Below are positions 1 through 64,000 of a stretch of DNA of 64,000 bases, in pieces (positions within the stretch are counted from its first letter, which is position 1; the number at the start of each line of letters is the position of its first letter). Under the pieces are notes generated by a model. The model had not been told where the DNA came from and ran no database searches. It saw nothing but the letters and a program-made list of their open reading frames with translations. Source of the DNA: Cryptosporangium minutisporangium (lineage in GTDB: Bacteria > Actinomycetota > Actinomycetes > Mycobacteriales > Cryptosporangiaceae). The stretch covers positions 140,105 through 204,104 of the forward strand of contig NZ_BAAAYN010000047.1 of the NCBI RefSeq assembly GCF_039536245.1, given 5' to 3'. The translations under genes were made by a program, and so were the position numbers.

Positions 1-1
1 C

Positions 2-811
2 GCGATCGGACGTCGTCCGGTCGCGTACTTCGGGTCGCTCGCCGACGGTGACATCCTCAAGGTCGACCTCACCAACGGGCGATCGCGGGTCATCGCACAG
101 GGCCCGGGCACCCCGTCCGTCGGGCTCAAGCTCGACGACCGCGGCCGGCTGTTCGTGGCCGGCGGGGTGGCCGGCACCGGCCGCGTGATCGACACCGCGA
201 CCGGGAAGACCCTGTCGGACCTGACGCTCGCGACGAACCCCACCGCGACGCCGACGTTCGTCAACGACGTGATCCTGACCCGGTCCGCGGCGTACTTCAC
301 CGACTCGCGACGGCCCGTCCTCTACCGGGTCGCGATCCCGCGCAAGGGCGCCCCGACCCAGGCGGACGTCACGACGATCCCGCTGAGCGGCGCCATCCAG
401 TACGTGCCCGACGTCAACAACGCCAACGGCATCGAGCGCACACCGGACGGCAAGGGACTGATCATCGTCCAGTCGAGTACCGGGAAGCTGTTCCGGGTCG
501 ACCCGCGCACCGGCGTCACCACGGAGATCCCGGTGACCCGGGACGGCGCGCCCTATCCGCTCACCAACGGCGACGGGCTGCTCCGAATCGGACAGACGCT
601 GTTCGTCGTCCAGAACCGGCTGAACACGATCGCGGCGCTGCGGCTGGACGGCGGCCGCGCCGCCGTGAACGCGACGATCACCGACTCCCGCTTCGACGTG
701 CCGACGACGCTCGCGGTATTCCGCGACCGCCTCTACACGCCGAACGCCCGCTTCACGACCCCGCCGACCCCCGCCACCCCCTATACGGCGGTGAGCGTCC
801 CGCTCCCATGA
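2..811 (+). CDS. Beta-propeller (SMP-30/gluconolactonase-like) protein, 5' partial
   Basis: The reading frame is already open at base 2, so the N-terminus lies outside the window; the stop is TGA at 809-811. About 269 residues are visible. They form repeated short strands with turns such as GDILKVDL, GKLFRVDPRTG and NGDGLLRIG, the pattern of six-bladed SMP-30/NHL-type propellers. DVNNANGIERTPDG resembles the metal-site strand of SMP-30 lactonases. Such proteins are secreted or cytosolic lactonases or sugar-binding propellers. No catalytic assignment is possible without the start. A near-internal GTG at 155 is not the true start, because propeller-like sequence continues upstream of it. A perfect palindrome follows the gene. 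Confidence 0.6.
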   Translation, partial: AIGRRPVAYFGSLADGDILKVDLTNGRSRVIAQGPGTPSVGLKLDDRGRLFVAGGVAGTGRVIDTATGKTLSDLTLATNPTATPTFVNDVILTRSAAYFTDSRRPVLYRVAIPRKGAPTQADVTTIPLSGAIQYVPDVNNANGIERTPDGKGLIIVQSSTGKLFRVDPRTGVTTEIPVTRDGAPYPLTNGDGLLRIGQTLFVVQNRLNTIAALRLDGGRAAVNATITDSRFDVPTTLAVFRDRLYTPNARFTTPPTPATPYTAVSVPLP

Positions 812-824
812 GGAGTCGCACCGG

Positions 825-862
825 CATGTGGACGCTACGGCGCGCGCCGTAGCGTCCACATG
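825..862. terminator. Perfect 38-bp palindrome between convergent genes
   Basis: Arms of 16 bp (CATGTGGACGCTACGG) flank a self-complementary CGCGCG centre, giving a perfect palindrome. It lies between the ends of two convergent genes (stops at 811 and 870), so it most likely acts as a bidirectional terminator. There is no T-tract, as is common in actinobacteria. Confidence 0.7.
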
Positions 863-869
863 GCGTTGA

Positions 870-3449
<2,580 letters not shown>

Positions 3450-3459
3450 AGCCGTCCTC

Positions 3460-4626
3460 TCAGAGACGTTCGATGACTGTGGCGTTGGCCATGCCGCCGC
3501 CCTCGCACATGGTCTGCAGGCCGTACCGACCACCGGTGTCCTCGAGGTAGTTCACCAGCGTGGTGAGCAGCCGGGTACCGGACGAGCCGAGCGCGTGGCC
3601 GAGCGCGATCGCACCGCCGCGCGGGTTGAGCTTCGCCGGGTCGGCGCCCAGGTCGTGCGCCCAGGCCAGCGGCACCGGCGCGAACGCCTCGTTGACCTCG
3701 TACGCGTCGATGTCCTCGATGCTCAGGCCCGCCTTGGCCAGCACCTTGCGGGTGGCCGGGATCGGGCCGGTCAGCATCAGCAGCGGGTCGTCGCCGACCA
3801 CCGAGAACGAGTGGAACCGGGCCCGCGGCCGGAGGCCGAGCTCGGCGGCCTTCTCGCCGGACATGATCAGCACCGCGGACGCACCGTCGGTCAGCGGCGA
3901 CGAGTTGCCGGGCGTGATGTGCCAGCCCACCTCGGGGAAGCGGGCCGCGAACGCCTCGGTGTAGAAGCTCGGCTTGAGCCCGCCGAGCTTCTCGACGGTG
4001 GTGCCGCCGCGGACGGTCTCGTCCGTGGTCACGTCCCCGACCGGGATGATCTCCCGCGCGAACGCACCGGCCTTCGCCGCTTCGGCCGCACGCGCGTGCG
4101 AGGTGGCCGAGTACTCGTCCAGCGCTTCCCGGCTCAGCTTCCACTTCGCCGCGATGATCTCGGCCGAGACGCCCTGGTTGACCAGGCCCTCCGGGTACCG
4201 CTGCGGGAACTTCGTGCCGAACGGGTTCTGGCCCATCGTCGACGTGCCCATCGGCACCCGGCTCATCGACTCGACGCCGCAGGCGATCACGACGTCGTAC
4301 GCGCCGGCGATGACGCCCTGCGCGGCGAAGTGAGCGGCCTGCTGGCTGGATCCGCACTGCCGGTCGACGGAAGTGGCCGGCACCGACTCGGGGAACCCGG
4401 CGGCGAGCACCGCGTTGCGGGTGATGTTCACCGCCTGCTCGCCCGCCTGGGCGACGCAGCCGCCGATCACGTCGTCGACCAGGGCCGGGTCGAGGCCGGC
4501 TCGCTCGACCAGCGCGGACAGCGCGCCGGAGAGCAGGTCGACCGGGTGGACGCCGGAGAGCGCGCCGCCTGGCTTGCCCTTTCCGGCCGGAGTACGGACG
4601 GCTTCCACGATGACCGCGTCGCGCAC
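3460..4626 (-). CDS. Acetyl-CoA C-acyltransferase (thiolase)
   Basis: A 388-residue thiolase. The nucleophilic cysteine lies in [10 protein letters not shown] near residue 88, the active-site loop [14 protein letters not shown] is near residue 345, and the second catalytic cysteine is in [10 protein letters not shown] near the C-terminus. Length and motifs are those of degradative (FadA-type) enzymes that cleave 3-ketoacyl-CoA with CoA. It is the first gene of a four-gene leftward operon (thiolase, SDR, nitronate-monooxygenase-like, crotonase) with gaps of 10, 37 and -4 bp. A 156-bp gap separates it from the TetR gene read in the same direction. Confidence 0.93.
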
Positions 4627-4782
4627 AGGTGCCTCCCAGGCTGCCCGTCGTCGGGCACCGTCGTTGGCGCCCGTGCCGATTCCGAGTCTCGTCGCGCGCC
4701 CCAGAAACAGTCAAGGCGGACCGTAAATTGCGGAGGGTGATCCAGGTCGCTTTTGTGCCGGCCACTCCGCGTCGCGGCCGCG
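4627..4782 (-). promoter_or_regulatory. Probable promoter region of the thiolase operon
   Basis: This is the gap between the TetR stop and the thiolase start. It is locally AT-richer around 4700-4735 and contains TTGACT (minus strand, 4709-4714), a reasonable -35 hexamer. I cannot place a convincing -10. Confidence 0.3.
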
Positions 4783-5454
4783 TCAGGACGCCAGCAGAAT
4801 CGCCTTCGCCAGCTGCTTCCAGTTCGCCAAGCTCGGCTCGGTGGACGGATCGCGCTGGTCGAACGCGTAGGTCAGCGCGACCCCACGCATGCTCGTGAAC
4901 AACGTGTGGCGGACCAGCGGGTACCTCGGGTGCGCCGCCAGCTCCGCGCCGAACAGATTGTCCATGGACGCCCAGATCGCCCGTCCCAGGCGACGTTCGG
5001 CCGGGCGGATCACGTCGGCGAGCGCCGGCTCGGTGCGGGACGCCACCCAGAGCTCGGTCGCGGCCCAGAACTGGTTCTCGTTGAACGTCGACCAGAGCAG
5101 TTCGACGACCGCGTCGATCCGCGCGCCGGGCTCCGTGGGCAGCGACGTCTCGGCCCGCTGGTTCTCGCCGCGCCGCCGCTCCCAGACGTGGTGCGCGGCC
5201 GCGACCAGCAGCTCCTCCTTGGAGGGGAACTGGTGCAGCAGCCGGCCACGGGAGACCCCGGCCTTCGCCTGGATCGCCAGCGTGTTCGTTCGGGAGTACC
5301 CCTCCTCGACGAGTAGCGCCACCGCGGCGTCCAGGATCCGGGTGCGCGTCTCCTGGCTCCGCTCGGCCTGCGGACGGCGCTCCACGCCTCGCCGACGGGT
5401 CGGCGGCTCCTCCATCGGCGGGGCGTCCGGCGTGCTCGACATGCGGTCGAGCAT
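4783..5454 (-). CDS. TetR/AcrR-family transcriptional regulator
   Basis: The N-terminal HTH domain covers roughly residues 20-70: the first helix follows RTRILDAAVALLVEEG, and the recognition region is AKAGVSRGRLLHQFPSKEELL, where RGRLLHQF takes the place of the usual KGSLYHHF. The rest is a helical ligand/dimer domain. Two starts are possible, ATG at 5454 or ATG at 5442; neither has a clear ribosome-binding site, and a still longer frame would run into htpG. About 223 residues. It is transcribed towards the thiolase operon and divergently from htpG. The ligand is unknown; local repression of the thiolase operon is the obvious inference. Confidence 0.88.
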   Translation of the reverse strand: MLDRMSSTPDAPPMEEPPTRRRGVERRPQAERSQETRTRILDAAVALLVEEGYSRTNTLAIQAKAGVSRGRLLHQFPSKEELLVAAAHHVWERRRGENQRAETSLPTEPGARIDAVVELLWSTFNENQFWAATELWVASRTEPALADVIRPAERRLGRAIWASMDNLFGAELAAHPRYPLVRHTLFTSMRGVALTYAFDQRDPSTEPSLANWKQLAKAILLAS

Positions 5455-5513
5455 ACGAGCCGCCGGGAGCGTCCTAGGATTTCGTACGGCGAGAAGAGCA
5501 GAAAGGAAACACG

Positions 5514-7364
5514 GTGACCGGTCGTACCGAGACGCTGGAGTTCCAGGCCGAGACCCAGGCACTCATGCAGCTGATGATCCATTCGATCTACTCGAACAAG
5601 GACATCTTCCTGCGGGAACTGATCTCCAACGGCTCCGACGCCCTGGACAAGCTCCGGATCGAGAGCCTGGTGAACTCGGACCTGGACGTCGACCGGTCCG
5701 ACCTCCACCTGGAGCTGGAGCCGGACGCCGAGGCGCGGACACTCACCGTCCGGGACAACGGCATCGGGATGTCGCGGGACGAGGTCGTGTCGCTGATCGG
5801 GACGATCGCCAAGTCCGGGACGGCCGAGCTGCTGCGGAAGCTCCGGGAGTCGAACTCGGCGGACAGCGCCGAGCTGATCGGCCAGTTCGGTGTCGGGTTC
5901 TACTCGTCGTTCATGGTCGCCGACCGGGTCACGCTGCTGACCCGCCGGGCCGGCGAGTCCACCGGCACCCGTTGGGAGTCGACCGGCGAGGGCACGTACA
6001 CGATCGAAGACGTCGACGACGCTCCGCAGGGCACCGCGGTCACGCTGCACCTCAAGCCGGTCGATACCGACGACCAACTGCACGATTACGCCGATCCAGC
6101 GGTGGTGCGTTCGATCGTCAAGAAGTACTCGGACTTCATCGCGTGGCCCATTCGTCTGGCGGGCTCCGACGAGCCGATCAACTCGATGAAGGCGCTCTGG
6201 GCCCGCCCGCGCGCTGAGGTCACCGAGGCCGAGTACGCCGAGTTCTACAAGCACGTCAGCCACGACTGGACCGACCCGCTGGAGACGATCCACGTCAAGG
6301 CGGAGGGCACGTTCGAGTACGACGCGCTGCTGTTCCTGCCCGCCCGGGCGCCGTTCGACCTGTACACCCGGGACGCCCAGCGCGGCGTCCAGCTCTACGT
6401 CAAGCGGGTGTTCATCATGGCCGACTGCGAGGCGCTGGTGCCGCAGTACCTGCGCTTCGTCAAGGGGGTCGTGGACGCGCAGGACCTCTCGCTCAACGTG
6501 TCGCGGGAGATCCTGCAGCAGGACCGGCAGATCCAGGCCGTCCGGCGGCGGCTGGTGAAGAAGGTGCTGGGAACGCTGCGCGACCTGCAGACCCAGCACC
6601 CGGAGAAGTATCAGACGTTCTGGGCGGAGTTCGGGCGGGCGCTGAAGGAGGGCCTGCTCGAGGACTCCGCCAACCGCGAGCAGATCCTCGACCTGCTGTC
6701 GTTCTCCTCGACGGCGGACCCGTCGAAGCTGGTCACCCTTCGCGAGTACGTCGAGCGGCGTCCGGAGGGGCAGACCGAGATCTACTACCTCACCGGCGAC
6801 TCCCGGGCGACGATCGAGAACTCCCCGCACCTGGAGGCCTTCCGGGCGAAGGGCTACGAGGTGCTGGTACTCACCGATCCGATCGACGAGGTCTGGGTCG
6901 ACCAGGTCACCGAGTACGACGGCATTCCGCTGAAGTCGGTGGCGAAGGGCCAGGTCGACCTGGGTTCGACGTCGGCGGAGACTCCGGCCGAGTTCGACGG
7001 TCTGCTCACGTGGATGGCCGGCGCGCTCTCCGAGTCGGTCAAGGAGGTGCGACTCTCGACCCGGCTGGTCAGCTCACCGGCCTGCGTGGTCGGTGACGCG
7101 AACGACCTGACGCCGACGCTGGAGAAGATGTACCGGGCGATGGGACAGCCGCTACCGCCGGTGAAGCGGATCCTGGAGCTCAACCCGTCGCACCCGCTCG
7201 TCACCGGCCTCCGCGACGCCCACGCCCGGGCCGCCGACGACCCGGCGCTGCCGGAGACCGCGGAGCTTCTCTACGGGATGGCGCTGCTCGCCGAGGGCGG
7301 AGAGCTGACGGACCCGGCGCGGTTCGCGCGGGTGCTGGCGGATCGCTTGACGAAGACGCTGTAG
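5514..7364 (+). CDS. htpG: Molecular chaperone HtpG (Hsp90)
   Basis: A 616-residue Hsp90. The GHKL ATPase domain shows the characteristic FLRELISNGSDALDKLR at the N-terminus, DNGIGM, and GQFGVGFYSSFMV; the middle domain carries the conserved DSEDLPLNVSRE equivalent as AQDLSLNVSREILQQ. The GTG start at 5514 is preceded by AAAGGAAA. The C-terminal half is less conserved but collinear. It folds client proteins in the cytosol through an ATP-driven clamp. It stands alone, with a strong hairpin immediately after the stop. No CIRCE element or HAIR-like repeat is evident in the short 60-bp gap upstream. Confidence 0.96.
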   Translation: MTGRTETLEFQAETQALMQLMIHSIYSNKDIFLRELISNGSDALDKLRIESLVNSDLDVDRSDLHLELEPDAEARTLTVRDNGIGMSRDEVVSLIGTIAKSGTAELLRKLRESNSADSAELIGQFGVGFYSSFMVADRVTLLTRRAGESTGTRWESTGEGTYTIEDVDDAPQGTAVTLHLKPVDTDDQLHDYADPAVVRSIVKKYSDFIAWPIRLAGSDEPINSMKALWARPRAEVTEAEYAEFYKHVSHDWTDPLETIHVKAEGTFEYDALLFLPARAPFDLYTRDAQRGVQLYVKRVFIMADCEALVPQYLRFVKGVVDAQDLSLNVSREILQQDRQIQAVRRRLVKKVLGTLRDLQTQHPEKYQTFWAEFGRALKEGLLEDSANREQILDLLSFSSTADPSKLVTLREYVERRPEGQTEIYYLTGDSRATIENSPHLEAFRAKGYEVLVLTDPIDEVWVDQVTEYDGIPLKSVAKGQVDLGSTSAETPAEFDGLLTWMAGALSESVKEVRLSTRLVSSPACVVGDANDLTPTLEKMYRAMGQPLPPVKRILELNPSHPLVTGLRDAHARAADDPALPETAELLYGMALLAEGGELTDPARFARVLADRLTKTL

Positions 7365-7374
7365 GGCCACGCGG

Positions 7375-7403
7375 GGTGCGGCGGGTTCCGTACCCGCCGC
7401 ACC
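7375..7403 (+). terminator. Hairpin terminator after htpG
   Basis: A perfect 12-bp stem (GGTGCGGCGGGT with its complement) closes a 5-nt loop (TCCGT) about ten bases after the htpG stop. No U-tract follows; instead a G-rich stretch continues to 7437. Confidence 0.75.
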
Positions 7404-7439
7404 GCAGGGCGCGGGGGGCCGCGGGGGGGCGCGGGGCCG

Positions 7440-7540
7440 ATTTTCGGGAAGAGCACCTCACGCCGCACCTCGGGAGGCGCATTTTCGGGAAGGCCACCTC
7501 ACGCCGCACGCCGCGAGGCGGATTATCGGGAAGTCCGCGG
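7440..7540. repeat. Tandem 41-bp repeat, about 2.4 copies
   Basis: Copies begin at 7440, 7481 and 7522. Each opens with ATTTTCGGGAAG (third copy ATTATCGGGAAG), and the first two continue with a near-identical CCTCACGCCGCAC segment and a G/C-rich end. The array fills most of the gap between htpG and the DUF1992 gene and is non-coding as far as I can see. Confidence 0.75.
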
Positions 7541-7561
7541 TGGCCCTGGCCCGGGCGCGGG

Positions 7562-7963
7562 TCAGCCTGCGCGGCGCTCTTGCCAGCGCCGCACCACGCG
7601 GTCGATGTCGATCGGCATCAGATTCAGCGGCGGTCCGACCGGCGGCACCCGGATCGCCGCCCGGATCTTCTTGTTGATCGGCTCGAGCAGGTCCCAGATC
7701 TGCTGCTCGCTACGCGCCGCGTAGGCCTTGTCGAGGGCGTCCTCGACCTCTTTGCGCAGGGCGAGCGACGGCGGGACCACCGAGAGATTCTCCCGGCGCA
7801 TCTTCTGCTTCACCCACCAGAGCGGGTCGGGCGGATCGTCGATACCGGGGATCGGCTTGCCCTCACCCGGCAGGTTGTCGAACTCCCCGCGCTCGATGGC
7901 CTCGCTGATCATCCGCTCGACCCACGACTCGATCGGCCCCGTCGGCCGCTCCGTTTCCGCCAT
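7562..7963 (-). CDS. DUF1992 domain protein (DnaJ-C28-like)
   Basis: A 133-residue protein matching the DUF1992 pattern: an N-terminal helix ending in SEAIERGEFDNLPGEGKPI, then DPLWWVKQKMRRENL, and a helical tail rich in Arg/Glu. It corresponds to the domain found in eukaryotic DNAJC28 but lacks a J domain. The function is not established. It reads leftward with no close partner, although it sits next to the Hsp90 gene (convergent), which may be coincidental. Confidence 0.85.
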   Translation of the reverse strand: MAETERPTGPIESWVERMISEAIERGEFDNLPGEGKPIPGIDDPPDPLWWVKQKMRRENLSVVPPSLALRKEVEDALDKAYAARSEQQIWDLLEPINKKIRAAIRVPPVGPPLNLMPIDIDRVVRRWQERRAG

Positions 7964-8027
7964 GACCCCAGTGTGCCTCGGCGCGATGGGCGGAAATCCG
8001 GCACAAAGGGGTGCACGCCGCGCGGCG

Positions 8028-8879
8028 TCAGCTGCGGGTGACGCGGAACGACGTACAGCCGGGGGCGGTGTCGATCGTGCCGGTGATCGTCGTCGCGGTG
8101 ATGCTCGTCGAGGAGATGTTGACCATCTGGTACCCGTCCGGCTGGTCGATCCAGGTCGTCCCGATGAGCACCATCCGCCCGTTGGTGACGTTGCCGCCCA
8201 TCTTGTACGAGCCCTTCTTCACGCTCGGATTCTCCGACGTCGGGTAGAACTCGAACGTGGCGGCCAGCGCCTCGTCCTCGCCCTCGATCGTGAGCGTCAG
8301 CCCGGTCGCGCCCTGGCTGCAGGTGTACGTCCCCTTCCACACCCCGGCGACGCCGTCCGGCTGCTCACTGGCGGCCGACGGGCTGCCGAGCGTCGTCGTC
8401 GACGGGGCGACGCCACGAGGCTTGGTGTCCGCGGCGGCCGACTCCCCGCTCTCCTTCCCGGTGAAGTACCCGGCGCCGAAGCAGCCGGCCCCCACCACGA
8501 CGAGCGCGACGATCACACCGATGATCAGTGGTAACAGGCTGCGCTTCGGTGCGGGCGCTGGCGGCGGGAACCCGGACGGCGCTCCGAACGTGCCGGGCGG
8601 TGTTCCTGCGGCTCCCGGTGCCCCGCCGAAGTTGGGCGGCGGCGGCAGGGACGAGGTCGGGTAGCCCGACGCCGGGGCGTCCGGATACGAAGGGAACCCG
8701 GCAGCCGGGAAGTTCGACGTGGGCGGCGCAGCCGGGAAACTCGCCGTCGGCGAGTAGCCCGAGGACGGCGAGGCCGGCGCACCGGAAGCCGGCATCCCCG
8801 ACGAAGGCGGGGCCGACGCGGGGTAGGCCGCCGGTCCGGACGGGTAGTAAGGATCGGCTCCTGATGTGGGGGGTTGCAC
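8028..8879 (-). CDS. Proline-rich single-pass membrane protein with extracytoplasmic domain
   Basis: I chose the GTG at 8879 because GGAG lies 8 bases upstream; a GTG three codons earlier lacks such spacing. The 283 residues comprise a Pro/Ser/Gly/Ala-rich cytoplasmic segment (about 1-130, with YPSGPAAYP-like low-complexity repeats), a basic stop (APKRS), one transmembrane helix (LLPLIIGVIVALVVVGAGCF), and a Thr/Ser-rich linker. A roughly 120-residue outer domain begins at GVAGVWKGTYTCSQG, contains two cysteines and ends in SFRVTRS. The layout suits an envelope-facing sensor or a binding protein. I do not recognise a named family for the outer domain. Confidence 0.75.
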   Translation of the reverse strand: MQPPTSGADPYYPSGPAAYPASAPPSSGMPASGAPASPSSGYSPTASFPAAPPTSNFPAAGFPSYPDAPASGYPTSSLPPPPNFGGAPGAAGTPPGTFGAPSGFPPPAPAPKRSLLPLIIGVIVALVVVGAGCFGAGYFTGKESGESAAADTKPRGVAPSTTTLGSPSAASEQPDGVAGVWKGTYTCSQGATGLTLTIEGEDEALAATFEFYPTSENPSVKKGSYKMGGNVTNGRMVLIGTTWIDQPDGYQMVNISSTSITATTITGTIDTAPGCTSFRVTRS

Positions 8880-8984
8880 CCGGCTCACTCCAGATCGAGA
8901 GACGGAGGGGTCTGCGCCGGCTGGCAGCCTACAGTGTGGAGACCAGCAGGATTTATCGGAACCGAGACCGGGAAGACGCGACGG

Positions 8985-9485
8985 ATGAACGTCAACGAGC
9001 TGCTCACCGAGGGTTACGGCCGCCTGCCGGACCTCGTCCGCTCCGCCGTCGAGGGCCTCAGCCCGGAGCAACTGCGCTGGGCGCCGGCCGAGGGTGCGAA
9101 CTCGATCGGCTGGCTGGTCTGGCACCTGACCCGGGTCCAGGACGATCACGTGGCCGAAGTGCTGGGACAGGAGCAGGTGTACGCGACCGGCGACTGGCCG
9201 GGGCGCTTCGGGCTGTCCGACCCGACCGACACCGGCTACGGCCACTCCCCCGCCCAGGTCGCGGCCGTGCGGCCGGAGAGCGACCAGGTGCTGATCGACT
9301 ACTACGAAGCGGTCGCCGCCCGCACGAACAAGTTCCTCGCCGGCCTGTCCCCCGCCGACCTGGACTGGGTGGTCGACGAGCGCTGGGACCCGCCGGTCAC
9401 GCTCGGCGTCCGCCTGGTGAGCATCCTCGACGACGACACCCAACACGTCGGCCAGGCCGCGTACGTGCGCGGGCTGCTGCCCTAG
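8985..9485 (+). CDS. DinB-family protein (DUF664-type)
   Basis: 166 residues. The four-helix DinB fold is indicated by the metal-ligand pattern WLVWHLTRVQDDH in helix 2 and DDDTQHVGQAAYVRG near the C-terminus (three histidines). Actinobacterial DinB proteins are metal-dependent transferases that often use mycothiol. The ATG at 8985 is chosen over upstream in-frame codons because family similarity begins there (MNVNELLTEGYGRL). The next gene follows after 9 bp, so the two are probably co-transcribed. Confidence 0.88.
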   Translation: MNVNELLTEGYGRLPDLVRSAVEGLSPEQLRWAPAEGANSIGWLVWHLTRVQDDHVAEVLGQEQVYATGDWPGRFGLSDPTDTGYGHSPAQVAAVRPESDQVLIDYYEAVAARTNKFLAGLSPADLDWVVDERWDPPVTLGVRLVSILDDDTQHVGQAAYVRGLLP

Positions 9486-9494
9486 GGCGGACCG

Positions 9495-9845
9495 ATGGAG
9501 GCGGACCGGGATCTGATCCACCAGGTGCTCACCGAAGAGCGCGTGGACACCGCGGCCCAGATCAGCGCGCTCACCGCAGACCTCGACGGGATCATCGAGG
9601 CGGCCGCGATGGTCGCCACCGACGACGAGCACGACCCGGAGGGCACCACGATCGCGTACGAGCGGGCGCACACGGCGTCGCTGCTGTCGGCCGCGGTGAC
9701 CCGCCTCGGTGAGCTGGACCGCGCGCTGGCCCGGCACGCGGCCGGCGACTACGGCCGGTGCGAGTCCTGCGGTGGCCCGATCGCGCCCGAGCGCTTGGTC
9801 GCACGCCCCGCCGCCACCACCTGCATCACCTGCGCGCGCGCCTGA
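9495..9845 (+). CDS. TraR/DksA-type C4 zinc-finger protein
   Basis: 116 residues. An N-terminal coiled-coil-like helical hairpin (about 1-85, acidic) leads to a C4 zinc finger formed by CESCGGPI and CITC near the C-terminus, with the family motif RLVARPAAT between. DksA/TraR proteins reach into the RNA polymerase secondary channel; small actinobacterial versions (RbpA-unrelated, YocK-like) are mostly uncharacterised. The last 38 coding bases plus the stop are duplicated directly downstream (see repeat). Confidence 0.85.
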   Translation: MEADRDLIHQVLTEERVDTAAQISALTADLDGIIEAAAMVATDDEHDPEGTTIAYERAHTASLLSAAVTRLGELDRALARHAAGDYGRCESCGGPIAPERLVARPAATTCITCARA

Positions 9846-9906
9846 TCGCACCCAACCGCGGGCCGCCGCCACCACCTGCATCACCTGCCCGCGCGCCTGA
9901 TCGCAC
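9808..9906. repeat. Direct duplication of the zinc-finger gene's 3' end
   Basis: A 44-bp segment at 9808-9851 (spanning CITC codons, stop and seven bases beyond) recurs at 9863-9906 with one mismatch (period 55 bp). The second copy has no start of its own and appears to be a vestige of a short tandem duplication. Confidence 0.8.
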
Positions 9907-9990
9907 GCGACCACATGCAGCAGCGCCCGCCGGCTGAATTGTCGTAGGCGGTGGCTACGGTTCGGCACACATCGATCAAGGGAGTACCGC

Positions 9991-12261
<2,271 letters not shown>

Positions 12262-12277
12262 CGCTACCGTGTGCGCG

Positions 12278-13891
12278 ATGAGCCGCGCGCGCCTCGGGTG
12301 GTTGCTGCTGGCACCTGGCTTCGTCGCGCTGCTCTGGACCTACCTGATCCCGACCGGCACGACGCTCGGGAACTCGGTGTGGCGGCAGCCCGCCGGGAGC
12401 GAATGGCGCCTGACTCCCAGCGGGACGGCCGAACGCGTCGAACCGCTCGAGGGCCGGCTGAACCTGGGCAACATCGAATACGTCCTCAGCTCGTCCTATC
12501 CGGAGCAGCTGGGACGCTCCGTGTTGCTCGCCGTGGTGCCGCTCGTCCTGACCCTGCTGGTGGCGCCACTGCTGGCCATGGCGGCGCAGCGCACCGGCCG
12601 GGGTGGGCGCCTGTTCACCCGGGTGCTGATCTCGGTGCCGCTGGCCGGCTACGCCCCGGTGGCCTACCTGATCGCCTGGACGTTCGGAAACACCGACGGT
12701 CGTGTCGACCGGGATCCGTCGCCGCTGGTCGCGGCGGCGGTGTGCTCGCCCGGGCCGGTGCTCGCCGTGGCGGTGACGCTCTACCTGGCGGCGTTCCGAA
12801 GGACCGGCGCGAGGCCCGGCCGTGGGCCGCGGGAACGCGCGGCGTACGTCGTCGGGGGCGTGCTGGCGCTCGCCGTGCTGGCGGTGGCGATCCAGAGTTT
12901 CACCGCCCGGCACGTGGCGGGGGGTGCGCAAGTCCCCCGACGCGGTCCGACGGGTCTGCTGCCGGCGGCGGTCCAGGCCAGCACGCACCTCCAGCCGGTG
13001 CTCTCGACGATGATGCTCGTCCCGCTGGCGGCGCTCGGGCTGCTCGCGATGTGGCTGTTGCTCGCGGCCCGGACCCGGATCGACCTCGCTCCGCCATCCC
13101 TGCCCGACCGGCGCCACCCCGGCTGGTGGCTCGTGCTGATCGTCGCGCTGGTGCTGTTCGCGGCCGTCGTCGTGGTGGCCGCGCTGCCGTGGCTGCGGAC
13201 GCTGGACGACGACCCCGGCGCCGGAGACTTCTCCGCGGCCGAGATCTACCGGGACACCTGGTTACCGCCGCTGCTCTCCGCCGTGGTGAGCGTGCTGGTG
13301 GCGGCGGGCAGCGGGTACGCGCTCGGCGTCCTGCGGCCGCTGGGCGAGCGGAGCACCTCGCTGCTGTGGCTCTTCGCCCCCTGGTTGTTCGTCGGGGTGG
13401 GGCCGCTCGCGTTCGCCTACCGCGACCGGGCCGAGGGCGCCCAGCAGGCCGACACGTGGTTCGACCTGGTTCCACCGGTGTGGATATCGATCCCCGCGCT
13501 GGTGGTCTTCACACTGTTCTTCCGCGCCCGGCGCGCCGACACCGCCCCGGTGCGGTCGGCACTGCCGCTGATCGGACTCGCCGTCCTCGCGCACTGGATG
13601 CTGGGCGCCCAGGATCTGCTCTGGCCCGGGCTGGTCGGCGACAACCTCGCCGCGCCGGTGCTCGCGTTCGGAACCGCTGCGCTGGGTCAGAGCCTGGAGC
13701 TCACGCTCGGACTCGGCATGATCCTCCCGCTGCCGGTGTTCCTCGTCCTGTTCGCGCTCGTCGTGACCGCCCAGGTCGGGTACCTCGACCGGCTGACGAT
13801 CCGCACCGGCCACGGCTCCGAGGAGCGCACGTCGCCCGACGGACCGGGCCCCGCGGAGTTCAGGCCGTCGGCGCGGGGATCCGGACCGTGA
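12278..13891 (+). CDS. Polytopic membrane protein resembling a fused sugar-ABC permease pair
   Basis: 537 residues with about 10-12 hydrophobic segments. The first half begins like MalF/UgpA permeases ([20 protein letters not shown], then LGNIEYVL). The second half looks like a MalG-type permease ([31 protein letters not shown]). No ATPase or binding-protein gene is adjacent, and I cannot identify a clear EAA loop, so transport is a guess from topology. The ATG at 12278 is preferred; a GTG at 12269 is also in frame. The 3' end overlaps the convergent histidine kinase gene by 32 bp. Confidence 0.6.
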
Positions 13892-14885
13892 ACTGGCAGC
13901 CGCAGTCGGTGTTGTCCACGGCGATCCGCCCGCCGTGGACCTCGACCAGCCCGTGCGCGATCGCCAGGCCGAGCCCGCCTCCGGAGCCGAGCGGGTCCTC
14001 CGGCGCGGACGGCGTCCGCGCACTCTCGCCGCGGAACGCGGTGTCGAAGACGCGCGGCAGGTCCGCGATCGGAATCCCGCCGCACTCGTCGCTCACCGCG
14101 ACCCAGCCTCCGTCGTCGTCGCTGCCGCCGACGACCGTGACGACGCCCTCGGCCGGGGTGTGCCGGATCGCGTTCACCAGCAGGTTCGCCAGCACCCGCC
14201 CGAGCTCCGGCTCGCTCGCCCGGACCACTCCGTACGGCGAGGGGTCGGCGACCAGCCGCACGCCCTTGGCCTTGGCGACCGGCGCGGCGCTGGCGACCGC
14301 GTCCGAGACCACCTCTCCGAGCGGCACCTCGCCGAGCGTCAGCTGGAGCGCCCCCGCGTTGATCCGGGACAGTTCGAACAGGTCGTCGACCAGCTCGGCG
14401 ATCCGGTCGGCCTCCAGCCGGATCCGCCGGTGGTAGTCGGTTCTCTCGTCGGCCTCGATGACGCCGTCCTCCAGCGCCTCGGCCATCGCACGCAGGCCGG
14501 CCAGCGGCGTCCGCAGGTCGTGCGAGACCCAGGCAACCACCTCGCGGCGGCTGCGCTCCAGCGCCTGCTCCCGCGCGCGGGCTTCGGCCGCCCAGACGCT
14601 CGCCCTGGCCAGCCGACGCCCGGCGAGCAGCGAGAACCCGAGGCTGACGACGCCCGCCACGGCCAGCACGACACCGAGCACGCCGAGGTCGTGGGCGCTG
14701 AGGAACATCGCCTCGGCCACCACGACCACCGCGGTGACCACCGACGTGACCGTGACCGTGACCAGCATGCACAGGTGCGCGGTGACCGAGCGTCCGCGGA
14801 GGAACCGCAACCCGAGCAGGCCGGCCACCGCCACCGCACCGGACGACCCGAGCGCCAGCCCACTCACGATCAGCAGGTCAGGCAT
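13860..14885 (-). CDS. Sensor histidine kinase (OmpR-partner type)
   Basis: 341 residues. Two to three hydrophobic helices fill residues 3-90 with almost no extracytoplasmic loop, followed by a short HAMP-like linker. The phospho-acceptor is His122 in [13 protein letters not shown]; the N box is [11 protein letters not shown], with a divergent Asp-box region (SDECGGIP) and G box [13 protein letters not shown]. The small sensor suggests an intramembrane-sensing kinase. The start ATG overlaps the stop of the response regulator gene (TGATG). That regulator is frameshifted in this sequence, so the kinase may be without an intact partner. Confidence 0.9.
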
Positions 14886-15597
14886 CAGCCACCGGCCCGT
14901 TCGTAGCGGTAGCCGACGCCCCACGCGGTGACGATCCGGGACGGGTGCGCCGGGTCCTCCTCGACCTTCTCCCGCAGCCGACGCACGTGGACGGTCACCG
15001 TCGACTGGTCGCCGACGCTCCAGCCCCACACCTGCTGGAGCAGGTCGGCCCGGCCGAACACCCGCCCGGGATGGCGGAGGAAGTGCGCCAGCAGATCGAA
15101 CTCGCGGACGGTGAGCGCGAGCGGCCGCCCGGCCAGGAACGCCGACCGCGCCGCCGGGTCCACCTGCAGGTCGCCGTCGACGAGCAGCACGGGGGTCTCG
15201 GCGGCCGGCCGGTGTGGGGCTCGGCGCAGCACCGATTGCACGCGCAGTGCCAGCTCCCGCGGGGAGAACGGCTTGGTGACGTAGTCGTCGGCACCGATCT
15301 CGAACCCGACCACCCGGTCGGCCTCCTCGCCCAGCGCGGTCAGCATCACCACCGGCACGTCCGAGGAGGCCCGCAGCCGGCGGCAGACCTCCAGGCCGGA
15401 CATCCCCGGCAGCATCAGGTCGAGGACCACCAGGTCCGGTTGCTGCTCGGCCGCGAGGCGGAGCGCGGCTGGGCCTCGCCGGCCCGCGCGACCGCGAAAC
15501 CGGCCCGCTCCAGGTAGCGGCTCACGACCTCGCTGACCGTCGGGTCGTCGTCGACGACGAGCACGCGGTGGCCGGTCGGCGCGGAAGGCTGGTCCAC
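14885..15597 (-). pseudogene. OmpR/PhoB-type response regulator interrupted by a -1 frameshift
   Basis: The N-terminus reads from GTG 15597: [20 protein letters not shown], then [11 protein letters not shown]. The rest reads in another frame: [20 protein letters not shown] (phospho-acceptor Asp in [12 protein letters not shown]), then [10 protein letters not shown] and a winged-helix domain ending [13 protein letters not shown]. The two frames join at about 15475-15477; one missing base there restores a canonical receiver domain (the GAC-GGC expected after GCC-GGC is read as GAGGCC). Either a real inactivating deletion or an assembly error. It is coupled to the histidine kinase downstream (TGATG). 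Confidence 0.8.
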
Positions 15598-15694
15598 GCA
15601 CCGCAGGGTAGGCGCCCGCTCGGCGGCTGCCGAGCGCGCCGGGGACGCCGTACGAGAATCGTAAGAACGAGCGCGAACGACGCGGAGCGGCGGG

Positions 15695-15879
15695 CGGGGC
15701 GATCCCCGCGACGTTGACGCTGTGCAGGACCTCGCCGGTGCGGCCCGGCCAGGCCACGACGCCGCGGTCGCGCCGGCCATGTTCCCGGCGAAGAGGTGCA
15801 GCCCGCCGAGCTGGACGCCGGCGTTCCGGATCGAGCGGACGAAGCGGTCGGCGTCGGACGAGGTCCGTCCGGTATGCAT
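15695..15879 (-). pseudogene. Remnant of a hydroxypyruvate-isomerase-like TIM-barrel gene
   Basis: The minus strand from about 15850 encodes RFVRSIRNAGVQLGGLHLFA then GNMAG. After adding one base near 15772 it continues GDRGVVAWPGR, then EVLHSVNVAGI. This matches a single internal stretch of hydroxypyruvate isomerases (compare LPAGDWAAGERGI...PGREEEFRDGV in E. coli Hyi). Both ends of the gene are missing, so it is a decayed fragment. Two TATGCA copies 11 bp apart (15873-15878 and 15884-15889) lie at its 5' edge and could be a relic operator. Confidence 0.5.
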
Positions 15880-15899
15880 TCTGTATGCAGTATCCGCGA

Positions 15900-17363
15900 T
15901 CAGCTCACTGCGCTGGTGTCATCCGTGGCCGGGATGGGGCATTCGCGGAGGACGCTCCAGCCGAGCACTCCGGTGACTTGTGTGAGTTTGCTCCCGAGGG
16001 CGACGCCGCGGTCGGCGACGTGGCAAGTGTGCACGCCGTTGTCGTGGCCGCTGTTGCGCATCTTCAGGACGTTGAGGACGCGGCCGATCTGGGCGCAGTG
16101 TTCGATATAGCGGATCTGGACGACGTTGTGGAAGAGAAACATGAGGCCGGCCAGGGGCTCTTCCATCGGCCCGAAGGTTCTGGTCTCGCTGGTGACCCAG
16201 AGGGAAGCCCCGGCGGCGCGGACGATGCCCAGGAGACTGCGTAGATAGGCGGGAAACCGGTCGGCCTCGCGTGCGGCGCGGGCCATCTCGGCCAGGCTGT
16301 CGATCACGATCCGAGTGGTCGTGCCGTCGGCGAGACGGTGACGGATCACCGCCGCCAGGACGTCGAGCTCGAGTCTGCCTACCGGCACGTGGGAAATGAC
16401 CAGGTGGTCGCTGGCTCGAGCGGCTTCGAAGTCCCAGCCGAACCTGCCCGCCATGTCTACCAGTTGGTCGACGGTGTCCTGGAAGGTGATGTAGAGGCAA
16501 CGCTCGCCGCTGGCCAGGCCTTCGGCGACGAAGTTGAGACAGCCGATGGTCTTACCCACGCCGGACGGCCCCAGGACGAGAGTGGCATCAGCGTGCGGTA
16601 TCCCGCCGCCCATCAACGCATCCAGGCCCGGAATCCCCGACGGGACGCGCCGACCCTTGGACGCCGCGCCTTCGGGCAGGAACGACTCGACTCGGGGATA
16701 CACCTGGAGACCGTCAGCAGTGATCTGCACCGTGTGAGCGCCGCTGAGATGGTTGGTGCCCCGCATCTTGACCACCCGTAGGGTGCGCCGGTCGACGGGC
16801 TCGCGGGGCTGGTGCGACAGGTGCACGATGCCGTCGGCGAGGGCGAACTCCACCCCGGTCTGCATCTCCTCGGCGGTGTACTCACCCAGCAGCAGTAGCA
16901 CCGCCCCGCTATGAGCGACCCGGCTGGTCAGGTCGTAGAGCGCCATCCGCAGGGCATGGTCGCTGACGAAGTCCCGCAGCATCTTGGTGCTGTCGATCAC
17001 CACCAGCACCGGCTCGTCCTCGAGGGCCCGGCGGACCACCTCGTCGATCAGCGGTTCGAGGTCATCGGTGCCGCTTCCGCGCAGCATGTCACCCAGGTGC
17101 ACGTACTCGACCTCGCGACCCAGGGTCGCGGGATCGAAGAACGCAAACCCGCGCAGGTGCTCGACTAGTTTGGAATGCGGCTCGGAGAGGGTCGTGTAGT
17201 AGACGGCTTTGCGCTCGACGGTGGCGTTGGCGAAACAGATCTGCTGCGCCAGGATCGTCTTACCCGATCCGGGCGGCCCGGCCAGGACCACCACCGACCC
17301 CGCCAGTAGGCCACCACCGAGGATCAGATCCAGGTCCGCCAACCCGGTCGACAGCCGCGTCAC
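15900..17363 (-). CDS. KaiC-like dual RecA-domain ATPase
   Basis: 487 residues with two KaiC/RadA-type ATPase domains. Walker A is GPPGSGKT at 29-36 in the first and GPSGVGKT at 265-272 in the second; Walker B regions are VLVVIDSTK and RIVIDSLAE. The opening STGLADLDLILGGGL and the inter-domain PSGIPGLDALMGGGI are the classic KaiC domain starts. The paired catalytic glutamates of cyanobacterial KaiC are altered: TLSEPH in the first domain keeps one, and ITFQDT in the second has none. There is no kaiA or kaiB nearby. The GTG start overlaps the stop of the single-domain response regulator by 4 bp, so the two are probably one signalling module. Confidence 0.88.
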   Translation of the reverse strand: MTRLSTGLADLDLILGGGLLAGSVVVLAGPPGSGKTILAQQICFANATVERKAVYYTTLSEPHSKLVEHLRGFAFFDPATLGREVEYVHLGDMLRGSGTDDLEPLIDEVVRRALEDEPVLVVIDSTKMLRDFVSDHALRMALYDLTSRVAHSGAVLLLLGEYTAEEMQTGVEFALADGIVHLSHQPREPVDRRTLRVVKMRGTNHLSGAHTVQITADGLQVYPRVESFLPEGAASKGRRVPSGIPGLDALMGGGIPHADATLVLGPSGVGKTIGCLNFVAEGLASGERCLYITFQDTVDQLVDMAGRFGWDFEAARASDHLVISHVPVGRLELDVLAAVIRHRLADGTTTRIVIDSLAEMARAAREADRFPAYLRSLLGIVRAAGASLWVTSETRTFGPMEEPLAGLMFLFHNVVQIRYIEHCAQIGRVLNVLKMRNSGHDNGVHTCHVADRGVALGSKLTQVTGVLGWSVLRECPIPATDDTSAVS

Positions 17364-17719
17364 TGGCCCTCACGCCCCTTCTGGAGTAGGCCATCGACCG
17401 CTGCGAGTAGCTCGGCGCGCCGGTAAGGCTTCGCCAGCACGGCGTCAGCGTCGGCCGCCAGCTGCCAGTCGCCGCTGACCGCCAGGATCGGAATGGCTGC
17501 GGTCGCTGGGTCGTCGTGCAACCGTCGGATGAGTTCGACGCCGCCCATCACCGGCATCATCATGTCGGTCACCACCAGGTCCGGTGGCGCCTCGTGCACC
17601 GACGCTAGAGCGGTAGCACCGTTCCCCGCCTCAGCGACCTGATGACCAGCCCGCGTGAAGAAGAGCCGCAGGAGGTACCGCAGATCCGGCTCGTCATCGA
17701 CCACCAGGATCATGCCCAT
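17360..17719 (-). CDS. Single-domain response regulator (CheY-like)
   Basis: 119 residues, receiver domain only. The acidic pocket is ILVVDDEPDLRY, the phospho-acceptor lies in VVTDMMMPVMGG, the switch residue is in ILAVSGD, and the conserved lysine is in VLAKPYRRAEL. No output domain follows. It is the promoter-proximal gene of a two-gene unit with the KaiC-like ATPase (GTGA overlap), so the ATPase, or an unlinked kinase, is its likely partner. Confidence 0.9.
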   Translation of the reverse strand: MGMILVVDDEPDLRYLLRLFFTRAGHQVAEAGNGATALASVHEAPPDLVVTDMMMPVMGGVELIRRLHDDPATAAIPILAVSGDWQLAADADAVLAKPYRRAELLAAVDGLLQKGREGQ

Positions 17720-18175
17720 CGAATCCGCCCGTTCGCCACGGCAGAGTCTCCGCGGACTCAGCCCCGACCAGGATAACTACACAAGGCGCCTTAAACGGAT
17801 ATTTCCTCATCGTGACGGCCGGGGATAGAACGGACTTGGGTGTCGTTCGGCGCCCCTCAGACCGCGCCGGATGCCTCGGCTGGGGATCCGGGGGGCGCCG
17901 TGGTTGGGGTCTCGGCTTCGAGCAGATCGCGACGCGGCAGTGCAGCGGCGATCGGAGGGTCCGAATACGACATACGCACCCCGGCTCGGCCCAGTTTGAA
18001 GGCGATGGTCTCGGACAGCGTTCACCCCACCCGGACAGATGCTCGGCGGCTACGGCAAGGAGGTCCGGTATCCCGCGGACATCGGCCCGGCCCTGCGAAG
18101 GGCCCCGAGAGTCTGGATCGCCGAGCCTGATCAGCGTCTGGATCGACCTCGACGTCGATCGTTACCCTCCGAGCC
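17720..18175. other. 456-bp gap between divergent genes
   Basis: I see no credible gene here. Open frames of 70-96 codons exist on both strands but have no ribosome-binding site, start in runs of Arg/Gly/Pro and resemble no family. The AT-rich patch at 17770-17810 probably holds the promoter of the leftward regulator/KaiC unit; the 3' end must hold that of the Hsp70-like gene. Confidence 0.5.
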
Positions 18176-19900
18176 ATGCAACGCCGCGGATCTGTGCTCG
18201 GTATCGACTTCGGAACGGTGAACACGGTCGCGGCGCTCCGCCACGCCGACGGCCGCACCGAGATGTTGGTGTTCAACGGCTCGCCGCTGCTGCCGTCCGC
18301 GGTCCACTTCGGGCCCGCCGGGCAGTTCCTGACCGGCCGGGACGCCCAGCACGCCGCCCAGGTACGGCCTGAGGGCTGCGAACCGCACCCGAAGCGGCGG
18401 ATCGACGACGGCACGGTGGTGCTCGGTGGGCGCGAACTGCCGGTGACCCACCTCGTCGCTGCGGTGCTCGCTCGGGTGATGGACGAGGCGCGGCGGATCG
18501 CCGGAGAGGAGCCCGGCCACGTCGTCCTCACCTACCCCGCGACCTGGCACCAGCCCCGACAGGAGGTGCTGGAGCAGGCGGCGGTGCTCGCCGGGGTCCC
18601 CGTCCCCGTGCTGGTGCCGGCGCCGGTGGCCGCGGCCGCCAGTTTCCTGACGCTGACCCGCATCCCTCTCGACGACGGGCGCGGCGTCGTCGTCTACGAC
18701 GTCGGCAGCGGCACGCTCGATGCCACGGTCGTCCGGCGGACCGCGGGCAGGCTCGCGGTCGCCGCAGCGGAGCACGTCGCCGATCCAGACGGACCGGACA
18801 TCGACCCGACCGTCAGCGCGACGGACACCGCGGTGCGTGCCGCGGGCCTGCCACCGGCCGGGATCGCGGGAATCTTCCTGGTCGGCGACGTGCGCCGGAT
18901 GCCGCTCGCGGCCCCACTGCTACACCAGCGGTTCGGGATCGCGCCGACGGTCGCCGCGAACCCCGAGTTCGTGGTGGCGCAGGGCGCGGTCGCCGTCGAC
19001 CTGCTCAGCCCCACAGCCCCGGGCCCGGAGAACCCGGCCGGGACCCCCGTCCCGGGTCAGGTTCCGCACGCCTACCCGGCGAAGCCGTCCGGGCTGGGCG
19101 CGCCGGGGTTCCGACCACCGTCCTCGCGGAGGACCACCGCCGCCTGGACGGCCGCAGTGCTCGCGGCGACCACCGTGGTGGTGGTCCTGGTGTCCGTCCT
19201 GATCGTGCAGTTCGCCGGCGACGACGGAGGCACAGCCGACGCGGCGGGCACTCCGAGCGCCACCGAAGCCACGACCACTGCGAGGAGCCGTGTCCCGGCG
19301 TCCGGACCCACGAACTGCACCTATCTGGCCGCCGACGACAGCAACGGCAGGGTCAAGGAGGTCGGGCGGCCGCCGGCGACGGACGTCCCGACGACCGGGA
19401 CCCGCACCGCGACGATGGTGACGAGCCTCGGCACGATCGAGTTCACGATCGACCGGACTGCGGCGCCTTGCACCGCCAACAGCTTCGCGTACCTGGCCGG
19501 GAAGCGCTTCTACGACCGTACCTCGTGCCACCGGCTGGTGACGCAGACGATCTATGTGCTGCAGTGCGGAGATCCGTTCGGCGACAGCACCGGCGGCCCG
19601 AGCTACCGGTACGGCACCGAGAACCTCCCCACCGACCGGGAATCGCGGTACCCGGCCGGCACGGTCGCGATGGCGACGACGACGGAGCCGAACTCGGTCG
19701 GCAGCCAGTTCTTCATCGTCTACCAGGGCTTCGACGATGCCTTGCTGGATCCGCTATACACCGTGGTGGGCACGGTCACCAAAGGCCTGGACCTGATCCT
19801 GGAGGCCGCGGAGGCGGGCGTCGTGGAGCCTGGCGCGTTCGGCCCGGGTGACGGCAAGCCCAAGCGTCCCGTGGACGTCACCTCGCTGCGGGTGGCGTAG
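18176..19900 (+). CDS. Hsp70-like ATPase domain / TM / cyclophilin-type peptidyl-prolyl isomerase fusion
   Basis: 574 residues in three parts. Residues 7-275 are an Hsp70 nucleotide-binding fold: phosphate-1 GIDFGTVNTVA (9-19), phosphate-2 VYDVGSGTLDATVV (173-186), adenosine motif IFLVGDVRRMP (233-243). About 100 residues that normally lie between phosphate-2 and adenosine (most of subdomain IIB) are reduced to about 45. Residues 322-346 form a transmembrane helix after a Pro/Gly linker. Residues 405-574 are a cyclophilin: TSLGTIEFTIDR, SCHRLVTQ, LQCGDP, VGSQFFIVY. The topology puts the isomerase outside and the ATPase-like domain inside. No substrate-binding domain is present. It starts at ATG 18176 and is monocistronic. 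Confidence 0.88.
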   Translation: MQRRGSVLGIDFGTVNTVAALRHADGRTEMLVFNGSPLLPSAVHFGPAGQFLTGRDAQHAAQVRPEGCEPHPKRRIDDGTVVLGGRELPVTHLVAAVLARVMDEARRIAGEEPGHVVLTYPATWHQPRQEVLEQAAVLAGVPVPVLVPAPVAAAASFLTLTRIPLDDGRGVVVYDVGSGTLDATVVRRTAGRLAVAAAEHVADPDGPDIDPTVSATDTAVRAAGLPPAGIAGIFLVGDVRRMPLAAPLLHQRFGIAPTVAANPEFVVAQGAVAVDLLSPTAPGPENPAGTPVPGQVPHAYPAKPSGLGAPGFRPPSSRRTTAAWTAAVLAATTVVVVLVSVLIVQFAGDDGGTADAAGTPSATEATTTARSRVPASGPTNCTYLAADDSNGRVKEVGRPPATDVPTTGTRTATMVTSLGTIEFTIDRTAAPCTANSFAYLAGKRFYDRTSCHRLVTQTIYVLQCGDPFGDSTGGPSYRYGTENLPTDRESRYPAGTVAMATTTEPNSVGSQFFIVYQGFDDALLDPLYTVVGTVTKGLDLILEAAEAGVVEPGAFGPGDGKPKRPVDVTSLRVA

Positions 19901-20021
19901 GGAGCAGGCGCCCTTCTCGACCGGGGCGTCGACGGGGGCGTAGGACACGAATCGAACCCCTCGGCATCCGTGACCGTCATAAGCTCACGCGCGACCTCGT
20001 CACCGAGCACTGGAGAGGTTC

Positions 20022-22046
20022 ATGGGCCCGGACGCCGCTCAGCCCGCCGCCGCGCCATCCGACGAGCCGGCCGGGGTACGCGAGCAGCCCTCGGCCGCGC
20101 CGCCGAGCCGGGTCGTGACGGCGGCCGGCGCCCGAGGCCTCGGGGACTTCGACCGGGTCGCCACCGGTACGAACCCGATCGTGAACTTCCTCGGGTTCCT
20201 GGTCTTCGCCGGGCTGCTGTTCGGCGTCGCCTGGGGGCTCTCCTGGATGGGTCGCATGTGGGCGGCCCGGATCGTCGCGATCCTCTGGATCCTGGTGATC
20301 TTCGGCGCGCTGTTCGTCGTCGGGTACGCCTTCCTCCAGCTGCTCAGCGGCTTCCGCGCGGTGTACGTGTTCCGCAACGGCCTGGTCTGGACGCACAACC
20401 GCGACGTCCAGGCCGCGACCTGGACCGAGGTCGACCGCATGGTGACCACGGCCGTGCAGGGCAAGGACCCGCACGAGGCCGTGATCCACCTGCTCGACGG
20501 GCGGCAGACGCGCGTCGAGTTCACCGCCGAGAACGAGGGTGTCCGGGAACAGCTCGCTGAGACGCTCACCCGCTGGCAGCGGCCGGTCGACTTCGAGATC
20601 GCCGGGTTCACGGAGAAGGACGAGGAGCGGCAGGCGTACCGGGGCGCCGCGGCCGTCCTCGGCGTCGCCGGGCTGTTCGCGGCTCTCTTCTTCAGCTTCG
20701 TCACCAACCGGGGCTTCGGGCTGCCGATCGGCTTCTCGCTCGTCGGCGGCTTCCTCACCGTCGCGCTGGTCCTCGCCGGACTGGCGCTGCGGTTCCCGCC
20801 GCTGCGTATCGTCGCCGGGATCTTCGCTGGGATCGCGGGACTGTGCCTGATGGTCGAGGTGAACCGCTGGACCGACGTGCACTTCGTCGTGGTGACCGGC
20901 GCCGTGATCGCGTTCGAGGCCGCGCTGGTCAGCATCTGGCGGACGCTGCACCGGCAGCTGCCCGCTCCCCGCTGGTTCGGACGCCGCCGGAGCTTGGCGA
21001 AGTCCAACGGCTGGCGCTACCTGGACACCGCTGAGATCCCCGTGCCCGGCCCGAAGTCGATCGCGCACCTGATCGGGGTCCCCACCGGCGCCACGACCAC
21101 CACCGGCGAGGGCGTACTCGTCGCCACCGTGAACGGTATCGAGTGCACGGTCTACGACCGGGCGCGCCGGCGTCCGCTGATGGGCGATCCGGTGCTGACG
21201 GTGTGGCAGGTCCCGCTGCCTGCCACGGTGCCCTACGCCACGCTCAAGGAACTCTCGATGCGCGACATCTCGCTCGACGAGCGCGGCGACGTGCACATCT
21301 TCGAGCCGACCCCGCCGACCCGCGCCGCACAAATCCTGGACCGGGTCATCGAGACGATCCCGGCGCAGGTCCACCCCGACTGGTGGATCGAGGGCCGCTA
21401 CCTCTGCCTCGCCGAGAGCGTGGCCCCGTCCGCGACGACGATCGCTCGGCGGGCCAATTACCTGACCTACCTCGCAACCCAAACCCCGTGGCAGCAACTG
21501 GCCGATCCCGCGGTCTGGCAGCCGACCGAGCCGACCCGCTGGGACGACGACTCGGTGTTCGCACCGGCGGTCGTCGAGGCGCTGCGCCTGGCCTGCGAGG
21601 GGCGGTTCCCCGGCAGTGACCTGCACACCGCCGAGACGCTCGGCGCGCTGATCCGGGCCGACCCTTCCGCCGGCTGGGACCGTGTCTGGCAGCTGACCGG
21701 CCCACCGGAGAGCCTCAAGCTCGAGAGCGGGGTCTTCCGCACGATCGACCCCCGCCGTTCCGACAGCGCTCCCCGGCCCGCGTACCGGGGCGACGCCCTG
21801 TTCTCGCCGGAGCTGGCCAGGGCCCTACTGGTGGCCCAGGCGATCCGCGAGCGGTACGGCCTCCTGGTGATCACCACCGGCGTGCTCGCGCTCGGGCTGG
21901 TGGGGTTCCGCGGTGCGGGGGCGACCGAGGCGCTGCTCGCCGGAGGCCGGCTCAGCCACGAGCAGTTACTGGCCGAGGTGCAAGCGGCTCTCCTCGGGAC
22001 GCCCCTCGACGACCTCCGCACGATCGTCCCCGCCGCACCGAACTAG
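20022..22046 (+). CDS. Large multipass membrane protein of unknown function
   Basis: 674 residues, not recognised as a named family. An N-terminal Pro/Ala tail (about 1-45) precedes two helices (NFLGFLVFAGLLFGVAWGL; RIVAILWILVIFGALFVVGY). A PH-like segment follows with the YVFRNGLVWTHNRD pattern typical of small bacterial PH/DUF6585-like domains (about 105-190), then four helices (about 205-315). A soluble half starts RRRSLAKSNGWRYLDT, resembling DUF3137-like domains, and ends with a mixed alpha/beta region. The ATG is 8 bases after GGAGAGG. The deoxyribosyltransferase-like gene follows 5 bp downstream, so they share a transcript. Confidence 0.7.
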   Translation: MGPDAAQPAAAPSDEPAGVREQPSAAPPSRVVTAAGARGLGDFDRVATGTNPIVNFLGFLVFAGLLFGVAWGLSWMGRMWAARIVAILWILVIFGALFVVGYAFLQLLSGFRAVYVFRNGLVWTHNRDVQAATWTEVDRMVTTAVQGKDPHEAVIHLLDGRQTRVEFTAENEGVREQLAETLTRWQRPVDFEIAGFTEKDEERQAYRGAAAVLGVAGLFAALFFSFVTNRGFGLPIGFSLVGGFLTVALVLAGLALRFPPLRIVAGIFAGIAGLCLMVEVNRWTDVHFVVVTGAVIAFEAALVSIWRTLHRQLPAPRWFGRRRSLAKSNGWRYLDTAEIPVPGPKSIAHLIGVPTGATTTTGEGVLVATVNGIECTVYDRARRRPLMGDPVLTVWQVPLPATVPYATLKELSMRDISLDERGDVHIFEPTPPTRAAQILDRVIETIPAQVHPDWWIEGRYLCLAESVAPSATTIARRANYLTYLATQTPWQQLADPAVWQPTEPTRWDDDSVFAPAVVEALRLACEGRFPGSDLHTAETLGALIRADPSAGWDRVWQLTGPPESLKLESGVFRTIDPRRSDSAPRPAYRGDALFSPELARALLVAQAIRERYGLLVITTGVLALGLVGFRGAGATEALLAGGRLSHEQLLAEVQAALLGTPLDDLRTIVPAAPN

Positions 22047-22051
22047 GGCCC

Positions 22052-22495
22052 GTGTCCCGCCCCTACCGGGTGTACTTCGCGCGAGCGGTCGACGAGCTGT
22101 CGCGGCCGGCGGTCCTGGCTCAGGGCGCGACGCTGGCCGCGCGTCTGCGGCCGCTCGGCGCGGAGCTGGTCGATCCGGTCGCCGTCTGGGATCTGAGTCC
22201 GCTCGATCCCTCGCCGGGCGATCTCGTGGCCTCGGATCTCCGCACGCTGCGCACCTGCGACGCAGTCCTGATGGACATGACGATCCCGAACCGCAACTAC
22301 ATCGGTTGCGTCTGCGAGCTGACTTACGCGTACCTCTGGGAGATCCCGTCCGTTGTCTGGGTCGGCGACACCGGGTACGAACGACGACCGTGGCTGCGCT
22401 TCCACGCCACTGCAATCGTCCCGGACGAACACCGAGCGGTACAGGAGCTTGGCACGCTACTGCGGTCAGGTCGGCGGCCCCCGCCGACCCAGTAG
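22052..22495 (+). CDS. Nucleoside 2-deoxyribosyltransferase-like protein
   Basis: 147 residues. The opening YRVYFARAVDEL and the segment MDMTIPNRNYIGCVCELTYAY match the N-deoxyribosyltransferase superfamily, in which the glutamate of the CELTYA segment is the covalent nucleophile and the Asp/Asn before it bind the base. The family exchanges bases on deoxynucleosides, or hydrolyses nucleotides (DNPH1/RCL, MilB types). The GTG start lies 5 bp after the membrane protein's stop; the 3' end overlaps the convergent toroid gene by 30 bp. The substrate is unknown. Confidence 0.78.
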   Translation: MSRPYRVYFARAVDELSRPAVLAQGATLAARLRPLGAELVDPVAVWDLSPLDPSPGDLVASDLRTLRTCDAVLMDMTIPNRNYIGCVCELTYAYLWEIPSVVWVGDTGYERRPWLRFHATAIVPDEHRAVQELGTLLRSGRRPPPTQ

Positions 22496-23782
22496 CAGTT
22501 GAACGAAGAGCAGAAGCACCGGAAAGATCATGCTGAGCGCGTACTCGTGCCAGGCCAACCGCCCGAGCCAGACCAAGGCACCGCCGAGCAGCACTACGAC
22601 GCCGAGCAGTCCGACGGCCCATCGCCGCGCCAACCACCGGGCTCCGTCACCGATCGCTGCCCGGGCGAGCACCGCCGTGGCCGGCCGGTTCCGTCCTCGC
22701 TGCAGCAACACCGTGCTCGGAGACAGAACGCGCAGCACGTCCGTCGACCCGCCGGGGACGAGTCGGCGGACGTCCGCGAGCGCCTCGAGGAACGGCCACA
22801 CGGTCCACATCGACCGGCTCGCGACGCTGTCCCCGCCGGGCCACCGTCCGTCCAGGCTTTGGGTGGCGAGGATCGTCCGAACACTCTGCACGACGAGATC
22901 GAGCCGCACCCCGTCCGGCGCGCGGGTCAGCGCGGAGAGTGCATACGGAAGACCGGGATGCCACACCGTGCTCTGCCAGGTGAAACCCTTGACGTTGTCC
23001 TCCGCCAGCGACACGTTGTACTCCTCAGTCCTCGCGTCCTCGTCGTGGATGCGGCCAGTCTTCACGTTCCCGGCGAGCCAGGCGTATCCCGCCGCGAGTG
23101 CGTCGGTCACGTCCTCGCGCCGGCGCCGCAGCTGCAGGTCGGCGAGGGTCGTGAGCACGATCGCGGTATGGGTCACGGTCGGTGGTCCACCCGGCACCTC
23201 GCCCCACGCCCGGGCCCGGAGATCACGGCTCTGGAGCAACCACTCGACGCCGGACCGCACACCTGGGTCGAACGGCTCCGCAACCGTCAAGGCGCGGATC
23301 GCCATGGCCGTCAGCCAGATCCGGGAGGACTGCCCCCGGAACGATCCCCAGCCGCCGTCAGCGTTCTGATTGAAGAGCAGCCAGCGACCGGCACGGCGAA
23401 GGTCCGGACCGTCGGCCGCGAACGCGAGACCGGCCCGGTGCAGCAGCCACGTCACCAGGGCCGTCGCCTCAGTCACCGGTCGGCCGACGCTGGTGTTCAC
23501 CGCCCAGCCGCGGTCGAGCGTCGGATCTGCGGCCGTGATCTGACGTTCGCGGAGGAACGCGAGCGCAGCCGGGAGGGGGTCGAAGTCTCGCCCGAACACG
23601 AGGAAGGCGGCGAGCCCGGCTGCGGTCGCGGACGGTCCCGGCTGATCGGCGTCGAGCCGGTGATACCAACCGGCACTTCCTGGGCTGCTCCGGTACGTGT
23701 GCCGCAGCAGCCCGAGCGCGCGCTCCACGCAGGCGTCGACCTCGCCGAAGTCGAGAGTGGGTAAGCCTCCGCGATCACTCAC
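22466..23782 (-). CDS. Terpene-cyclase/prenyltransferase-like alpha-toroid with C-terminal membrane anchor
   Basis: 438 residues. Repeated helical pairs with QW-like motifs (NADGGWGSFRGQ near 143; SLDGRWPGGD near 317) indicate the alpha/alpha toroid of squalene-hopene cyclases and prenyltransferases, but the class II catalytic DxDD motif is absent and the size is about two-thirds of a full cyclase. Two C-terminal transmembrane helices (WAVGLLGVVVLLGGALVWLG; ALSMIFPVLLLFVQLLLG) would anchor it. The GTG start lies 37 bp after the methyltransferase stop, with AGGAG upstream. It is the last gene of a HIT-methyltransferase-toroid operon. A binding or scaffold role, or a non-canonical cyclase, is possible. 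Confidence 0.75.
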   Translation of the reverse strand: MSDRGGLPTLDFGEVDACVERALGLLRHTYRSSPGSAGWYHRLDADQPGPSATAAGLAAFLVFGRDFDPLPAALAFLRERQITAADPTLDRGWAVNTSVGRPVTEATALVTWLLHRAGLAFAADGPDLRRAGRWLLFNQNADGGWGSFRGQSSRIWLTAMAIRALTVAEPFDPGVRSGVEWLLQSRDLRARAWGEVPGGPPTVTHTAIVLTTLADLQLRRRREDVTDALAAGYAWLAGNVKTGRIHDEDARTEEYNVSLAEDNVKGFTWQSTVWHPGLPYALSALTRAPDGVRLDLVVQSVRTILATQSLDGRWPGGDSVASRSMWTVWPFLEALADVRRLVPGGSTDVLRVLSPSTVLLQRGRNRPATAVLARAAIGDGARWLARRWAVGLLGVVVLLGGALVWLGRLAWHEYALSMIFPVLLLFVQLLLGRRGPPT

Positions 23783-23818
23783 TCCACGGAGTGTCTCCTG
23801 TGCGGTGCGTGCTGGAGG

Positions 23819-24493
23819 TCAAAACGAGCGACGTGCGACCAGACGGAGGAAGTGGCTCTGCTCGGGGCTGGCGTACTGCCCGGAGTAGGAGTCGATACGG
23901 TCGATCGCCCAGTCGGCCAGCAGGTCCTTGAGTTCGTGCTCGGTGAAGAATCGTCGGATGCGGCCCTTACGCAACCACGTGTGATGCGCGAGCCGGTCTC
24001 CCTGGCCGCAGTACGGGTCGTCAACCGACTTGACGACGAGCACCAGCACGCCACCCGGCCGCAGCACACGGGCGGCCTCCAGGCAGATGGCCTGGGTGGT
24101 CGGCTCGTCGAAGTACTGGATCGCCAAATGGCTGAAGATCCCGTCGAAGGCCCGGTCCGCATAGGGCAGCGGCTCGACCAGGTCATGGCAGCGGACTCGG
24201 CCGTGCGCGTCCGAACCACCGACCCGTCGCAGCGCCTCCCGCGCCTGTCGGACCGCCACCGGCGAATAGTCCAGTCCGTGGGCATCGAGACCGCCCTGGG
24301 CAAAGGCGGCGACGTCATGGCCCTGACCGCAGCCGAGGTCCAGCACCCGGCGCGACGCAGACTCGGCGAGCAGGTCGAGGAAGACACGGCGGGACTCGCG
24401 GTGGCCCGGATCGTCTCCGGTCGCACCGCGCCGTGCGTGCCAGTCGTTCCAGAACGCGAGTTGATCCGGGAAGTGGACCGAGGTGTTAAGCAT
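23819..24493 (-). CDS. Class I SAM-dependent methyltransferase
   Basis: 224 residues. Motif I is VLDLGCGQGHDVA at 50-62, followed by the acidic loop GLDYSPVAVRQA, motif IV-like FDGIFSHLAIQYF and post-motif VLRPGGVLVLVVKS, the usual Rossmann methyltransferase order. Substrate not deducible. ATG 24493 is preceded by GAGGA with good spacing and starts 13 bp after the HIT-like gene stop, so the pair is co-transcribed. Longer upstream frames lie within the HIT gene and are rejected. Confidence 0.88.
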   Translation of the reverse strand: MLNTSVHFPDQLAFWNDWHARRGATGDDPGHRESRRVFLDLLAESASRRVLDLGCGQGHDVAAFAQGGLDAHGLDYSPVAVRQAREALRRVGGSDAHGRVRCHDLVEPLPYADRAFDGIFSHLAIQYFDEPTTQAICLEAARVLRPGGVLVLVVKSVDDPYCGQGDRLAHHTWLRKGRIRRFFTEHELKDLLADWAIDRIDSYSGQYASPEQSHFLRLVARRSF

Positions 24494-24506
24494 GTTCCTC
24501 AATCGA

Positions 24507-25190
24507 TCAGGCGCTCGACGCCAGCGTTGGCGGGGATGAACGCGGGGTGCCGCACGGTTCGGATTGAAGCCCCTCGTGGGTCTTACGCAGGTTTTCCCAT
24601 CCGGGACACACCGCGTAGTCCCATTCCTGCGGCCGCCCGAGTACATGAGCAATGCGACGACGGAAAAACTGGGAGACTCCGGGATCTGAAGCGAGACAGA
24701 CGGCTCCGCCGGGCTCCTGATACAGGAGATAACCCTCGGCGGAATCACCCGGGGCAGTATGCACCGCCTCAGCTAACGTCGGGTAACAATCCACAGGGAG
24801 TTCGAGCGCCGTGAATGAATAGTGGCCGGGAACTATGTGGACGTGCGAGTGCACCAAACAGGCCGACCGGCGCCGACACGCCTCCTCGCACGAACCGTGC
24901 TCGAAGAGCGTCGCCGGGCCGAGACAGTCCTCCACCCGACGCCGCACCTCGGTCACGAACTGCAGGAACGTGACCTTGTCCGGACTCGGCAGGCGACGCA
25001 CGGACGGCGCGTGCCGGGCCGGGGCAGCGAGTACGTAACCGGGCACCAACGACCCCACAGCCGCGATCGCCACCGCGGTACCGTCACGACGAAAAAGCGG
25101 CGTGTCGTACCAGGGAAGCGCCTCCCCCTCCTCGCAATAGGCCGCGCAGAACGGACAGTCGTCCAAAGTAGTGCGGTAGTCGATCTCCAT
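24507..25190 (-). CDS. HIT-like (histidine triad) nucleotide hydrolase/transferase
   Basis: 227 residues. An N-terminal CPFC (12-15) resembles the zinc pair of HINT/Fhit relatives; GYVLAAPARHAPSV (51-64) is the HIT strand-turn; and HSHVHIV (114-120) is the histidine triad HxHxHxx. The following segment (GHYSFTALELP) and about 100 further residues are not typical of small HIT proteins. Family members release AMP from aminoacyl-AMP, dinucleoside polyphosphates or adenylyl sulfate. ATG 25190 has GGGGG upstream. It is the first gene of the operon and downstream of cysNC on the same strand (200-bp gap). Base composition is lower in GC than its neighbours. Confidence 0.72.
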   Translation of the reverse strand: MEIDYRTTLDDCPFCAAYCEEGEALPWYDTPLFRRDGTAVAIAAVGSLVPGYVLAAPARHAPSVRRLPSPDKVTFLQFVTEVRRRVEDCLGPATLFEHGSCEEACRRRSACLVHSHVHIVPGHYSFTALELPVDCYPTLAEAVHTAPGDSAEGYLLYQEPGGAVCLASDPGVSQFFRRRIAHVLGRPQEWDYAVCPGWENLRKTHEGLQSEPCGTPRSSPPTLASSA

Positions 25191-25389
25191 CACAGCGGCC
25201 CCCACCGTGCGACGAGCATCCCTGCCGCAGCGCGCCACAATTTCGCTGCAAGCAATTACCGGAACGCACCGAGCGTAGCAGTCGGGTCGCTCGACGCAAT
25301 ATTCGCGGAAGATTGACCGTGGAATCGAACGCATGAACACAAAGTCGTGTCACTTTTCACAGTGCACACTCATCCGCTCGCCAGTCACG
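25191..25389 (-). promoter_or_regulatory. Probable promoter region of the HIT operon
   Basis: This 199-bp gap after cysNC is clearly AT-richer than its surroundings (about half A/T at 25321-25380). On the minus strand TTGCGT and TACGCT stand 16 bp apart around 25268-25300, a plausible sigma-70-like pair. A short frame continues upstream of the HIT start but has no family similarity. Confidence 0.35.
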
Positions 25390-27294
25390 CTATTCAGGTA
25401 GCCCGGATGGCGGAGTCACCAGAAGAGCGGCGACGAGGGCGGCCATCGTCGTCGGATCGCCGTCGGACGGGCGGAGCACCAGGTCCGGTGACTCCGGCGG
25501 CTCGTAGGGCGCGTCAACGCCGGTCAAGCCGGGCTCGCCGCGCGCGTAGAGCCCCTTCGGATCGCGCGCCGCACAGACGTCGACCGGGGTGTCCACGAAC
25601 ACCTCGACGAACGGCAGGCCGGCGGCCCGGTGCCCCGCCCGCACCGCGTCCCGGTCGGCGCGGTACGGACTCACCAGCGATACCACGGCCACCGTGCCGG
25701 CGTCCGCGAACAGCCTGGCGACCTCGCCCACCCGGCGCACGTTCTCGGCCCGGTCGGCCGGGGTGAAGCCCAGGTCGGCACAGAGCCCGTGCCGCAGGTT
25801 GTCCCCGTCGAGCAGGTAGGCGGGGCGCCCGGCGGCGACCAGGCGCCGCTCCAGCTCGACCGCGACCGACGACTTCCCCGACGCCGGCAGTCCGGTGAGC
25901 CACACGGTGGCTCCGCGCGATTCACGTTCGGCGCGTGTCACCCCGGAGGCGTGCCACGTCACCGCAGGCGATGTTGTCACCGTCGGCGATGTCACCGAGG
26001 GGGACCGGGCCGGCACCGCGGCGGACGATGCGGGCAGGGGCGGAGCCGCCGGTCCGGTGAGCATCCCGGCCGCGACGGTCTCGTTCGTCACCTCGTCGAC
26101 CAGGATGAAGCCGCCGGTCGCCCGGTTGCGCCGGTACGGGTCGAACGCCAGCGGCTGCTGCGTGTGCAGACGCACCCGGCCGATCTGGTTGAGCCGCAGG
26201 TCGGTCGCGGCCGGATCCCGATGCAGCGTGTTCACGTCCAAGCGGTACTCCAATGCGCTGACCTGCGCCCGCGTCTGGAGGGTGGTGTGCCGCAGGACGT
26301 ACCGGCCACCGACCGTCAGCGCGCTGCGCTCGGCGAACCAGCAGAGCATCGCGTCGAGGTCAGACCCCACGTGCGGCCGGTTCCCCGGCCGGCACAGCAG
26401 GTCACCCCGGCCGACGTCGAGGTCGTCGGCGAGTTCCAGCGTGACCGCCTGGGGCGCGAACGCTTCCTCCAGCCGGATGCCGCCCGGCGCCCAGATCGCC
26501 CGGACGGTGGTCGCGAACCCGCTCGGTAGCGCGACGACCTCGTCCCCCGCCCGCATGACCCCGCCGCCGAGCGTGCCGGAATAACCGCGGAAGTCCCCGG
26601 AGCGGATCACGTACTGCACCGGGAACCGGACGTCGATCAGGTTCCGGTCGGACGCGACGTGGACCTGCTCCAGGTGGTGCAGCAGCGGCAACCCTTCGTA
26701 CCAGGGCATGTTCACGCTGCGGTGGACGACGTTGTCGCCGTGCAGTGCGGCGACCGGGATGACGCTGAGGTCGTGCACGTCCAGCCGGGCGGCGAAGCGC
26801 TCGAAGTCGGCGCTGATCTCGTCGAACCGCTCGGCGGAGAACCCGACCAGGTCCATCTTGTTGACGCAGAGCACCACGTGCGGGACGCCGAGCAGGCTGG
26901 CCAGGAACGCGTGCCGCCGCGACTGCTCGGTCAGCCCCTTCTCCGCGTCCACCAGGATCAGCGCCAGGTCCGCGTTGGACGCCCCGGTCACCATGTTCCG
27001 GGTGTACTGGACGTGGCCCGGCGTGTCGGCGACGACGAACGAGCGCTTCGGCGTCGCGAAGTAGCGGTAGGCGACGTCGATCGTGATGCCCTGCTCGCGC
27101 TCCGCCCGCAACCCGTCGGTGAGCAGCGCGAGGTTGAGTTCCTCACCGCGGTCGCGGCTGGCCTGCTCGACCGCGGCGAGCTGGTCGGTGAACGTCGACT
27201 TCGAGTCGTAGAGCAGCCGGCCGACCAGCGTGGACTTGCCGTCGTCGACGCTGCCGGCGGTGGCGATGCGCAGGGTCCTGGGTGCGCGCGACAT
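25390..27294 (-). CDS. cysNC: Bifunctional sulfate adenylyltransferase large subunit / adenylylsulfate kinase
   Basis: 634 residues. Residues 1-430 are a CysN GTPase: P-loop GSVDDGKST, switch DVAYRYFATPKRSF, G3 DTPGHVQY, G4 NKMD. A Ser/Thr/Pro-rich linker (about 425-450, with repeated TSPxVT) leads to a CysC kinase: P-loop GLPASGKSS, DGDNLRHGLCADLGF, and the DPKGLYARG motif. CysN drives APS formation with CysD; CysC phosphorylates APS to PAPS, the donor for sulfotransferases. The ATG overlaps the cysD stop (TGATG). A sulfotransferase gene lies about 3.5 kb away in the divergent unit. Confidence 0.95.
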   Translation of the reverse strand: MSRAPRTLRIATAGSVDDGKSTLVGRLLYDSKSTFTDQLAAVEQASRDRGEELNLALLTDGLRAEREQGITIDVAYRYFATPKRSFVVADTPGHVQYTRNMVTGASNADLALILVDAEKGLTEQSRRHAFLASLLGVPHVVLCVNKMDLVGFSAERFDEISADFERFAARLDVHDLSVIPVAALHGDNVVHRSVNMPWYEGLPLLHHLEQVHVASDRNLIDVRFPVQYVIRSGDFRGYSGTLGGGVMRAGDEVVALPSGFATTVRAIWAPGGIRLEEAFAPQAVTLELADDLDVGRGDLLCRPGNRPHVGSDLDAMLCWFAERSALTVGGRYVLRHTTLQTRAQVSALEYRLDVNTLHRDPAATDLRLNQIGRVRLHTQQPLAFDPYRRNRATGGFILVDEVTNETVAAGMLTGPAAPPLPASSAAVPARSPSVTSPTVTTSPAVTWHASGVTRAERESRGATVWLTGLPASGKSSVAVELERRLVAAGRPAYLLDGDNLRHGLCADLGFTPADRAENVRRVGEVARLFADAGTVAVVSLVSPYRADRDAVRAGHRAAGLPFVEVFVDTPVDVCAARDPKGLYARGEPGLTGVDAPYEPPESPDLVLRPSDGDPTTMAALVAALLVTPPSGLPE

Positions 27295-28208
27295 CAGAAG
27301 TACCCCTCCCGCTTGCGGTCTTCCATGCCGGCCGCGGAGATCCGGTCGTCGGCCCTGGTCGCGCCGCGCTCGGTGATCCGGCTGGCGGCGATCTCGGCCA
27401 CCACGTCGTCCGGGGTGGCGGCCGTCGACGTGACGCAGCCGGTGCAGGTGGCGTCGCCGACCGTGCGGAACCGGACCGTGGCCTCGGCGGGCTCCTCGCC
27501 GTCGAGCAGCGTCAGGAACCGGGTGTGCGCGAGCAGCATGCCGTCCCGGGCGACGACCGGCCGGCGGTGCGCGTAGTAGAGCGACGGCAGCGCGATGCCC
27601 TCGTCCCGGATGTAGCGCCAGATGTCCAGCTCGGTCCAGTTCGACAGCGGGAACACCCGGATGTGCTCGCCGGGGCGGTGGCGGCCGTTGTAGAGATTCC
27701 ACAGCTCCGGGCGCTGCCCGCGCGGGTCCCACTGACCGAACCGGTCGCGGAAGCTGAACACCCGCTCCTTCGCCCGCGCTTTCTCCTCGTCCCGCCGGGC
27801 GCCACCGAACACCGCGTCGAACCGGTGCTCGGCGATCGTCCGCAGCAGGGTCGTCGTCTGCAGGCGGTTGCGGCTGGCGGCCGGTCCGTGTTCCTCGACC
27901 GCGGCTCCGCTGTCGATGTCGTCCTGGACCTTCCCGACGATCAACCGGACGCCGAGCCGCTGCACGGTCTCGTCCCGGAAGGCGATGACCTCGTCGAAGT
28001 TGTGGCCGGTGTCGACGTGCAGGACACCGAACGGCAGCGGAGCGGGCGAGAAGGCCTTCACCGCGAGGTGCAGCATCACGACGGAGTCCTTGCCCCCGGA
28101 GAACAGCAGCACCGGACGCTCGAACGTCGCCGCGACCTCACGGACGATGTGGACCGACTCGGCCTCCAGCGCCTCCAGGTGCGTCATCTCATACGTTCCG
28201 GTCGTCAT
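27294..28208 (-). CDS. cysD: Sulfate adenylyltransferase subunit 2
   Basis: 304 residues, normal for CysD. The PP-loop is LLFSGGKDSVVMLHLA near residue 36, followed by HVDTGHNFDEV, VFGGARRDEEKARAKER and the C-terminal RFRTVGDATCTGCV, MEDRKREGYF. It binds ATP and sulfate to make adenylyl sulfate together with CysN. ATG 28208 is chosen because GGAGGAG lies immediately upstream at ideal spacing. It is the first gene of the leftward unit cysD-cysNC; the divergent promoter region carries a KstR-like palindrome at 28242-28255. Confidence 0.95.
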   Translation of the reverse strand: MTTGTYEMTHLEALEAESVHIVREVAATFERPVLLFSGGKDSVVMLHLAVKAFSPAPLPFGVLHVDTGHNFDEVIAFRDETVQRLGVRLIVGKVQDDIDSGAAVEEHGPAASRNRLQTTTLLRTIAEHRFDAVFGGARRDEEKARAKERVFSFRDRFGQWDPRGQRPELWNLYNGRHRPGEHIRVFPLSNWTELDIWRYIRDEGIALPSLYYAHRRPVVARDGMLLAHTRFLTLLDGEEPAEATVRFRTVGDATCTGCVTSTAATPDDVVAEIAASRITERGATRADDRISAAGMEDRKREGYF

Positions 28209-28241
28209 GGTCTCCTCCGGGAAGAGCGTGGCCTTCCGAAT

Positions 28242-28255
28242 TAGAACAGGTTCTT
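28242..28255. promoter_or_regulatory. KstR-like operator (TAGAACAGGTTCTT)
   Basis: The core AAC-N2-GTT inside an AGAAC/GTTCT inverted repeat matches the KstR consensus TnnAACnnGTTnnA except for the last base. It sits in the 81-bp divergent region between cysD and the SnoaL-like gene, so one regulator could control both directions. Confidence 0.55.
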
Positions 28256-28289
28256 GTGCTGAGGTGAAGTAAGCGGGAGGCTGTGGGGC

Positions 28290-28796
28290 ATGGAGAGCCG
28301 CACACTCGACTACCTGCTCACGCTGGAGGACCTCCGCCAGCTGAAGTACCGCTACCTGCGTAGCGTCGACCACAAGTTGTGGGACGAGCTAGCCGACACG
28401 CTGACCGAGGACGCGGTCGCGGACTACGGCACGCCCGCGATGGGCGGTGACAACCTATTACTGACCGGCCGGACCGCGATCGTGGAGTTCATGCGGAAGA
28501 ACCTCGGCCCCGGGCTGATCAGCGTTCACCTGGCGGGGCAGCCCGAGCTCTCGGTGAACGGCGATCAAGCGACCGGCACCTGGGGGTTCTCCGACCTGAT
28601 CATCGCGCCGGAGTACAAGGTCGTCATCCAGGGCGCCGCCTTCTACGAGGACACCTACCGGCGCGGCGACGACGGAGTGTGGCGGATCAGCCGCACCGGC
28701 TACACCCGCACCTACGAAGCGTCGATGTCACTCGACGACCTGCCGAGCTTCCGGCTGACCGCGAACCGCTGGGCGGACGCGACAGCGAACCCGTGA
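28290..28796 (+). CDS. SnoaL-like (NTF2-fold) protein
   Basis: 168 residues of the SnoaL_4/ketosteroid-isomerase-like fold. An N-terminal helix pair (LTLEDLRQLKYRYLRSVDHKL) is followed by DWDEL-like acidic residues, DAVADYGTPAMGG, and a curved beta-sheet ending VWRISRTGYTRTYE. The fold serves hydratases, isomerases and dehydratases acting on hydrophobic substrates, but no catalytic dyad can be assigned with confidence. It is the first gene downstream of the KstR-like box; a second such box follows before the DUF1214 gene. Confidence 0.8.
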   Translation: MESRTLDYLLTLEDLRQLKYRYLRSVDHKLWDELADTLTEDAVADYGTPAMGGDNLLLTGRTAIVEFMRKNLGPGLISVHLAGQPELSVNGDQATGTWGFSDLIIAPEYKVVIQGAAFYEDTYRRGDDGVWRISRTGYTRTYEASMSLDDLPSFRLTANRWADATANP

Positions 28797-28811
28797 ACGT
28801 TGACGGCTGAT

Positions 28812-28825
28812 CAGAACGCGTTCTA
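28812..28825. promoter_or_regulatory. KstR-like operator (CAGAACGCGTTCTA)
   Basis: A perfect AGAACGCGTTCT palindrome with AAC-N2-GTT core, 31 bp upstream of the DUF1214 gene start. It matches TnnAACnnGTTnnA except for the first base. It is the second such site within 600 bp. Confidence 0.55.
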
Positions 28826-28855
28826 GTGTTCGTCCACCTCGTGGAAGGGGGTCCG

Positions 28856-30025
28856 GTGCTGACGCAGCCGTTTGCGGACGCCATCGCCGAAGCCGAGAAG
28901 ATCATCGCCGACGCGCCGCACGTCCGTACCGAGCAGGACCTGCTCGAGGGGTACGAGTACCTGGCCGGAAGCATCAAGGCGTCCCTGCACATGGCGTGGG
29001 CGTACGACCGCGACTTCCCGTTCTTCGCGGAGTCGACCGGGCCGTATCACAAGATGGGCCTGGACAATCCGGACACGCTCTACTTCCACGCGAACCTCCG
29101 GGACGACGCCGAGTACGTCGTCACCGGGCGGCGGGGCACCACCCGCGACCTGAGCTTCCAGGTGCTGTCCGGTGACTACTCCCCCGCCGAGGTGCCGGAC
29201 AGCCCGGCCGCGTTCGACGACCGGTCGATCGACATCGCCGACGACGGGACGTTCGAGCTGCGGTTCGGTCCGGAGCCGGCGGCCGGGCGGCGCAACTACG
29301 TGACGCTGGCCAAGGGCGCCTCGATGCTCGCCGTCCGCGAGGTCTACAGCGACTGGGGCGCCGAGGAACGCGGGGTGCTGAGCATCCGCCGGGCCGGCCT
29401 GGCCGGCGCCGCACCCACCCCGCCCACCGCCGAGCAGATGCGCAAGCGGTACCAGGTGGCCGGGAAGATGCTGCTCTCCCGGTTACGCACCTGGCTGCAG
29501 TTCCCGGAGTGGTTCTACCTGAAGCTGCCGGTCAACACGATGACCGAGCCCCGGCTCACGCCGGGCGGCCTGTCCACCCAGTACTCCGCGGTCGGGCACT
29601 ACGAGCTTCCCGACGACGTCGCGATGGTGGTCACCGTCCCGAAAGCCGACGTGCCGTACCAGGGAATGCAGCTCGGGAGCCGGTGGTACGTCTCGCTCGA
29701 CTACGTCAACCACCAGACGAGCCTCACCGCCGATCAGGCCAAGGTGGACCCGGACGGACGGATCCGGTTCGTGATCAGCGAGCGAAATCCCGGGCTGACG
29801 AACTGGCTGGAGCGCACCGGCCACGACCGCGGCTTCGTCCAGATCCGCTGGCAGCGGGTGTCGCAGGCACTCACCGCCGAGGACGGCCCGACCGTCGACC
29901 TGATTCCGGTGGACGAGCTGCCGGAGCGGCTGCCGTTCCACGCCGACCAGCGCATCACGCCGACCGACTGGGCCGCGCGGATCGCGGCCCGGCAGGACGG
30001 GTTCGCCGTCAGGATGCTCGGATGA
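28856..30025 (+). CDS. DUF1214-family protein
   Basis: 389 residues. The C-terminal part carries the DUF1214 pattern (SRWYVSLDYVNHQTSL, later RNPGLTNWLERTGHDRGFVQIRWQ), preceded by a larger N-terminal region with YHKMGLDNPDTLYFHA. I recall the same layout in the M. tuberculosis protein Rv3531c beside cholesterol genes. The GTG at 28856 is chosen because GGAAGGGGG stands just upstream; an earlier GTG at 28826 abuts the operator. Biochemical function unknown. The stop overlaps the next gene's ATG (ATGA). Confidence 0.75.
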   Translation: MLTQPFADAIAEAEKIIADAPHVRTEQDLLEGYEYLAGSIKASLHMAWAYDRDFPFFAESTGPYHKMGLDNPDTLYFHANLRDDAEYVVTGRRGTTRDLSFQVLSGDYSPAEVPDSPAAFDDRSIDIADDGTFELRFGPEPAAGRRNYVTLAKGASMLAVREVYSDWGAEERGVLSIRRAGLAGAAPTPPTAEQMRKRYQVAGKMLLSRLRTWLQFPEWFYLKLPVNTMTEPRLTPGGLSTQYSAVGHYELPDDVAMVVTVPKADVPYQGMQLGSRWYVSLDYVNHQTSLTADQAKVDPDGRIRFVISERNPGLTNWLERTGHDRGFVQIRWQRVSQALTAEDGPTVDLIPVDELPERLPFHADQRITPTDWAARIAARQDGFAVRMLG

Positions 30026-30804
30026 CCGGCCTCCTGACCGACAAGGTCGTCGTCGTCTCCGGAGTCGGGCCGGGCCTGGGCCGGTCGATCGCTCTGCGCA
30101 GCGCGGCGGCCGGTGCGGACGTCGTCCTGGCCGCCCGCACCGAGGCCCGACTGGTCGAGGTCGCGAAGGAAGTCACCGCGCTGGGGCGACGGGCGGTGAC
30201 GTTCCGGACCGACGTGCGCTCGGAGTCCGACACCGAGGCGCTGGTCGAAGGTGCGCTGACGGCGTTCGGGCGGGTCGACGCGTTGGTGAACAACGCGTTC
30301 GCGATCCCACCGCTGGAAGATCTGCTCGACGTCGACCTGGACGGGATCCGGCGTGGCTTCGAGACCAATGTGCTGGCCGCGCTCGCGCTCACCCGGCGGT
30401 TCCTCCCAGCGCTGCAGGACAGCGCGGGCGCGGTCGTCATGATCAACTCGGCCGTCCTGCGGCACTCCCGCCGCACGTTCGGCCCCTACAAGATGGCCAA
30501 GGCCAGCCTGCTGGCACTGGCGCAGAACCTCGCCACCGAGCTCGGCCCACGCGGTGTCCGGGTCAACTCGGTGGCCCCCGGTTACATCTGGGCCGACAAC
30601 CTGAAGTGGTATTTCAACTACCTCGCCGAGCAGCGCGGCGTCACCCAGCAGGACATCTACGACGAGACCGCGGCCGACCTCGATCTGCGCCGGCTGCCCG
30701 AGCCGGACGAGATCGCGGACGCGGTCGTCTTCCTCGCCTCGCCGATGGCCCGCGGCATCACCGGCCAGTGCCTCGACGTCAACTGCGGCGAGTTCCACCA
30801 CTGA
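30022..30804 (+). CDS. Short-chain dehydrogenase/reductase
   Basis: 260 residues. The cofactor-binding loop is VVSGVGPGLGRSIA, with an NNAFAIPP segment, catalytic Ser in INSAVLRH and YKMAK (Tyr-x3-Lys). The glycine loop GVGPGLG is less common than TGxxxGIG. It overlaps the DUF1214 gene by 4 bp and precedes the sulfotransferase gene by 46 bp. In M. tuberculosis an SDR (Rv3530c, from memory) occupies the same position between a DUF1214-like and a sulfotransferase-like gene, supporting a role in sterol or lipid metabolism. Confidence 0.88.
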   Translation: MTGLLTDKVVVVSGVGPGLGRSIALRSAAAGADVVLAARTEARLVEVAKEVTALGRRAVTFRTDVRSESDTEALVEGALTAFGRVDALVNNAFAIPPLEDLLDVDLDGIRRGFETNVLAALALTRRFLPALQDSAGAVVMINSAVLRHSRRTFGPYKMAKASLLALAQNLATELGPRGVRVNSVAPGYIWADNLKWYFNYLAEQRGVTQQDIYDETAADLDLRRLPEPDEIADAVVFLASPMARGITGQCLDVNCGEFHH

Positions 30805-30850
30805 CCACGTTGGCCGGCGGCCAACCACTGACCTCAACGAGGAGGCACCC

Positions 30851-32011
30851 ATGGTCGGCCGCGAACGGGTCGGCACCGTCGAGGATCTGCACGCCTCGGC
30901 CACGAAAATCACCGGCCTCACCGACTTCGGCGACGACGACTACCAGGAGGGCTTGGCCGTCCTGCTGGAGTCGTACGCCGCGGATGCCGCGCTGACGCCG
31001 CTCGGCAACGCGGTGAAGCGGTCGTTCCTCCGGGGCGCGCTGGTCGCCCGGCTGCTGAGTGAGACGGCGTGGAAGCAGTACCCGGAGTACGCGGCCGTAC
31101 CGATCGAGCGGCCGATCTTCGTCACCGGTCTGCCCCGCACCGGCACCACCGCACTCCACCGGCTACTCACCGCCGACCCGGCCCACCAAGGCCTCGAGAT
31201 GTGGCTGACCGAGGCGCCGCAGCCCCGCCCGCCCCGTGACACCTGGGACGACAACCCGCTCTACCAGCGGCTGCAGTCCGCCTTCGAGCAGCACCACGTC
31301 GAGCACCCGGAGTTCATGGGCCTGCACTACATGTCCGCCGACCAGGTGGAGGAGTGCTGGCAGCTGCTCCGGCAGTCGATGGAGTCGATCTCGTTCGAGT
31401 GCCTGGCGCACCTCCCCCGGTACTCGGCCTGGCTGGCGCAGCGCGACTGGCTCGCGGCCTACCAGCGGCACCGGCGCAACCTGCAGTTGATCGGAGTGCG
31501 CGACGCGGGCAAGCGCTGGGTGCTGAAGAACCCGAGCCACCTGTTCGCGCTCGACGCGCTGTTCGCCGCGTACCCGGACGCGCTGGTGATCCAGACCCAC
31601 CGCGCGCCGCGCACCGGGATGGCGTCGATGTGCAGCCTCGCGCAGGCGGCCAGCGAGGGCTGGTCGACGGTGTTCCGGGGTGAGGTGGTCGGCCACGACC
31701 AGCTCGAGCTCTGGTCGCGCGGGCTCGACCGGTTCCGCGCCGACCGGACGAAGTACGACGCGGCGCAGTTCTACGACGTCGAGTACGAAGACTTCGTCGC
31801 CGACCCGATCGGCACCGCCGAGCGGGTGTACACGCACTTCGGCCTCGATCTGACCGACGACGCCCGCGCCGCGATGGCGGCGCTGCACGCGGAGTCCAAG
31901 ACCGGCGCCCGCAAACCCGCGCACCGATACACGCTCGACGACTTCGGCCTCACCCCGGAGCAGGTCGACGAGCGGTTCCACGACTACCTCGCCACGCCCC
32001 GAAGCTCGTAG
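30851..32011 (+). CDS. Sulfotransferase-family protein
   Basis: 386 residues. The 5'-phosphosulfate loop is VTGLPRTGTTALHRLL (91-106), and the later segment RWVLKNPSHLFALDALF is typical of the Sulfotransfer_3/Stf-like family; the 3'-phosphate region is around THRAPRTGMASMCSLA. It would move sulfate from PAPS to an acceptor hydroxyl. The acceptor is unknown, but neighbouring SDR, DUF1214 and SnoaL genes and the KstR-like boxes suggest a sterol or lipid. GAGGAGGC lies upstream of ATG 30851. It is the last gene of the rightward unit; a hairpin follows. Confidence 0.88.
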   Translation: MVGRERVGTVEDLHASATKITGLTDFGDDDYQEGLAVLLESYAADAALTPLGNAVKRSFLRGALVARLLSETAWKQYPEYAAVPIERPIFVTGLPRTGTTALHRLLTADPAHQGLEMWLTEAPQPRPPRDTWDDNPLYQRLQSAFEQHHVEHPEFMGLHYMSADQVEECWQLLRQSMESISFECLAHLPRYSAWLAQRDWLAAYQRHRRNLQLIGVRDAGKRWVLKNPSHLFALDALFAAYPDALVIQTHRAPRTGMASMCSLAQAASEGWSTVFRGEVVGHDQLELWSRGLDRFRADRTKYDAAQFYDVEYEDFVADPIGTAERVYTHFGLDLTDDARAAMAALHAESKTGARKPAHRYTLDDFGLTPEQVDERFHDYLATPRSS

Positions 32012-32028
32012 GAACCTGTCCAGCTGTC

Positions 32029-32054
32029 GACGTATGGGGCGCGCCCGATACGTC
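32029..32054. terminator. Hairpin between convergent genes
   Basis: GACGTAT and ATACGTC arms, one mismatch, then GGGCG/CGCCC form a compact stem between the sulfotransferase stop (32011) and the MFS stop (32061). The GACGTAT...ATACGTC core recurs in the hairpin at 52378-52426. Confidence 0.6.
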
Positions 32055-32060
32055 GTCCGA

Positions 32061-33491
32061 TCAGTCCGTACGGCGGGGCAGCAGCAGGCAGAGCAGCGCG
32101 CCGGTCGCCGCCGCGACCGCCGCGACCACGTAGGCCAGCCGGAACGCGCCGAGCCCGCTCGGCAACGCCCCGCCGCCGTCGGTCAGGAACGCGTCGGCGA
32201 GCAGCACCGCCATCACCGCGCTGGAGAGCGAGGTGCCGAGCGACCGCATCAGCGTGTTCAGGCCGTTGGCCGCCGCGGTCTCGCCGAGCGGCACGTTCTG
32301 CATGATCAGCGTCGGCATCGCGGCGTAGGCCAGCGCGACGCCGAGCCCGGTCACCGTGCCGACGAGGACGACCTGCCAGGTCGCGTGCATGAGGAACGAC
32401 GCGGTCCCGAACGCGGCTGCGAGCACCCCGGCGCCGACCATCAGCGTCGTCCGGGCCCCGCGGGCGGCCGACAGCCGGGCGGAGAGCGGCGACGCGACCA
32501 GCATGACCAGCCCGCTGGGCGCCATGCACAGCCCGGCGGCCAGCATCGACTGGCCGAGCCCGAACCCGGTGCTGGTCGGTGCTTGCAGCAGCTGCGGCAG
32601 GATCATCACGCTGGCGTACATCGAGAATCCGATCATCACCGACGCGAGGTTGGTCACCAGCACCGGCCGGCGCATGGTCGTCCGCAGGTCGACCAGAGGT
32701 CCGGAGCGGCGCAGCTCGTAGAGCACCCACACCGGGACGACGACCGCGACCACCCCCGCGAGGCCGAGGATCGGGGCGCTGGTCCACCCCCAGGCGTTCC
32801 CCTTCGAGATGACCAGCAGCAGCGCGGTCAGCCACACCGCGAGGCCGAGCATGCCGAACACGTCGAACCGGCCGCCGGGGCGCAGGCCCGACTCCGGGAC
32901 GGTGACCGCCACCGCGATCAGCGCGAGCAAGCCGATCGCGGCCGCGCCCCAGAACAGCACGTGCCAGTCGAGGTGTTCGGCGACCAGCGCCGAGGCGGGC
33001 AGGCCGATCGCCGCACCGGTGCCCATCGTCGAGCTCATGAACGCGATCGCCGAGCCCTGCTTCTCCGCCGGGAGGATGTCTTTCATCAGGCTGATGCCGA
33101 GGGGGATCGCCCCGGAACCGGCGCCCTGCAGCACCCGGCCGACGACCATCAGCGCCAGCGAGCTGCTGAGCGCGGAGAAGACCGCACCGACGACCAGCAG
33201 GCCGAGCGAGATCAGCATCATCCGGCGCTTGCCGAACATGTCCCCGAGCCGGCCGGCGACCGGGGTCGCGACCGAGCCGGCGAGCAGCGTCGCGGTGATC
33301 ACCCAGGTCGCGTCGGTGGGGGCCGCGTCCAGCAGGTTGGGCAGGCTCGGGATCAGCGGGACGACGATCGTCTGCATCACGGCGGCGACCAGGCCACCGC
33401 TGGCCAGCACCGGAACGATGAACCGCGGCGTCGCGGCGGCCTCCGGCCGGGCGTCGGACCGGGCGCTCGGCCGCAGCATCTCGTTCACCAC
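32061..33491 (-). CDS. MFS drug/solute exporter (DHA2-like)
   Basis: About 476 residues with 14 predicted helices. The loop 2-3 motif is GRLGDMFGKRRMM; motif C-like residues follow in GTGAAIGLPASALV. This is the DHA2/EmrB-QacA layout for proton-coupled export of hydrophobic compounds. I prefer the GTG at 33491 (GGGGGA 7 bases upstream); an ATG at 33479 is the alternative. The promoter region holds a GTTGTTG-N4-CAACAAC operator. It is convergent with the sulfotransferase gene. Confidence 0.87.
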   Translation of the reverse strand: MVNEMLRPSARSDARPEAAATPRFIVPVLASGGLVAAVMQTIVVPLIPSLPNLLDAAPTDATWVITATLLAGSVATPVAGRLGDMFGKRRMMLISLGLLVVGAVFSALSSSLALMVVGRVLQGAGSGAIPLGISLMKDILPAEKQGSAIAFMSSTMGTGAAIGLPASALVAEHLDWHVLFWGAAAIGLLALIAVAVTVPESGLRPGGRFDVFGMLGLAVWLTALLLVISKGNAWGWTSAPILGLAGVVAVVVPVWVLYELRRSGPLVDLRTTMRRPVLVTNLASVMIGFSMYASVMILPQLLQAPTSTGFGLGQSMLAAGLCMAPSGLVMLVASPLSARLSAARGARTTLMVGAGVLAAAFGTASFLMHATWQVVLVGTVTGLGVALAYAAMPTLIMQNVPLGETAAANGLNTLMRSLGTSLSSAVMAVLLADAFLTDGGGALPSGLGAFRLAYVVAAVAAATGALLCLLLPRRTD

Positions 33492-33514
33492 GCCGCGTTC
33501 CCCCACAGGGTTTG

Positions 33515-33532
33515 GTTGTTGAAAGCAACAAC
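33515..33532. promoter_or_regulatory. Inverted repeat upstream of the MFS gene
   Basis: A perfect GTTGTTG-AAAG-CAACAAC repeat begins 24 bp upstream of the preferred MFS start, within the AT-richer promoter region. It looks like a TetR/MarR-type operator; no regulator gene is adjacent. Confidence 0.5.
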
Positions 33533-33653
33533 AAGCTAACATGGCGCTCGGCGGCTGTCGACATCCTTACCGCGAGCCTTTCCGGAACGAATCGACTGCT
33601 CGAACGACGCCGATCTGGTCGCTCCCGACGGGCTTCTCGCCCGCTAAACCCCC

Positions 33654-33675
33654 GGAAAGTGAACGTTTGGCGAAC
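33654..33675 (-). promoter_or_regulatory. PHO-box-like direct repeat
   Basis: On the minus strand two adjacent 11-bp units read GTTCGCCAAAC and GTTCACTTTCC, close to the actinobacterial PhoP PHO-box unit (GTTCACC...). The site lies about 60 bp upstream of the PiT phosphate transporter but is oriented away from it. Confidence 0.35.
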
Positions 33676-33702
33676 ACTGGATGCACTCTGCACGCGAATG
33701 CT

Positions 33703-33719
33703 GTCAACATGTAGTTGAC
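33703..33719. promoter_or_regulatory. Inverted repeat GTCAAC-N5-GTTGAC upstream of PiT gene
   Basis: A perfect 6-bp inverted repeat 18 bp before the transporter's GTG start. There is no ribosome-binding site between it and the start, so it may overlap the core promoter of a leaderless transcript. Confidence 0.45.
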
Positions 33720-33737
33720 GCGCGCACTCTGTAAATT

Positions 33738-34967
33738 GTGACGACTGCAACAGTTGTTCTCGTGTTGGTCGTGATCACCGCCTTGGCGTTCGACTTCACC
33801 AACGGTTTCCACGACACCGCGAACGCGATGGCGACGTCCATCGCCACCGGGGCGTTGCGGCCGAAGACCGCGGTCACGCTGGCCGGGATCCTCAACCTGA
33901 TCGGCGCGTTCCTGTCCGTCGAGGTCGCCCTCACGGTCACGAACGCCGTCGTGACGATCCAGAACTCCGACGGCTCACCCAAGGATTCGCTCGCCGCCGA
34001 CGGCGGCCAGGCGCTCCTGCTCATCGTGCTCGCCGGGCTGGCCGGCGGCATCATCTGGAACCTGTTCACCTGGCTGCTGGGTCTGCCCTCCAGTTCGTCA
34101 CACGCGCTGTTCGGCGGTTTGATCGGCGCCACGATCGCCGGCCTCGGCTGGGCCGGCGTCAACTGGAACGGGGACGGCAGCAAGCTCGACGGCGTCGTCG
34201 GGAAAGTGCTCCTGCCTGCGGTCCTGTCCCCGGTGATCGCCTGCCTGATCGCCGCCACCGCGACCTGGCTGATCTACGCGGTCGTGCGCGGGGTCGCCCA
34301 GCGCTACACCGAAACCGGATTCCGCTGGGGCCAGATCGGATCGGCCTCGCTGGTCGCGCTCGCGCACGGCACCAACGACGCCCAGAAGACGATGGGCGTC
34401 ATCACGCTGGCGCTGATCGCCAGCGGGCACTGGACCGACACCGAGAACATTCCGTTCTGGGTGAAGGCGGCGTGCGCGGTCACGATCGCGGTCGGGACGT
34501 ACCTCGGCGGCTGGCGGATCATCCGCACGCTCGGCAAGGGCCTGGTCGAGATCGCGTCGCCGCAGGGCATGGCCGCCGAGGCGTCGTCGGCCGCGGTCAT
34601 CCTCACCTCCAGCAACCTCGGCTTCGCGCTCTCCACGACGCACGTCGCGACCGGCTCGATCCTCGGCAGCGGCATCGGCAAACGCGGCGCCACGGTCCGC
34701 TGGCGGGTCGCCGGCCGGATGGTCACCGCATGGCTGATCACGATTCCCAGCGCGGCGACGGTCGGCGCCCTGCTCTGGTTCATCGCCGACCTGCTCGGCG
34801 GCGGGCTGCTCGGCGCCGTCGTCGTGTTCGGACTGCTCTGCGCCGCGGCCGGCGCGATGTACCTGCGCTCGCGGCTCGCTCCGGTCAACGCCGGCAACGT
34901 CAACGACGAGTGGGACGGAGCCGAGGGAGCCCCCGCGCCGTCCGACCGCACCCCCGCGTCCGTCTGA
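33738..34967 (+). CDS. pit: PiT-family inorganic phosphate transporter
   Basis: 409 residues with about ten helices. The two PHO4 signature repeats are FDFTNGFHDTANAMATSIATGAL at the N-terminus and VALAHGTNDAQKTMGVITLAL near residue 210; the second-copy serine-rich loop LGLPSSSSHALFGGLIG and the matching SSNLGFALSTTHVATGSILGSG are present. It imports metal phosphate by H+ or Na+ symport. The GTG at 33738 is the first codon compatible with the family N-terminus. The next two genes follow at 11 and 3 bp, so it heads a three-gene operon like the mycobacterial pitA block. Confidence 0.94.
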   Translation: MTTATVVLVLVVITALAFDFTNGFHDTANAMATSIATGALRPKTAVTLAGILNLIGAFLSVEVALTVTNAVVTIQNSDGSPKDSLAADGGQALLLIVLAGLAGGIIWNLFTWLLGLPSSSSHALFGGLIGATIAGLGWAGVNWNGDGSKLDGVVGKVLLPAVLSPVIACLIAATATWLIYAVVRGVAQRYTETGFRWGQIGSASLVALAHGTNDAQKTMGVITLALIASGHWTDTENIPFWVKAACAVTIAVGTYLGGWRIIRTLGKGLVEIASPQGMAAEASSAAVILTSSNLGFALSTTHVATGSILGSGIGKRGATVRWRVAGRMVTAWLITIPSAATVGALLWFIADLLGGGLLGAVVVFGLLCAAAGAMYLRSRLAPVNAGNVNDEWDGAEGAPAPSDRTPASV

Positions 34968-34978
34968 TCGGAGGAACC

Positions 34979-35293
34979 GTGCACAACGTGTCACTGGCGC
35001 TCGAGGCGGCCTGGAAGGTTCTGCTGATCGGCCTCGTGCTCGGCGCGGGCCTGCCGACGCTGTTCGCGTTCGGTATCCGCGCGATGGCCTGGGGCCAGGG
35101 CGGCGAGGCCGAGGTACACGCCGCCGGAGCCGCGGCAGCGGGGCCGCACCCGGTCGGTCGGGCGCTCGGGATCGCCTGCTTCGCGCTCGTCGTCGCGGCA
35201 GTGCTGCTCGGCATCGCGTACGTCGTCGGGTTCGGACTGGGGAAGGAGTTGAGCTTCGAGCACGTCTACCCGACGATCCGGGACAAGGGCTGA
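34979..35293 (+). CDS. Small two-helix membrane protein of the PiT operon
   Basis: 104 residues with two transmembrane helices (KVLLIGLVLGAGLPTLFAFG; LGIACFALVVAAVLLGIAYVVGF) and a short Ala/Gly-rich loop between. GTG 34979 is preceded by GGAGGA at ideal spacing. Proteins of this shape follow pitA in mycobacteria (Rv0544c-like, from memory). Function unknown; a subunit or regulator of the phosphate transporter is a reasonable inference. Confidence 0.82.
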   Translation: MHNVSLALEAAWKVLLIGLVLGAGLPTLFAFGIRAMAWGQGGEAEVHAAGAAAAGPHPVGRALGIACFALVVAAVLLGIAYVVGFGLGKELSFEHVYPTIRDKG

Positions 35294-35296
35294 CCG

Positions 35297-35620
35297 ATGA
35301 GCGAATCGCGCTCGAACTTCGTCGCGCGCACGCTGGAGTGGCTGCGCGCCGGGTACCCCGGTGGCGTGCCACGGCAGGACTACGTCGCGCTGCTCGGCCT
35401 GCTGCGGCGCAAGCTGACCGACCACGAGGTCCACGCGATCGCCTCCGAACTCGCGCTGCTCGCGATCCTGGGTGCGGAGATCACCACGGCGGACGTCGAG
35501 CAACTGATCAACGAGACGACGCTGGACGAGGCGTCGACCGAGGACGTCGCCCGCGTCTCGGCCCGGCTCGCCGCAGGCGGCTGGCCCCTCGCCGACGCCC
35601 CGGCGGACGACCCGGTCTGA
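35297..35620 (+). CDS. DUF3349-family protein
   Basis: 107 residues, helical. LEWLRAGYPGGVPRQDYVAL then LLRRKLTDHEVHAIASEL is the DUF3349 pattern seen in mycobacterial Rv0543c-type proteins, also located beside pitA. The ATG is 3 bp after the preceding stop. Function unknown; the conserved linkage to the PiT transporter is the only clue. Confidence 0.88.
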   Translation: MSESRSNFVARTLEWLRAGYPGGVPRQDYVALLGLLRRKLTDHEVHAIASELALLAILGAEITTADVEQLINETTLDEASTEDVARVSARLAAGGWPLADAPADDPV

Positions 35621-35642
35621 CCCGGAGGTCGGAACTCCGCTC

Positions 35643-37115
35643 TCACAGGAGCAGCACGACCATCGCCGCGATCAGGACCACGACCATCCCGCCCAGGGCC
35701 AGCAGCCAGCCGAAACGGTGCCAGACGACCTCGAGGCGGGCCGACGGTTCGGTGGGGTCACGGTGGGCCGGGCCGATCCCGGGACGACGGAACACCGAGA
35801 CGCTCCCGGGCCGGCGGCGGACCGGAAGCCCACCGTCCGGACGGCGGGGTCCGGGTAACGCCGTCCGCCGCGGCGGCCCGGTGATCGCCCCTTTCGGACG
35901 CCGGACGAACCGGACGGCCACCTGCACCCCGGCCAGAACCGCCGCGGCGGCGGGCCGGCGCTGCGTCGGCACCACGATCGGCGGCCGCGCTGCGCCGGTG
36001 ACCGGCTCGATACCGGGCGGAAGCGCGACGTCCGCCGCGAGCTGACCGAGCGCGCCACCGACGACCGCGAACGCCGGCTGCTCCACTCGCACCGGCTCGA
36101 TCCCGAGCGCCTCGTGCAAGGCCGGCGCCAGCGTCGGTAACGGCGCCGAACCGCCGACCAGCACCACGGCGTCCAATTCGGACGGGCGGATCCCGACCTC
36201 ACGCAGCACCCGCGCGGTCACCCGGACGACACGGTCGGCCAGCGGCCGGGAGTAGCGCTCCAGGTCGCTCCGGGTCAGCGGAGAATCCGCCAGCCCCGGC
36301 ACGGCGACCGGTACCGACTCCGCCAGCCCCAGCGCGCTCTTCGCCGCCCCCACCTCCGCCCAGAACGCCCGCTGCACCCGACGATCGTCGGCGGTACGGG
36401 GACGGTCGATCGCGCGCCAGATCTCCCGTCGCTGCCGCCCCGCGGTGGCGGCGAGGTGGGCGGCGATCGCGGCGTCGACCCGCCGGCCGCCGATCGTCGG
36501 GTCACCGCCGATCGCCACGACCGCGAACCGCTCCGGCTCGCGGCGCACCACCGAGACGTCGAACCGCCGGGCACCGACGTCGACGACGACGAGACGGCCC
36601 CCGACCGCCCCCGGTATCCCGGCGCCGACCGCGGCCGCGACCGGCTCGGTGACCAGGGTGACCGCGGCGAAGCCGGCGTGGCCGGCAGCACGCCGGTACG
36701 TGTCCTGCTCCGCCGGCGTCCACGTCACCGGGTGCGTCAGGACGGCCGGCGGTACGGTCCCGATCGTTGCGGTGGCCGCCTCCGCCACGGCGGCGAGGAC
36801 GGCGGCCAGCAGGTCGGTCGGGGTGGTGTCGCGCACGCCGAGCCGGAACTTCTGCTCGCCGATGTGGCGGCGGGGCGTGGGCTCGAAGTGGTCCGGATCG
36901 TCGGCGGCGCGGCGCTCGGCGTCCCGGCCGACGCGGACGATCCCGTCCGCGTCGAGCAGTACGCCGGACGGCAGGACGGGCTCGCCGTCGAAGAGCAACG
37001 GCGCCGTACGACCGTCCGGCCGCCGGACCAGCGCGACCGTGTTCGTCAGTCCGAGGTCGACGCCGAGCAGGTGGTCACCGCCGGCAGCGGCCGGATCACT
37101 GGTAGGGCCTGGCAC
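35643..37115 (-). CDS. Tail-anchored Hsp70-like protein with degenerate ATPase motif
   Basis: 490 residues from GTG 37115 (GGGAG 8 bases upstream). Phosphate-1 is LLGVDLGLTNTVAL (16-29), but phosphate-2, normally DxGGGTxD, reads VVDVGARRFDVSVV (177-190). Subdomain IIB is present in full (residues about 205-310), and the adenosine motif is VVLVGGSAPLPTL (317-329). After residue 370 there is no substrate-binding domain but an Arg/Pro-rich stretch and a single C-terminal transmembrane helix (FGWLLALGGMVVVLIAAMVV). The protein would face the cytosol. Loss of the GGGT glycines suggests weak or absent ATP hydrolysis. Confidence 0.82.
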   Translation of the reverse strand: MPGPTSDPAAAGGDHLLGVDLGLTNTVALVRRPDGRTAPLLFDGEPVLPSGVLLDADGIVRVGRDAERRAADDPDHFEPTPRRHIGEQKFRLGVRDTTPTDLLAAVLAAVAEAATATIGTVPPAVLTHPVTWTPAEQDTYRRAAGHAGFAAVTLVTEPVAAAVGAGIPGAVGGRLVVVDVGARRFDVSVVRREPERFAVVAIGGDPTIGGRRVDAAIAAHLAATAGRQRREIWRAIDRPRTADDRRVQRAFWAEVGAAKSALGLAESVPVAVPGLADSPLTRSDLERYSRPLADRVVRVTARVLREVGIRPSELDAVVLVGGSAPLPTLAPALHEALGIEPVRVEQPAFAVVGGALGQLAADVALPPGIEPVTGAARPPIVVPTQRRPAAAAVLAGVQVAVRFVRRPKGAITGPPRRTALPGPRRPDGGLPVRRRPGSVSVFRRPGIGPAHRDPTEPSARLEVVWHRFGWLLALGGMVVVLIAAMVVLLL

Positions 37116-37298
37116 GCGCGCGCTCCCGGGGGTGTGACGTCGACACCCCAGTGTCCCGCGCCGACGGCGGGCACTGGGCCCGGGACGGGACACCGAACCT
37201 CACCGGTTCGCTGACCGGCCAAACAACCACCATTGACCGAAATCCGTCATACATGGGTAATCTGCGCGAGAAGAGTTCTCGGCACACGGAGGTGGCGG

Positions 37299-38270
37299 AT
37301 GGCGCTCGGCCTCGACCCGGAGATCCGCACGGCGCTCGACGCCCGGCAGGCAGCCGACCGACCCGGCGCCGTCGACGGGCTACCGATCGGCGGCGACGCC
37401 CTAGCGGTCCGGGCCTCGCTCGAGCCGGCGCTCCGTGCGCTGACGGCCGAGCCGGCGGTGCCGACCGGCATCGAGGTCACGCGGTACGCCGTGAACTCGG
37501 CCGACGGCACGGAGGTGCCCCTCCGGCTCTACCGGCGCCCCGGCGGCCCCGTGACCGGGCTCGTCGTCTACTTCCACGGTGGCGGCATGATCGCCGGTGA
37601 CCTGGACATCTACGACCCGGTCGTGCGCCGGTACGTCGGCGCGGGCGGCATCCCGGTGCTCGCCGTCGACTACCGCCTCGCGCCCGAACACCCCTACCCG
37701 GCGGGCGCGGAGGACGCATACGCGGCGATCGTCTGGGCCGCGAAGCGCGCCGGGGAGCTGGGGATGGATCCCACCCGCATCGCGGTGGCCGGTGACTGCG
37801 GCGGCGCGGCGATCACCGCCGGTGCCGTGCTGCTCGGCCGGGATCGTGGTGGGCCGACGCTCGCCGGCCAGTTGCTGATCCACCCGTTGCTCGACGACCG
37901 CACGGTCACCCCCGACCCGCTGCTCGGGCGCGGCCCGCTCTGGAGCTACCAGGCCAACCGGGCGGCGTGGGCCGCGGTGCTCGGCCGGCCACTGGACGCC
38001 GAGCCCGGGCACGCCCCGGCCTACGCCGCACCGGCCCGGGCCAGCGACGTCGCCGGGTTGCCGCCGACCTACCTCGAGGTGGCCGGCGTGGACGTCGTCC
38101 GGGACGAGGGCCTCACCTTCGGTGCGCGGCTGGCCCGCGTCGGCATCGCGGTGGAGATGCACCTGCACGCCGGTGCGCCGCACGGGTTCGACCTGCTGGC
38201 CCCGGAGGCGGCGGTCACCCAGCGCGCGACCGCCGACCGCCTCCGCTTCCTGGAGGCCGTCGCGGGCTAG
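37299..38270 (+). CDS. Alpha/beta hydrolase (HSL/esterase family) with Cys in place of nucleophile Ser
   Basis: 323 residues from ATG 37299 (GGAGG 7 bases upstream). The oxyanion motif HGGG is at 93-96 and DYRLAPEHPYPAG at 124-136, as in the hormone-sensitive-lipase family. The nucleophile elbow, normally GDSAGG, reads GDCGGA (165-170, codon TGC), so Cys167 takes the serine position. The acid is probably Asp265 (VAGVDVVRD) and the base His295 (GAPHGFDL). Either a thiol-dependent hydrolase or an enzyme with lost or changed activity. It is convergent with the thioesterase gene (4-bp overlap). Confidence 0.87.
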   Translation: MALGLDPEIRTALDARQAADRPGAVDGLPIGGDALAVRASLEPALRALTAEPAVPTGIEVTRYAVNSADGTEVPLRLYRRPGGPVTGLVVYFHGGGMIAGDLDIYDPVVRRYVGAGGIPVLAVDYRLAPEHPYPAGAEDAYAAIVWAAKRAGELGMDPTRIAVAGDCGGAAITAGAVLLGRDRGGPTLAGQLLIHPLLDDRTVTPDPLLGRGPLWSYQANRAAWAAVLGRPLDAEPGHAPAYAAPARASDVAGLPPTYLEVAGVDVVRDEGLTFGARLARVGIAVEMHLHAGAPHGFDLLAPEAAVTQRATADRLRFLEAVAG

Positions 38271-39130
38271 GACCTGGGCTGGTGGAAGACGCTGCTGCCG
38301 CGGGGGCGGAACAAGGCTTCCTGCGCGATCGTCGCGCCGAGCGTTCCGTCGGCGGTGCGGATCATACCGTGGTAGAAACCGCGGCCCCGCGCCACCGAGT
38401 GCGGCACCAGGTCCATCAGCACCCACCCGTCCAGCGGGATCGGGCGGTGGAACCAGATCGCGTGGTCGAGGCTCGACCCGGACGCGGACGTCTCGTCGTG
38501 GTACGGCGCCAGGCCGGTGGAGATGTCCGAGAGGTACGTCAGCACACACGCGTGGATCAGCGGATCCTTGTGCACGGCGGGCAGCTCCGCGGTGCAGCGG
38601 GCCCAGAACCGGGTCGGCCACTCGCTGCCCGGGTAGGGCGCCGGCGGCAGCGAGCCCTCCATCGAGAACAGCCGGGGCATCGGCGCGGGCGGGAGCGTCG
38701 TCGGGTCCGGAACCTCAAGGGCCTCCGCGGCGTCGACATCGGGACCGTCCTCGACCACGGAGAACGAGCACGACATCGTGAAGACCACGCGGTCACCCTG
38801 CCGGGCGACGACCCGGCGGGCGGAGTACGACCGGCCGTCCCGGTCCCGCTCGACCGAGAAGTCCGTCGGCACTCCCGAGTTCCCGCCGCGCAGGTAGTAG
38901 CCGTGCAGCGAGTGCGGCGGCCGCCCCTCGGGAACGGTCAGCCCGGCCGCCCGCAGTGCCTGCGCCGCCACCTGGCCCCCGTAGAGCGGGAACGGGTCGT
39001 CGAAGACGGTGTTCGCGCGGTAGACATCCCGCTCGATCTCCTCCAGCGTGAAGAGGTCGAGGATGGTCGGCGCACCCGTGGTCGTCTGCTGCACGAGCCG
39101 CACGGTAGCCCGGCGCGGGTGCTCCCCCAC
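38267..39130 (-). CDS. tesB: Acyl-CoA thioesterase II (TesB-like double hotdog)
   Basis: About 287 residues. The first hotdog contains NTVFDDPFPLYGGQVAAQAL and SLHGYYLRGGNS; the second contains the catalytic Asp region SSLDHAIWFHRPI and MDLVPHSVARGRGFYHG, both standard for TesB. It hydrolyses acyl-CoA to free acid and CoA. Starts at GTG 39130, 39103 or 39094 are all possible; none has a good ribosome-binding site. Divergent from the crotonase/AMACR pair across a region with a clear inverted repeat. Confidence 0.9.
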   Translation of the reverse strand: MGEHPRRATVRLVQQTTTGAPTILDLFTLEEIERDVYRANTVFDDPFPLYGGQVAAQALRAAGLTVPEGRPPHSLHGYYLRGGNSGVPTDFSVERDRDGRSYSARRVVARQGDRVVFTMSCSFSVVEDGPDVDAAEALEVPDPTTLPPAPMPRLFSMEGSLPPAPYPGSEWPTRFWARCTAELPAVHKDPLIHACVLTYLSDISTGLAPYHDETSASGSSLDHAIWFHRPIPLDGWVLMDLVPHSVARGRGFYHGMIRTADGTLGATIAQEALFRPRGSSVFHQPRS

Positions 39131-39172
39131 CGGTTCGCACAGTGTGATGTGACCGCTCTCTCAGAGCATTTC

Positions 39173-39188
39173 CGGTCAGGTCTGACCG
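39173..39188. promoter_or_regulatory. Operator CGGTCAG-GT-CTGACCG between divergent acyl-CoA genes
   Basis: A perfect 7-bp inverted repeat with 2-bp spacer, extended by TTT/AAA on both sides after one mismatch. It lies midway in the 134-bp divergent region of the TesB and crotonase genes, the position expected of a TetR/FadR-type acyl-CoA-responsive repressor. Confidence 0.55.
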
Positions 39189-39264
39189 AAAAGCTCCACG
39201 CGGTGCGAGGCCGCTCCGATACGTTGCGAGCAGAGGCGGAACCCAACGGCGGGAGGTTGCTCAC

Positions 39265-40029
39265 GTGAGCGACGAGGTGCAGGTCGAGCACGTCGACGGC
39301 GTAGCGGTCATCACGATCAACCGGCCGAAGGCACGGAACGCGGTCAACAACGCGGTGGCCGTGGGCATCGCTGCCGCACTCGACGAACTGGACGAGCGAG
39401 ACGACCTCACGATCGGAATCCTCACCGGAGCCGGTGGCACGTTCTGCGCGGGCATGGACCTCAAGGCGTTCGTCACCGGCGAGAACCCCAACGACGAGCG
39501 ACGCGGCTTCGGCGGCATCACGATGCTGCCGCCGCGAAAGCCGCTGATCGCCGCGGTGGAGGGCTGGGCCCTGGCCGGCGGCTGCGAGATCGCGCTCGCC
39601 TGTGACCTGATCGTCGCCGCCGAGGACGCGAAGTTCGGCATCCCCGAGGTCAAGCGCGGTCTGGTGGCGGCCGCCGGTGGCCTGGTGCGGCTCCCCCGCC
39701 GGATCCCGCCGGCGGTGGCGATGGAGCTCGCGCTCACCGGTGACCCGCTCACCGCCGCGGACGCCCACCGCCACGGCCTGGTCAACACGCTGACGCCGAG
39801 CGGCGGGGCGCTGGACGGCGCGAAGGCGATGGCCGCCCGGATCGCCGCGAACGGGCCGCTCGCGGTCGCCGCGTCCAAGCAGCTGATCGTGGAGTCGCAG
39901 GACTGGGCCGACGCCGACCTGTGGAAGAAGCAGGGCGCGATCGTCGGGCCGATCTTCGGCTCCGAGGACGCCCAGGAAGGCTCGCGGGCGTTCGCCGAGA
40001 AGCGTCCGCCGGTGTGGAAGGGTCGCTGA
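39265..40029 (+). CDS. Enoyl-CoA hydratase/isomerase (crotonase family)
   Basis: 254 residues. Oxyanion-hole motifs are [13 protein letters not shown] and [17 protein letters not shown]; the catalytic-Glu region reads [16 protein letters not shown], where Glu is retained at the first position. The GTG start has GGGAGG upstream. The C-terminus ([17 protein letters not shown]) is typical of mycobacterial EchA-type enzymes. The racemase/CoA-transferase-like gene follows 1 bp later, so the two are one operon, probably acting on a branched acyl-CoA. Confidence 0.92.
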
Positions 40030-40030
40030 C

Positions 40031-41125
40031 ATGCCGGGACCGCTCGCCGGGCTCAAGGTTCTCGAGCTGGCCGGCATCGGACCCGGGCCGCACGCGGCGA
40101 TGATCCTCGCCGACCTCGGCGCCGACGTCGTCCGGGTCGACCGCCCGGTGCCCGGGTTTGACCCGACCGTCGGCTCCTCCGACCAACTGCTGCGCGGACG
40201 CCGCTCGATCGCACTCAACCTCAAGGACCCCTCGGACAAGGCGCGCCTACTCGCGCTCGTGGAGAAGGCCGACGTCCTGGTCGAGGGGTACCGACCGGGC
40301 GTCACCGAGCGGCTCGGCCTCGGTCCGGACGACTGCGCCGCGGTCAACCCCCGGCTGATCTACGCCCGGATGACCGGATGGGGTCAGGACGGCCCCTGGG
40401 CGCGGACCGCCGGCCACGACATCAACTACATCTCGGTCACCGGCGCGCTGCACGCGATCGGCCGCAGCGGTGAGCGCCCGGTACCCCCGCTGAACTACGT
40501 CGGCGACTTCGGCGGCGGTTCGATGCTCGTCCTGGTCGGGATCCTCTCCGCGCTCTGGGAGCGGGAGCGGTCCGGACGGGGCCAGGTCGTCGACGCGGCG
40601 ATGGTGGACGGCGCCACGCTGCTCTCCCAGATGTTCTGGTCGTTCCGGGGCGCCGGTGTCTGGAGCGACGAGCGCGGCGCCAACCTGCTCGACGGCGGAG
40701 CACCCTGGTACGACACCTACGAGTGCGCGGACGGGCAGTACGTGGCCGTCGGCGCGCTGGAGCCGCAGTTCTGGGCGGCGCTGCTCACCGGGCTCGGCGT
40801 CGACGACCTGCCGTCCCGGGACGATCCGGGCAACTGGCCGGCGATCCGGAAGCGGTTCACCGAGGTGTTCGCCACGAAGACCCGCGACGAGTGGGCCGCG
40901 GTGTTCGACGGCACCGACGCGTGCGTCACGCCGGTGCTCACGTTCGCCGAGGCGTCCGCGCACCCGCACCTGGCCGCGCGGGACACGGTCGTCGACCTGA
41001 ACGGCGTCCCGCAGGCCGCGCCGGCGCCCCGGTTCTCCCGGACGCCGCCCGCCACGCCCGCGCCGCCCCCCGGAGCCGGTCAGCACACCGACGAGGTCGT
41101 CGACGACTGGCTCCGCACCGATTGA
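40031..41125 (+). CDS. Alpha-methylacyl-CoA racemase-like (CaiB/BaiF family III)
   Basis: 364 residues. The N-terminal [20 protein letters not shown] and [13 protein letters not shown], the [17 protein letters not shown] segment (catalytic His) and [11 protein letters not shown] (catalytic Asp) match AMACR/Mcr enzymes, which epimerise 2-methylacyl-CoA during breakdown of sterol side chains and branched fatty acids. Length is normal. Translation is effectively coupled to the crotonase gene (1-bp gap). It ends 1 bp from the convergent acetyltransferase gene. Confidence 0.92.
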
Positions 41126-41126
41126 C

Positions 41127-41876
41127 CTACGCGGCGCTGCGGTTGGTCCAGGGGAGATCGGGCAGCTCGATCCCGAATCGCTCGGCGAGCAGCCGCCGCT
41201 CCTCGGCCTCGTCGACCGTGCGATCCGGCTGCCCGGTCTCGCTGAACACACCGTTGACCAGCGAGATCCGGCCACCCGGCACGGACAGGACGGCCAGCCG
41301 CCTGGCGACGAACGGCGACGCGGGGTCGCTCTCCTGGTACCGGCACCGCGGCAGGAACTCCGCCAGCCGCCGCGGCGTCGGCCGCCAGGCCCAGCCGGTC
41401 TCGGCGTCCCGGCCGGGACGCCGCTCGTTGCTCCACCACAGGTCGCCGTCGCGGCAGATCTCCACCTCGCCGCCGCTCTGGGCGCTCACCCCGAGCGCGA
41501 GCGGCACCGGGTGCAGCCATCCGGCCCCGTTGCCGACGTCGGCGATCCAGGCGTCGTCCACGAGCAGGCGGGCGTGCTCGAAGTCCGGGCCGGGCGTCCG
41601 ATCGGGGTCGAGCGAGAACGCCGAGACCAGCGTCACCCGGTGCCCGAGCGCGGACAGCAGCGCCGCGAACAGCCCGTTGAGCTCGTAACAGAACCCGCCG
41701 CGCCGTCGGCCGACGACCTTCGCCGCGATCGCGTCCAGGTCCAGGTCGATCGGTATCCCGAGGTGGATGTCGTAGTCCTCGAACGGCACCGACAGGACGT
41801 GCGCCGCGTGCAGCTCCGCGAGCGAGTCCCCCCGGTGCGCACCGATCCGGGTCAGGTAGGCATCGACGTCGATCAC
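41127..41876 (-). CDS. nat: Arylamine N-acetyltransferase
   Basis: About 249 residues, slightly short for the family (about 275). The catalytic triad is visible: Cys63 in RRGGFCYELNGLF, His101 in FEHARLLV and Asp113 in IADVGNG; the substrate-side HVLSVPFEDYDIHLG is also conserved. It transfers acetyl or propionyl groups from CoA to arylamines or hydrazines. The GTG at 41876 overlaps the response-regulator stop (GTGA). In mycobacteria nat sits with cholesterol ring-degradation genes; here it is the third gene of a two-component operon. Confidence 0.9.
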   Translation of the reverse strand: MIDVDAYLTRIGAHRGDSLAELHAAHVLSVPFEDYDIHLGIPIDLDLDAIAAKVVGRRRGGFCYELNGLFAALLSALGHRVTLVSAFSLDPDRTPGPDFEHARLLVDDAWIADVGNGAGWLHPVPLALGVSAQSGGEVEICRDGDLWWSNERRPGRDAETGWAWRPTPRRLAEFLPRCRYQESDPASPFVARRLAVLSVPGGRISLVNGVFSETGQPDRTVDEAEERRLLAERFGIELPDLPWTNRSAA

Positions 41877-42571
41877 GACCTCCACTCTGCCCGAGCCGTG
41901 CCCGTCCAGGTGTACTCCAGCTCCGGACGCCCGGCACGGCCGTAGCGTGCCGCGCGGGTCACCAGGCCCGCGTCGGTGAGGTGCTCCAGGTAGCGTCGGG
42001 CGGTGATCCGGGACATCCCGAGGTCTTCGGCCAGCTCGCTCGCGGAGACCGGGGCGGCCGCGCTGCGAAGTGCGGTGGTCACCGCGTCGAGCGATTCGGG
42101 GCTCATCCCCTTGGGCAGGCCGGTCAGTCCCCGGCCGTGCAGCAGGGCGAGCGCGCGGTCGACCTCGTGCTGGCCGCTCAGCACGCCGCCGCCGGCCACC
42201 CGCGAACGGTACGCGGCGTACTGCTCCAGCTTCTCCGCGAACGTCCCGAACACGAACGGCTTGATCAGGTACTGGACGATGCCGAGCGAGACGGCCGAGC
42301 GGACGGTGTCCAGATCGCGGGCGGAGGTCACCGCGACGACGTCCGCCCGGTGGCCGGCCGCGCGCATCCGCCGGCAGACGTCCAAGCCGTGCAGGTCGGG
42401 CAGGTGCATGTCGAGCAGCACCAGGTCGATCGGTGCCCGGTTCATCCCACGGAGCGCGTCCGCGGCCGTGAGCGCCACCCCGGCGACCGTGAAGCCCGGG
42501 ACCCGCCGGACGTAGGCGGCGTGCGCGTCGGCCGCGATCGGGTCGTCCTCCACCACCAGCACCCTGATCAC
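41873..42571 (-). CDS. CitB/DcuR-type response regulator
   Basis: 232 residues. The receiver domain shows VLVVEDDPIAADAH, phospho-acceptor Asp in LVLLDMHLPDLHG, and the conserved Lys in YLIKPFVF. The C-terminal domain has the DcuR/CitB helix-turn-helix (PVSASELAEDLGMSRITARRYLEHL). The GTG start overlaps the kinase stop by 4 bp, and the stop overlaps nat. It would control the divergent dctA gene; the inverted repeat at 44159-44176 is the likely binding site. Confidence 0.93.
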   Translation of the reverse strand: MIRVLVVEDDPIAADAHAAYVRRVPGFTVAGVALTAADALRGMNRAPIDLVLLDMHLPDLHGLDVCRRMRAAGHRADVVAVTSARDLDTVRSAVSLGIVQYLIKPFVFGTFAEKLEQYAAYRSRVAGGGVLSGQHEVDRALALLHGRGLTGLPKGMSPESLDAVTTALRSAAAPVSASELAEDLGMSRITARRYLEHLTDAGLVTRAARYGRAGRPELEYTWTGTARAEWRS

Positions 42572-44121
42572 GACGGCACCCGGGCTCGCACCGGAAGCCG
42601 CACGGTGAACACCGCACCCCCGTCGCCGGTGACGTCGATCCGCCCGCCGCGCCGGTGCACGGTCTGACCCACCAGCGCCAGCCCGAGCCCTCGCCCGATC
42701 AGCCGCTCGTCAGTCTTCGTCGACCAGCCGCGCGCGAACGCCTGCTCGACCTGCGCGGCGTCGAGCCCGGTGCCCGAATCCGCCACCTGGAGCACCAGCT
42801 CCTCATCGTCCAGCCAGGCGCCGACCTCCACCCGCCGCGGCGGGGGCGCGGCCACCGCCGCGTCCACCGCGTTGTCGATCAGGTTGCCGACGATCGTGAC
42901 GAGGTCGCGAGGGTCGGCGACGCCGGGCGGTACCTGGGCGTCCGGGTCCAGCACCAGCTCGACGCCCCGCTCGGAGGCTTGCGCCACCTTGCCGAGCAGC
43001 AGCGCGACCAGCACCGGCTCCTCCACCGACTCGACGACCCGGTCGGCCAGCCGCTGGCTCAGTGCCAGCTCACCGGTGGCGAACTCCAGCGCCTCGGTCA
43101 CCCGCCCCAAGCCGATCAGCGACACCACGGTGTGCAGTCGGTTCGACGCCTCGTGCGCCGCCGACCGGAGCGACTCCGCGAAGCCGCGCACCGAGTCCAG
43201 CTCACCGGTGAGCGCTTGCAGGTCGGTGTGGTCCCGCAACGTGACGACGCTGCCGTCGCCCGCCGGTCGCTGGTTGACCACGAGGACCCGGTCGCCGGTC
43301 AGGTGGATCTCGTCGACCCGGGGTCCGCCGTCGCCGAGCATCGGCAACGTGTCGAGCCGACGTCCCACGACGTCGGTGGGGAGCGCGAGCAACCGGCGCG
43401 CCTCGTCGTTGACCAGCTGCACGCGGCCGTCCCGGTCCAGCAGCAGCAAGCCTTCGCCGACGGCGTGCAGCACCGCGTCGTAGTAGGCGTACATCCGGCT
43501 CAGCTCCCGCGGGCCCAGATCGTGGGTCTGCCGCCGGAGCCGCCGGTTGACCAGCCAGGTGCCGCCCGCCGCGAGCAGGAGCGCCAGCACGCCCGCGAGC
43601 GCCAGCGTCGGCAGCTGGCCCTGCAGGCTGCGGTCGATCGCGCTCCGGACGATGCCGACGGCGACCAGCCCTCGCACGGCGCCGTCGGCGATCACCGGCA
43701 CCACCGCACGCACCGACGGTCCGAGCGTGCCGGTGTAGGTCTCGGTGAACGCGTCGCCGCGCACCGCGTCGTCGATGTGGCCGAGGAACTTCTTCCCGAT
43801 CTGCGTCGCGTCCGGATGGCTGTACCGGATCCCGTCGGTGCTCATCACCACCACGAAGTCGGTGCCGGTGGCCCGGCGCACGCCTTCGGCGTGCGGCTGC
43901 AGCACGGTGCTCGGTGCGGGCAACGCCAAGGCGGTCCGGACGTCGGGCGTCGCCGCGACGGCGCGGGCGATCGCCAGCGCCCGGGTGGCCGCGCGCTCCT
44001 CGGTGGCGTGTTCCGCCTGCGCGATCGCGCCACCCAGCCCGGCCGCGACGACGACCGTCACCACCGCGATCTGCAGGGCGAGCAGCTGCCGGGCCAGGCT
44101 CCAATCCCGCGGACGTAACAC
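42568..44121 (-). CDS. CitA/DcuS-type sensor histidine kinase
   Basis: 517 residues from GTG 44121 (AAGGAAGG 9 bases upstream; a longer frame runs into the promoter region). A first transmembrane helix (LLALQIAVVTVVVAAGLGGA), a periplasmic PASp/sCache domain of about 125 residues with TDFVVVMSTDGIRYSHPD, a second helix (LALAGVLALLLAAGGTWLV), a cytoplasmic PAS domain (DAVLHAVGEGLLLLD), a DHp with His in SAAHEASNRLHTV, and the ATPase N box (NLIDNAVDA) and G box (GRGLGLALV). The layout is that of C4-dicarboxylate/citrate sensors. Confidence 0.94.
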   Translation of the reverse strand: MLRPRDWSLARQLLALQIAVVTVVVAAGLGGAIAQAEHATEERAATRALAIARAVAATPDVRTALALPAPSTVLQPHAEGVRRATGTDFVVVMSTDGIRYSHPDATQIGKKFLGHIDDAVRGDAFTETYTGTLGPSVRAVVPVIADGAVRGLVAVGIVRSAIDRSLQGQLPTLALAGVLALLLAAGGTWLVNRRLRRQTHDLGPRELSRMYAYYDAVLHAVGEGLLLLDRDGRVQLVNDEARRLLALPTDVVGRRLDTLPMLGDGGPRVDEIHLTGDRVLVVNQRPAGDGSVVTLRDHTDLQALTGELDSVRGFAESLRSAAHEASNRLHTVVSLIGLGRVTEALEFATGELALSQRLADRVVESVEEPVLVALLLGKVAQASERGVELVLDPDAQVPPGVADPRDLVTIVGNLIDNAVDAAVAAPPPRRVEVGAWLDDEELVLQVADSGTGLDAAQVEQAFARGWSTKTDERLIGRGLGLALVGQTVHRRGGRIDVTGDGGAVFTVRLPVRARVPS

Positions 44122-44158
44122 CAGCGCGACCTTCCTTCGATGATCGCAATGTACAGAA

Positions 44159-44176
44159 CAGTGACCGGTGTCACTG
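44159..44176. promoter_or_regulatory. Operator CAGTGAC-CGGT-GTCACTG upstream of dctA
   Basis: A perfect 7-bp inverted repeat in the divergent region between the kinase gene and dctA, 38 bp from the kinase start. It is well placed for autoregulation by the CitB/DcuR-type regulator. Confidence 0.55.
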
Positions 44177-44299
44177 ACGCCGAAATTCTGGGCATCCACC
44201 TACCTGAACGCTTTCGACCTCCGGCCTTCTCGGCGGTCGCCGGTCGAAATGGGTTCGCCTGCCGTGCCGTCGACGACATCGCGCAGAAAGAAGGGCCCC

Positions 44300-45724
44300 A
44301 TGTCCAGTACTGCTGCCCCACCCGGCAACACGCCCCCCGGTGACACCCCGCCCGGCGACACCCCTCCGGAGCAGACCCCGAAGCGTCGGGACCGCACGCA
44401 CTACCTCTACATCGCGGTCATCGTCGCGGTGGTCGCCGGCGCGATCGTCGGGCTCGTCGCGCCCGGCGTCGGCGTAGCGCTCAAACCCCTCGGAACCGGC
44501 TTCGTCAACCTGATCAAGATGATGATCGGCCCGGTCATCTTCTGCACGATCGTCCTGGGCATCGGGTCGATCCGCAGCGCGGCCAAGGTCGGCAAGGTCG
44601 GTGGCCTCGCACTCGGCTACTTCCTGGTGATGTCGACGTTCGCGCTGACGATCGGCTTGATCGTCGGCAACCTCCTCCAGCCGGGTTCCGGACTCGACCT
44701 CGAGGCCAACGCCGACGCCGGTAAGGACCTGGCCGCCGAGGGCGAGGGCGGAACCGTCGACTTCCTCCTCGGCATCATCCCCACCACGCTGATCTCCGCG
44801 CTGACCGAGGACTCGGTGCTCCAGGCGCTCTTCATCGCGCTGCTGGTCGGCTTCGCGATCCAGGCGATGGGGCGCACCGGCGAACCGATCCTGCGCACGA
44901 TCGGGTACTTCCAGAAGCTCGTCTTCCGGGTGCTCGCGATGATCATGTGGGTCGCGCCGATCGGTGCGTTCGGTGCGATCGCCGCCGTGGTCGGCGAGAC
45001 CGGCTGGGAGGCGCTGGCCGCCCTGCTCCAGGTGATGCTCGGCTTCTACGTCACGTGCGCGATCTTCGTGTTCGGCATCCTCGGGGCGCTGCTCTGGGTG
45101 GTCGCCAGGATCAACATCTTCTCGCTGCTGAGGTACCTGGCCCGCGAGTTCCTGCTGATCCTCTCGACGTCGTCGTCGGAGTCGGCGCTGCCGCGGCTGA
45201 TCGCCAAGATGGTGCACTTCGGCGTGGACCGGCCGGTCGTCGGCATCACGGTGCCGACCGGATACTCGTTCAACCTGGACGGCACCGCGATCTACCTGAC
45301 GATGGCGTCGCTGTTCATCGCCGACGCGCTGAACCAGCCGCTCTCGATCGGCGAGCAGATCGGGCTGCTGCTGTTCATGATCATCGCGTCGAAGGGCGCG
45401 GCGGGGGTCACCGGCGCCGGTCTCGCGACGCTCGCCGGCGGCCTGGCGTCGCACAAGCCCGCGCTGCTCGACGGCGTCGGCCTGATCGTCGGCATCGACC
45501 GGTTCATGTCCGAGGCCCGCGCGCTGACGAACTTCGCCGGCAACGCGGTGGCGACGATTCTGATCGGTGTCTGGACCGACAGCATCGACCGGGAGCAGGC
45601 ACGGCGGGTCCTCGCCGGGGAGTCGCCGTTCGACGAGACGACGATGCTCGACGACGACGACCACGGCGGACCGCGGCCCGACGAGAAGGAGCCGGCGCTC
45701 GTCGGCTCGGGCAGCAAGCCGTAG
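44300..45724 (+). CDS. dctA: C4-dicarboxylate:cation symporter (DAACS family)
   Basis: 474 residues. The family signatures are FVNLIKMMIGPVIFCTIV, the serine-rich re-entrant loop LSTSSSESALPRLI, VPTGYSFNLDGTAIYLTMA, and GLIVGIDRFMSEARALTNFAGNAVAT. It imports succinate, fumarate and malate with protons or Na+. ATG 44300 has GAAGGG upstream. The N-terminus carries an extra Pro-rich tract, PPGNTPPGDTPPGDTPPEQTP (7-27), encoded by a short 15-bp tandem repeat. Faces a CitA/CitB-type two-component system, the standard regulatory partner. A strong hairpin follows the stop. Confidence 0.95.
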   Translation: MSSTAAPPGNTPPGDTPPGDTPPEQTPKRRDRTHYLYIAVIVAVVAGAIVGLVAPGVGVALKPLGTGFVNLIKMMIGPVIFCTIVLGIGSIRSAAKVGKVGGLALGYFLVMSTFALTIGLIVGNLLQPGSGLDLEANADAGKDLAAEGEGGTVDFLLGIIPTTLISALTEDSVLQALFIALLVGFAIQAMGRTGEPILRTIGYFQKLVFRVLAMIMWVAPIGAFGAIAAVVGETGWEALAALLQVMLGFYVTCAIFVFGILGALLWVVARINIFSLLRYLAREFLLILSTSSSESALPRLIAKMVHFGVDRPVVGITVPTGYSFNLDGTAIYLTMASLFIADALNQPLSIGEQIGLLLFMIIASKGAAGVTGAGLATLAGGLASHKPALLDGVGLIVGIDRFMSEARALTNFAGNAVATILIGVWTDSIDREQARRVLAGESPFDETTMLDDDDHGGPRPDEKEPALVGSGSKP

Positions 45725-45729
45725 CGGCT

Positions 45730-45760
45730 CGGGTGGGGCGCCCTCGTCGCGCCCCACCCG
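45730..45760 (+). terminator. Hairpin terminator after dctA
   Basis: A perfect 12-bp stem (CGGGTGGGGCGC and complement) with a 7-nt loop begins 6 bp after the dctA stop. Confidence 0.8.
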
Positions 45761-45918
45761 GGCGGACGGCCGGTCCGCCGGTGCCGCCCCGTCAGCCACC
45801 GGCGGACCCCGCGGCCGTCCGCGCGCAGGACGCGTGGCACCCGGCCCAGGCGCACTCGCAGCTCAGTCGCCTGGTCCGGGTGCTCCGTGCGTGGCGGGGA
45901 GACAACTACGCTGGCGAC

Positions 45919-47187
45919 GTGTTCTCCGCGCGCTGCCGCCCGTCGCTCCGCGAGGAGGGCGAACACGTGGCACGCGTCCTGGGCACCGCCGTGCCCGCCG
46001 ACGACGCAGCGGCTCCGTGCGCGGTCGAGACGTGGTTCGGCTGGGGCCTGGCCGAGCTGACCGGCGCGCCGGACGGTCCCCCGACGGCTCCCGGCGCTCC
46101 GGTGACCGCGCGGGTCGGCGCGCTGCTCGACGCGCTGTCCCCGCTCGCGATCGACGCCGCGCACGTGCTGGCCGGGCGTGCCGCGCTGCACGGCTGGGCC
46201 CGCGCCGGGCGGACGTCGGCGAACGGCAGTTGCCGGCTCCTGGCGGCGGCCGACGGCTGGCTCGCGGTGAACCTGTCCCGCCCGACCGACCTCGACCTGC
46301 TTCCGGCCCTGCTCGAGGCCGAGGTCGACGGCGATCCCTGGGACGCCCTGGCCACGGCCGCCGCAGCCGCACCCGCCGCGACGCTGGCGGCACGCGCCCA
46401 GCTGCTCGGCATCCCCGCCGCCGTCCCGGGCAGCGCGACCGGTATCCCGCCGCTCCGGACGCACCACCTCGGCGGCTCGGCACCGGTCGGCGGCTCGTTC
46501 GTCGTGCTGGACTTCTCGGCGATGTGGGCCGGCCCGCTCTGCGTCCACGTGCTCGGCCGCGCCGGGGCGCAGGTGGTCAAGGTCGAGGACGTCCGGCGTC
46601 CGGACGGCGCCCGGTTCGGACCGCCGGAGTTCTACGCCGAGCTGCACGACGGGCACGCGAGCCTGGTCCTGGACTTCTCGACGCCGGAGGGGCGCGCCGC
46701 GCTCGCCGCGCTCGCCGCCGACGCCGACGTCGTCGTGGAGAGCAGCCGCCCGCGGGCCCTGCGTCGGCTCGGGCTGGTCGCCGAGGAGTGGCTCGCGGCC
46801 CGACCGGGCCGGACCTGGATCTCGATCACCGGATACGGCCGGGACGACCCGGAGCAGCGGGTGGCGTTCGGCGACGACGCGGCGGTGGCAGGCGGCCTGC
46901 TCGCGACCGCGCCGGACGGGACGCCGGTGTTCTGCGGTGACGCGATCGCCGATCCGCTGACCGGGCTGTACGCGGCCGCCGCCGCGCTGGCCTCCCGGCG
47001 AACCGGCGGCGGCCACCTGCTCGACGTCGCGATGGCCGGGGTCTGCGCGGACCTGAGCCGTCCGGGTGACGCCCCCGTGGTGGAGCACCCTCGCGACGCC
47101 GACGGCGTCCTCCGTCATCCGGGCGCCACGACGCCCGGCGGCGACCCTCACGACCGGGCCGGTGACGGGTGGGCGGCGCCGTGCTGA
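45919..47187 (+). CDS. CaiB/BaiF-type CoA-transferase family protein
   Basis: About 422 residues. From residue about 190 it shows the family III N-terminal pattern: FVVLDFSAMWAGPLCVHVLG then GAQVVKVEDVRRPDGAR, VLDFSTPEGRAAL, ADADVVVESSRPRALRRLGL and WISITGYGRDDPE. The first 190 residues contain a segment like the family's small domain, so the order looks permuted compared with the AMACR-like protein upstream. GTG 45919 follows TACGCT by 7 bases, suggesting a leaderless start; GTG 45880 is an alternative. It overlaps the amidohydrolase gene by 19 bp. CoA donor and acceptor unknown. Confidence 0.75.
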   Translation: MFSARCRPSLREEGEHVARVLGTAVPADDAAAPCAVETWFGWGLAELTGAPDGPPTAPGAPVTARVGALLDALSPLAIDAAHVLAGRAALHGWARAGRTSANGSCRLLAAADGWLAVNLSRPTDLDLLPALLEAEVDGDPWDALATAAAAAPAATLAARAQLLGIPAAVPGSATGIPPLRTHHLGGSAPVGGSFVVLDFSAMWAGPLCVHVLGRAGAQVVKVEDVRRPDGARFGPPEFYAELHDGHASLVLDFSTPEGRAALAALAADADVVVESSRPRALRRLGLVAEEWLAARPGRTWISITGYGRDDPEQRVAFGDDAAVAGGLLATAPDGTPVFCGDAIADPLTGLYAAAAALASRRTGGGHLLDVAMAGVCADLSRPGDAPVVEHPRDADGVLRHPGATTPGGDPHDRAGDGWAAPC

Positions 47188-48662
47188 TCCGGAACGCCGA
47201 AGTGGACGGCGTCGCGCGCGTCGACGTCCGCACCGACGGCGCCCGGATCACCGCAGTGGGCCCGGGGCTGGACCGGTCGCCGGACGAGGCCACGGTGGAC
47301 GCCCGCGGCGGCGCGTTGCTGCCCGGCCTGCACGACCACCACGTCCACCTCCGGGCCTGGGCGGCGACCCGCTGGTCGGTGCGGCTCGCGGTGGCCGACG
47401 GGCCGGACGACTTCGACCGGCGCGTCCGAGAGGCCGTCGCCGCCGCACCGCCGGACGTCTGGCTCCGCGGCATCGGCTGGCACGAGAGCACCGGCGGCCC
47501 GCTCGACCGGCACCGGCTGGACGCGTTGACCGGCTCGCGCCCGACCCGGATCCAGCACCGCACGGGTGTGCTCTGGGTGCTCAACAGCGCGGCGCTGGCG
47601 CTCACCGGAGCCGCGGGCAGCACGGCGGACGGCGTCGAGCGGGACGCGACCGGCGAGCCGACCGGGCGGCTCTGGCGGGCCGACGGGTGGCTGCGGGAGC
47701 GGACCGCGCCGTTGCGTGACCCGTTCCCGGAGGTGCTGGCCGACCTGGCCCGGCAGGCCGCGGCGTGGGGAGTGACACGCTGGACGGACGCCACCCCCGG
47801 CCGGGACCAGGCGGAGACGACCGCGTTGGCGGCCCTGTGGTCGAGCGGCCGGGGCGATTCCCCGGCTGGGACGAGTGCGCCGGCCGAGCGGGGCGCGGCC
47901 GACCCGGGCGCGGGTCGACCGGGCGCGGGTCGACCGGGCGCGGCTGGGGCGAGCGGGCTGCGGCTGCCGTGGCTCGTGCTGATGTCGCCCCCGGGCCTGA
48001 GCCTCCCGGCGGGTACCGCGGTGCGGCTCGGTCCGCAGAAGCTGATCCTCGATGACGCCACACTGCCCACCGTGGACGCGCTCGCCGCCACGATCGGCGA
48101 CAGCCACGCCACCGGATCCCCGGTCGCCGTGCACTGCGTCACCGCCGAGCAGCTGGTGACGCTCGTCGCCGCGATCGAGGAGGCCGGCGCCGTCCCCGGC
48201 GACCGCGTCGAGCACGCCGGGATCGTGCCGCCCGGGTACACCGCCCGGCTCGCCGCGTTGGGACTCGCGGTGGTGACCAACCCGGGCTTCCTCGCCGACC
48301 GCGGCGACGCCTACCAGCGGGACGTCCCGGCACCCGAGCGCGACTGGCTCTACCCGGTGCGCTCGCTGCGCGACGCGGGCGTTCGAGTCGCCGCCGCGAC
48401 CGACGCCCCGTTCGGGCCGCCCGACCCGTGGGTCGCGATCGCCGCCGCGAGAGACCGCCGGACGCCGGACGGCGACGTGCTCGGCCCGGACGAGCGAGTA
48501 CCGGCCTCGGTCGCGCTCGGCCTGTTCCTCGCCGACCCGGACCGTCCGGGGCACCAACGCCGGATCGCGCCCGGTCACCCGGCCGACCTCTGTCTGCTGC
48601 ACACCCCGCTCGCGACCGCCCTCGCGGCCCCATCGTCCGAGCACGTACGGACGACGCTCTAG
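47169..48662 (+). CDS. Amidohydrolase family 3 (metal-dependent hydrolase)
   Basis: 497 residues. The metal-binding HDHHVHLRA lies near residue 56, followed by an EHAGIVPP segment, a late acidic residue in AATDAPFGPPDPW, and the C-terminal beta-sandwich closing with IAPGHPADLCLLH, the order of YtcJ/amidohydrolase-3 proteins. Substrates are cyclic or linear amides and N-formyl compounds; the specific one is unknown. An insert of PGAGR repeats (about 245-260) interrupts the barrel. GTG 47169 overlaps the CoA-transferase gene; GTG 47181 is the alternative. Confidence 0.82.
   Translation: MGGAVLIRNAEVDGVARVDVRTDGARITAVGPGLDRSPDEATVDARGGALLPGLHDHHVHLRAWAATRWSVRLAVADGPDDFDRRVREAVAAAPPDVWLRGIGWHESTGGPLDRHRLDALTGSRPTRIQHRTGVLWVLNSAALALTGAAGSTADGVERDATGEPTGRLWRADGWLRERTAPLRDPFPEVLADLARQAAAWGVTRWTDATPGRDQAETTALAALWSSGRGDSPAGTSAPAERGAADPGAGRPGAGRPGAAGASGLRLPWLVLMSPPGLSLPAGTAVRLGPQKLILDDATLPTVDALAATIGDSHATGSPVAVHCVTAEQLVTLVAAIEEAGAVPGDRVEHAGIVPPGYTARLAALGLAVVTNPGFLADRGDAYQRDVPAPERDWLYPVRSLRDAGVRVAAATDAPFGPPDPWVAIAAARDRRTPDGDVLGPDERVPASVALGLFLADPDRPGHQRRIAPGHPADLCLLHTPLATALAAPSSEHVRTTL
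47904..47948 (+). repeat. Three tandem 15-bp units inside the amidohydrolase gene
   Basis: Units CCGGGCGCGGGTCGA at 47904 and 47919 are identical; the third at 47934 diverges in its last six bases. They encode PGAGR-PGAGR-PGAAG, keep the frame and look like a recent slippage expansion. Confidence 0.75.
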
Positions 48663-48696
48663 GACGTCGGGGCAGGCGCCGCGCGACCGAAGGGCG

Positions 48697-48804
48697 CTAC
48701 CAGGGGACCAGACCGTGGCGGTCGCGGAAGGTGCCGGTCGGAGCGTCGGCGCCGATCGTCGCGAGGGCCACGATCGCGTCGGTGCCCTCTTCGACGGTCT
48801 GCGG
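48697..48804 (-). pseudogene. C-terminal remnant of a short-chain dehydrogenase
   Basis: Minus-strand codons ending at the TAG at 48697-48699 read PQTVEEGTDAIVALATIGAD then APTGTFRDRHGLVPW. This is the last 36 residues of carbonyl-reductase-type SDRs (consensus ...EEGADTxVWLA...GPTGGFFRDR...PW). No upstream coding sequence of the gene remains. Confidence 0.55.
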
Positions 48805-48806
48805 AC

Positions 48807-48899
48807 CTGCGGATCGTCACGTACACCGCACCGGCCGACTCCGAGGACGCCGCCAAGCTCGACTTCCTGCGGGTGGCCGCGCCCGTCGCGGCGGGTTGA
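48807..48899 (+). pseudogene. C-terminal remnant, possibly of an XRE/MmyB-type regulator
   Basis: A 30-codon open stretch, LRIVTYTAPADSEDAAKLDF then LRVAAPVAAG and TGA at 48897-48899, has no start or ribosome-binding site. It resembles the ending of MmyB-type regulators (consensus ...VVYTAEPGSPSADALRLLAS). It begins 3 bp from the truncated end of the SDR remnant on the other strand. Confidence 0.35.
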
Positions 48900-48977
48900 C
48901 GCGGGCACACACCGGCCGCCGGCAGGAAGGTCGGAACAGGTGCGGGACTGTCGGAGGGCGCCGCTACCGTCGGCGGC

Positions 48978-49802
48978 ATGATGGGATCCAACGATGCGCT
49001 GGCCGCCCTCGCCGCCGACCCGTCCGGTGGGTCACTCGGCCTGACGCTGCCACCCGGCCGCCTCCGGCACGAGACCGAGGACGGCCCCCGCGACCAGCCG
49101 ATGCTCTGGCTCAGCGACGATCAGCCGGCCGCCGATGCGTGGACGGTACTTCGAGCCGCTCACGCCCGCACCGGACTATGGCCGCTGCTGCTGAGTGGCC
49201 TCTCGGAGGACGAGCCCGATCGTCCGTGGGCCAGTGGCGAACTCGACCCCACGATGGTCACCTCCGAACCCGGCGCCCACGACGCCGAAGAGCTCCTCGC
49301 CGGCTGGTGGGCCGCGTACACCCCGGACGACGATTCACAGTCCGCGGCCACTGCTCCGTTCGGCACCCGGTGGCCCGGCCTGGCTCCGCCCGGGGTCGAT
49401 CAGGACGATCCCGACGACGCCGCTGCCGAGGTCGCGTACATCCTGGCCGACGCCGACGTACTGACTGAGCCGAGGCTGGGCCTGGTGCCGAGCCGACGCG
49501 GTGCCGACGCCCCGGCCGCCCTGGGCTGGGGCGGGCCGCTGAACTACGAGAACGACACCGCCCAGTTCTCCGCCGTGCTGCGCAGCTGGGAGGATCGGTT
49601 CGGGGCCCGGCTGGTCGGGCTCGGCTTCGACACGCTGCTCCTGAGTGTCGCCGCACCCCCGACCGACCACGATCATGCGTTGCGGGTGGCCGCCGAGCAC
49701 TTCGCGTTCTGCCCGGACAACATCTGGCAGGGCGCCGGCTCGCTCGAGCAGTACGCGGCCGACCTGACCGGGGTGTCCGTCTGGCGCTTCTGGTGGGACT
49801 GA
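48978..49802 (+). CDS. DUF4253-family protein
   Basis: 274 residues. The C-terminal third is the DUF4253 pattern: NYENDTAQFSAVLRSWEDRF, GFDTLLLSVAAPP, then HFAFCPDNIWQG and the closing VSVWRFWWD. The N-terminal two-thirds (LSDDQPAADAWTVLRAAH, GLWPLLLSGL) also belong to this actinobacterial type. Function unknown. ATG 48978 lies 7 bases after TACCGT with no ribosome-binding site, consistent with a leaderless transcript. It converges with the quinone-reductase gene 2 bp away. Confidence 0.85.
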   Translation: MMGSNDALAALAADPSGGSLGLTLPPGRLRHETEDGPRDQPMLWLSDDQPAADAWTVLRAAHARTGLWPLLLSGLSEDEPDRPWASGELDPTMVTSEPGAHDAEELLAGWWAAYTPDDDSQSAATAPFGTRWPGLAPPGVDQDDPDDAAAEVAYILADADVLTEPRLGLVPSRRGADAPAALGWGGPLNYENDTAQFSAVLRSWEDRFGARLVGLGFDTLLLSVAAPPTDHDHALRVAAEHFAFCPDNIWQGAGSLEQYAADLTGVSVWRFWWD

Positions 49803-49804
49803 AC

Positions 49805-50719
49805 CTAGGGAATGAGCACGACCTTGCCGGCGAGCTTCCCGGCCTCCGACCGCTCGTGCACCGACGCCAGCTCGTGCAGCGGCAGCCGCTCGGCGACGTC
49901 GATCTCCAGCTCACCGGCGTCCACCCGGGACACCAGCGTGGCCAGCTGGGCCGCGTCACTGCGGACGTACATGCGCACCGCCCGCACCGGGCCGTCGGAC
50001 GGCGGGTCGGTGATCGTCGAGACGTAGACGCCGCCGGGCGCGACCAGCCCCAGCAGCGGGTCGTCCGCACCGGCCACCAGGTTGAGTACGACGTCGACCG
50101 GCTCGGCGACGGCGTCCACGACCGCGGTGACCGTGTGATCGACGATCTCGGCCGCGCCGTACCGGTGGGCTCGCTCCGCGGTGCGCGAGCTGGCGGTGGC
50201 GAGCACGTGGGCACCGGCGCGGGCGGCCAGCTGCACCGCGTAGCCGCCCACCGCTCCCCCGGCGCCGTTGATCAGGATGCGCTGCCCGGCTTGCAGGTTC
50301 GCGTGCTCGAACAGCGCCTGCCAGGCGGTGAGGCCGCCGACCGGCAGCGCGGCGGCGTCGGTGAGCGGGACCCGGGTGGGTGCGGCGGTGAGCACCGACG
50401 CCGGAACCAGCGCGTACTCGGCGGACGCACCGGCGACGTCCAGCGGTAAGAGCCCGATCACCGCGTCACCGGGGGTGAGGCCGGCGACGTCCGGGCCGAC
50501 CTCGGCGACCCGGCCGGCCAGCTCGATGCCGGGGACGTACGGGAACGCGCCCGGAAACATCGGCTGGAGGTACCCGGCGCGGATCGCGGCGTCGACCGGG
50601 TTGAACGCCGCCGCCGCGGTCTCGAGCAGTACCTGGCCGGGGCCGGGCACCGGTCGGTCGAGGTCCACAGTGGTGAGAACCGACGGCGATCCGAACTCGG
50701 CGTAGCGCTGAGCCTTCAT
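49805..50719 (-). CDS. NADPH:quinone reductase-like MDR enzyme
   Basis: 304 residues. The GroES-like N-terminal domain contains FNPVDAAIRAGY and PYVPGIELAGRVAEVG; the Rossmann domain contains RILINGAGGAVGGYAVQLA. The zinc-binding residues of alcohol dehydrogenases are absent, as in QOR types. It reduces quinones or enones with NADPH. ATG 50719 has GGAGGAG upstream. It is divergent from a MarR gene across two copies of a 16-bp operator, so it is the probable target of that regulator. Confidence 0.9.
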   Translation of the reverse strand: MKAQRYAEFGSPSVLTTVDLDRPVPGPGQVLLETAAAAFNPVDAAIRAGYLQPMFPGAFPYVPGIELAGRVAEVGPDVAGLTPGDAVIGLLPLDVAGASAEYALVPASVLTAAPTRVPLTDAAALPVGGLTAWQALFEHANLQAGQRILINGAGGAVGGYAVQLAARAGAHVLATASSRTAERAHRYGAAEIVDHTVTAVVDAVAEPVDVVLNLVAGADDPLLGLVAPGGVYVSTITDPPSDGPVRAVRMYVRSDAAQLATLVSRVDAGELEIDVAERLPLHELASVHERSEAGKLAGKVVLIP

Positions 50720-50738
50720 GACACACTCCTCCTCAGTT

Positions 50739-50788
50739 GCTTCGAACTCGAAGCACTCTTGTACCGTAGCATGCTTTGAATTTGAAGC
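50739..50788. promoter_or_regulatory. Twin 16-bp operators between quinone reductase and marR
   Basis: GCTTCGAACTCGAAGC at 50739-50754 and GCTTTGAATTTGAAGC at 50773-50788 fit one consensus, GCTTYGAAYTYGAAGC, with starts 34 bp apart (about three helical turns). One copy lies 20 bp from the reductase start and the other 16 bp from the marR start. Confidence 0.75.
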
Positions 50789-50803
50789 AAGTAGAATCGA
50801 CGA

Positions 50804-51304
50804 GTGACGAAACCCGGCCTCGACGCCGCCGAACTCGGCGCGTACTTCGCGCTGATGGACGTCAGCAGCCTGCTCCAGCACGCGATCGAGCAGCAGCTCC
50901 GTAGCGCAGGGGAGCTCACGAACGTCCAGTTCAAGATCTTGATGCGGCTGTTGGAGGCGTCGGACGGGCAGCTGCGGATGACCGACCTGGCCGACAGCCT
51001 GGTGGTCAGCCGCAGCGGGCTGACCTACCAGGCGGGCCTGCTGGAGAAGGCAGGGCTGATCACGCGTACCCCCTCCCCCGACGACGAGCGCAGCACGACA
51101 CTCGGCCTCACCGCGGCGGGCCGGGAGCGGATCGCCGCGGTCCTCCCCGGCCACGTGGACGTCGTCCGGCAACTGTTGCTCGACCCGCTCACCCGGGACG
51201 ACCTCGGAGCGCTGGCCGACCTGCTGACCCGCGTCCGGGACCACATGCGAGCGGCGCCGCCCCGGTCCGCGGCACAGCGCGCCCGCAAGCGGGCGGACTC
51301 GTGA
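50804..51304 (+). CDS. MarR-family transcriptional regulator
   Basis: 166 residues. A winged helix-turn-helix occupies about residues 40-110: TNVQFKILMRLLEASDGQLRM, DLADSLVVSRSGLTYQAGLL (recognition helix) and the wing TRTPSPDDERSTTLGLT. The GTG at 50804 fits family length. It likely represses itself and the divergent quinone reductase through the twin operators, responding to an electrophile or phenolic compound (inference). The stop overlaps the downstream crotonase start by 4 bp. Confidence 0.92.
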   Translation: MTKPGLDAAELGAYFALMDVSSLLQHAIEQQLRSAGELTNVQFKILMRLLEASDGQLRMTDLADSLVVSRSGLTYQAGLLEKAGLITRTPSPDDERSTTLGLTAAGRERIAAVLPGHVDVVRQLLLDPLTRDDLGALADLLTRVRDHMRAAPPRSAAQRARKRADS

Positions 51305-52380
51305 CGCCCGACGTCCCACGACTCGACGTCAGGGCCCTGCTGGACGCGCTCGGCGACCCGCGAGCCACCGAGACGTTCTCCCCCGTGCTCGGGGTGCCGC
51401 TGGTGGCGGTGGAGGTTCCGGACGGTGCCGCCGCCGCGGGCCTCGCCGGGCTCGTCGACCCGAGTCGGTCGGCGGTCGACGTCCGGGCGCTGCCGTGCGT
51501 CGTCGTTCTGGTCGCGCCGGACCCGGCGGTGTTCACCGGGGTGGGGCACGTGCCGCTGCTGCTCGGCGACGTCCTGCTCACCGATGACCCGGACGCCGCA
51601 CGGCCGTTCGTCGCCCCGTCCGACGGCAGCGCCGCGGGGCTGGACGCGCTCACCGCGGTGGCCGCGGCCAACCCGCTCGCGGCGTCGGCGCTGGCCCTGC
51701 TGCTGCGCTCGGCCGAGGGGCTCGACGTCCCGGCCGGGCTGGTGGCCGAGTCGGCGACGTACTCGACGCTCCAGGCCGGGGCGGAGTTCCTCCGCTGGCG
51801 ATCCGGGCGGCCGGTCAAGCCCGCGGAGGGGAGCGGCGACCGAGTGCGCGTCGAGCGGGAGGGCAGCCTCGTCCGGATCACTCTCGTGCGGTCCCAACGG
51901 CGCAACGCGCTCGACGCGGCGATGCGGGACGCGCTCGCCGAGGCGTTCGCGCTGGTGATCGCGGATCCGGACGGTCGCCTGGAGCTCCGCGGCGACGGTC
52001 CGGACTTCTGCGCAGGCGGCGACCTCGACGAGTTCGGAAGCCGCCCCGACCCCGCACTCGCGCACCTCACCCGGCTGACGCGCAGCCCGGCCCGGCTGCT
52101 GCACACCGTCGCCGGTCGCGCCACCGTCCACCTGCACGGCGCCTGCCTGGGCGCGGGGATCGAGCTGCCGGCGTTCGCCGGACGCGTCGTGGCCGCCGAG
52201 AACACGTCGATCGGCCTGCCGGAGGTGACGCTCGGGCTGGTGCCCGGCGCCGGCGGAACCGTCAGCCTGCCGCGCCGGATCGGCCGCCAACGCACGGCCT
52301 GGCTCGGCCTGTCCGGGCAGCGCGTGGACGCCACCCAAGCGCTCCGCTGGGGCCTTGTCGACAGGGTCGAAGAAAACTGA
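51301..52380 (+). CDS. Enoyl-CoA hydratase/isomerase with extra N-terminal domain
   Basis: 359 residues. Residues about 178-355 are a crotonase core: VRITLVRSQRRNALDAAM, oxyanion loops GPDFCAGGDLDEF and HGACLGAGIELPAFA, and the Glu motif GLPEVTLGLVPGAGG. The first about 175 residues contain no crotonase motifs and look like a degenerate partner half. It is translationally coupled to marR (GTGA overlap). Its stop codon forms the end of one arm of the following hairpin. Confidence 0.83.
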   Translation: MTPDVPRLDVRALLDALGDPRATETFSPVLGVPLVAVEVPDGAAAAGLAGLVDPSRSAVDVRALPCVVVLVAPDPAVFTGVGHVPLLLGDVLLTDDPDAARPFVAPSDGSAAGLDALTAVAAANPLAASALALLLRSAEGLDVPAGLVAESATYSTLQAGAEFLRWRSGRPVKPAEGSGDRVRVEREGSLVRITLVRSQRRNALDAAMRDALAEAFALVIADPDGRLELRGDGPDFCAGGDLDEFGSRPDPALAHLTRLTRSPARLLHTVAGRATVHLHGACLGAGIELPAFAGRVVAAENTSIGLPEVTLGLVPGAGGTVSLPRRIGRQRTAWLGLSGQRVDATQALRWGLVDRVEEN

Positions 52381-52426
52381 CCAGGTAGCGACGTATCACC
52401 CGCCGCGATACGTCGATACCTGGTCA
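52378..52426. terminator. Long hairpin joining the stops of two convergent genes
   Basis: Arms of 20 bases (10 + 9 pairs with one mismatch; inner core CGACGTATC/GATACGTCG) flank a 9-nt loop. The crotonase TGA (52378-52380) and the STAND-protein stop (52424-52426) are the outermost bases of the two arms, so a single element ends both transcripts. Confidence 0.8.
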
Positions 52427-55207
52427 GAACGCTGAGTCCACGAACGCGTGGACGTCGCGCTCGAGCGGGACGGTCACCGACTCCCGCGTCGGAAGCACGG
52501 GCTCGCCCACGCCCAGGTCGCGCAGCAGCGCACGCGCGGACTCCAGATCGTGCGCGGACGCGTACGGCGGGCCGTCCCGCCACGCCTGCGTGTAAGCGTT
52601 CAGGGCGTGTTTCGTCGCCTCGTCCGCGCGGCCGAGCGCGAGCAACGCCATCGCGATCCGGTGGTGCGGACGTGCGGCCGGGTGCAGTCGGGCGAGCCGC
52701 TGCAGCGCCTCGTCCAGCGCGCCTTCCGCCTCCTCGCGCCGGTCGAGCTGGGCCAGCAGGTACGCGGTGGTCGCCGGCGCGGTCTCCCGCCCGGCGTCCC
52801 GGTCGTAGCGCTCCACGTCCTGCTGCACGGCGAGCGCGTCCGCGTACCGCCCGGCGCGGAGCAGCCACTCCGCACGCAGCTCGGCCACCCGGCGGCGGTG
52901 CCGCCAGTCACCGGCGTACGCCGCGGCGGCGTCCAGCGCCTCCTCGGCAAGGTCGCCGGACGCCAGCGCGGCGACGCACCGCCAGTACGCCAGGGCCGCC
53001 TCCGACCACGCGGCCGGTGGGATCCGCACGGACGCCGCTGCGGCCGCCGACTCGTCGAGCAGCGCCAGGCCCTCGTCGAGCCGTCCGCACCGGATCGCGC
53101 CGATGCCCCGCTCGCCGAGCAGCCAGGCGTCACCTTTCGCCAGGTCTCCCGCCGCGTCCCGCACTGCCGCGTAGAGCTCCAGCGTCCGGGCCGCCGCGAG
53201 CTCCTGGCCGGCGGCGGCCAGTCCGACGGCGAGCCGCGCCAGGCTCCGCGCCACCGCCTCGGCGTCCCGGGCGAGCAGCGCGTCGGCGAGCAGGCTGGTG
53301 TCCTGCGCGACCGCGACCGTGTACTGGCCGAGCAGGTAGTACGCGATCGCGAGGTCGGCACGCACCGCTCGGCTGCCGTCCGCGGCGAGCGGCGTCAGCA
53401 GCTCGACCACCGTGGCCGCTGCGCCGAGGTTGAGTAACAGCGGGTCGCCCAGCGCCCGCGACCAGACCGCACTCGCCTCCGTCCGCTGCCCGGCGCCGAC
53501 CAGCGCGTAGAAGAGCGTGAGCGTCTGCCGGAGGTCCTCGACGCTGGTCGCGGTCGCCGGATCCTCCGGTGGCAGGCTCTGGAAGTGGTCGCGGATCCGT
53601 TCGTTCGCGGCGACGCGCTCCGGAGCGTCCAACGTGTCGTGCACGTAGGAGCGGACGATCGGGTGCAGGTCGTACGCGGTGGCCGCCGTCGACCGATCCC
53701 ACCAGAGCAGTCCGCGCTCCTCGAGGTCGGTGAGCGCGGCGTCCAGCCGGACGCGTGCCTCCACGTCCTCCGCGGCCCCGTCCCAGTCCCGCGCGTTGCC
53801 GGGGCGGAACGGGTTGATCGCCTCCATCGTGGTCCGGTCGACCGCCCCGGGCAGCACCGAGATCCAGCCGAGCAGCTGGCGGTGCGGCGCCGGGGTGGCG
53901 GCGAGCGCGGCGTCCAGCAGGTGCGCGCGGCGCCTCGCCAGGTCGAGCCCCGCGAACTCGGGCCCGACGCCGTCGGCCAGCCAGCCGTCGAGACCGCCGG
54001 GGTGGGTCCTGGCCAGCCCCGCGACGACGCCGACCAGCAGCGGATGGTTCTCCAGCTGCCGGAAGAACGGGGTGACGCGCTCCGGGACGCCCGGCGCGCC
54101 CAGCCGGTCGAGCAGGACGCGCGTGTCCGCGTCGGTCAGGCCGGGGAGCCCCAGGTGCGTGACGCCGGGCACCGGGCGCCCGTACCGGCCGGCTAGCGCG
54201 TCCGGCATCAGACGGGTGCTCACCAGCACCTTCGACGGCCCCACCGAGGCCAGCGCCCGGACCACCTCGTCCGCGTGCGGCTCGATCAGCGACCGGCGTG
54301 CCGATTCCACGTCCTCGTCGCGGAGCTTGGACGGGTCGAACCGCCCGAACGCCGTGAGCAGCCGCTCGAAGCCGTCGAGCACCAGCAGGTACGGACGTTC
54401 GCGTAACGCGGCGAGCACTCGCTCGGTGAGCTCGGTGCGGCCCAGCCGACCCACTTCGTCGCGGGGCAGACCGGAGACGTACACCAGCGTCTCCCGCAGG
54501 AACCGGGTGATCGACGCCGAGCCACCGTAGAAGCTCCACCAGAGCCGCCCGTACAGGCCGTCGACGACCTCCGGCGCCCGGGCCCGCGCCCACTCCCAGG
54601 TCAGCGCGCTCTTCCCGATGCCGCCGATGGACTCCACCACGAGGACCGGGTCATCCGAGCGGCCCCAGGCGTCGAGCGTCTCCAGCGCGTCGGCCCGCCC
54701 GGTGAACGGTGCGCTGCCGACGTACGGCGGCACCGCGTGGAAGGCCGGCGGAGCCGGTACCGCCGGAGCAGGCTCGGGCTCCGCGCCGCCACCGTACGGG
54801 GCCAGCGCCCGCAGCAACGCCGCCCGGAACTCCGGCACGCTCGCCACCCGGGTCAGCCCGTGCCGCGTCCGGAGCACGGTCGCGAACCGATCGACGCCGT
54901 CGTCGGCCGGGTCGTTCTCGCTCCTCGGTGCCACCGCGAACGCCAGGATCCGGGGGCGCTGCCGTCCGGCCGCCCACTCGTACTCCAGCTCCAGGTAGGA
55001 GGCGTGGGTGCCGGGCGGTCCGCTCCCGAAGCCGGCCCCGAGCAGCAGGACCAGCAGATCGCATCCCCCGACCGCGGCCCGGCGCGCCGCCGGGTCGGGA
55101 AGGTCCGCGGCGTCCACCGGTTGCAGACCGAGCCGATGGCAGACCGCGATCGCGGCTCCACGGTACCGAGCCGACTCCTCCGACGTGCTGCTGACGAAGA
55201 CCCGCAC
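52424..55207 (-). CDS. DUF4062 / STAND NTPase / TPR protein
   Basis: 927 residues. Residues 1-95 are a DUF4062 domain (MRVFVSSTSEESARYRGAA; LLVLLLGAGFG; SYLELEYEWA), a small alpha/beta domain common at the N-terminus of signalling ATPases. Residues about 165-480 are a STAND-type NTPase: Walker A GGIGKS (195-200), Walker B LLVLDGFE (274-281), sensor VLVSTRL, and a GxP-like ENHPLLVGVVAG. The remainder, to 927, is Ala/Leu-rich TPR-like helices. This is an NLR-like architecture for threat sensing with oligomerisation. GTG 55207 has GGGAGGGG upstream. Monocistronic; no toxin or protease gene is linked. Confidence 0.86.
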   Translation of the reverse strand: MRVFVSSTSEESARYRGAAIAVCHRLGLQPVDAADLPDPAARRAAVGGCDLLVLLLGAGFGSGPPGTHASYLELEYEWAAGRQRPRILAFAVAPRSENDPADDGVDRFATVLRTRHGLTRVASVPEFRAALLRALAPYGGGAEPEPAPAVPAPPAFHAVPPYVGSAPFTGRADALETLDAWGRSDDPVLVVESIGGIGKSALTWEWARARAPEVVDGLYGRLWWSFYGGSASITRFLRETLVYVSGLPRDEVGRLGRTELTERVLAALRERPYLLVLDGFERLLTAFGRFDPSKLRDEDVESARRSLIEPHADEVVRALASVGPSKVLVSTRLMPDALAGRYGRPVPGVTHLGLPGLTDADTRVLLDRLGAPGVPERVTPFFRQLENHPLLVGVVAGLARTHPGGLDGWLADGVGPEFAGLDLARRRAHLLDAALAATPAPHRQLLGWISVLPGAVDRTTMEAINPFRPGNARDWDGAAEDVEARVRLDAALTDLEERGLLWWDRSTAATAYDLHPIVRSYVHDTLDAPERVAANERIRDHFQSLPPEDPATATSVEDLRQTLTLFYALVGAGQRTEASAVWSRALGDPLLLNLGAAATVVELLTPLAADGSRAVRADLAIAYYLLGQYTVAVAQDTSLLADALLARDAEAVARSLARLAVGLAAAGQELAAARTLELYAAVRDAAGDLAKGDAWLLGERGIGAIRCGRLDEGLALLDESAAAAASVRIPPAAWSEAALAYWRCVAALASGDLAEEALDAAAAYAGDWRHRRRVAELRAEWLLRAGRYADALAVQQDVERYDRDAGRETAPATTAYLLAQLDRREEAEGALDEALQRLARLHPAARPHHRIAMALLALGRADEATKHALNAYTQAWRDGPPYASAHDLESARALLRDLGVGEPVLPTRESVTVPLERDVHAFVDSAF

Positions 55208-55256
55208 CGACCCCTCCCGCGTCGCCCGTCAGCGTACGGAATCGGTACGGCTTGGC

Positions 55257-55310
55257 TAGGCCGTGTCCTGTTGATCCATGCTCGCAGCGAGATCCACAGG
55301 ACACGGCCTA
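55257..55310. terminator. 20-bp-armed hairpin
   Basis: TAGGCCGTGTCCTGTTGATC pairs with the arm at 55291-55310 except at one position, with a 14-nt loop. It lies between the STAND gene start and the SDR gene end; the SDR stop (55308-55310) is the tip of one arm. Most likely the SDR terminator. Confidence 0.7.
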
Positions 55311-56141
55311 CGGCAGGATCGAGTCCACGTAGCCGCCGTCGACGCGGATCGCGCCCCCGGTCGTCGCGGATGCGAGGTCGGAAGCCAGGTACGTCACGAG
55401 ATGCGCGATCTCCGGCGGCTCGATCAGGCGCTGGAGCAGCGACTGCGGACGGTGCTCGGCCATGAACCGGCGCTGGGCCTCGTCCCACGGGAGGTCGTCG
55501 CCGACCAACTCGGCCACGAAGTCCTCCACGCCGCGGGTGTGCGTCGGTCCGGCGAGTACCGAGTTGACGGTCACCCCGGTACCGGCGGCAGCCTTCGCGA
55601 AGCCGCGGGAGACCGCGAGCAGCGCGGTCTTCGTGACCCCGTAGTGCACCATCTCCACCGGCGTGACGACCGACGAGTCGCTGCTGATGTACATCACCCG
55701 GCCCCAGCCGCGCTCCATCATGCCCGGCAGATACGTGCGGGTGAGCCGGACGCCGGTGAGCACGTTGACGTCGAAGTAGCGCCGCCACTCGTCGTCGTCG
55801 ATCTCCAGCACCGGTTTGGCCCCGAAAATGCCGAGGTTGTTGACGAGGATGTCCAGCTCGGGTGCCTCCGCGCGGACGGCGTCCGCGCCCGCAGCGGTCG
55901 TCACGTCGGCGGCGACGCCCCGGACGTCGGCGCCGGACACCTCGTAGCGGATCGTCTTCACCGCCTCGTCCACCCGCTCGGCGGACCGTCCGTTGACCAG
56001 GACCCGCGCGCCCGCGGCCGCGAGCCCGGCGGCGATCGCGTAGCCGATGCCCTGGGTCGAGCCGGTCACCAGCGCGTGCCGGTCGGACAGGTCGATCGCG
56101 ACGGTGGGGCGGATCGAGAAGATCGATGGGTGCTCCCTCAT
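55308..56141 (-). CDS. Short-chain dehydrogenase (3-oxoacyl-ACP-reductase-like)
   Basis: 277 residues from ATG 56141. Cofactor loop LVTGSTQGIGYAIA, NNLGIFGAK, catalytic Ser in YISSDSSV, Tyr-x3-Lys in HYGVTKTAL, and the closing GAIRVDGGYVDSI. An unusual N-terminal tail of about 15 residues precedes the first strand. It is divergent from the AfsR-like regulator gene, whose start is 73 bp away, so the pair may be co-regulated. Substrate unknown. Confidence 0.9.
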   Translation of the reverse strand: MREHPSIFSIRPTVAIDLSDRHALVTGSTQGIGYAIAAGLAAAGARVLVNGRSAERVDEAVKTIRYEVSGADVRGVAADVTTAAGADAVRAEAPELDILVNNLGIFGAKPVLEIDDDEWRRYFDVNVLTGVRLTRTYLPGMMERGWGRVMYISSDSSVVTPVEMVHYGVTKTALLAVSRGFAKAAAGTGVTVNSVLAGPTHTRGVEDFVAELVGDDLPWDEAQRRFMAEHRPQSLLQRLIEPPEIAHLVTYLASDLASATTGGAIRVDGGYVDSILP

Positions 56142-56200
56142 GCGAAGGTCATTCCCTTCCCGGGAGCGCCGCACGCCGAAAATGCCGGTCCGGGCCGCAC

Positions 56201-56206
56201 TACCCT
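56201..56206 (+). promoter_or_regulatory. -10 element (TACCCT) of a leaderless afsR-like gene
   Basis: TACCCT ends 7 bases before the GTG start and no ribosome-binding site intervenes, the pattern of leaderless actinobacterial transcripts. The -35 is unclear. Confidence 0.45.
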
Positions 56207-56213
56207 TCCCAGC

Positions 56214-59200
56214 GTGGGGATCGACCTGGCGCTGCTCTCCCGCGTCGCGTGGCGGGGCCGGGAGGTCACCGCGCCCCGGCTGCGGGCGCTGCTCGCCCTG
56301 CTCGCCGACGATCTCCGCACCGGGGCGAGTGTTCCCCGGTTGGTGGACGAACTGTGGCCGGGCGCGCAACCCGAGCACCCCACCAAGGCTCTCCAGGTCC
56401 TGGTCGCCCGCGCCCGGACGCTGCTCGGCCCGGACGTCGTGGTCAGCACCCCGAGCGGATACCGGCTGGCGCTCGCTCCGGAGCGCGTCGACGCGTCCGC
56501 CGTCGTTCTGCACGCGACCGCGGCCGACCGCCACGCGGACGCCGGGGACCACGCGGCGGCGCTCACCGCCGCCGAGGCGGGGCTGGCGCTCTGGGACGCG
56601 CGCCCGGACGATGCCGTGGCCGCGGACGATCCGCTGGCCGCGCTCCGGGCCGCCCGGGCGCCCACCTACCGGGTCCTCGCCCGGGCCCGCGCGCTGGCGC
56701 TGGCCCGCCTCGGCCGGACCGCCGAGGCGGCTCCCCTGCTGGCCGAGCTCTCCGCGGAACTACCCCGGGACGAGGGGTTACTGCTGGAGGCGCTGCGTAC
56801 CGAGTCCGTCCCGGCGGCGCTCGCCCGCTACGACGCGTACCGCCGGGCGATCCGGGACGAGCTGGGCACCGACCCCGGCCCGGAGCTGACCCGCTGGCAC
56901 CAGCAGACGCTGCGCGGCACCGTCCGGCAGGGCGTCCCGCTCGACCCGAATCCCCTCCTCGGACGCGACGCCGACCGCGCGGCCGTGCTGCGCCTGCTCC
57001 GCACGGCGCGGGTGACGTCGATCGTCGGGCCGGGCGGGCTGGGGAAGACCCGGCTGGCCCAGGCCGTCGCCCGCGACGCCGAGCAGCCGATCGTCCACCT
57101 GGTCGCGCTGGCCGGCGTGACCGACGACGCGGACGTGCTCCCCGAGGTCGCCACCGCGCTCGGGGCGAGCGACCGGGCCGGACGACCGGGCGGCTCCCCA
57201 GACCTGCTGAGCGGCGTCGTGGCGGCGCTCGCCCCGGGTCCGGCGCTGCTCGTGCTGGACAACTGCGAGCACGTCGTCGACGGCGTCGCCGCGCTGGTCG
57301 GTGCGCTGGTCTCCCGGGCCGCGGGTCTGTGCGTCCTGACCACGAGCCGGACGCCGCTCGGCCTCTCGTCCGAGTCGGTGTATCCGCTGCCCCAGCTCGA
57401 CCTGCCCACCACCATCGAGCTGTTCGCGCAGCGGGCCCGGGCTGCCCGGCCCGGCGTCGACCTCCCGCCCGACACCCTCGCGGCCCTCTGCCGCCGGCTG
57501 GACGGTCTGCCGCTCGCGGTCGAGCTGGCCGCGGCGCGGGTGCGGGCGCTCTCGGTGCCGGAGATCGCCCGCCGGCTCGACGACCGGTTCGCGCTGCTGC
57601 GCGGCGGCGCCCGGGACGCGCCGGCCCGGCACCGGACACTGCACGCGGTCGTCGACTGGAGCTGGAACCTGCTGGAGGAGCCCGGGCGGGACGCGCTGCG
57701 GGCGCTGTCCGTCTTCCCCGGTGGTTTCACCGCCGACGCCGCGGCGTACCTGATCGGCGCGGACGACGTGCTGCGCGTCCTGGAGAGCCTCGTCGACCAC
57801 TCGCTGCTCGGAGTCACCGAGGACCGATGGGGTGTCCGGTTCCGGATGCTGGAGACGGTCCGGGCGTACGGCGCCGAACAGCGGGAGGCCGCCGGTACGG
57901 AGAAGGCGGTCAGCGGGCTGCTGGAGTGGGCCCGGACGTTCGGTGCGGCGCAGGCCGGGACGCTCTTCGCCGACCAGCCGTTCGCCGCCGCCGACCGGGT
58001 TCTGGTCGAGCTGGACAACCTGACGCTCGCTCTCCGGCACGCGCTGGCGCGCGAGGACGGCGGCACGGTCGCCGCGCTGGCCGCGGTGCTCGGCGCGACC
58101 TGGACGGTTCAGTTCGAATACGCGCGCCTCTCCGCACTGGTCCGGAACACCGAGCCGCTGCTCTCGCACTACCGGCCGGAGCCCGCACTGGTCGAGTCGG
58201 TGCGCACCGCGGCGGCGCTGGGCGTCGTCCACTCGTACCTGGTCGGCGGGGTGCGTGCGACGCGGTCACTGACGACCCTGCGGCGGCTTCCGCCGGCGCC
58301 CCCGACGACGCTGCCCCGGGCGGTGGCGACGATCGTCGACGGACTGCGCACCGGCCCGGCCGGGCTGGACGCGCTGTGCGCGCGGGACGAGCCGCTGCTG
58401 GCCGGCGTCGCGAACGTCGTCGCCAGTTACCAGGCCGAGCGGGCGAACGATCCGGACGCCGCCCTGCGCGCGGCCGACCGCGCCCTAGCGGCCGCCGAAC
58501 GCAGCAGCGGCCCGCTCTGGCGGATCGGCGCACACTCCCGGATCAGCGAGCTCTGCCTCGAGCGTGGCGACGGTGCCCACGCGCGGCACCACCTGCTCGC
58601 CGCCCTCCGCCTGCTGGAATCCCTCGGTGGCTCGCCCGACTTCGCCCAGGTGCGGTGGGGAATGGTGCTCGCGAACCTGCAGCTCGGCGACGTCGAGCAG
58701 GCCGAGCGGTGGCTCGGACCGGCGCCAGCAGAGCCGACGACGAGCGACGCGTCGCCGCTCACGTTCCATCTCGCGGTGCGGGCGCAGATCCAGCTGGTCA
58801 GGGGCGAGGTCGACGCCGGACTCGCGACCTGGCGGACGGCAGTGGCCACGCGGGAGACGCCCGGGCCCGCGGAGGCGGCGATCCACCGTCCCGACCCGGA
58901 TCCGTGGGACCTGCAACTGCGCGCGGCGCTGGTGGTCGCGCACGCCGCCCACGGCCGGCTCGCGCTGGTCACCGACACCCTGGAGGGTCTGCCCGAGCGG
59001 CTGGCCGAGCTGATCCGGACGTCGTCGACGCCGTCCGTGGCCGCGCAGACCGTGGCCGCGGGGACCGTCGCGGCGCCGGCCGTCGGTGCGCTGCTGCTCG
59101 CGCTGGGCACCGCGCTGCTCGCCGACGACCCCCGCGGGGACGCGCCGGCGACGGCCGCCCGGCTGGTCGCGCTCGCCGAGCGGTTCCGCTACGCGCGGAG

Positions 59201-59384
59201 CCTCACCCCGACGATGCGGCCGGAGTGCGTCGCTCCGGTCCCCGCCCGCGTCGACCCGTCGGCGTACCGGGAGGCCGTCTCCGGCTACGCCGACCTGGAC
59301 GCCGCCGGGCTGCGCGAGGCCGCGCGGGTGGAGCTGGACGCCTATCGCACGGCGCGGGAGAAGAGCCACCGGGCGCCGACGTAA
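56214..59384 (+). CDS. AfsR/SARP-type regulator: winged helix / BTAD / NB-ARC / TPR
   Basis: 1056 residues. Residues 1-87 form an OmpR-like winged helix (GREVTAPRLRALLALLADD; STPSGYRLAL); about 92-235 is a bacterial transcriptional activation domain; an NB-ARC ATPase follows with Walker A VGPGGLGKTR (271-280), Walker B LLVLDNCEHVVDG, TTSRTPLG and GLPLAVELAAARVRAL; the C-terminal about 400 residues are TPR-like. It would activate transcription in an ATP-dependent, signal-gated way. Targets unknown; the divergent SDR gene or the exporter genes beyond are candidates. Its 3' end overlaps the permease gene by 43 bp. Confidence 0.9.
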   Translation: MGIDLALLSRVAWRGREVTAPRLRALLALLADDLRTGASVPRLVDELWPGAQPEHPTKALQVLVARARTLLGPDVVVSTPSGYRLALAPERVDASAVVLHATAADRHADAGDHAAALTAAEAGLALWDARPDDAVAADDPLAALRAARAPTYRVLARARALALARLGRTAEAAPLLAELSAELPRDEGLLLEALRTESVPAALARYDAYRRAIRDELGTDPGPELTRWHQQTLRGTVRQGVPLDPNPLLGRDADRAAVLRLLRTARVTSIVGPGGLGKTRLAQAVARDAEQPIVHLVALAGVTDDADVLPEVATALGASDRAGRPGGSPDLLSGVVAALAPGPALLVLDNCEHVVDGVAALVGALVSRAAGLCVLTTSRTPLGLSSESVYPLPQLDLPTTIELFAQRARAARPGVDLPPDTLAALCRRLDGLPLAVELAAARVRALSVPEIARRLDDRFALLRGGARDAPARHRTLHAVVDWSWNLLEEPGRDALRALSVFPGGFTADAAAYLIGADDVLRVLESLVDHSLLGVTEDRWGVRFRMLETVRAYGAEQREAAGTEKAVSGLLEWARTFGAAQAGTLFADQPFAAADRVLVELDNLTLALRHALAREDGGTVAALAAVLGATWTVQFEYARLSALVRNTEPLLSHYRPEPALVESVRTAAALGVVHSYLVGGVRATRSLTTLRRLPPAPPTTLPRAVATIVDGLRTGPAGLDALCARDEPLLAGVANVVASYQAERANDPDAALRAADRALAAAERSSGPLWRIGAHSRISELCLERGDGAHARHHLLAALRLLESLGGSPDFAQVRWGMVLANLQLGDVEQAERWLGPAPAEPTTSDASPLTFHLAVRAQIQLVRGEVDAGLATWRTAVATRETPGPAEAAIHRPDPDPWDLQLRAALVVAHAAHGRLALVTDTLEGLPERLAELIRTSSTPSVAAQTVAAGTVAAPAVGALLLALGTALLADDPRGDAPATAARLVALAERFRYARSLTPTMRPECVAPVPARVDPSAYREAVSGYADLDAAGLREAARVELDAYRTAREKSHRAPT

Positions 59385-60115
59385 CCGGCGAGCGCCAGCC
59401 CTCCGCACCAGCCCAACGCCCACCACGCCTGGGTTCCGATCGCATCGCCCATCAGCAGCCCGCGAAGGGTCTCGATGATCGGGGTGAACGGCTGGTGCGC
59501 CGCGAACCACCGCACTCCGCTCGACATCGAGTCGGTCGGGACGAACGTGCTGCCCAGGAACGGCAGGAACTGGATCAGCGTCGCCATCGAGCTCGAGCTC
59601 TCCGGCGTCGTGAACGCCAGCCCGATCCCGATCGCCAGCCAGCTGACCGCCGCCGACAGCAGCACGACCAGGCCGGCCACCGCGAGCCACTCCCCCGCGG
59701 TGGCGGTCGGACGGAACCCGATCAGGACACCGATCGCCAGGACCAGCGCCACCGAGAGCAACGTCCGGACGACGTTGGCGACCGCGTGGCCGGTCAGCAC
59801 CGACGTGCGGGCGATCGCCATCGTGCGGAACCGGTTGATGATGCCCTTCGCCCCGTCCGCCGTGACGCTCACCGCGGTCGCACCGGCGGTGGCGCCCACG
59901 GCGATGACGAGGATGCCGGGCATCACGTAGTCGGCGTAGGTCCCGCTTCCGCTCCCGGCGGCGATCGCGTTCCCGAAGAAGTAGCGGAACAGCAGCAGGA
60001 AGAGCGTGGGCGTGGCGATCGATGCGCCCAGCCAGATCGGATCGCGCAGCGTGTGGCGCAGCGCCCGCTGCGACATCGTTCGCGAGTCGGCGAGAGCGGA
60101 GGTCAGCGTGCTCAT
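59342..60115 (-). CDS. ABC-2-type exporter permease (DrrB-like)
   Basis: 257 residues with six helices. DPIWLGASIATPTLFLLLFRYFFG near the N-terminus and GAKGIINRFRTMAIARTSVLTGH are the DrrB/ABC-2 landmarks, as is the late FLPFLGSTFVPTDSM. It forms the membrane part of a two-gene exporter with the ATPase upstream (ATGA overlap). Typical substrates are hydrophobic antibiotics or lipids. The 3' end runs 43 bp into the convergent AfsR-like gene. Confidence 0.92.
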   Translation of the reverse strand: MSTLTSALADSRTMSQRALRHTLRDPIWLGASIATPTLFLLLFRYFFGNAIAAGSGSGTYADYVMPGILVIAVGATAGATAVSVTADGAKGIINRFRTMAIARTSVLTGHAVANVVRTLLSVALVLAIGVLIGFRPTATAGEWLAVAGLVVLLSAAVSWLAIGIGLAFTTPESSSSMATLIQFLPFLGSTFVPTDSMSSGVRWFAAHQPFTPIIETLRGLLMGDAIGTQAWWALGWCGGLALAGYVGARWLFSRAVR

Positions 60116-61041
60116 CGGGCGTCTCCGGTCAGCGCGAGGAAGACGTCGTCGAGGTCGGGCAGGTGGACGGAGAGCTCGGACACGTCGATCGCGTCCTCCT
60201 CCAGCCGGCCGAGCAGGCTCCGCAGCGAGGGGACCCCGCCGTCGCTGGATACCCGCAGCGTGAGCGCGTCGCTGTCCGGGGACGGACTGGATTCAGCCAG
60301 CAGCGCGGTGGCGCGCGCCAGCGTCTCCCCGTCGGCGAAGCGCAGCTGCACGTGTCCCCCGGAGACGCGCCGCTTGAGCTCGGTCGGTGTGCCCTCGGCG
60401 ACGACCACACCGCCGCTCAGCACCGCGATCCGGTCGGACAGGTCGTCGGCCTCCTCCAGGTACTGGGTGGTGAGGAAGACCGTGACGCCGTCGGCGACCA
60501 GCCCGCGGATGATCTGCCACATCGTGCGGCGGCTGCGGGGGTCGAGTCCGGTGGTCGGCTCGTCGAGGAAGAGCACCCGCGGCCGGCCGACCAGCCCCAT
60601 CGCCAGGTCGAGGCGGCGTCGCATGCCTCCGGAGTAGGTCGCGGGCCGCTTCCGCGCGGCGTCGACCAGGTCGAACTGCTCCAGCAGTTCGGCGGCGCGC
60701 CGCCTGCCCTCCCGCTTGCCCAGGTGGTGCAGGTCGGCCATGAGCAGCAGGTTCTCCTCGCCGGTGAGGACGTCGTCCACCGCGGCGAACTGCCCGGTGA
60801 CGCCGATCGAGGCGCGGACGCCGCCCGGGTCGGACGCGAGGTCGGAGCCGGCGATCCGCGCCGAGCCGCCGTCCGGCGCGAGCAGCGTCGAGAGGATGTG
60901 GACCGTGGTGGTCTTGCCGGCACCGTTCGGGCCGAGCAGCGAGAAGATCGTGCCCGCGGGAACGGTGAGGTCGACGCCGTCCAGCACGGGATGGTTGCCG
61001 AAGGATTTGCGGAGACCGGTCGCGGCGATCGCCGGTGTCAT
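60112..61041 (-). CDS. ABC exporter ATPase (DrrA-like)
   Basis: 309 residues. Walker A GPNGAGKTTT, Q loop GQFAAVDDVLTG, signature YSGGMRRRLDLA, Walker B VLFLDEPTTGLDP and the H-loop region LTTQYLEE. The C-terminal domain with FADGETLARA and VHLPDLDDVFLALTG is the DrrA type, which contributes to permease assembly. ATG 61041 has AGGAG upstream. Lies 88 bp downstream of the HxlR regulator on the same strand, with an inverted repeat in that gap. Confidence 0.94.
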   Translation of the reverse strand: MTPAIAATGLRKSFGNHPVLDGVDLTVPAGTIFSLLGPNGAGKTTTVHILSTLLAPDGGSARIAGSDLASDPGGVRASIGVTGQFAAVDDVLTGEENLLLMADLHHLGKREGRRRAAELLEQFDLVDAARKRPATYSGGMRRRLDLAMGLVGRPRVLFLDEPTTGLDPRSRRTMWQIIRGLVADGVTVFLTTQYLEEADDLSDRIAVLSGGVVVAEGTPTELKRRVSGGHVQLRFADGETLARATALLAESSPSPDSDALTLRVSSDGGVPSLRSLLGRLEEDAIDVSELSVHLPDLDDVFLALTGDAR

Positions 61042-61059
61042 CTACTCACTCCTGGTTCC

Positions 61060-61080
61060 GCGTGACCCCGGTGGTCACGC
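61060..61080. promoter_or_regulatory. Inverted repeat GCGTGACC-N5-GGTCACGC
   Basis: A perfect 8-bp inverted repeat 18 bp before the DrrA-like start. It could be an operator for the HxlR regulator just upstream, or a hairpin between the two genes. Confidence 0.45.
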
Positions 61081-61129
61081 CCAGGAGGAGAGTGCGGGTG
61101 TCCGGCTTCAGTCCGGTTCCAGCCCGCTT

Positions 61130-61627
61130 TCAGCGCCGTTGAACGGCCGCGCTCCGGCGGTTGACGCGGAGGCGGATGCCGTCGGCGTCGAGGTCGGCGC
61201 CGGACGCCGAGCGGGCGCGGACCTCGACCGGCTCGCCGGTGGAGTCCTCGACCACCGCGAGCGGCCCCTCGCCGTCGGTCTGCAGGTACCGGTCGCCCCA
61301 GCGCATCAACGCGAGCACCGCCGGCAGCAGGTCCTGCCCCATCGGCGTCAGGACGTACTCGTAGCGGGTGCGCTGCCCCGGCTCGCGGTACGGGCGCTTG
61401 GCGAAGATTCCGGCCGCGACCAGCTCCTTCAGCCGGGCGGACGCGATCGCGTCGGTGATGCCCACCCGCGCGGCGAAGTCGTCGAACCGGGTCGTGCCGT
61501 AGAACGCCTCCCGGATCAGCAGCATCGCCGACCGCGTCCCGACGACGTCCATCGCTTTACCGATCGAGCACGCGGACGCCTGCCACCGGGATCGGTCGGC
61601 GAGTGGTCCTTCGAGTCGCATCGGCAT
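61130..61627 (-). CDS. HxlR-family transcriptional regulator
   Basis: 165 residues. The HxlR winged helix is clear: CSIGKAMDVVGTRSAMLLIR, FYGTTRFDDFAARVGIT, SARLKELVAAGIFAKRPY and the wing RTRYEYVLTPMGQDL. ATG 61627 or 61621 are equally plausible starts. It is flanked by export genes on both sides: the DrrAB-like pair on the same strand and an MFS gene divergent 59 bp away, both candidate targets. Confidence 0.92.
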   Translation of the reverse strand: MPMRLEGPLADRSRWQASACSIGKAMDVVGTRSAMLLIREAFYGTTRFDDFAARVGITDAIASARLKELVAAGIFAKRPYREPGQRTRYEYVLTPMGQDLLPAVLALMRWGDRYLQTDGEGPLAVVEDSTGEPVEVRARSASGADLDADGIRLRVNRRSAAVQRR

Positions 61628-61686
61628 GTGGAACAGCTTACTCCTGGCTAGACACAACCGTAGTCAGACCTCTAGCGTGCCTGGCT

Positions 61687-63231
61687 ATGCAGAAGTCAAG
61701 CCAGAAGGTGCTCTTCCGATTTCAGGGTGGGCGGGTGGGGGGTGCGGGGCCGGATCTGGCAATCCTGTGCGGCGCCCCGTTCCTCGCCGGTCTTGACCTG
61801 TTCGTCGTCAACGTCGCCTTCTCCGAGATCGGCCGGAGCTTCCCCGACCACTCGCTCGGCGACCTCAGCTGGATTCTCAACGGCTACGCGATCGTCTACG
61901 CCGCGCTGCTCGTTCCGGTCGGGCGATGGGCCGACCGGGTCGGCAACAAGCCGGTGTTCGTCGCCGGGCTGGTGCTGTTCACCGCGGCGAGCGCAGCCGC
62001 CGCCGCGAGCCCGACGCTCGCCGCGCTGGTCGGCTTCCGGATCGTCCAGGCGGTCGGCGCCGCCGCACTGACGCCGACCAGCTTGGGCCTGCTGATCCAC
62101 GCGGCGCCGCCGGAGCGGCGGGCGGTCTCGGTGCGGATCTGGGCCGCGACGAGCGCACTGGCCGCCGCCGCCGGGCCGGTCGTCGGTGGGCTGCTGGTGG
62201 AGCTGTCCTGGCGGTGGATCTTCCTGATCAACGTGCCGCTCGGCGTCGTCCTCGTGATCGGGGCGCTCCGGCGGGTGCCCGACCACCGGGCCGCCGACCC
62301 CGACCGCAGCCTCGACCTGGTCGGCGCCGCGCTGCTGACGCTCGGCATCGGCGCGCTCGCGTTCGGGTTGGTCGAGGGCAACGACCGGGGCTGGACCAGC
62401 ACCGGCATCCTGGTCGCGTTCGGAGTGGCCGCGCTCGCGCTGGCGGGCTTCGGGCTCCGCAGCGCCCGGCACGCGTCGCCGTTGGTGGACCCCGCGCTCT
62501 TCGGAGTACGGACGTTCACCTGGGCCGCGATCGCCACCGCGGTCTTCAGCGCGGCGTTCGCCGCCGGTCTGCTCGCGGTGATCCTCTGGATGCAGGACGT
62601 CTGGGGCTACTCCGCGGTGCGGACGGGCCTCGCCATCGCGCCGGGGCCGTTGATGGTGCCGCTGTTCGCGCTCGGCGGCGCGGGCCTGCTGCGGCGGATC
62701 CCGGCCGGACGGCTGGCCGCCGTCGGCTGCGCCCTCTGGGCGGTGGGCAGCGTCCTGCTGCTGACGTCGGTCGACACGCAGCCCGCCTACCTGACCGCGG
62801 TGCTCCCCGGCTGGCTGGTCTGCGGAGTGGGGGTCGGGCTGGCGCTGCCGACGCTCCTGGCGTCCGCGACCGCGCAGCTGCCCCCGGCACGGTCGGCGAC
62901 CGGCAGCGCGGTCGTGAACATGGGGCGGCAAGTCGGCACCGTGCTCGGGGTGAGCGTGCTGGTCGCGGTGCTGGCGTCGCCGGCCGGGTCCGACGCCACC
63001 CTGGAGGCGTTCCAGCGAGCGTGGTGGGTGGTCGCCGCGGTCGCGGTCGTCGCGGCGGTGACCGCGCTCGGCCTCAGCTCCCGCCGCACCGGCCCGCCGA
63101 CGGTGCCGGCTGGGCCGCCCGTGGCCGTCTCGGCCGCCGCGGCCGACCGGGCCCCGAGCGCCGGTGAACGTGCCGACGACCACGACCACGACCACGAGCA
63201 CGGCGCGACGCGGCCGGAGGGTGCGCGATGA
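61687..63231 (+). CDS. MFS exporter (DHA2/EmrB-QacA type) with His-rich tail
   Basis: 514 residues, 14 predicted helices. Loop motif VGRWADRVGNKPVFV, motif C-like AGPVVGGLLVEL, and FLINVPLGVVLV are typical of DHA2 drug/proton antiporters. The C-terminal tail ends with a histidine/aspartate cluster (DDHDHDHEHG), a possible metal-binding stretch not general to the family. ATG 61687 has no clear ribosome-binding site. The stop overlaps the thioesterase gene's ATG by 4 bp. Likely controlled by the divergent HxlR regulator. Confidence 0.9.
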   Translation: MQKSSQKVLFRFQGGRVGGAGPDLAILCGAPFLAGLDLFVVNVAFSEIGRSFPDHSLGDLSWILNGYAIVYAALLVPVGRWADRVGNKPVFVAGLVLFTAASAAAAASPTLAALVGFRIVQAVGAAALTPTSLGLLIHAAPPERRAVSVRIWAATSALAAAAGPVVGGLLVELSWRWIFLINVPLGVVLVIGALRRVPDHRAADPDRSLDLVGAALLTLGIGALAFGLVEGNDRGWTSTGILVAFGVAALALAGFGLRSARHASPLVDPALFGVRTFTWAAIATAVFSAAFAAGLLAVILWMQDVWGYSAVRTGLAIAPGPLMVPLFALGGAGLLRRIPAGRLAAVGCALWAVGSVLLLTSVDTQPAYLTAVLPGWLVCGVGVGLALPTLLASATAQLPPARSATGSAVVNMGRQVGTVLGVSVLVAVLASPAGSDATLEAFQRAWWVVAAVAVVAAVTALGLSSRRTGPPTVPAGPPVAVSAAAADRAPSAGERADDHDHDHEHGATRPEGAR

Positions 63232-64000
63232 CCACGACCACGGCGGAGACAACGCTGGTCTACCCGGCGGACGAGACGTGGCAGGGCTTCACCGGAGTGC
63301 ACGGCGGCGTGGTGGTCGCCGCGCTGCTGGCCGCCGCCGACGCGCTGGTGCCCGGCACTCCGGCGACGATCACCACCCATTTCCTGGCGCCGGTCCCGCC
63401 CGGCGACCTCCTGGTCGACGCCGCGCTCGTCCACCCGGGCCGGACCGCTGCGGTGACCGCGCGGATCGGCACGGCGGTGACCGGCCTGGTCCGAGTGGTC
63501 CGCCCGGCGAGTGCCCGGCCCTCCGCCGCCCCCGGGACGCCTCCCGGCCGCGCGGACGCCGGGACGGCAGGCACCGGGGACACCGGCACCGGGGCGGCTG
63601 GCGGGGTTGCGCCGGCGTGGCCGCTACCGGACGCGGCACCCGAGCCGGAAGCCTGCCCCCGGCTCGACCTGCCGGTGCAGCTGGTGCCGGTCGGCCAGCA
63701 CTTCGAGATCCGGCCGGTCAGCGCGTCGCGTCCGCTCGCGGGCGGGGACGAGCCCGCGTTCGACGTCTGGATCCGCCTTCGCCCTGCGGTGTTCACTCAG
63801 CGGGCGTTCGCCGCCCCGGAAGCCGCCGCGATCCTGCTCGACGCGCTGCCGCCCGGGCTCTTCGCGACGCTGCGCCGCCCGGTGCCGATCCCGACCGCGG
63901 AGCTCACCGCGCACTTCACTCCGGTCGGCTACCGGCCCGACGGCTGGTTCCGCCTCCGCCAGCGCACGGCCTGGGCGACGGCCGACCTCTGCGTCGACGA
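63228..64000 (+). CDS. Acyl-CoA thioesterase-like (double-hotdog) protein, 3' partial
   Basis: Starts at ATG 63228 (ATGA overlap with the MFS gene) and stays open to the window end (257 residues visible). ETWQGFTGVHGGVVVAAL and ATITTHFLAPVPPGDLLV are the first hotdog of TesB-like thioesterases; the second includes PAFDVWIRLRP and LTAHFTPVGYRPDGWFRLRQ. Between the two lies an Ala/Gly/Thr-rich linker (about 105-125). It probably hydrolyses an acyl-CoA related to the MFS cargo, but this is inference from coupling. Confidence 0.75.
   Translation, partial: MTTTTAETTLVYPADETWQGFTGVHGGVVVAALLAAADALVPGTPATITTHFLAPVPPGDLLVDAALVHPGRTAAVTARIGTAVTGLVRVVRPASARPSAAPGTPPGRADAGTAGTGDTGTGAAGGVAPAWPLPDAAPEPEACPRLDLPVQLVPVGQHFEIRPVSASRPLAGGDEPAFDVWIRLRPAVFTQRAFAAPEAAAILLDALPPGLFATLRRPVPIPTAELTAHFTPVGYRPDGWFRLRQRTAWATADLCVD

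Follow-up and report, generated by a model that had tools for sequence, protein, structure and literature searches.

In the Hsp70 protein DnaK, Glu171 has a role in catalysis (PMC5240922), and subdomain IIB of the nucleotide-binding domain (NBD) contributes to the nucleotide pocket and is the place where every known exchange factor docks, an outward shift of IIB strongly reducing nucleotide affinity (PMC4753570). Among prolyl isomerases, exported cyclophilins include PpiB (Rv2582) of Mycobacterium tuberculosis and SCO1510 of Streptomyces coelicolor (PMC12757957). These actinobacterial PpiB proteins combine a transmembrane (TM) anchor, a Thr/Ser-rich stalk, conserved cysteines, and an HR...LQCGDP...SQFF core, and their cytosolic tail is normally short and charged. 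The genus considered here additionally encodes membrane-bound Hsp70-like proteins (NBD-TM-Peripla_BP_6 and NBD-TM-WD40; for example, L040, L056, and L044) in which an NBD is followed by a Pro-rich linker, a TM helix, and an outside domain. In the literature searched, we found no functional study of intact actinobacterial proteins with an NBD inside and a ligand-binding or propeller domain outside, and these NBD-TM-sensor proteins form a receptor-like family that has apparently yet to be studied.

The window analyzed here, a stretch of 64,000 nucleotides from Cryptosporangium minutisporangium, contains a gene whose product joins elements of both kinds (Table 1; the protein carries the query name P0001, and the genome of the window is G000). 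The fusion is read directly from an open frame of 574 codons without stop or frameshift, with third-position GC of 0.89-0.92 in each of three sections and with Pfam matches far beyond the cut-off to HSP70 (E 3.8e-18) and to Pro_isomerase (PF00160; E 1.3e-23, residues 413-572). The HSP70 match is restricted to the NBD; the C-terminal substrate-binding domain is absent and is replaced by the only strong hydrophobic segment of the protein and the cyclophilin. Open frame, Pfam domains, and hydropathy thus agree with a sequence-only reading of this DNA, which had proposed an Hsp70-like ATPase fused through a TM helix to an outside cyclophilin. The protein has the layout of the NBD-TM-sensor proteins of the genus, namely, NBD, Pro-rich linker, one TM helix, and predicted extracytoplasmic domain. 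Unlike it, those proteins have their own IIB, intact nucleotide motifs, and another outside domain, and unlike normal PpiB proteins it carries an NBD remnant in place of the short cytosolic tail.

Table 1. Features of the fusion gene and its flanks, in window coordinates
Feature	Position	Strand	Basis
Whole gene: NBD (without IIB), linker, TM helix, cyclophilin; 574 aa	18176..19900	+	Open frame; Pfam HSP70 and Pro_isomerase; coding-type GC3 throughout
Hsp70-type NBD, residues 6-272, without subdomain IIB	18191..18991	+	Pfam, phmmer, alignment; AF2 pLDDT 75.7, pTM 0.76, Z 22
Phosphate-1 motif GIDFGTVNT (relatives mostly GIDFGTSNT)	18200..18226	+	Alignment
Codon of Ala149, which aligns with catalytic Glu171 of DnaK; Glu invariant in all relatives compared	18620..18622	+	Alignment
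Phosphate-2 motif YDVGSGTLD (relatives mostly YDLGGGTFD/YDLGAGTFD)	18695..18721	+	Alignment
Deletion junction ATCGAC/CCGACC, after Asp210; 81 IIB residues missing	18800..18811	+	Alignment; paralogue DNA
Adenosine motif LVGDVRRMP (relatives LVGGSSRIP)	18878..18904	+	Alignment
TM helix, residues 326-344, after Arg-Arg; N-in/C-out expected	19151..19207	+	Hydropathy 2.87; model helix 317-340; aligned with TM of TM-cyclophilins
PpiB-type cyclophilin, predicted to be extracytoplasmic (residues 377-573); has the four Cys that exported relatives conserve	19304..19894	+	Pfam, alignment
Remnant, 3' end of oxalyl-CoA decarboxylase-like gene	18036..18154	+	80-82% DNA identity to L089 5829-5946, L090, L091; 5' flank common to G001, G002, G003
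Remnant, 3' end of GntR-type regulator gene	19906..19929	-	23/24 nt match; 3' flank common to G001 locus

The same reading had described IIB as shrunken. The loss is real, but this understates it, as IIB is wholly absent. In phmmer, residues 7-74, 83-211, and 216-272 align to DnaK 4-70, 102-226, and 314-370, skipping DnaK 227-313, which by the established numbering we take to be subdomain IIB. In an alignment with 16 related NBDs (from the genome of the window, from congeners, and from a single genome outside the family), the match breaks off after 'DID' (residue 210) and is picked up again at 'PTVSATDTAVRAAGL', so that exactly 81 residues are missing relative to the closest paralogue, L040 of the same genome (58% identity), and IIB is kept in all 16 relatives. 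The pentamer TCGAC stands in frame at both breakpoints in the DNA of L040, and, with that paralogue standing in for the ancestor, we suggest that the loss is compatible with a microhomology deletion between two TCGAC copies. An AF2 model of the NBD alone, computed from a very shallow alignment of two window proteins, reached pLDDT 75.7 and pTM 0.76 and aligns to Hsp70 NBDs over 254-270 residues (Z 20-22; 4.1-4.7 Å over about 263 residues). It is moderate evidence that an Hsp70-type actin-like fold survives the loss of IIB, and an Hsp70 fold is what the sequence-only reading expected a model to return. The genome encodes about ten related Hsp70-NBD proteins with IIB (L040-L049 and L005), most continuing into a TM helix and Peripla_BP_6, WD40, multi-TM, or unclassified domains.

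When the locus is placed beside those of congeners, additional insight into the age of fusion and deletion is gained. Both flanks of the gene match G001 (80% for the decarboxylase gene end, 23/24 for the GntR gene end), in which a query across the IIB junction had brought up a short frame on L089. Read along the minus strand of L089, the 3' end of the decarboxylase gene comes first; it is followed by NBD pieces that lie in different frames, then by a linker rich in Pro and a TM helix, after which the sequence reaches a stop. These NBD pieces retain PEPVAAA (with the Glu), the IIB region, and LVGGSSRIP. A short cyclophilin remnant is found between the TM helix and the GntR gene: over 28 nt, 24 positions agree with the cyclophilin gene (YTVVG.VT), a match equalled once in 2000 random and once in 3000 genomic controls. 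The TM helix of the G001 copy alone cannot separate a periplasmic-binding-protein type from a cyclophilin type, and a tree of the fragment does not recover it as the sister of P0001, so the case for orthology is carried by the flanks. By its position and broken frames, the G001 locus is a decayed counterpart, a pseudogene, of the window gene, and it is probably the same fusion with IIB still in place. As that copy has IIB, TM helix, and cyclophilin remnant between the same flanks, it would follow that the fusion predates the split of G000 and G001 and that IIB was lost later in the lineage of the window. At the same position, an unrelated 327-aa gene stands in G002, and G003 is without P0001-like sequence; at least one loss of the gene has occurred. 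The oxalyl-CoA decarboxylase-like gene is intact beside the locus in congeners, and in the window the oxalate locus is broken or moved.

These comparisons also bear on an assembly artefact, a collapse that took out IIB and joined two genes. The genome is a draft of 152 contigs and IIB is missing here only, as such a collapse might produce. We nevertheless give this explanation hardly any credence: the junction is in frame and domain exact, the halves are only 58% and 61% identical to the other copies in the genome, which leaves no repeat to collapse, and G001 independently has NBD, TM helix, and cyclophilin remnant between the same flanks.

Searches for the arrangement elsewhere found a match over both halves of P0001 in its own genome only, in overlapping samples of the order (249 genomes), the class (296), and the phylum (296), so that the domain order sought in other genomes did not recur in these samples. 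A query spanning the IIB junction retrieved no IIB-less relative among the matches listed from 200 genomes of the order, and one further scan of genome contigs for the same domain order returned only a stand-alone cyclophilin. Viral contigs yielded no relative of the fusion; matches among viral structures were set aside as ordinary Hsp70 homologues. The deletion is thus found here only, with IIB present in paralogues and the G001 copy, a strain-specific deletion among full-length homologues being the outcome that the sequence-only reading had named as counting against it. That reading had not seen such an arrangement described, and the literature searched gave nothing specific on Hsp70-cyclophilin or NBD-TM-sensor fusions, but the protein is not isolated, since its genome encodes several NBD-TM proteins with other outside domains. 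A paper on conflict systems mentions Hsp70-only proteins in another context.

The nucleotide site has changed as well. The phosphate-1 (residues 9-17), phosphate-2 (174-182), and adenosine (235-243) motifs, through which the NBD still resembles PF00012, are all recognizable, as first read, but phosphate-1 and adenosine are altered and the gap between the last two is 52 residues rather than about 45. Among 51 columns outside IIB that are unchanging in the 16 relatives, the window NBD is altered at 7: the Glu171 equivalent (to Ala), two adenosine-loop residues (GGSSR to GDVRR, with GG to GD and S to V), the phosphate-2 Phe, a pair of glycines that precede the deletion, and one Asp. In a leave-one-out control, each relative differs at 0-4 such columns, none of them at the Glu or in the adenosine loop, and the catalytic Glu and GGS are kept in 16/16. 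Judging from these residues, the NBD probably no longer works as an ATPase and has lost its cycling, and we infer that ATP binding and turnover are gone. Weak nucleotide binding is nonetheless possible because the equivalents of Asp8, Lys70 (here Lys73), Asp194, and Thr199 are retained. An ATP-sensing domain inside the cell, as had been proposed from the sequence, is unlikely in view of the missing IIB, the Glu171-to-Ala change, and the altered adenosine loop. It is possible that the NBD retains some use, given the intact 574-codon frame and the folding model.

Such a use could go as far as a neofunctionalized sensor, in line with the sequence-only reading: selection would have kept the NBD without IIB as a switch that binds nucleotide or protein independently of exchange factors and links cytosolic state to the outside cyclophilin. 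The intact frame, the confident Hsp70-like model without IIB, the four retained contact residues, and the receptor-like NBD-TM-sensor layout of paralogues with intact NBDs would all suit this reading. We consider it unlikely, however, as the catalytic Glu and the adenosine loop were lost along with IIB, the genomes sampled hold no conserved IIB-less relatives, and the G001 orthologue is a pseudogene. More improbable still is the specific form in which a selected ATP-independent or exchange-factor-free cytosolic switch controls or positions the outside prolyl isomerase; were it true, a minimal Hsp70 core would have been turned into a transmembrane signaling module.

The cyclophilin half presents a different picture. 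The full-length AF2 model is poor beyond the NBD (mean pLDDT 48), and this half was therefore assessed by sequence. All 35 invariant columns of PpiB-type TM-cyclophilins are kept, as are all four cysteines, and the contrast between 7/51 changed columns in the NBD and 0/35 here gives a one-sided Fisher p of 0.02. With the actinobacterial PpiB proteins, the window protein has in common the TM anchor, the stalk rich in Thr/Ser, the conserved cysteines, and the HR...LQCGDP...SQFF core. The core motifs noticed at first reading are therefore borne out, and on this conservation the half looks functional as a prolyl isomerase. The single TM helix, Arg-Arg on its N side, and the conserved cysteines suggest that it lies outside the membrane.

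Phylogeny places the window NBD within the NBDs of the NBD-TM-Peripla_BP_6 proteins of the genus (support 99/98), in the same lineage as its membrane-bound Hsp70-like proteins, on a long branch (0.66 versus 0.06-0.28 for NBDs of this type). The cyclophilin half is sister to the ordinary TM-cyclophilins of the genus (support 94/85), also on a long branch, and the genome has an ordinary TM-cyclophilin as well (L047), 83-85% identical to the copies of congeners versus 61% for the fused one. NG86 dN/dS is 0.44-0.66 for pairs with P0001 versus 0.18-0.46 among relatives and below 1 for both halves; these values point to relaxed, not absent, constraint, with the caveats that NG86 is unreliable at extreme GC3 and that the P0001 pairs include the relatives' own branches.

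It is accordingly conceivable, though in our view rather unlikely, that the whole gene is being lost and is now a relic, whether expressed or silent, with neither half under effective selection. Long branches of both halves and a dN/dS above that among relatives would fit a relic, as would the dead G001 copy, the other gene at the G002 locus, the lack of P0001-like sequence at that of G003, and the normal TM-cyclophilin in the same genome. The 35/35 cyclophilin invariants with all four cysteines, the 574 codons without stop or frameshift, and the coding-type GC3 speak against it. The open frame says little in either direction, because in a neutral simulation the chance of no stop was 0.31-0.48 per half; we dropped it as proof of selection.

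The likely explanation, in our judgment, is a lineage-specific chimera: an exported prolyl isomerase tethered to the membrane, whose cytosolic NBD is vestigial. In an ancestor shared with at least the congener G001, a fusion would have brought together an NBD, taken from a membrane-bound Hsp70-like receptor protein of the NBD-TM-periplasmic-binding-protein subgroup, and a duplicated copy of the TM-anchored, exported PpiB-type cyclophilin of the genus. In the lineage of the window, an in-frame deletion, possibly between the two TCGAC microhomologies, would then have taken out IIB, and key nucleotide-site residues would have been altered. The surviving protein would most likely be a membrane-tethered prolyl isomerase or holdase outside the cell, its NBD remnant folded but without ATPase cycling and probably just an N-terminal anchor or passive interaction surface.

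What is new here is the domain combination and the deletion, the components being of known kind. As a mechanism the fusion is probably minor, with an ATPase half that looks dismantled and a gene confined to one genome; the more promising lead is the intact NBD-TM-sensor family. The locus does offer a clean natural case in which exactly one subdomain was deleted from an Hsp70 NBD; a congener copy at the same position represents the prior state.

Other genes of the window may be mentioned. A second Hsp70-like protein (35643-37193, minus strand; 516 aa) has a C-terminal TM helix and IIB, with a degenerate phosphate-2 motif (DVGARRFD) and a very long branch, and is another eroded NBD. Upstream of the fusion, a two-domain KaiC-like ATPase (15900-17719, minus strand) adjoins a single-domain response regulator; in G002 the pair is found elsewhere, at 84% and 80% identity. 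Downstream, 20022-22046 (plus strand) encodes a 674-aa protein with a weak DUF6585 match, an orthologue in G003 (55-56%), and a mere trace in G002, and 22466-23782 (minus strand) encodes a 438-aa squalene-hopene-cyclase-like repeat protein within a variable region.

Follow-up and report, generated by a model that had tools for sequence, protein, structure and literature searches.

A HIT-like protein and a membrane-anchored alpha/alpha-toroid in a recurring gene cassette of actinobacteria

Proteins of the HIT superfamily act through a nucleotidyl-histidine intermediate, from which the NMP is then hydrolysed or transferred. A second family of interest here is that of the class II terpene cyclases; in squalene-hopene cyclase (SHC) the middle Asp of the DxDD motif is the proton donor. 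Among the compounds on which known HIT enzymes act are adenylylsulfate and phosphoramidates (PMC8704414, PMC7072326). A comparable gene content is found in the clusters for nucleoside sulfamates (nucleocidin, ascamycin), in which PAPS genes, a sulfotransferase and a methyltransferase are part of actinobacterial nucleoside pathways (PMC10946740); the words HIT, HINT and Nudix are absent from the nucleocidin paper.

The locus described here lies within a window of 64,000 nucleotides from the soil actinobacterium Cryptosporangium minutisporangium (contig NZ_BAAAYN010000047.1), and consists of genes for a HIT-like protein, a class I SAM-dependent methyltransferase (MTase) and an alpha/alpha-toroid. 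The original prediction placed this trio in no named pathway, and literature on the gene combination, within the limits of the search, gave nothing relevant: no known product, named pathway or named cluster (one paper, naming SCO2321, was set aside as unrelated to the cassette protein family). Three loosely annotated genes become in this way a testable unit, with a HIT protein beside a membrane toroid that has the terpene-cyclase fold and lacks the terpene-cyclase motif.

The trio at the window locus

As predicted, all three open reading frames are present on the minus strand (Table 1). The intergenic gaps are 13 bp between HIT and MTase, exactly as anticipated, and 36 bp between MTase and toroid, where 37 bp had been given. 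The expected ribosome-binding site in front of the MTase could be read directly from the sequence, and the 5' region of the trio, described beforehand as AT-rich, is so in relative terms only (59% GC against about 70%). A promoter search of the trio gave no match to the consensus, which is uninformative for high-GC actinobacteria.

Table 1. Features of the locus (positions within the window).
Feature	Position	Strand	Remarks
HIT-like protein	24507..25190	-	ATG 25190, 227 aa; CxxC, H60, EHG, HxHxH, C-terminal SQxxRR...W extension
Class I SAM-dependent methyltransferase (MTase)	23819..24493	-	ATG 24493, 224 aa; Methyltransf_25
Ribosome-binding-site-like GAGGA	24496..24500	-	5' of MTase ATG
Alpha/alpha-toroid, type A	22466..23782	-	GTG 23782, 438 aa; two C-terminal TM helices, Glu105 at SHC Asp376 position
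Nucleoside deoxyribosyltransferase (NDT)-like gene	22052..22495	+	Convergent with toroid; PF05014 below cut-off
Inserted segment	22047..25389	.	Missing in congener G001; decayed in congener G002
CysD + CysN/CysC (PAPS synthesis)	25390..28373	-	Upstream of trio, same strand; genus-level neighbour, not part of the cassette

The motifs of the two soluble enzymes had been predicted to be intact, and they are. The HIT triad HSHVHIV (His114, His116 and His118, invariant across the 27 HIT sequences in our alignment of relatives) is accompanied by a CxxC pair at 12/15 and by His60. As a single sequence the HIT protein had no Pfam or NCBIfam match; the profile of its family, searched against the PDB, matched HIT structures with a best E of 1.5e-11. 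Motif I of the MTase reads LDLGCGQG, and the protein matches the Pfam family Methyltransf_25 with 67.9 bits (cut-off 27), which identifies a SAM-binding Rossmann domain. The toroid passes the cut-off of the Pfam family SQHop_cyclase_C barely (26.8 against 26.1 bits). The convergent NDT-like gene was also found as predicted, its 3' end overlapping that of the toroid by 30 bp; with E=0.004 it falls under the cut-off of PF05014. This gene shares with the trio a low GC3 and the inserted segment (see below), its functional link to the other three being putative.

Recurrence of the cassette and origin of the window copy

In order to find relatives of the locus, we have scanned 84,980 bacterial and archaeal species genomes for the HIT family, with the neighbours typed by one HMM each and then tallied. 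The scan returned 43 loci, which are not independent, the Actinomadura site being a single vertical lineage, and represent about seven separate contexts including the window. A TM-anchored toroid, of one of two types (A or B, see below), adjoins the HIT gene in 37 of the 43 and is absent from the six others, which are more distant HIT loci. All 37 toroid loci (37/37) contain a NUDIX hydrolase, 33 a kinase of PfkB or CMP-kinase-like type and 5 an MTase. The commonest arrangement, HIT with a type-A toroid, NUDIX and PfkB, was seen at 29 loci, mostly from Actinomadura, where the cassettes occupy a single fixed site flanked by aroE and infC, plus three from Nonomuraea at another site; a single locus has the same genes without PfkB. 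The type-B toroid accompanies HIT, NUDIX and a CMP-kinase-like kinase at four loci (Herbidospora, a Frankia MAG, Amycolatopsis and Lentzea), two of which also have an MTase, and HIT, NUDIX and MTase at three more (two Nonomuraea and Thermocatellispora). The complete five-gene set (NUDIX-kinase-HIT-toroid-MTase) was found in Amycolatopsis rifamycinica. Searches of single PfkB and kinase sequences against the PDB gave nothing useful.

The reverse test, starting from the toroid, was carried out on 395 sampled genomes of the class. Full-length cassette-type toroids appeared in four of them, and a HIT gene was adjacent in all four: two genomes with type B, and the window genome and one other (G382), which were the only ones with a full-length type A. 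A chance neighbourhood was considered as well and rejected because of this co-occurrence in both directions (toroid at 37/43 HIT loci, HIT in 4/4 toroid genomes). It is well supported that the window trio is one form of an unnamed cassette, found also in about 40 further genomes of actinobacteria. One observation named in advance as able to overturn the original prediction was that the three families would rarely co-occur. This is contradicted for HIT and toroid by their linkage at 37 of the 43 loci; the full trio with its MTase is indeed rarer, with 5 loci besides the window. The other such observation, a toroid gene within a known biosynthetic cluster of assigned product, was not made within the scope of our searches.

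The copy in the window has a composite ancestry. In the tree, its HIT groups with those of the type-B cassettes of Herbidospora, Frankia, Lentzea and Amycolatopsis (support 100/99), and its toroid with the Actinomadura type, type A (support 100/100). Subtypes of HIT and toroid have therefore been swapped while the pair was kept, which is the best evidence that the two proteins work together. The top-scoring relatives of the window MTase are cassette MTases, but the weakest cassette member is only about 1 bit above unlinked MTases, and the support in the tree is weak (51/73).

The surroundings provide a view of how the segment arrived. In the congener G001 the genes for CysNC and DUF6585 abut, and at this point the window has 3.3 kb with the NDT-like, toroid, MTase and HIT genes. 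The GC3 of these four is 0.73-0.84, against 0.93-0.95 in the neighbours measured. In another congener, G002, the HIT gene carries an internal deletion and a frameshift, no MTase is left, the toroid lacks its TM end and only a remnant of the NDT-like gene remains. The decay in G002 and the absence from G001 indicate that the cassette is a dispensable, horizontally moved unit in the genus. Among the usual hallmarks of insertion, no tRNA was found within the window and no long direct repeats flank the segment. A search of the plasmid collection for the toroid gave no match. Neither NUDIX nor kinase is present at the window locus, and a search for a cassette-grade NUDIX elsewhere in the genome found none (best 47.5 bits, against >180 for cassette members). 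The window trio is a reduced, mosaic and horizontally acquired version of the cassette. Heterologous expression and metabolomics would find a compact system in it, given its minimal set of three genes and the swapping of subtypes.

The toroid and the class II terpene cyclases

The AF2 model of the window toroid (mean pLDDT 81.7) has as best Foldseek matches drimenyl diphosphate synthase (SsDMS, E 2e-7) and SHC, the structural matches being modest (TM-score about 0.47 over the query). Hydropathy shows hydrophobic segments at ~388-407 and ~413-432, both located in the model's long terminal helices. In the HMMER alignment with SHC and SsDMS the toroid segment PV[TV]EATA falls on PDVDDTA of SHC; the window protein has PVTEATA here, that is, neither DxDD nor DxDTT. 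At the position of SHC Asp376 the type-A toroids have a Glu that is invariant in 22/22 sequences, with the acids on either side of it gone. The QW-like motif, the missing DxDD and the two C-terminal TM helices of the original prediction were thus all seen; an acid at the aligned position is, however, retained.

Type-B toroids have no acid at the proton-donor position and no Pfam match. The sequence homology between the two types is weak, with an hhalign probability of 21%, and a global hhalign run of one against the other found nothing. We consider them related because the AF2 models of both have the same architecture, with a beta-hairpin insert and two terminal TM helices, and because they fill the same slot in the cassette.

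The toroid might then be an active, non-canonical class II terpenoid cyclase, in which Glu105 would protonate a polyprenyl substrate while HIT and MTase would modify the terpenoid or a nucleotide-linked form of it. The nature of the best structural matches and the invariant Glu at the proton-donor position both speak in favor of this. Nevertheless, we regard such a cyclase as quite unlikely: DxDD and the flanking acids are missing, the type-B toroid occupies the same slot without any acid at that position, a recurring prenyl diphosphate synthase was not noticed in the annotated cassettes, and the TM-scores reach only about 0.47 over the query. The label terpene-cyclase-like is appropriate for the fold only, any catalysis being putative. 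The toroid belongs to no curated functional family, and work on the compact window set could bring to light another use of its fold.

Gene surroundings and the proposed function

A way to approach the chemistry of the cassette is to look at the genes around other members of the HIT family. GalT-like and sulfotransferase genes lie within the cassettes of Nonomuraea and Thermocatellispora. On a Rhizobium plasmid the HIT gene is part of an operon with the order PfkB-cysteine desulfurase-HIT-TrpD-like-MTase-PhyH-like, and on Streptomyces plasmids dCTP-deaminase-like and cysteine desulfurase genes are near HIT relatives. AMP-ligase-like genes, named by eye, adjoin HIT in two actinobacteria. In two Acidobacteriota, tandem HIT genes have an ATP sulfurylase nearby, accompanied in one of them by a sulfotransferase. 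A nucleotide-linked substrate, one of the original suggestions, fits these data, since the partners of the relatives are NUDIX hydrolases, CMP-kinase-like or PfkB kinases, MTases and GalT-like proteins; the defence module proposed alongside it fared worse (see below). From these gene surroundings we infer that the cassette handles a nucleotidylated intermediate. HIT, MTase and toroid are very probably partners in a single nucleotide-linked reaction.

Our preferred reading, to which we give a probability of roughly 40%, is that the cassette is an orphan nucleotide-dependent tailoring pathway, of which the window trio would be a reduced, acquired version. A kinase-primed or adenylylated intermediate would enter the pathway, to be processed by HIT through nucleotidyl-enzyme chemistry at the middle His, the NMP being either transferred or released. 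In cassettes that have a NUDIX, this enzyme would cleave a pyrophosphate, and the MTase would cap the product. The C-terminal hairpin would tether the toroid to the membrane, leaving the barrel on the cytosolic side, and the toroid may bind a hydrophobic or membrane-borne partner. As the genome, this locus included, has no cassette NUDIX, and the locus has no kinase, the window copy would rely on enzymes of the host or carry out the later steps only. The points that weigh against a tailoring pathway are the missing NUDIX and kinase at the window locus, the narrow margin of the MTase and the decay in G002.

Nearly the same enzymes could instead serve in nucleotide house-cleaning or salvage, with NUDIX, HIT, kinase and NDT-like gene degrading and recycling abnormal nucleotides. 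Every soluble enzyme except the MTase is indeed of a nucleotide-handling type, and the NDT-like gene is inside the insertion. This function is doubtful, given that it leaves unexplained the obligatory TM toroid and the MTase, sulfotransferase and GalT-like partners, and that the distribution of the cassette is patchy.

Sulfur metabolism offers another candidate substrate. The window trio directly adjoins CysD-CysNC, with a sulfotransferase 5.7 kb away, and HIT could take AMP from the adenylylsulfate (APS) made by the adjacent ATP sulfurylase, the whole being a part of the neighboring sulfation cluster. Along these lines, Fhit and Hint4 act on APS (PMC8704414), a sulfotransferase is found inside Nonomuraea cassettes, and there is the ATP sulfurylase near HIT in Acidobacteriota described above. 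We hold this to be very unlikely. The sulfation cluster is present without the cassette in G001 and in a third congener, G003, and the surroundings of HIT in the loci of Actinomadura, Amycolatopsis, Lentzea, Herbidospora and Frankia showed no sulfur genes. Since the cluster has been in the genus for longer than the cassette and is found without it, the link to sulfur is a lead only. It was also drawn post hoc and is missing from most cassettes, which counts against the tailoring pathway as well.

A stress or anti-phage module, as originally suggested, would have HIT and NUDIX making or breaking a nucleotide signal, with the membrane toroid as sensor or effector. Nucleotide-acting enzymes with a membrane-anchored partner, a patchy distribution and subtype swapping would all suit such a role, as would the related HIT genes that adjoin an AAA-ATPase with a QW-like N terminus and a MazG-like pyrophosphohydrolase. 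However, PADLOC has no model for HIT, toroid or NDT-like gene (the MTase is a partial match to mads_2, in the methyltransferase region only), and HIT has no relative in phage records or viral contigs. The location in Actinomadura, a fixed housekeeping site with aroE and infC on its two sides, is also unlike a defence island. The defence reading is not favoured and we judge it improbable.

The AAA-ATPases raise a wider question. The AAA-fused QW proteins (Parabacteroides, Pyrinomonadaceae) gave an hhalign probability of 5% with the toroids; as homologues they were rejected, only the QW motif being shared, and are left as a lead. It is conceivable, although rather unlikely, that all belong to one unnamed nucleotide-chemistry system with an obligatory pair of HIT and alpha-toroid (membrane-tethered, or fused to an AAA-ATPase in Bacteroidota and Acidobacteriota) and an exchangeable pyrophosphohydrolase (NUDIX or MazG-like), kinase and MTase. 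If true, several phyla would share a membrane-coupled nucleotidyl-transfer pathway or signal system of a new kind.

Returning to the tailoring pathway, we rate the cassette as belonging with the orphan nucleotide-dependent tailoring operons; its protein folds are known ones, and no name was found for their combination. The nearest described systems compare with it as follows. With the nucleoside sulfamate clusters the locus shares PAPS genes, a sulfotransferase and a methyltransferase, the window cassette having no sulfotransferase of its own. The MTase has the motif I and, well above the cut-off, the fold of class I SAM methyltransferases (PF13649/PF08241); within these it is nearest, marginally, to the cassette MTases of other genera. 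The toroid shares with class II terpene cyclases (SHC, SsDMS) the alpha/alpha-toroid fold and the QW motif, has a Glu where these have the catalytic Asp, and differs in the loss of DxDD, the two C-terminal TM helices, the beta-hairpin insert and the lack of noticed prenyl-chain genes. Finally, the HIT protein has the HxHxH triad, the CxxC and the upstream His of the HIT superfamily (Hint, Fhit, Ap4A phosphorylase, GalT; PF01230), from which it is set apart by a sequence below Pfam detection, an EHG before the triad, a C-terminal SQxxRR...W extension of about 80 aa and its linkage to a TM toroid.

The cassette in a congener and its surroundings

The cassette of the congener G002 is decayed: the HIT gene carries an internal deletion and a frameshift, the methyltransferase gene has been lost, and the truncated toroid ends before the TM helices. 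The neighboring CysD-CysNC/Sulfotransfer_3 cluster of the window (PF13469 match of its Sulfotransfer_3 gene, 210 bits) was kept in all four congeners examined. The pairing of domains in the window's Hsp70-like/cyclophilin fusion is uncommon.

Coordinates of the features (own to each locus)
Feature	Position	Source or remark
Hsp70-like ATPase region plus cyclophilin-type peptidyl-prolyl isomerase	window 18176-19900	single 574-aa ORF
PAPS/sulfotransferase cluster	window 25390-32011	CysD-CysNC divergent from SnoaL, DUF1214, SDR, Sulfotransfer_3 genes
Decayed cassette	L025 8058-9786	G002
GalT-like protein (PF01087, DUF4931_N)	L074 9398-10330; L076 9422-10354; L077 9361-10281	Nonomuraea/Thermocatellispora cassettes
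AMP-ligase-like genes flanking HIT	L030 7066-10668; L031 6544-10206	two actinobacteria; recognized by visual inspection of the sequence
AAA ATPase (QW-motif N terminus), HIT, PRA-PH/MazG-like pyrophosphohydrolase	L152 4978-8060; L075 4171-7767	Parabacteroides, Pyrinomonadaceae
HIT-containing operon	L150 3727-11224	Rhizobium leguminosarum plasmid
dCTP-deaminase-like, HIT, unknown protein, cysteine desulfurase (consecutive)	L153 3449-9741; L154 3425-9737	two Streptomyces plasmids

Partners of HIT genes elsewhere

The GalT-like protein is kept inside the Nonomuraea/Thermocatellispora cassettes, with a sulfotransferase adjoining. The Rhizobium plasmid carries an orphan biosynthetic operon comprising phosphoribosyltransferase-like, SDR, RidA, PfkB, cysteine desulfurase, HIT, TrpD-like, methyltransferase and PhyH-like. 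Both Streptomyces plasmids have a MazG-like gene close to the HIT row, as well as a fusion of Exo_endo_phos with a methyltransferase; in one of them a phage portal gene also lies nearby. ThyX and DHFR adjoin the AAA ATPase set in Parabacteroides. The order AAA ATPase (QW N terminus)-HIT-MazG-like looks like a parallel to toroid-HIT-NUDIX.
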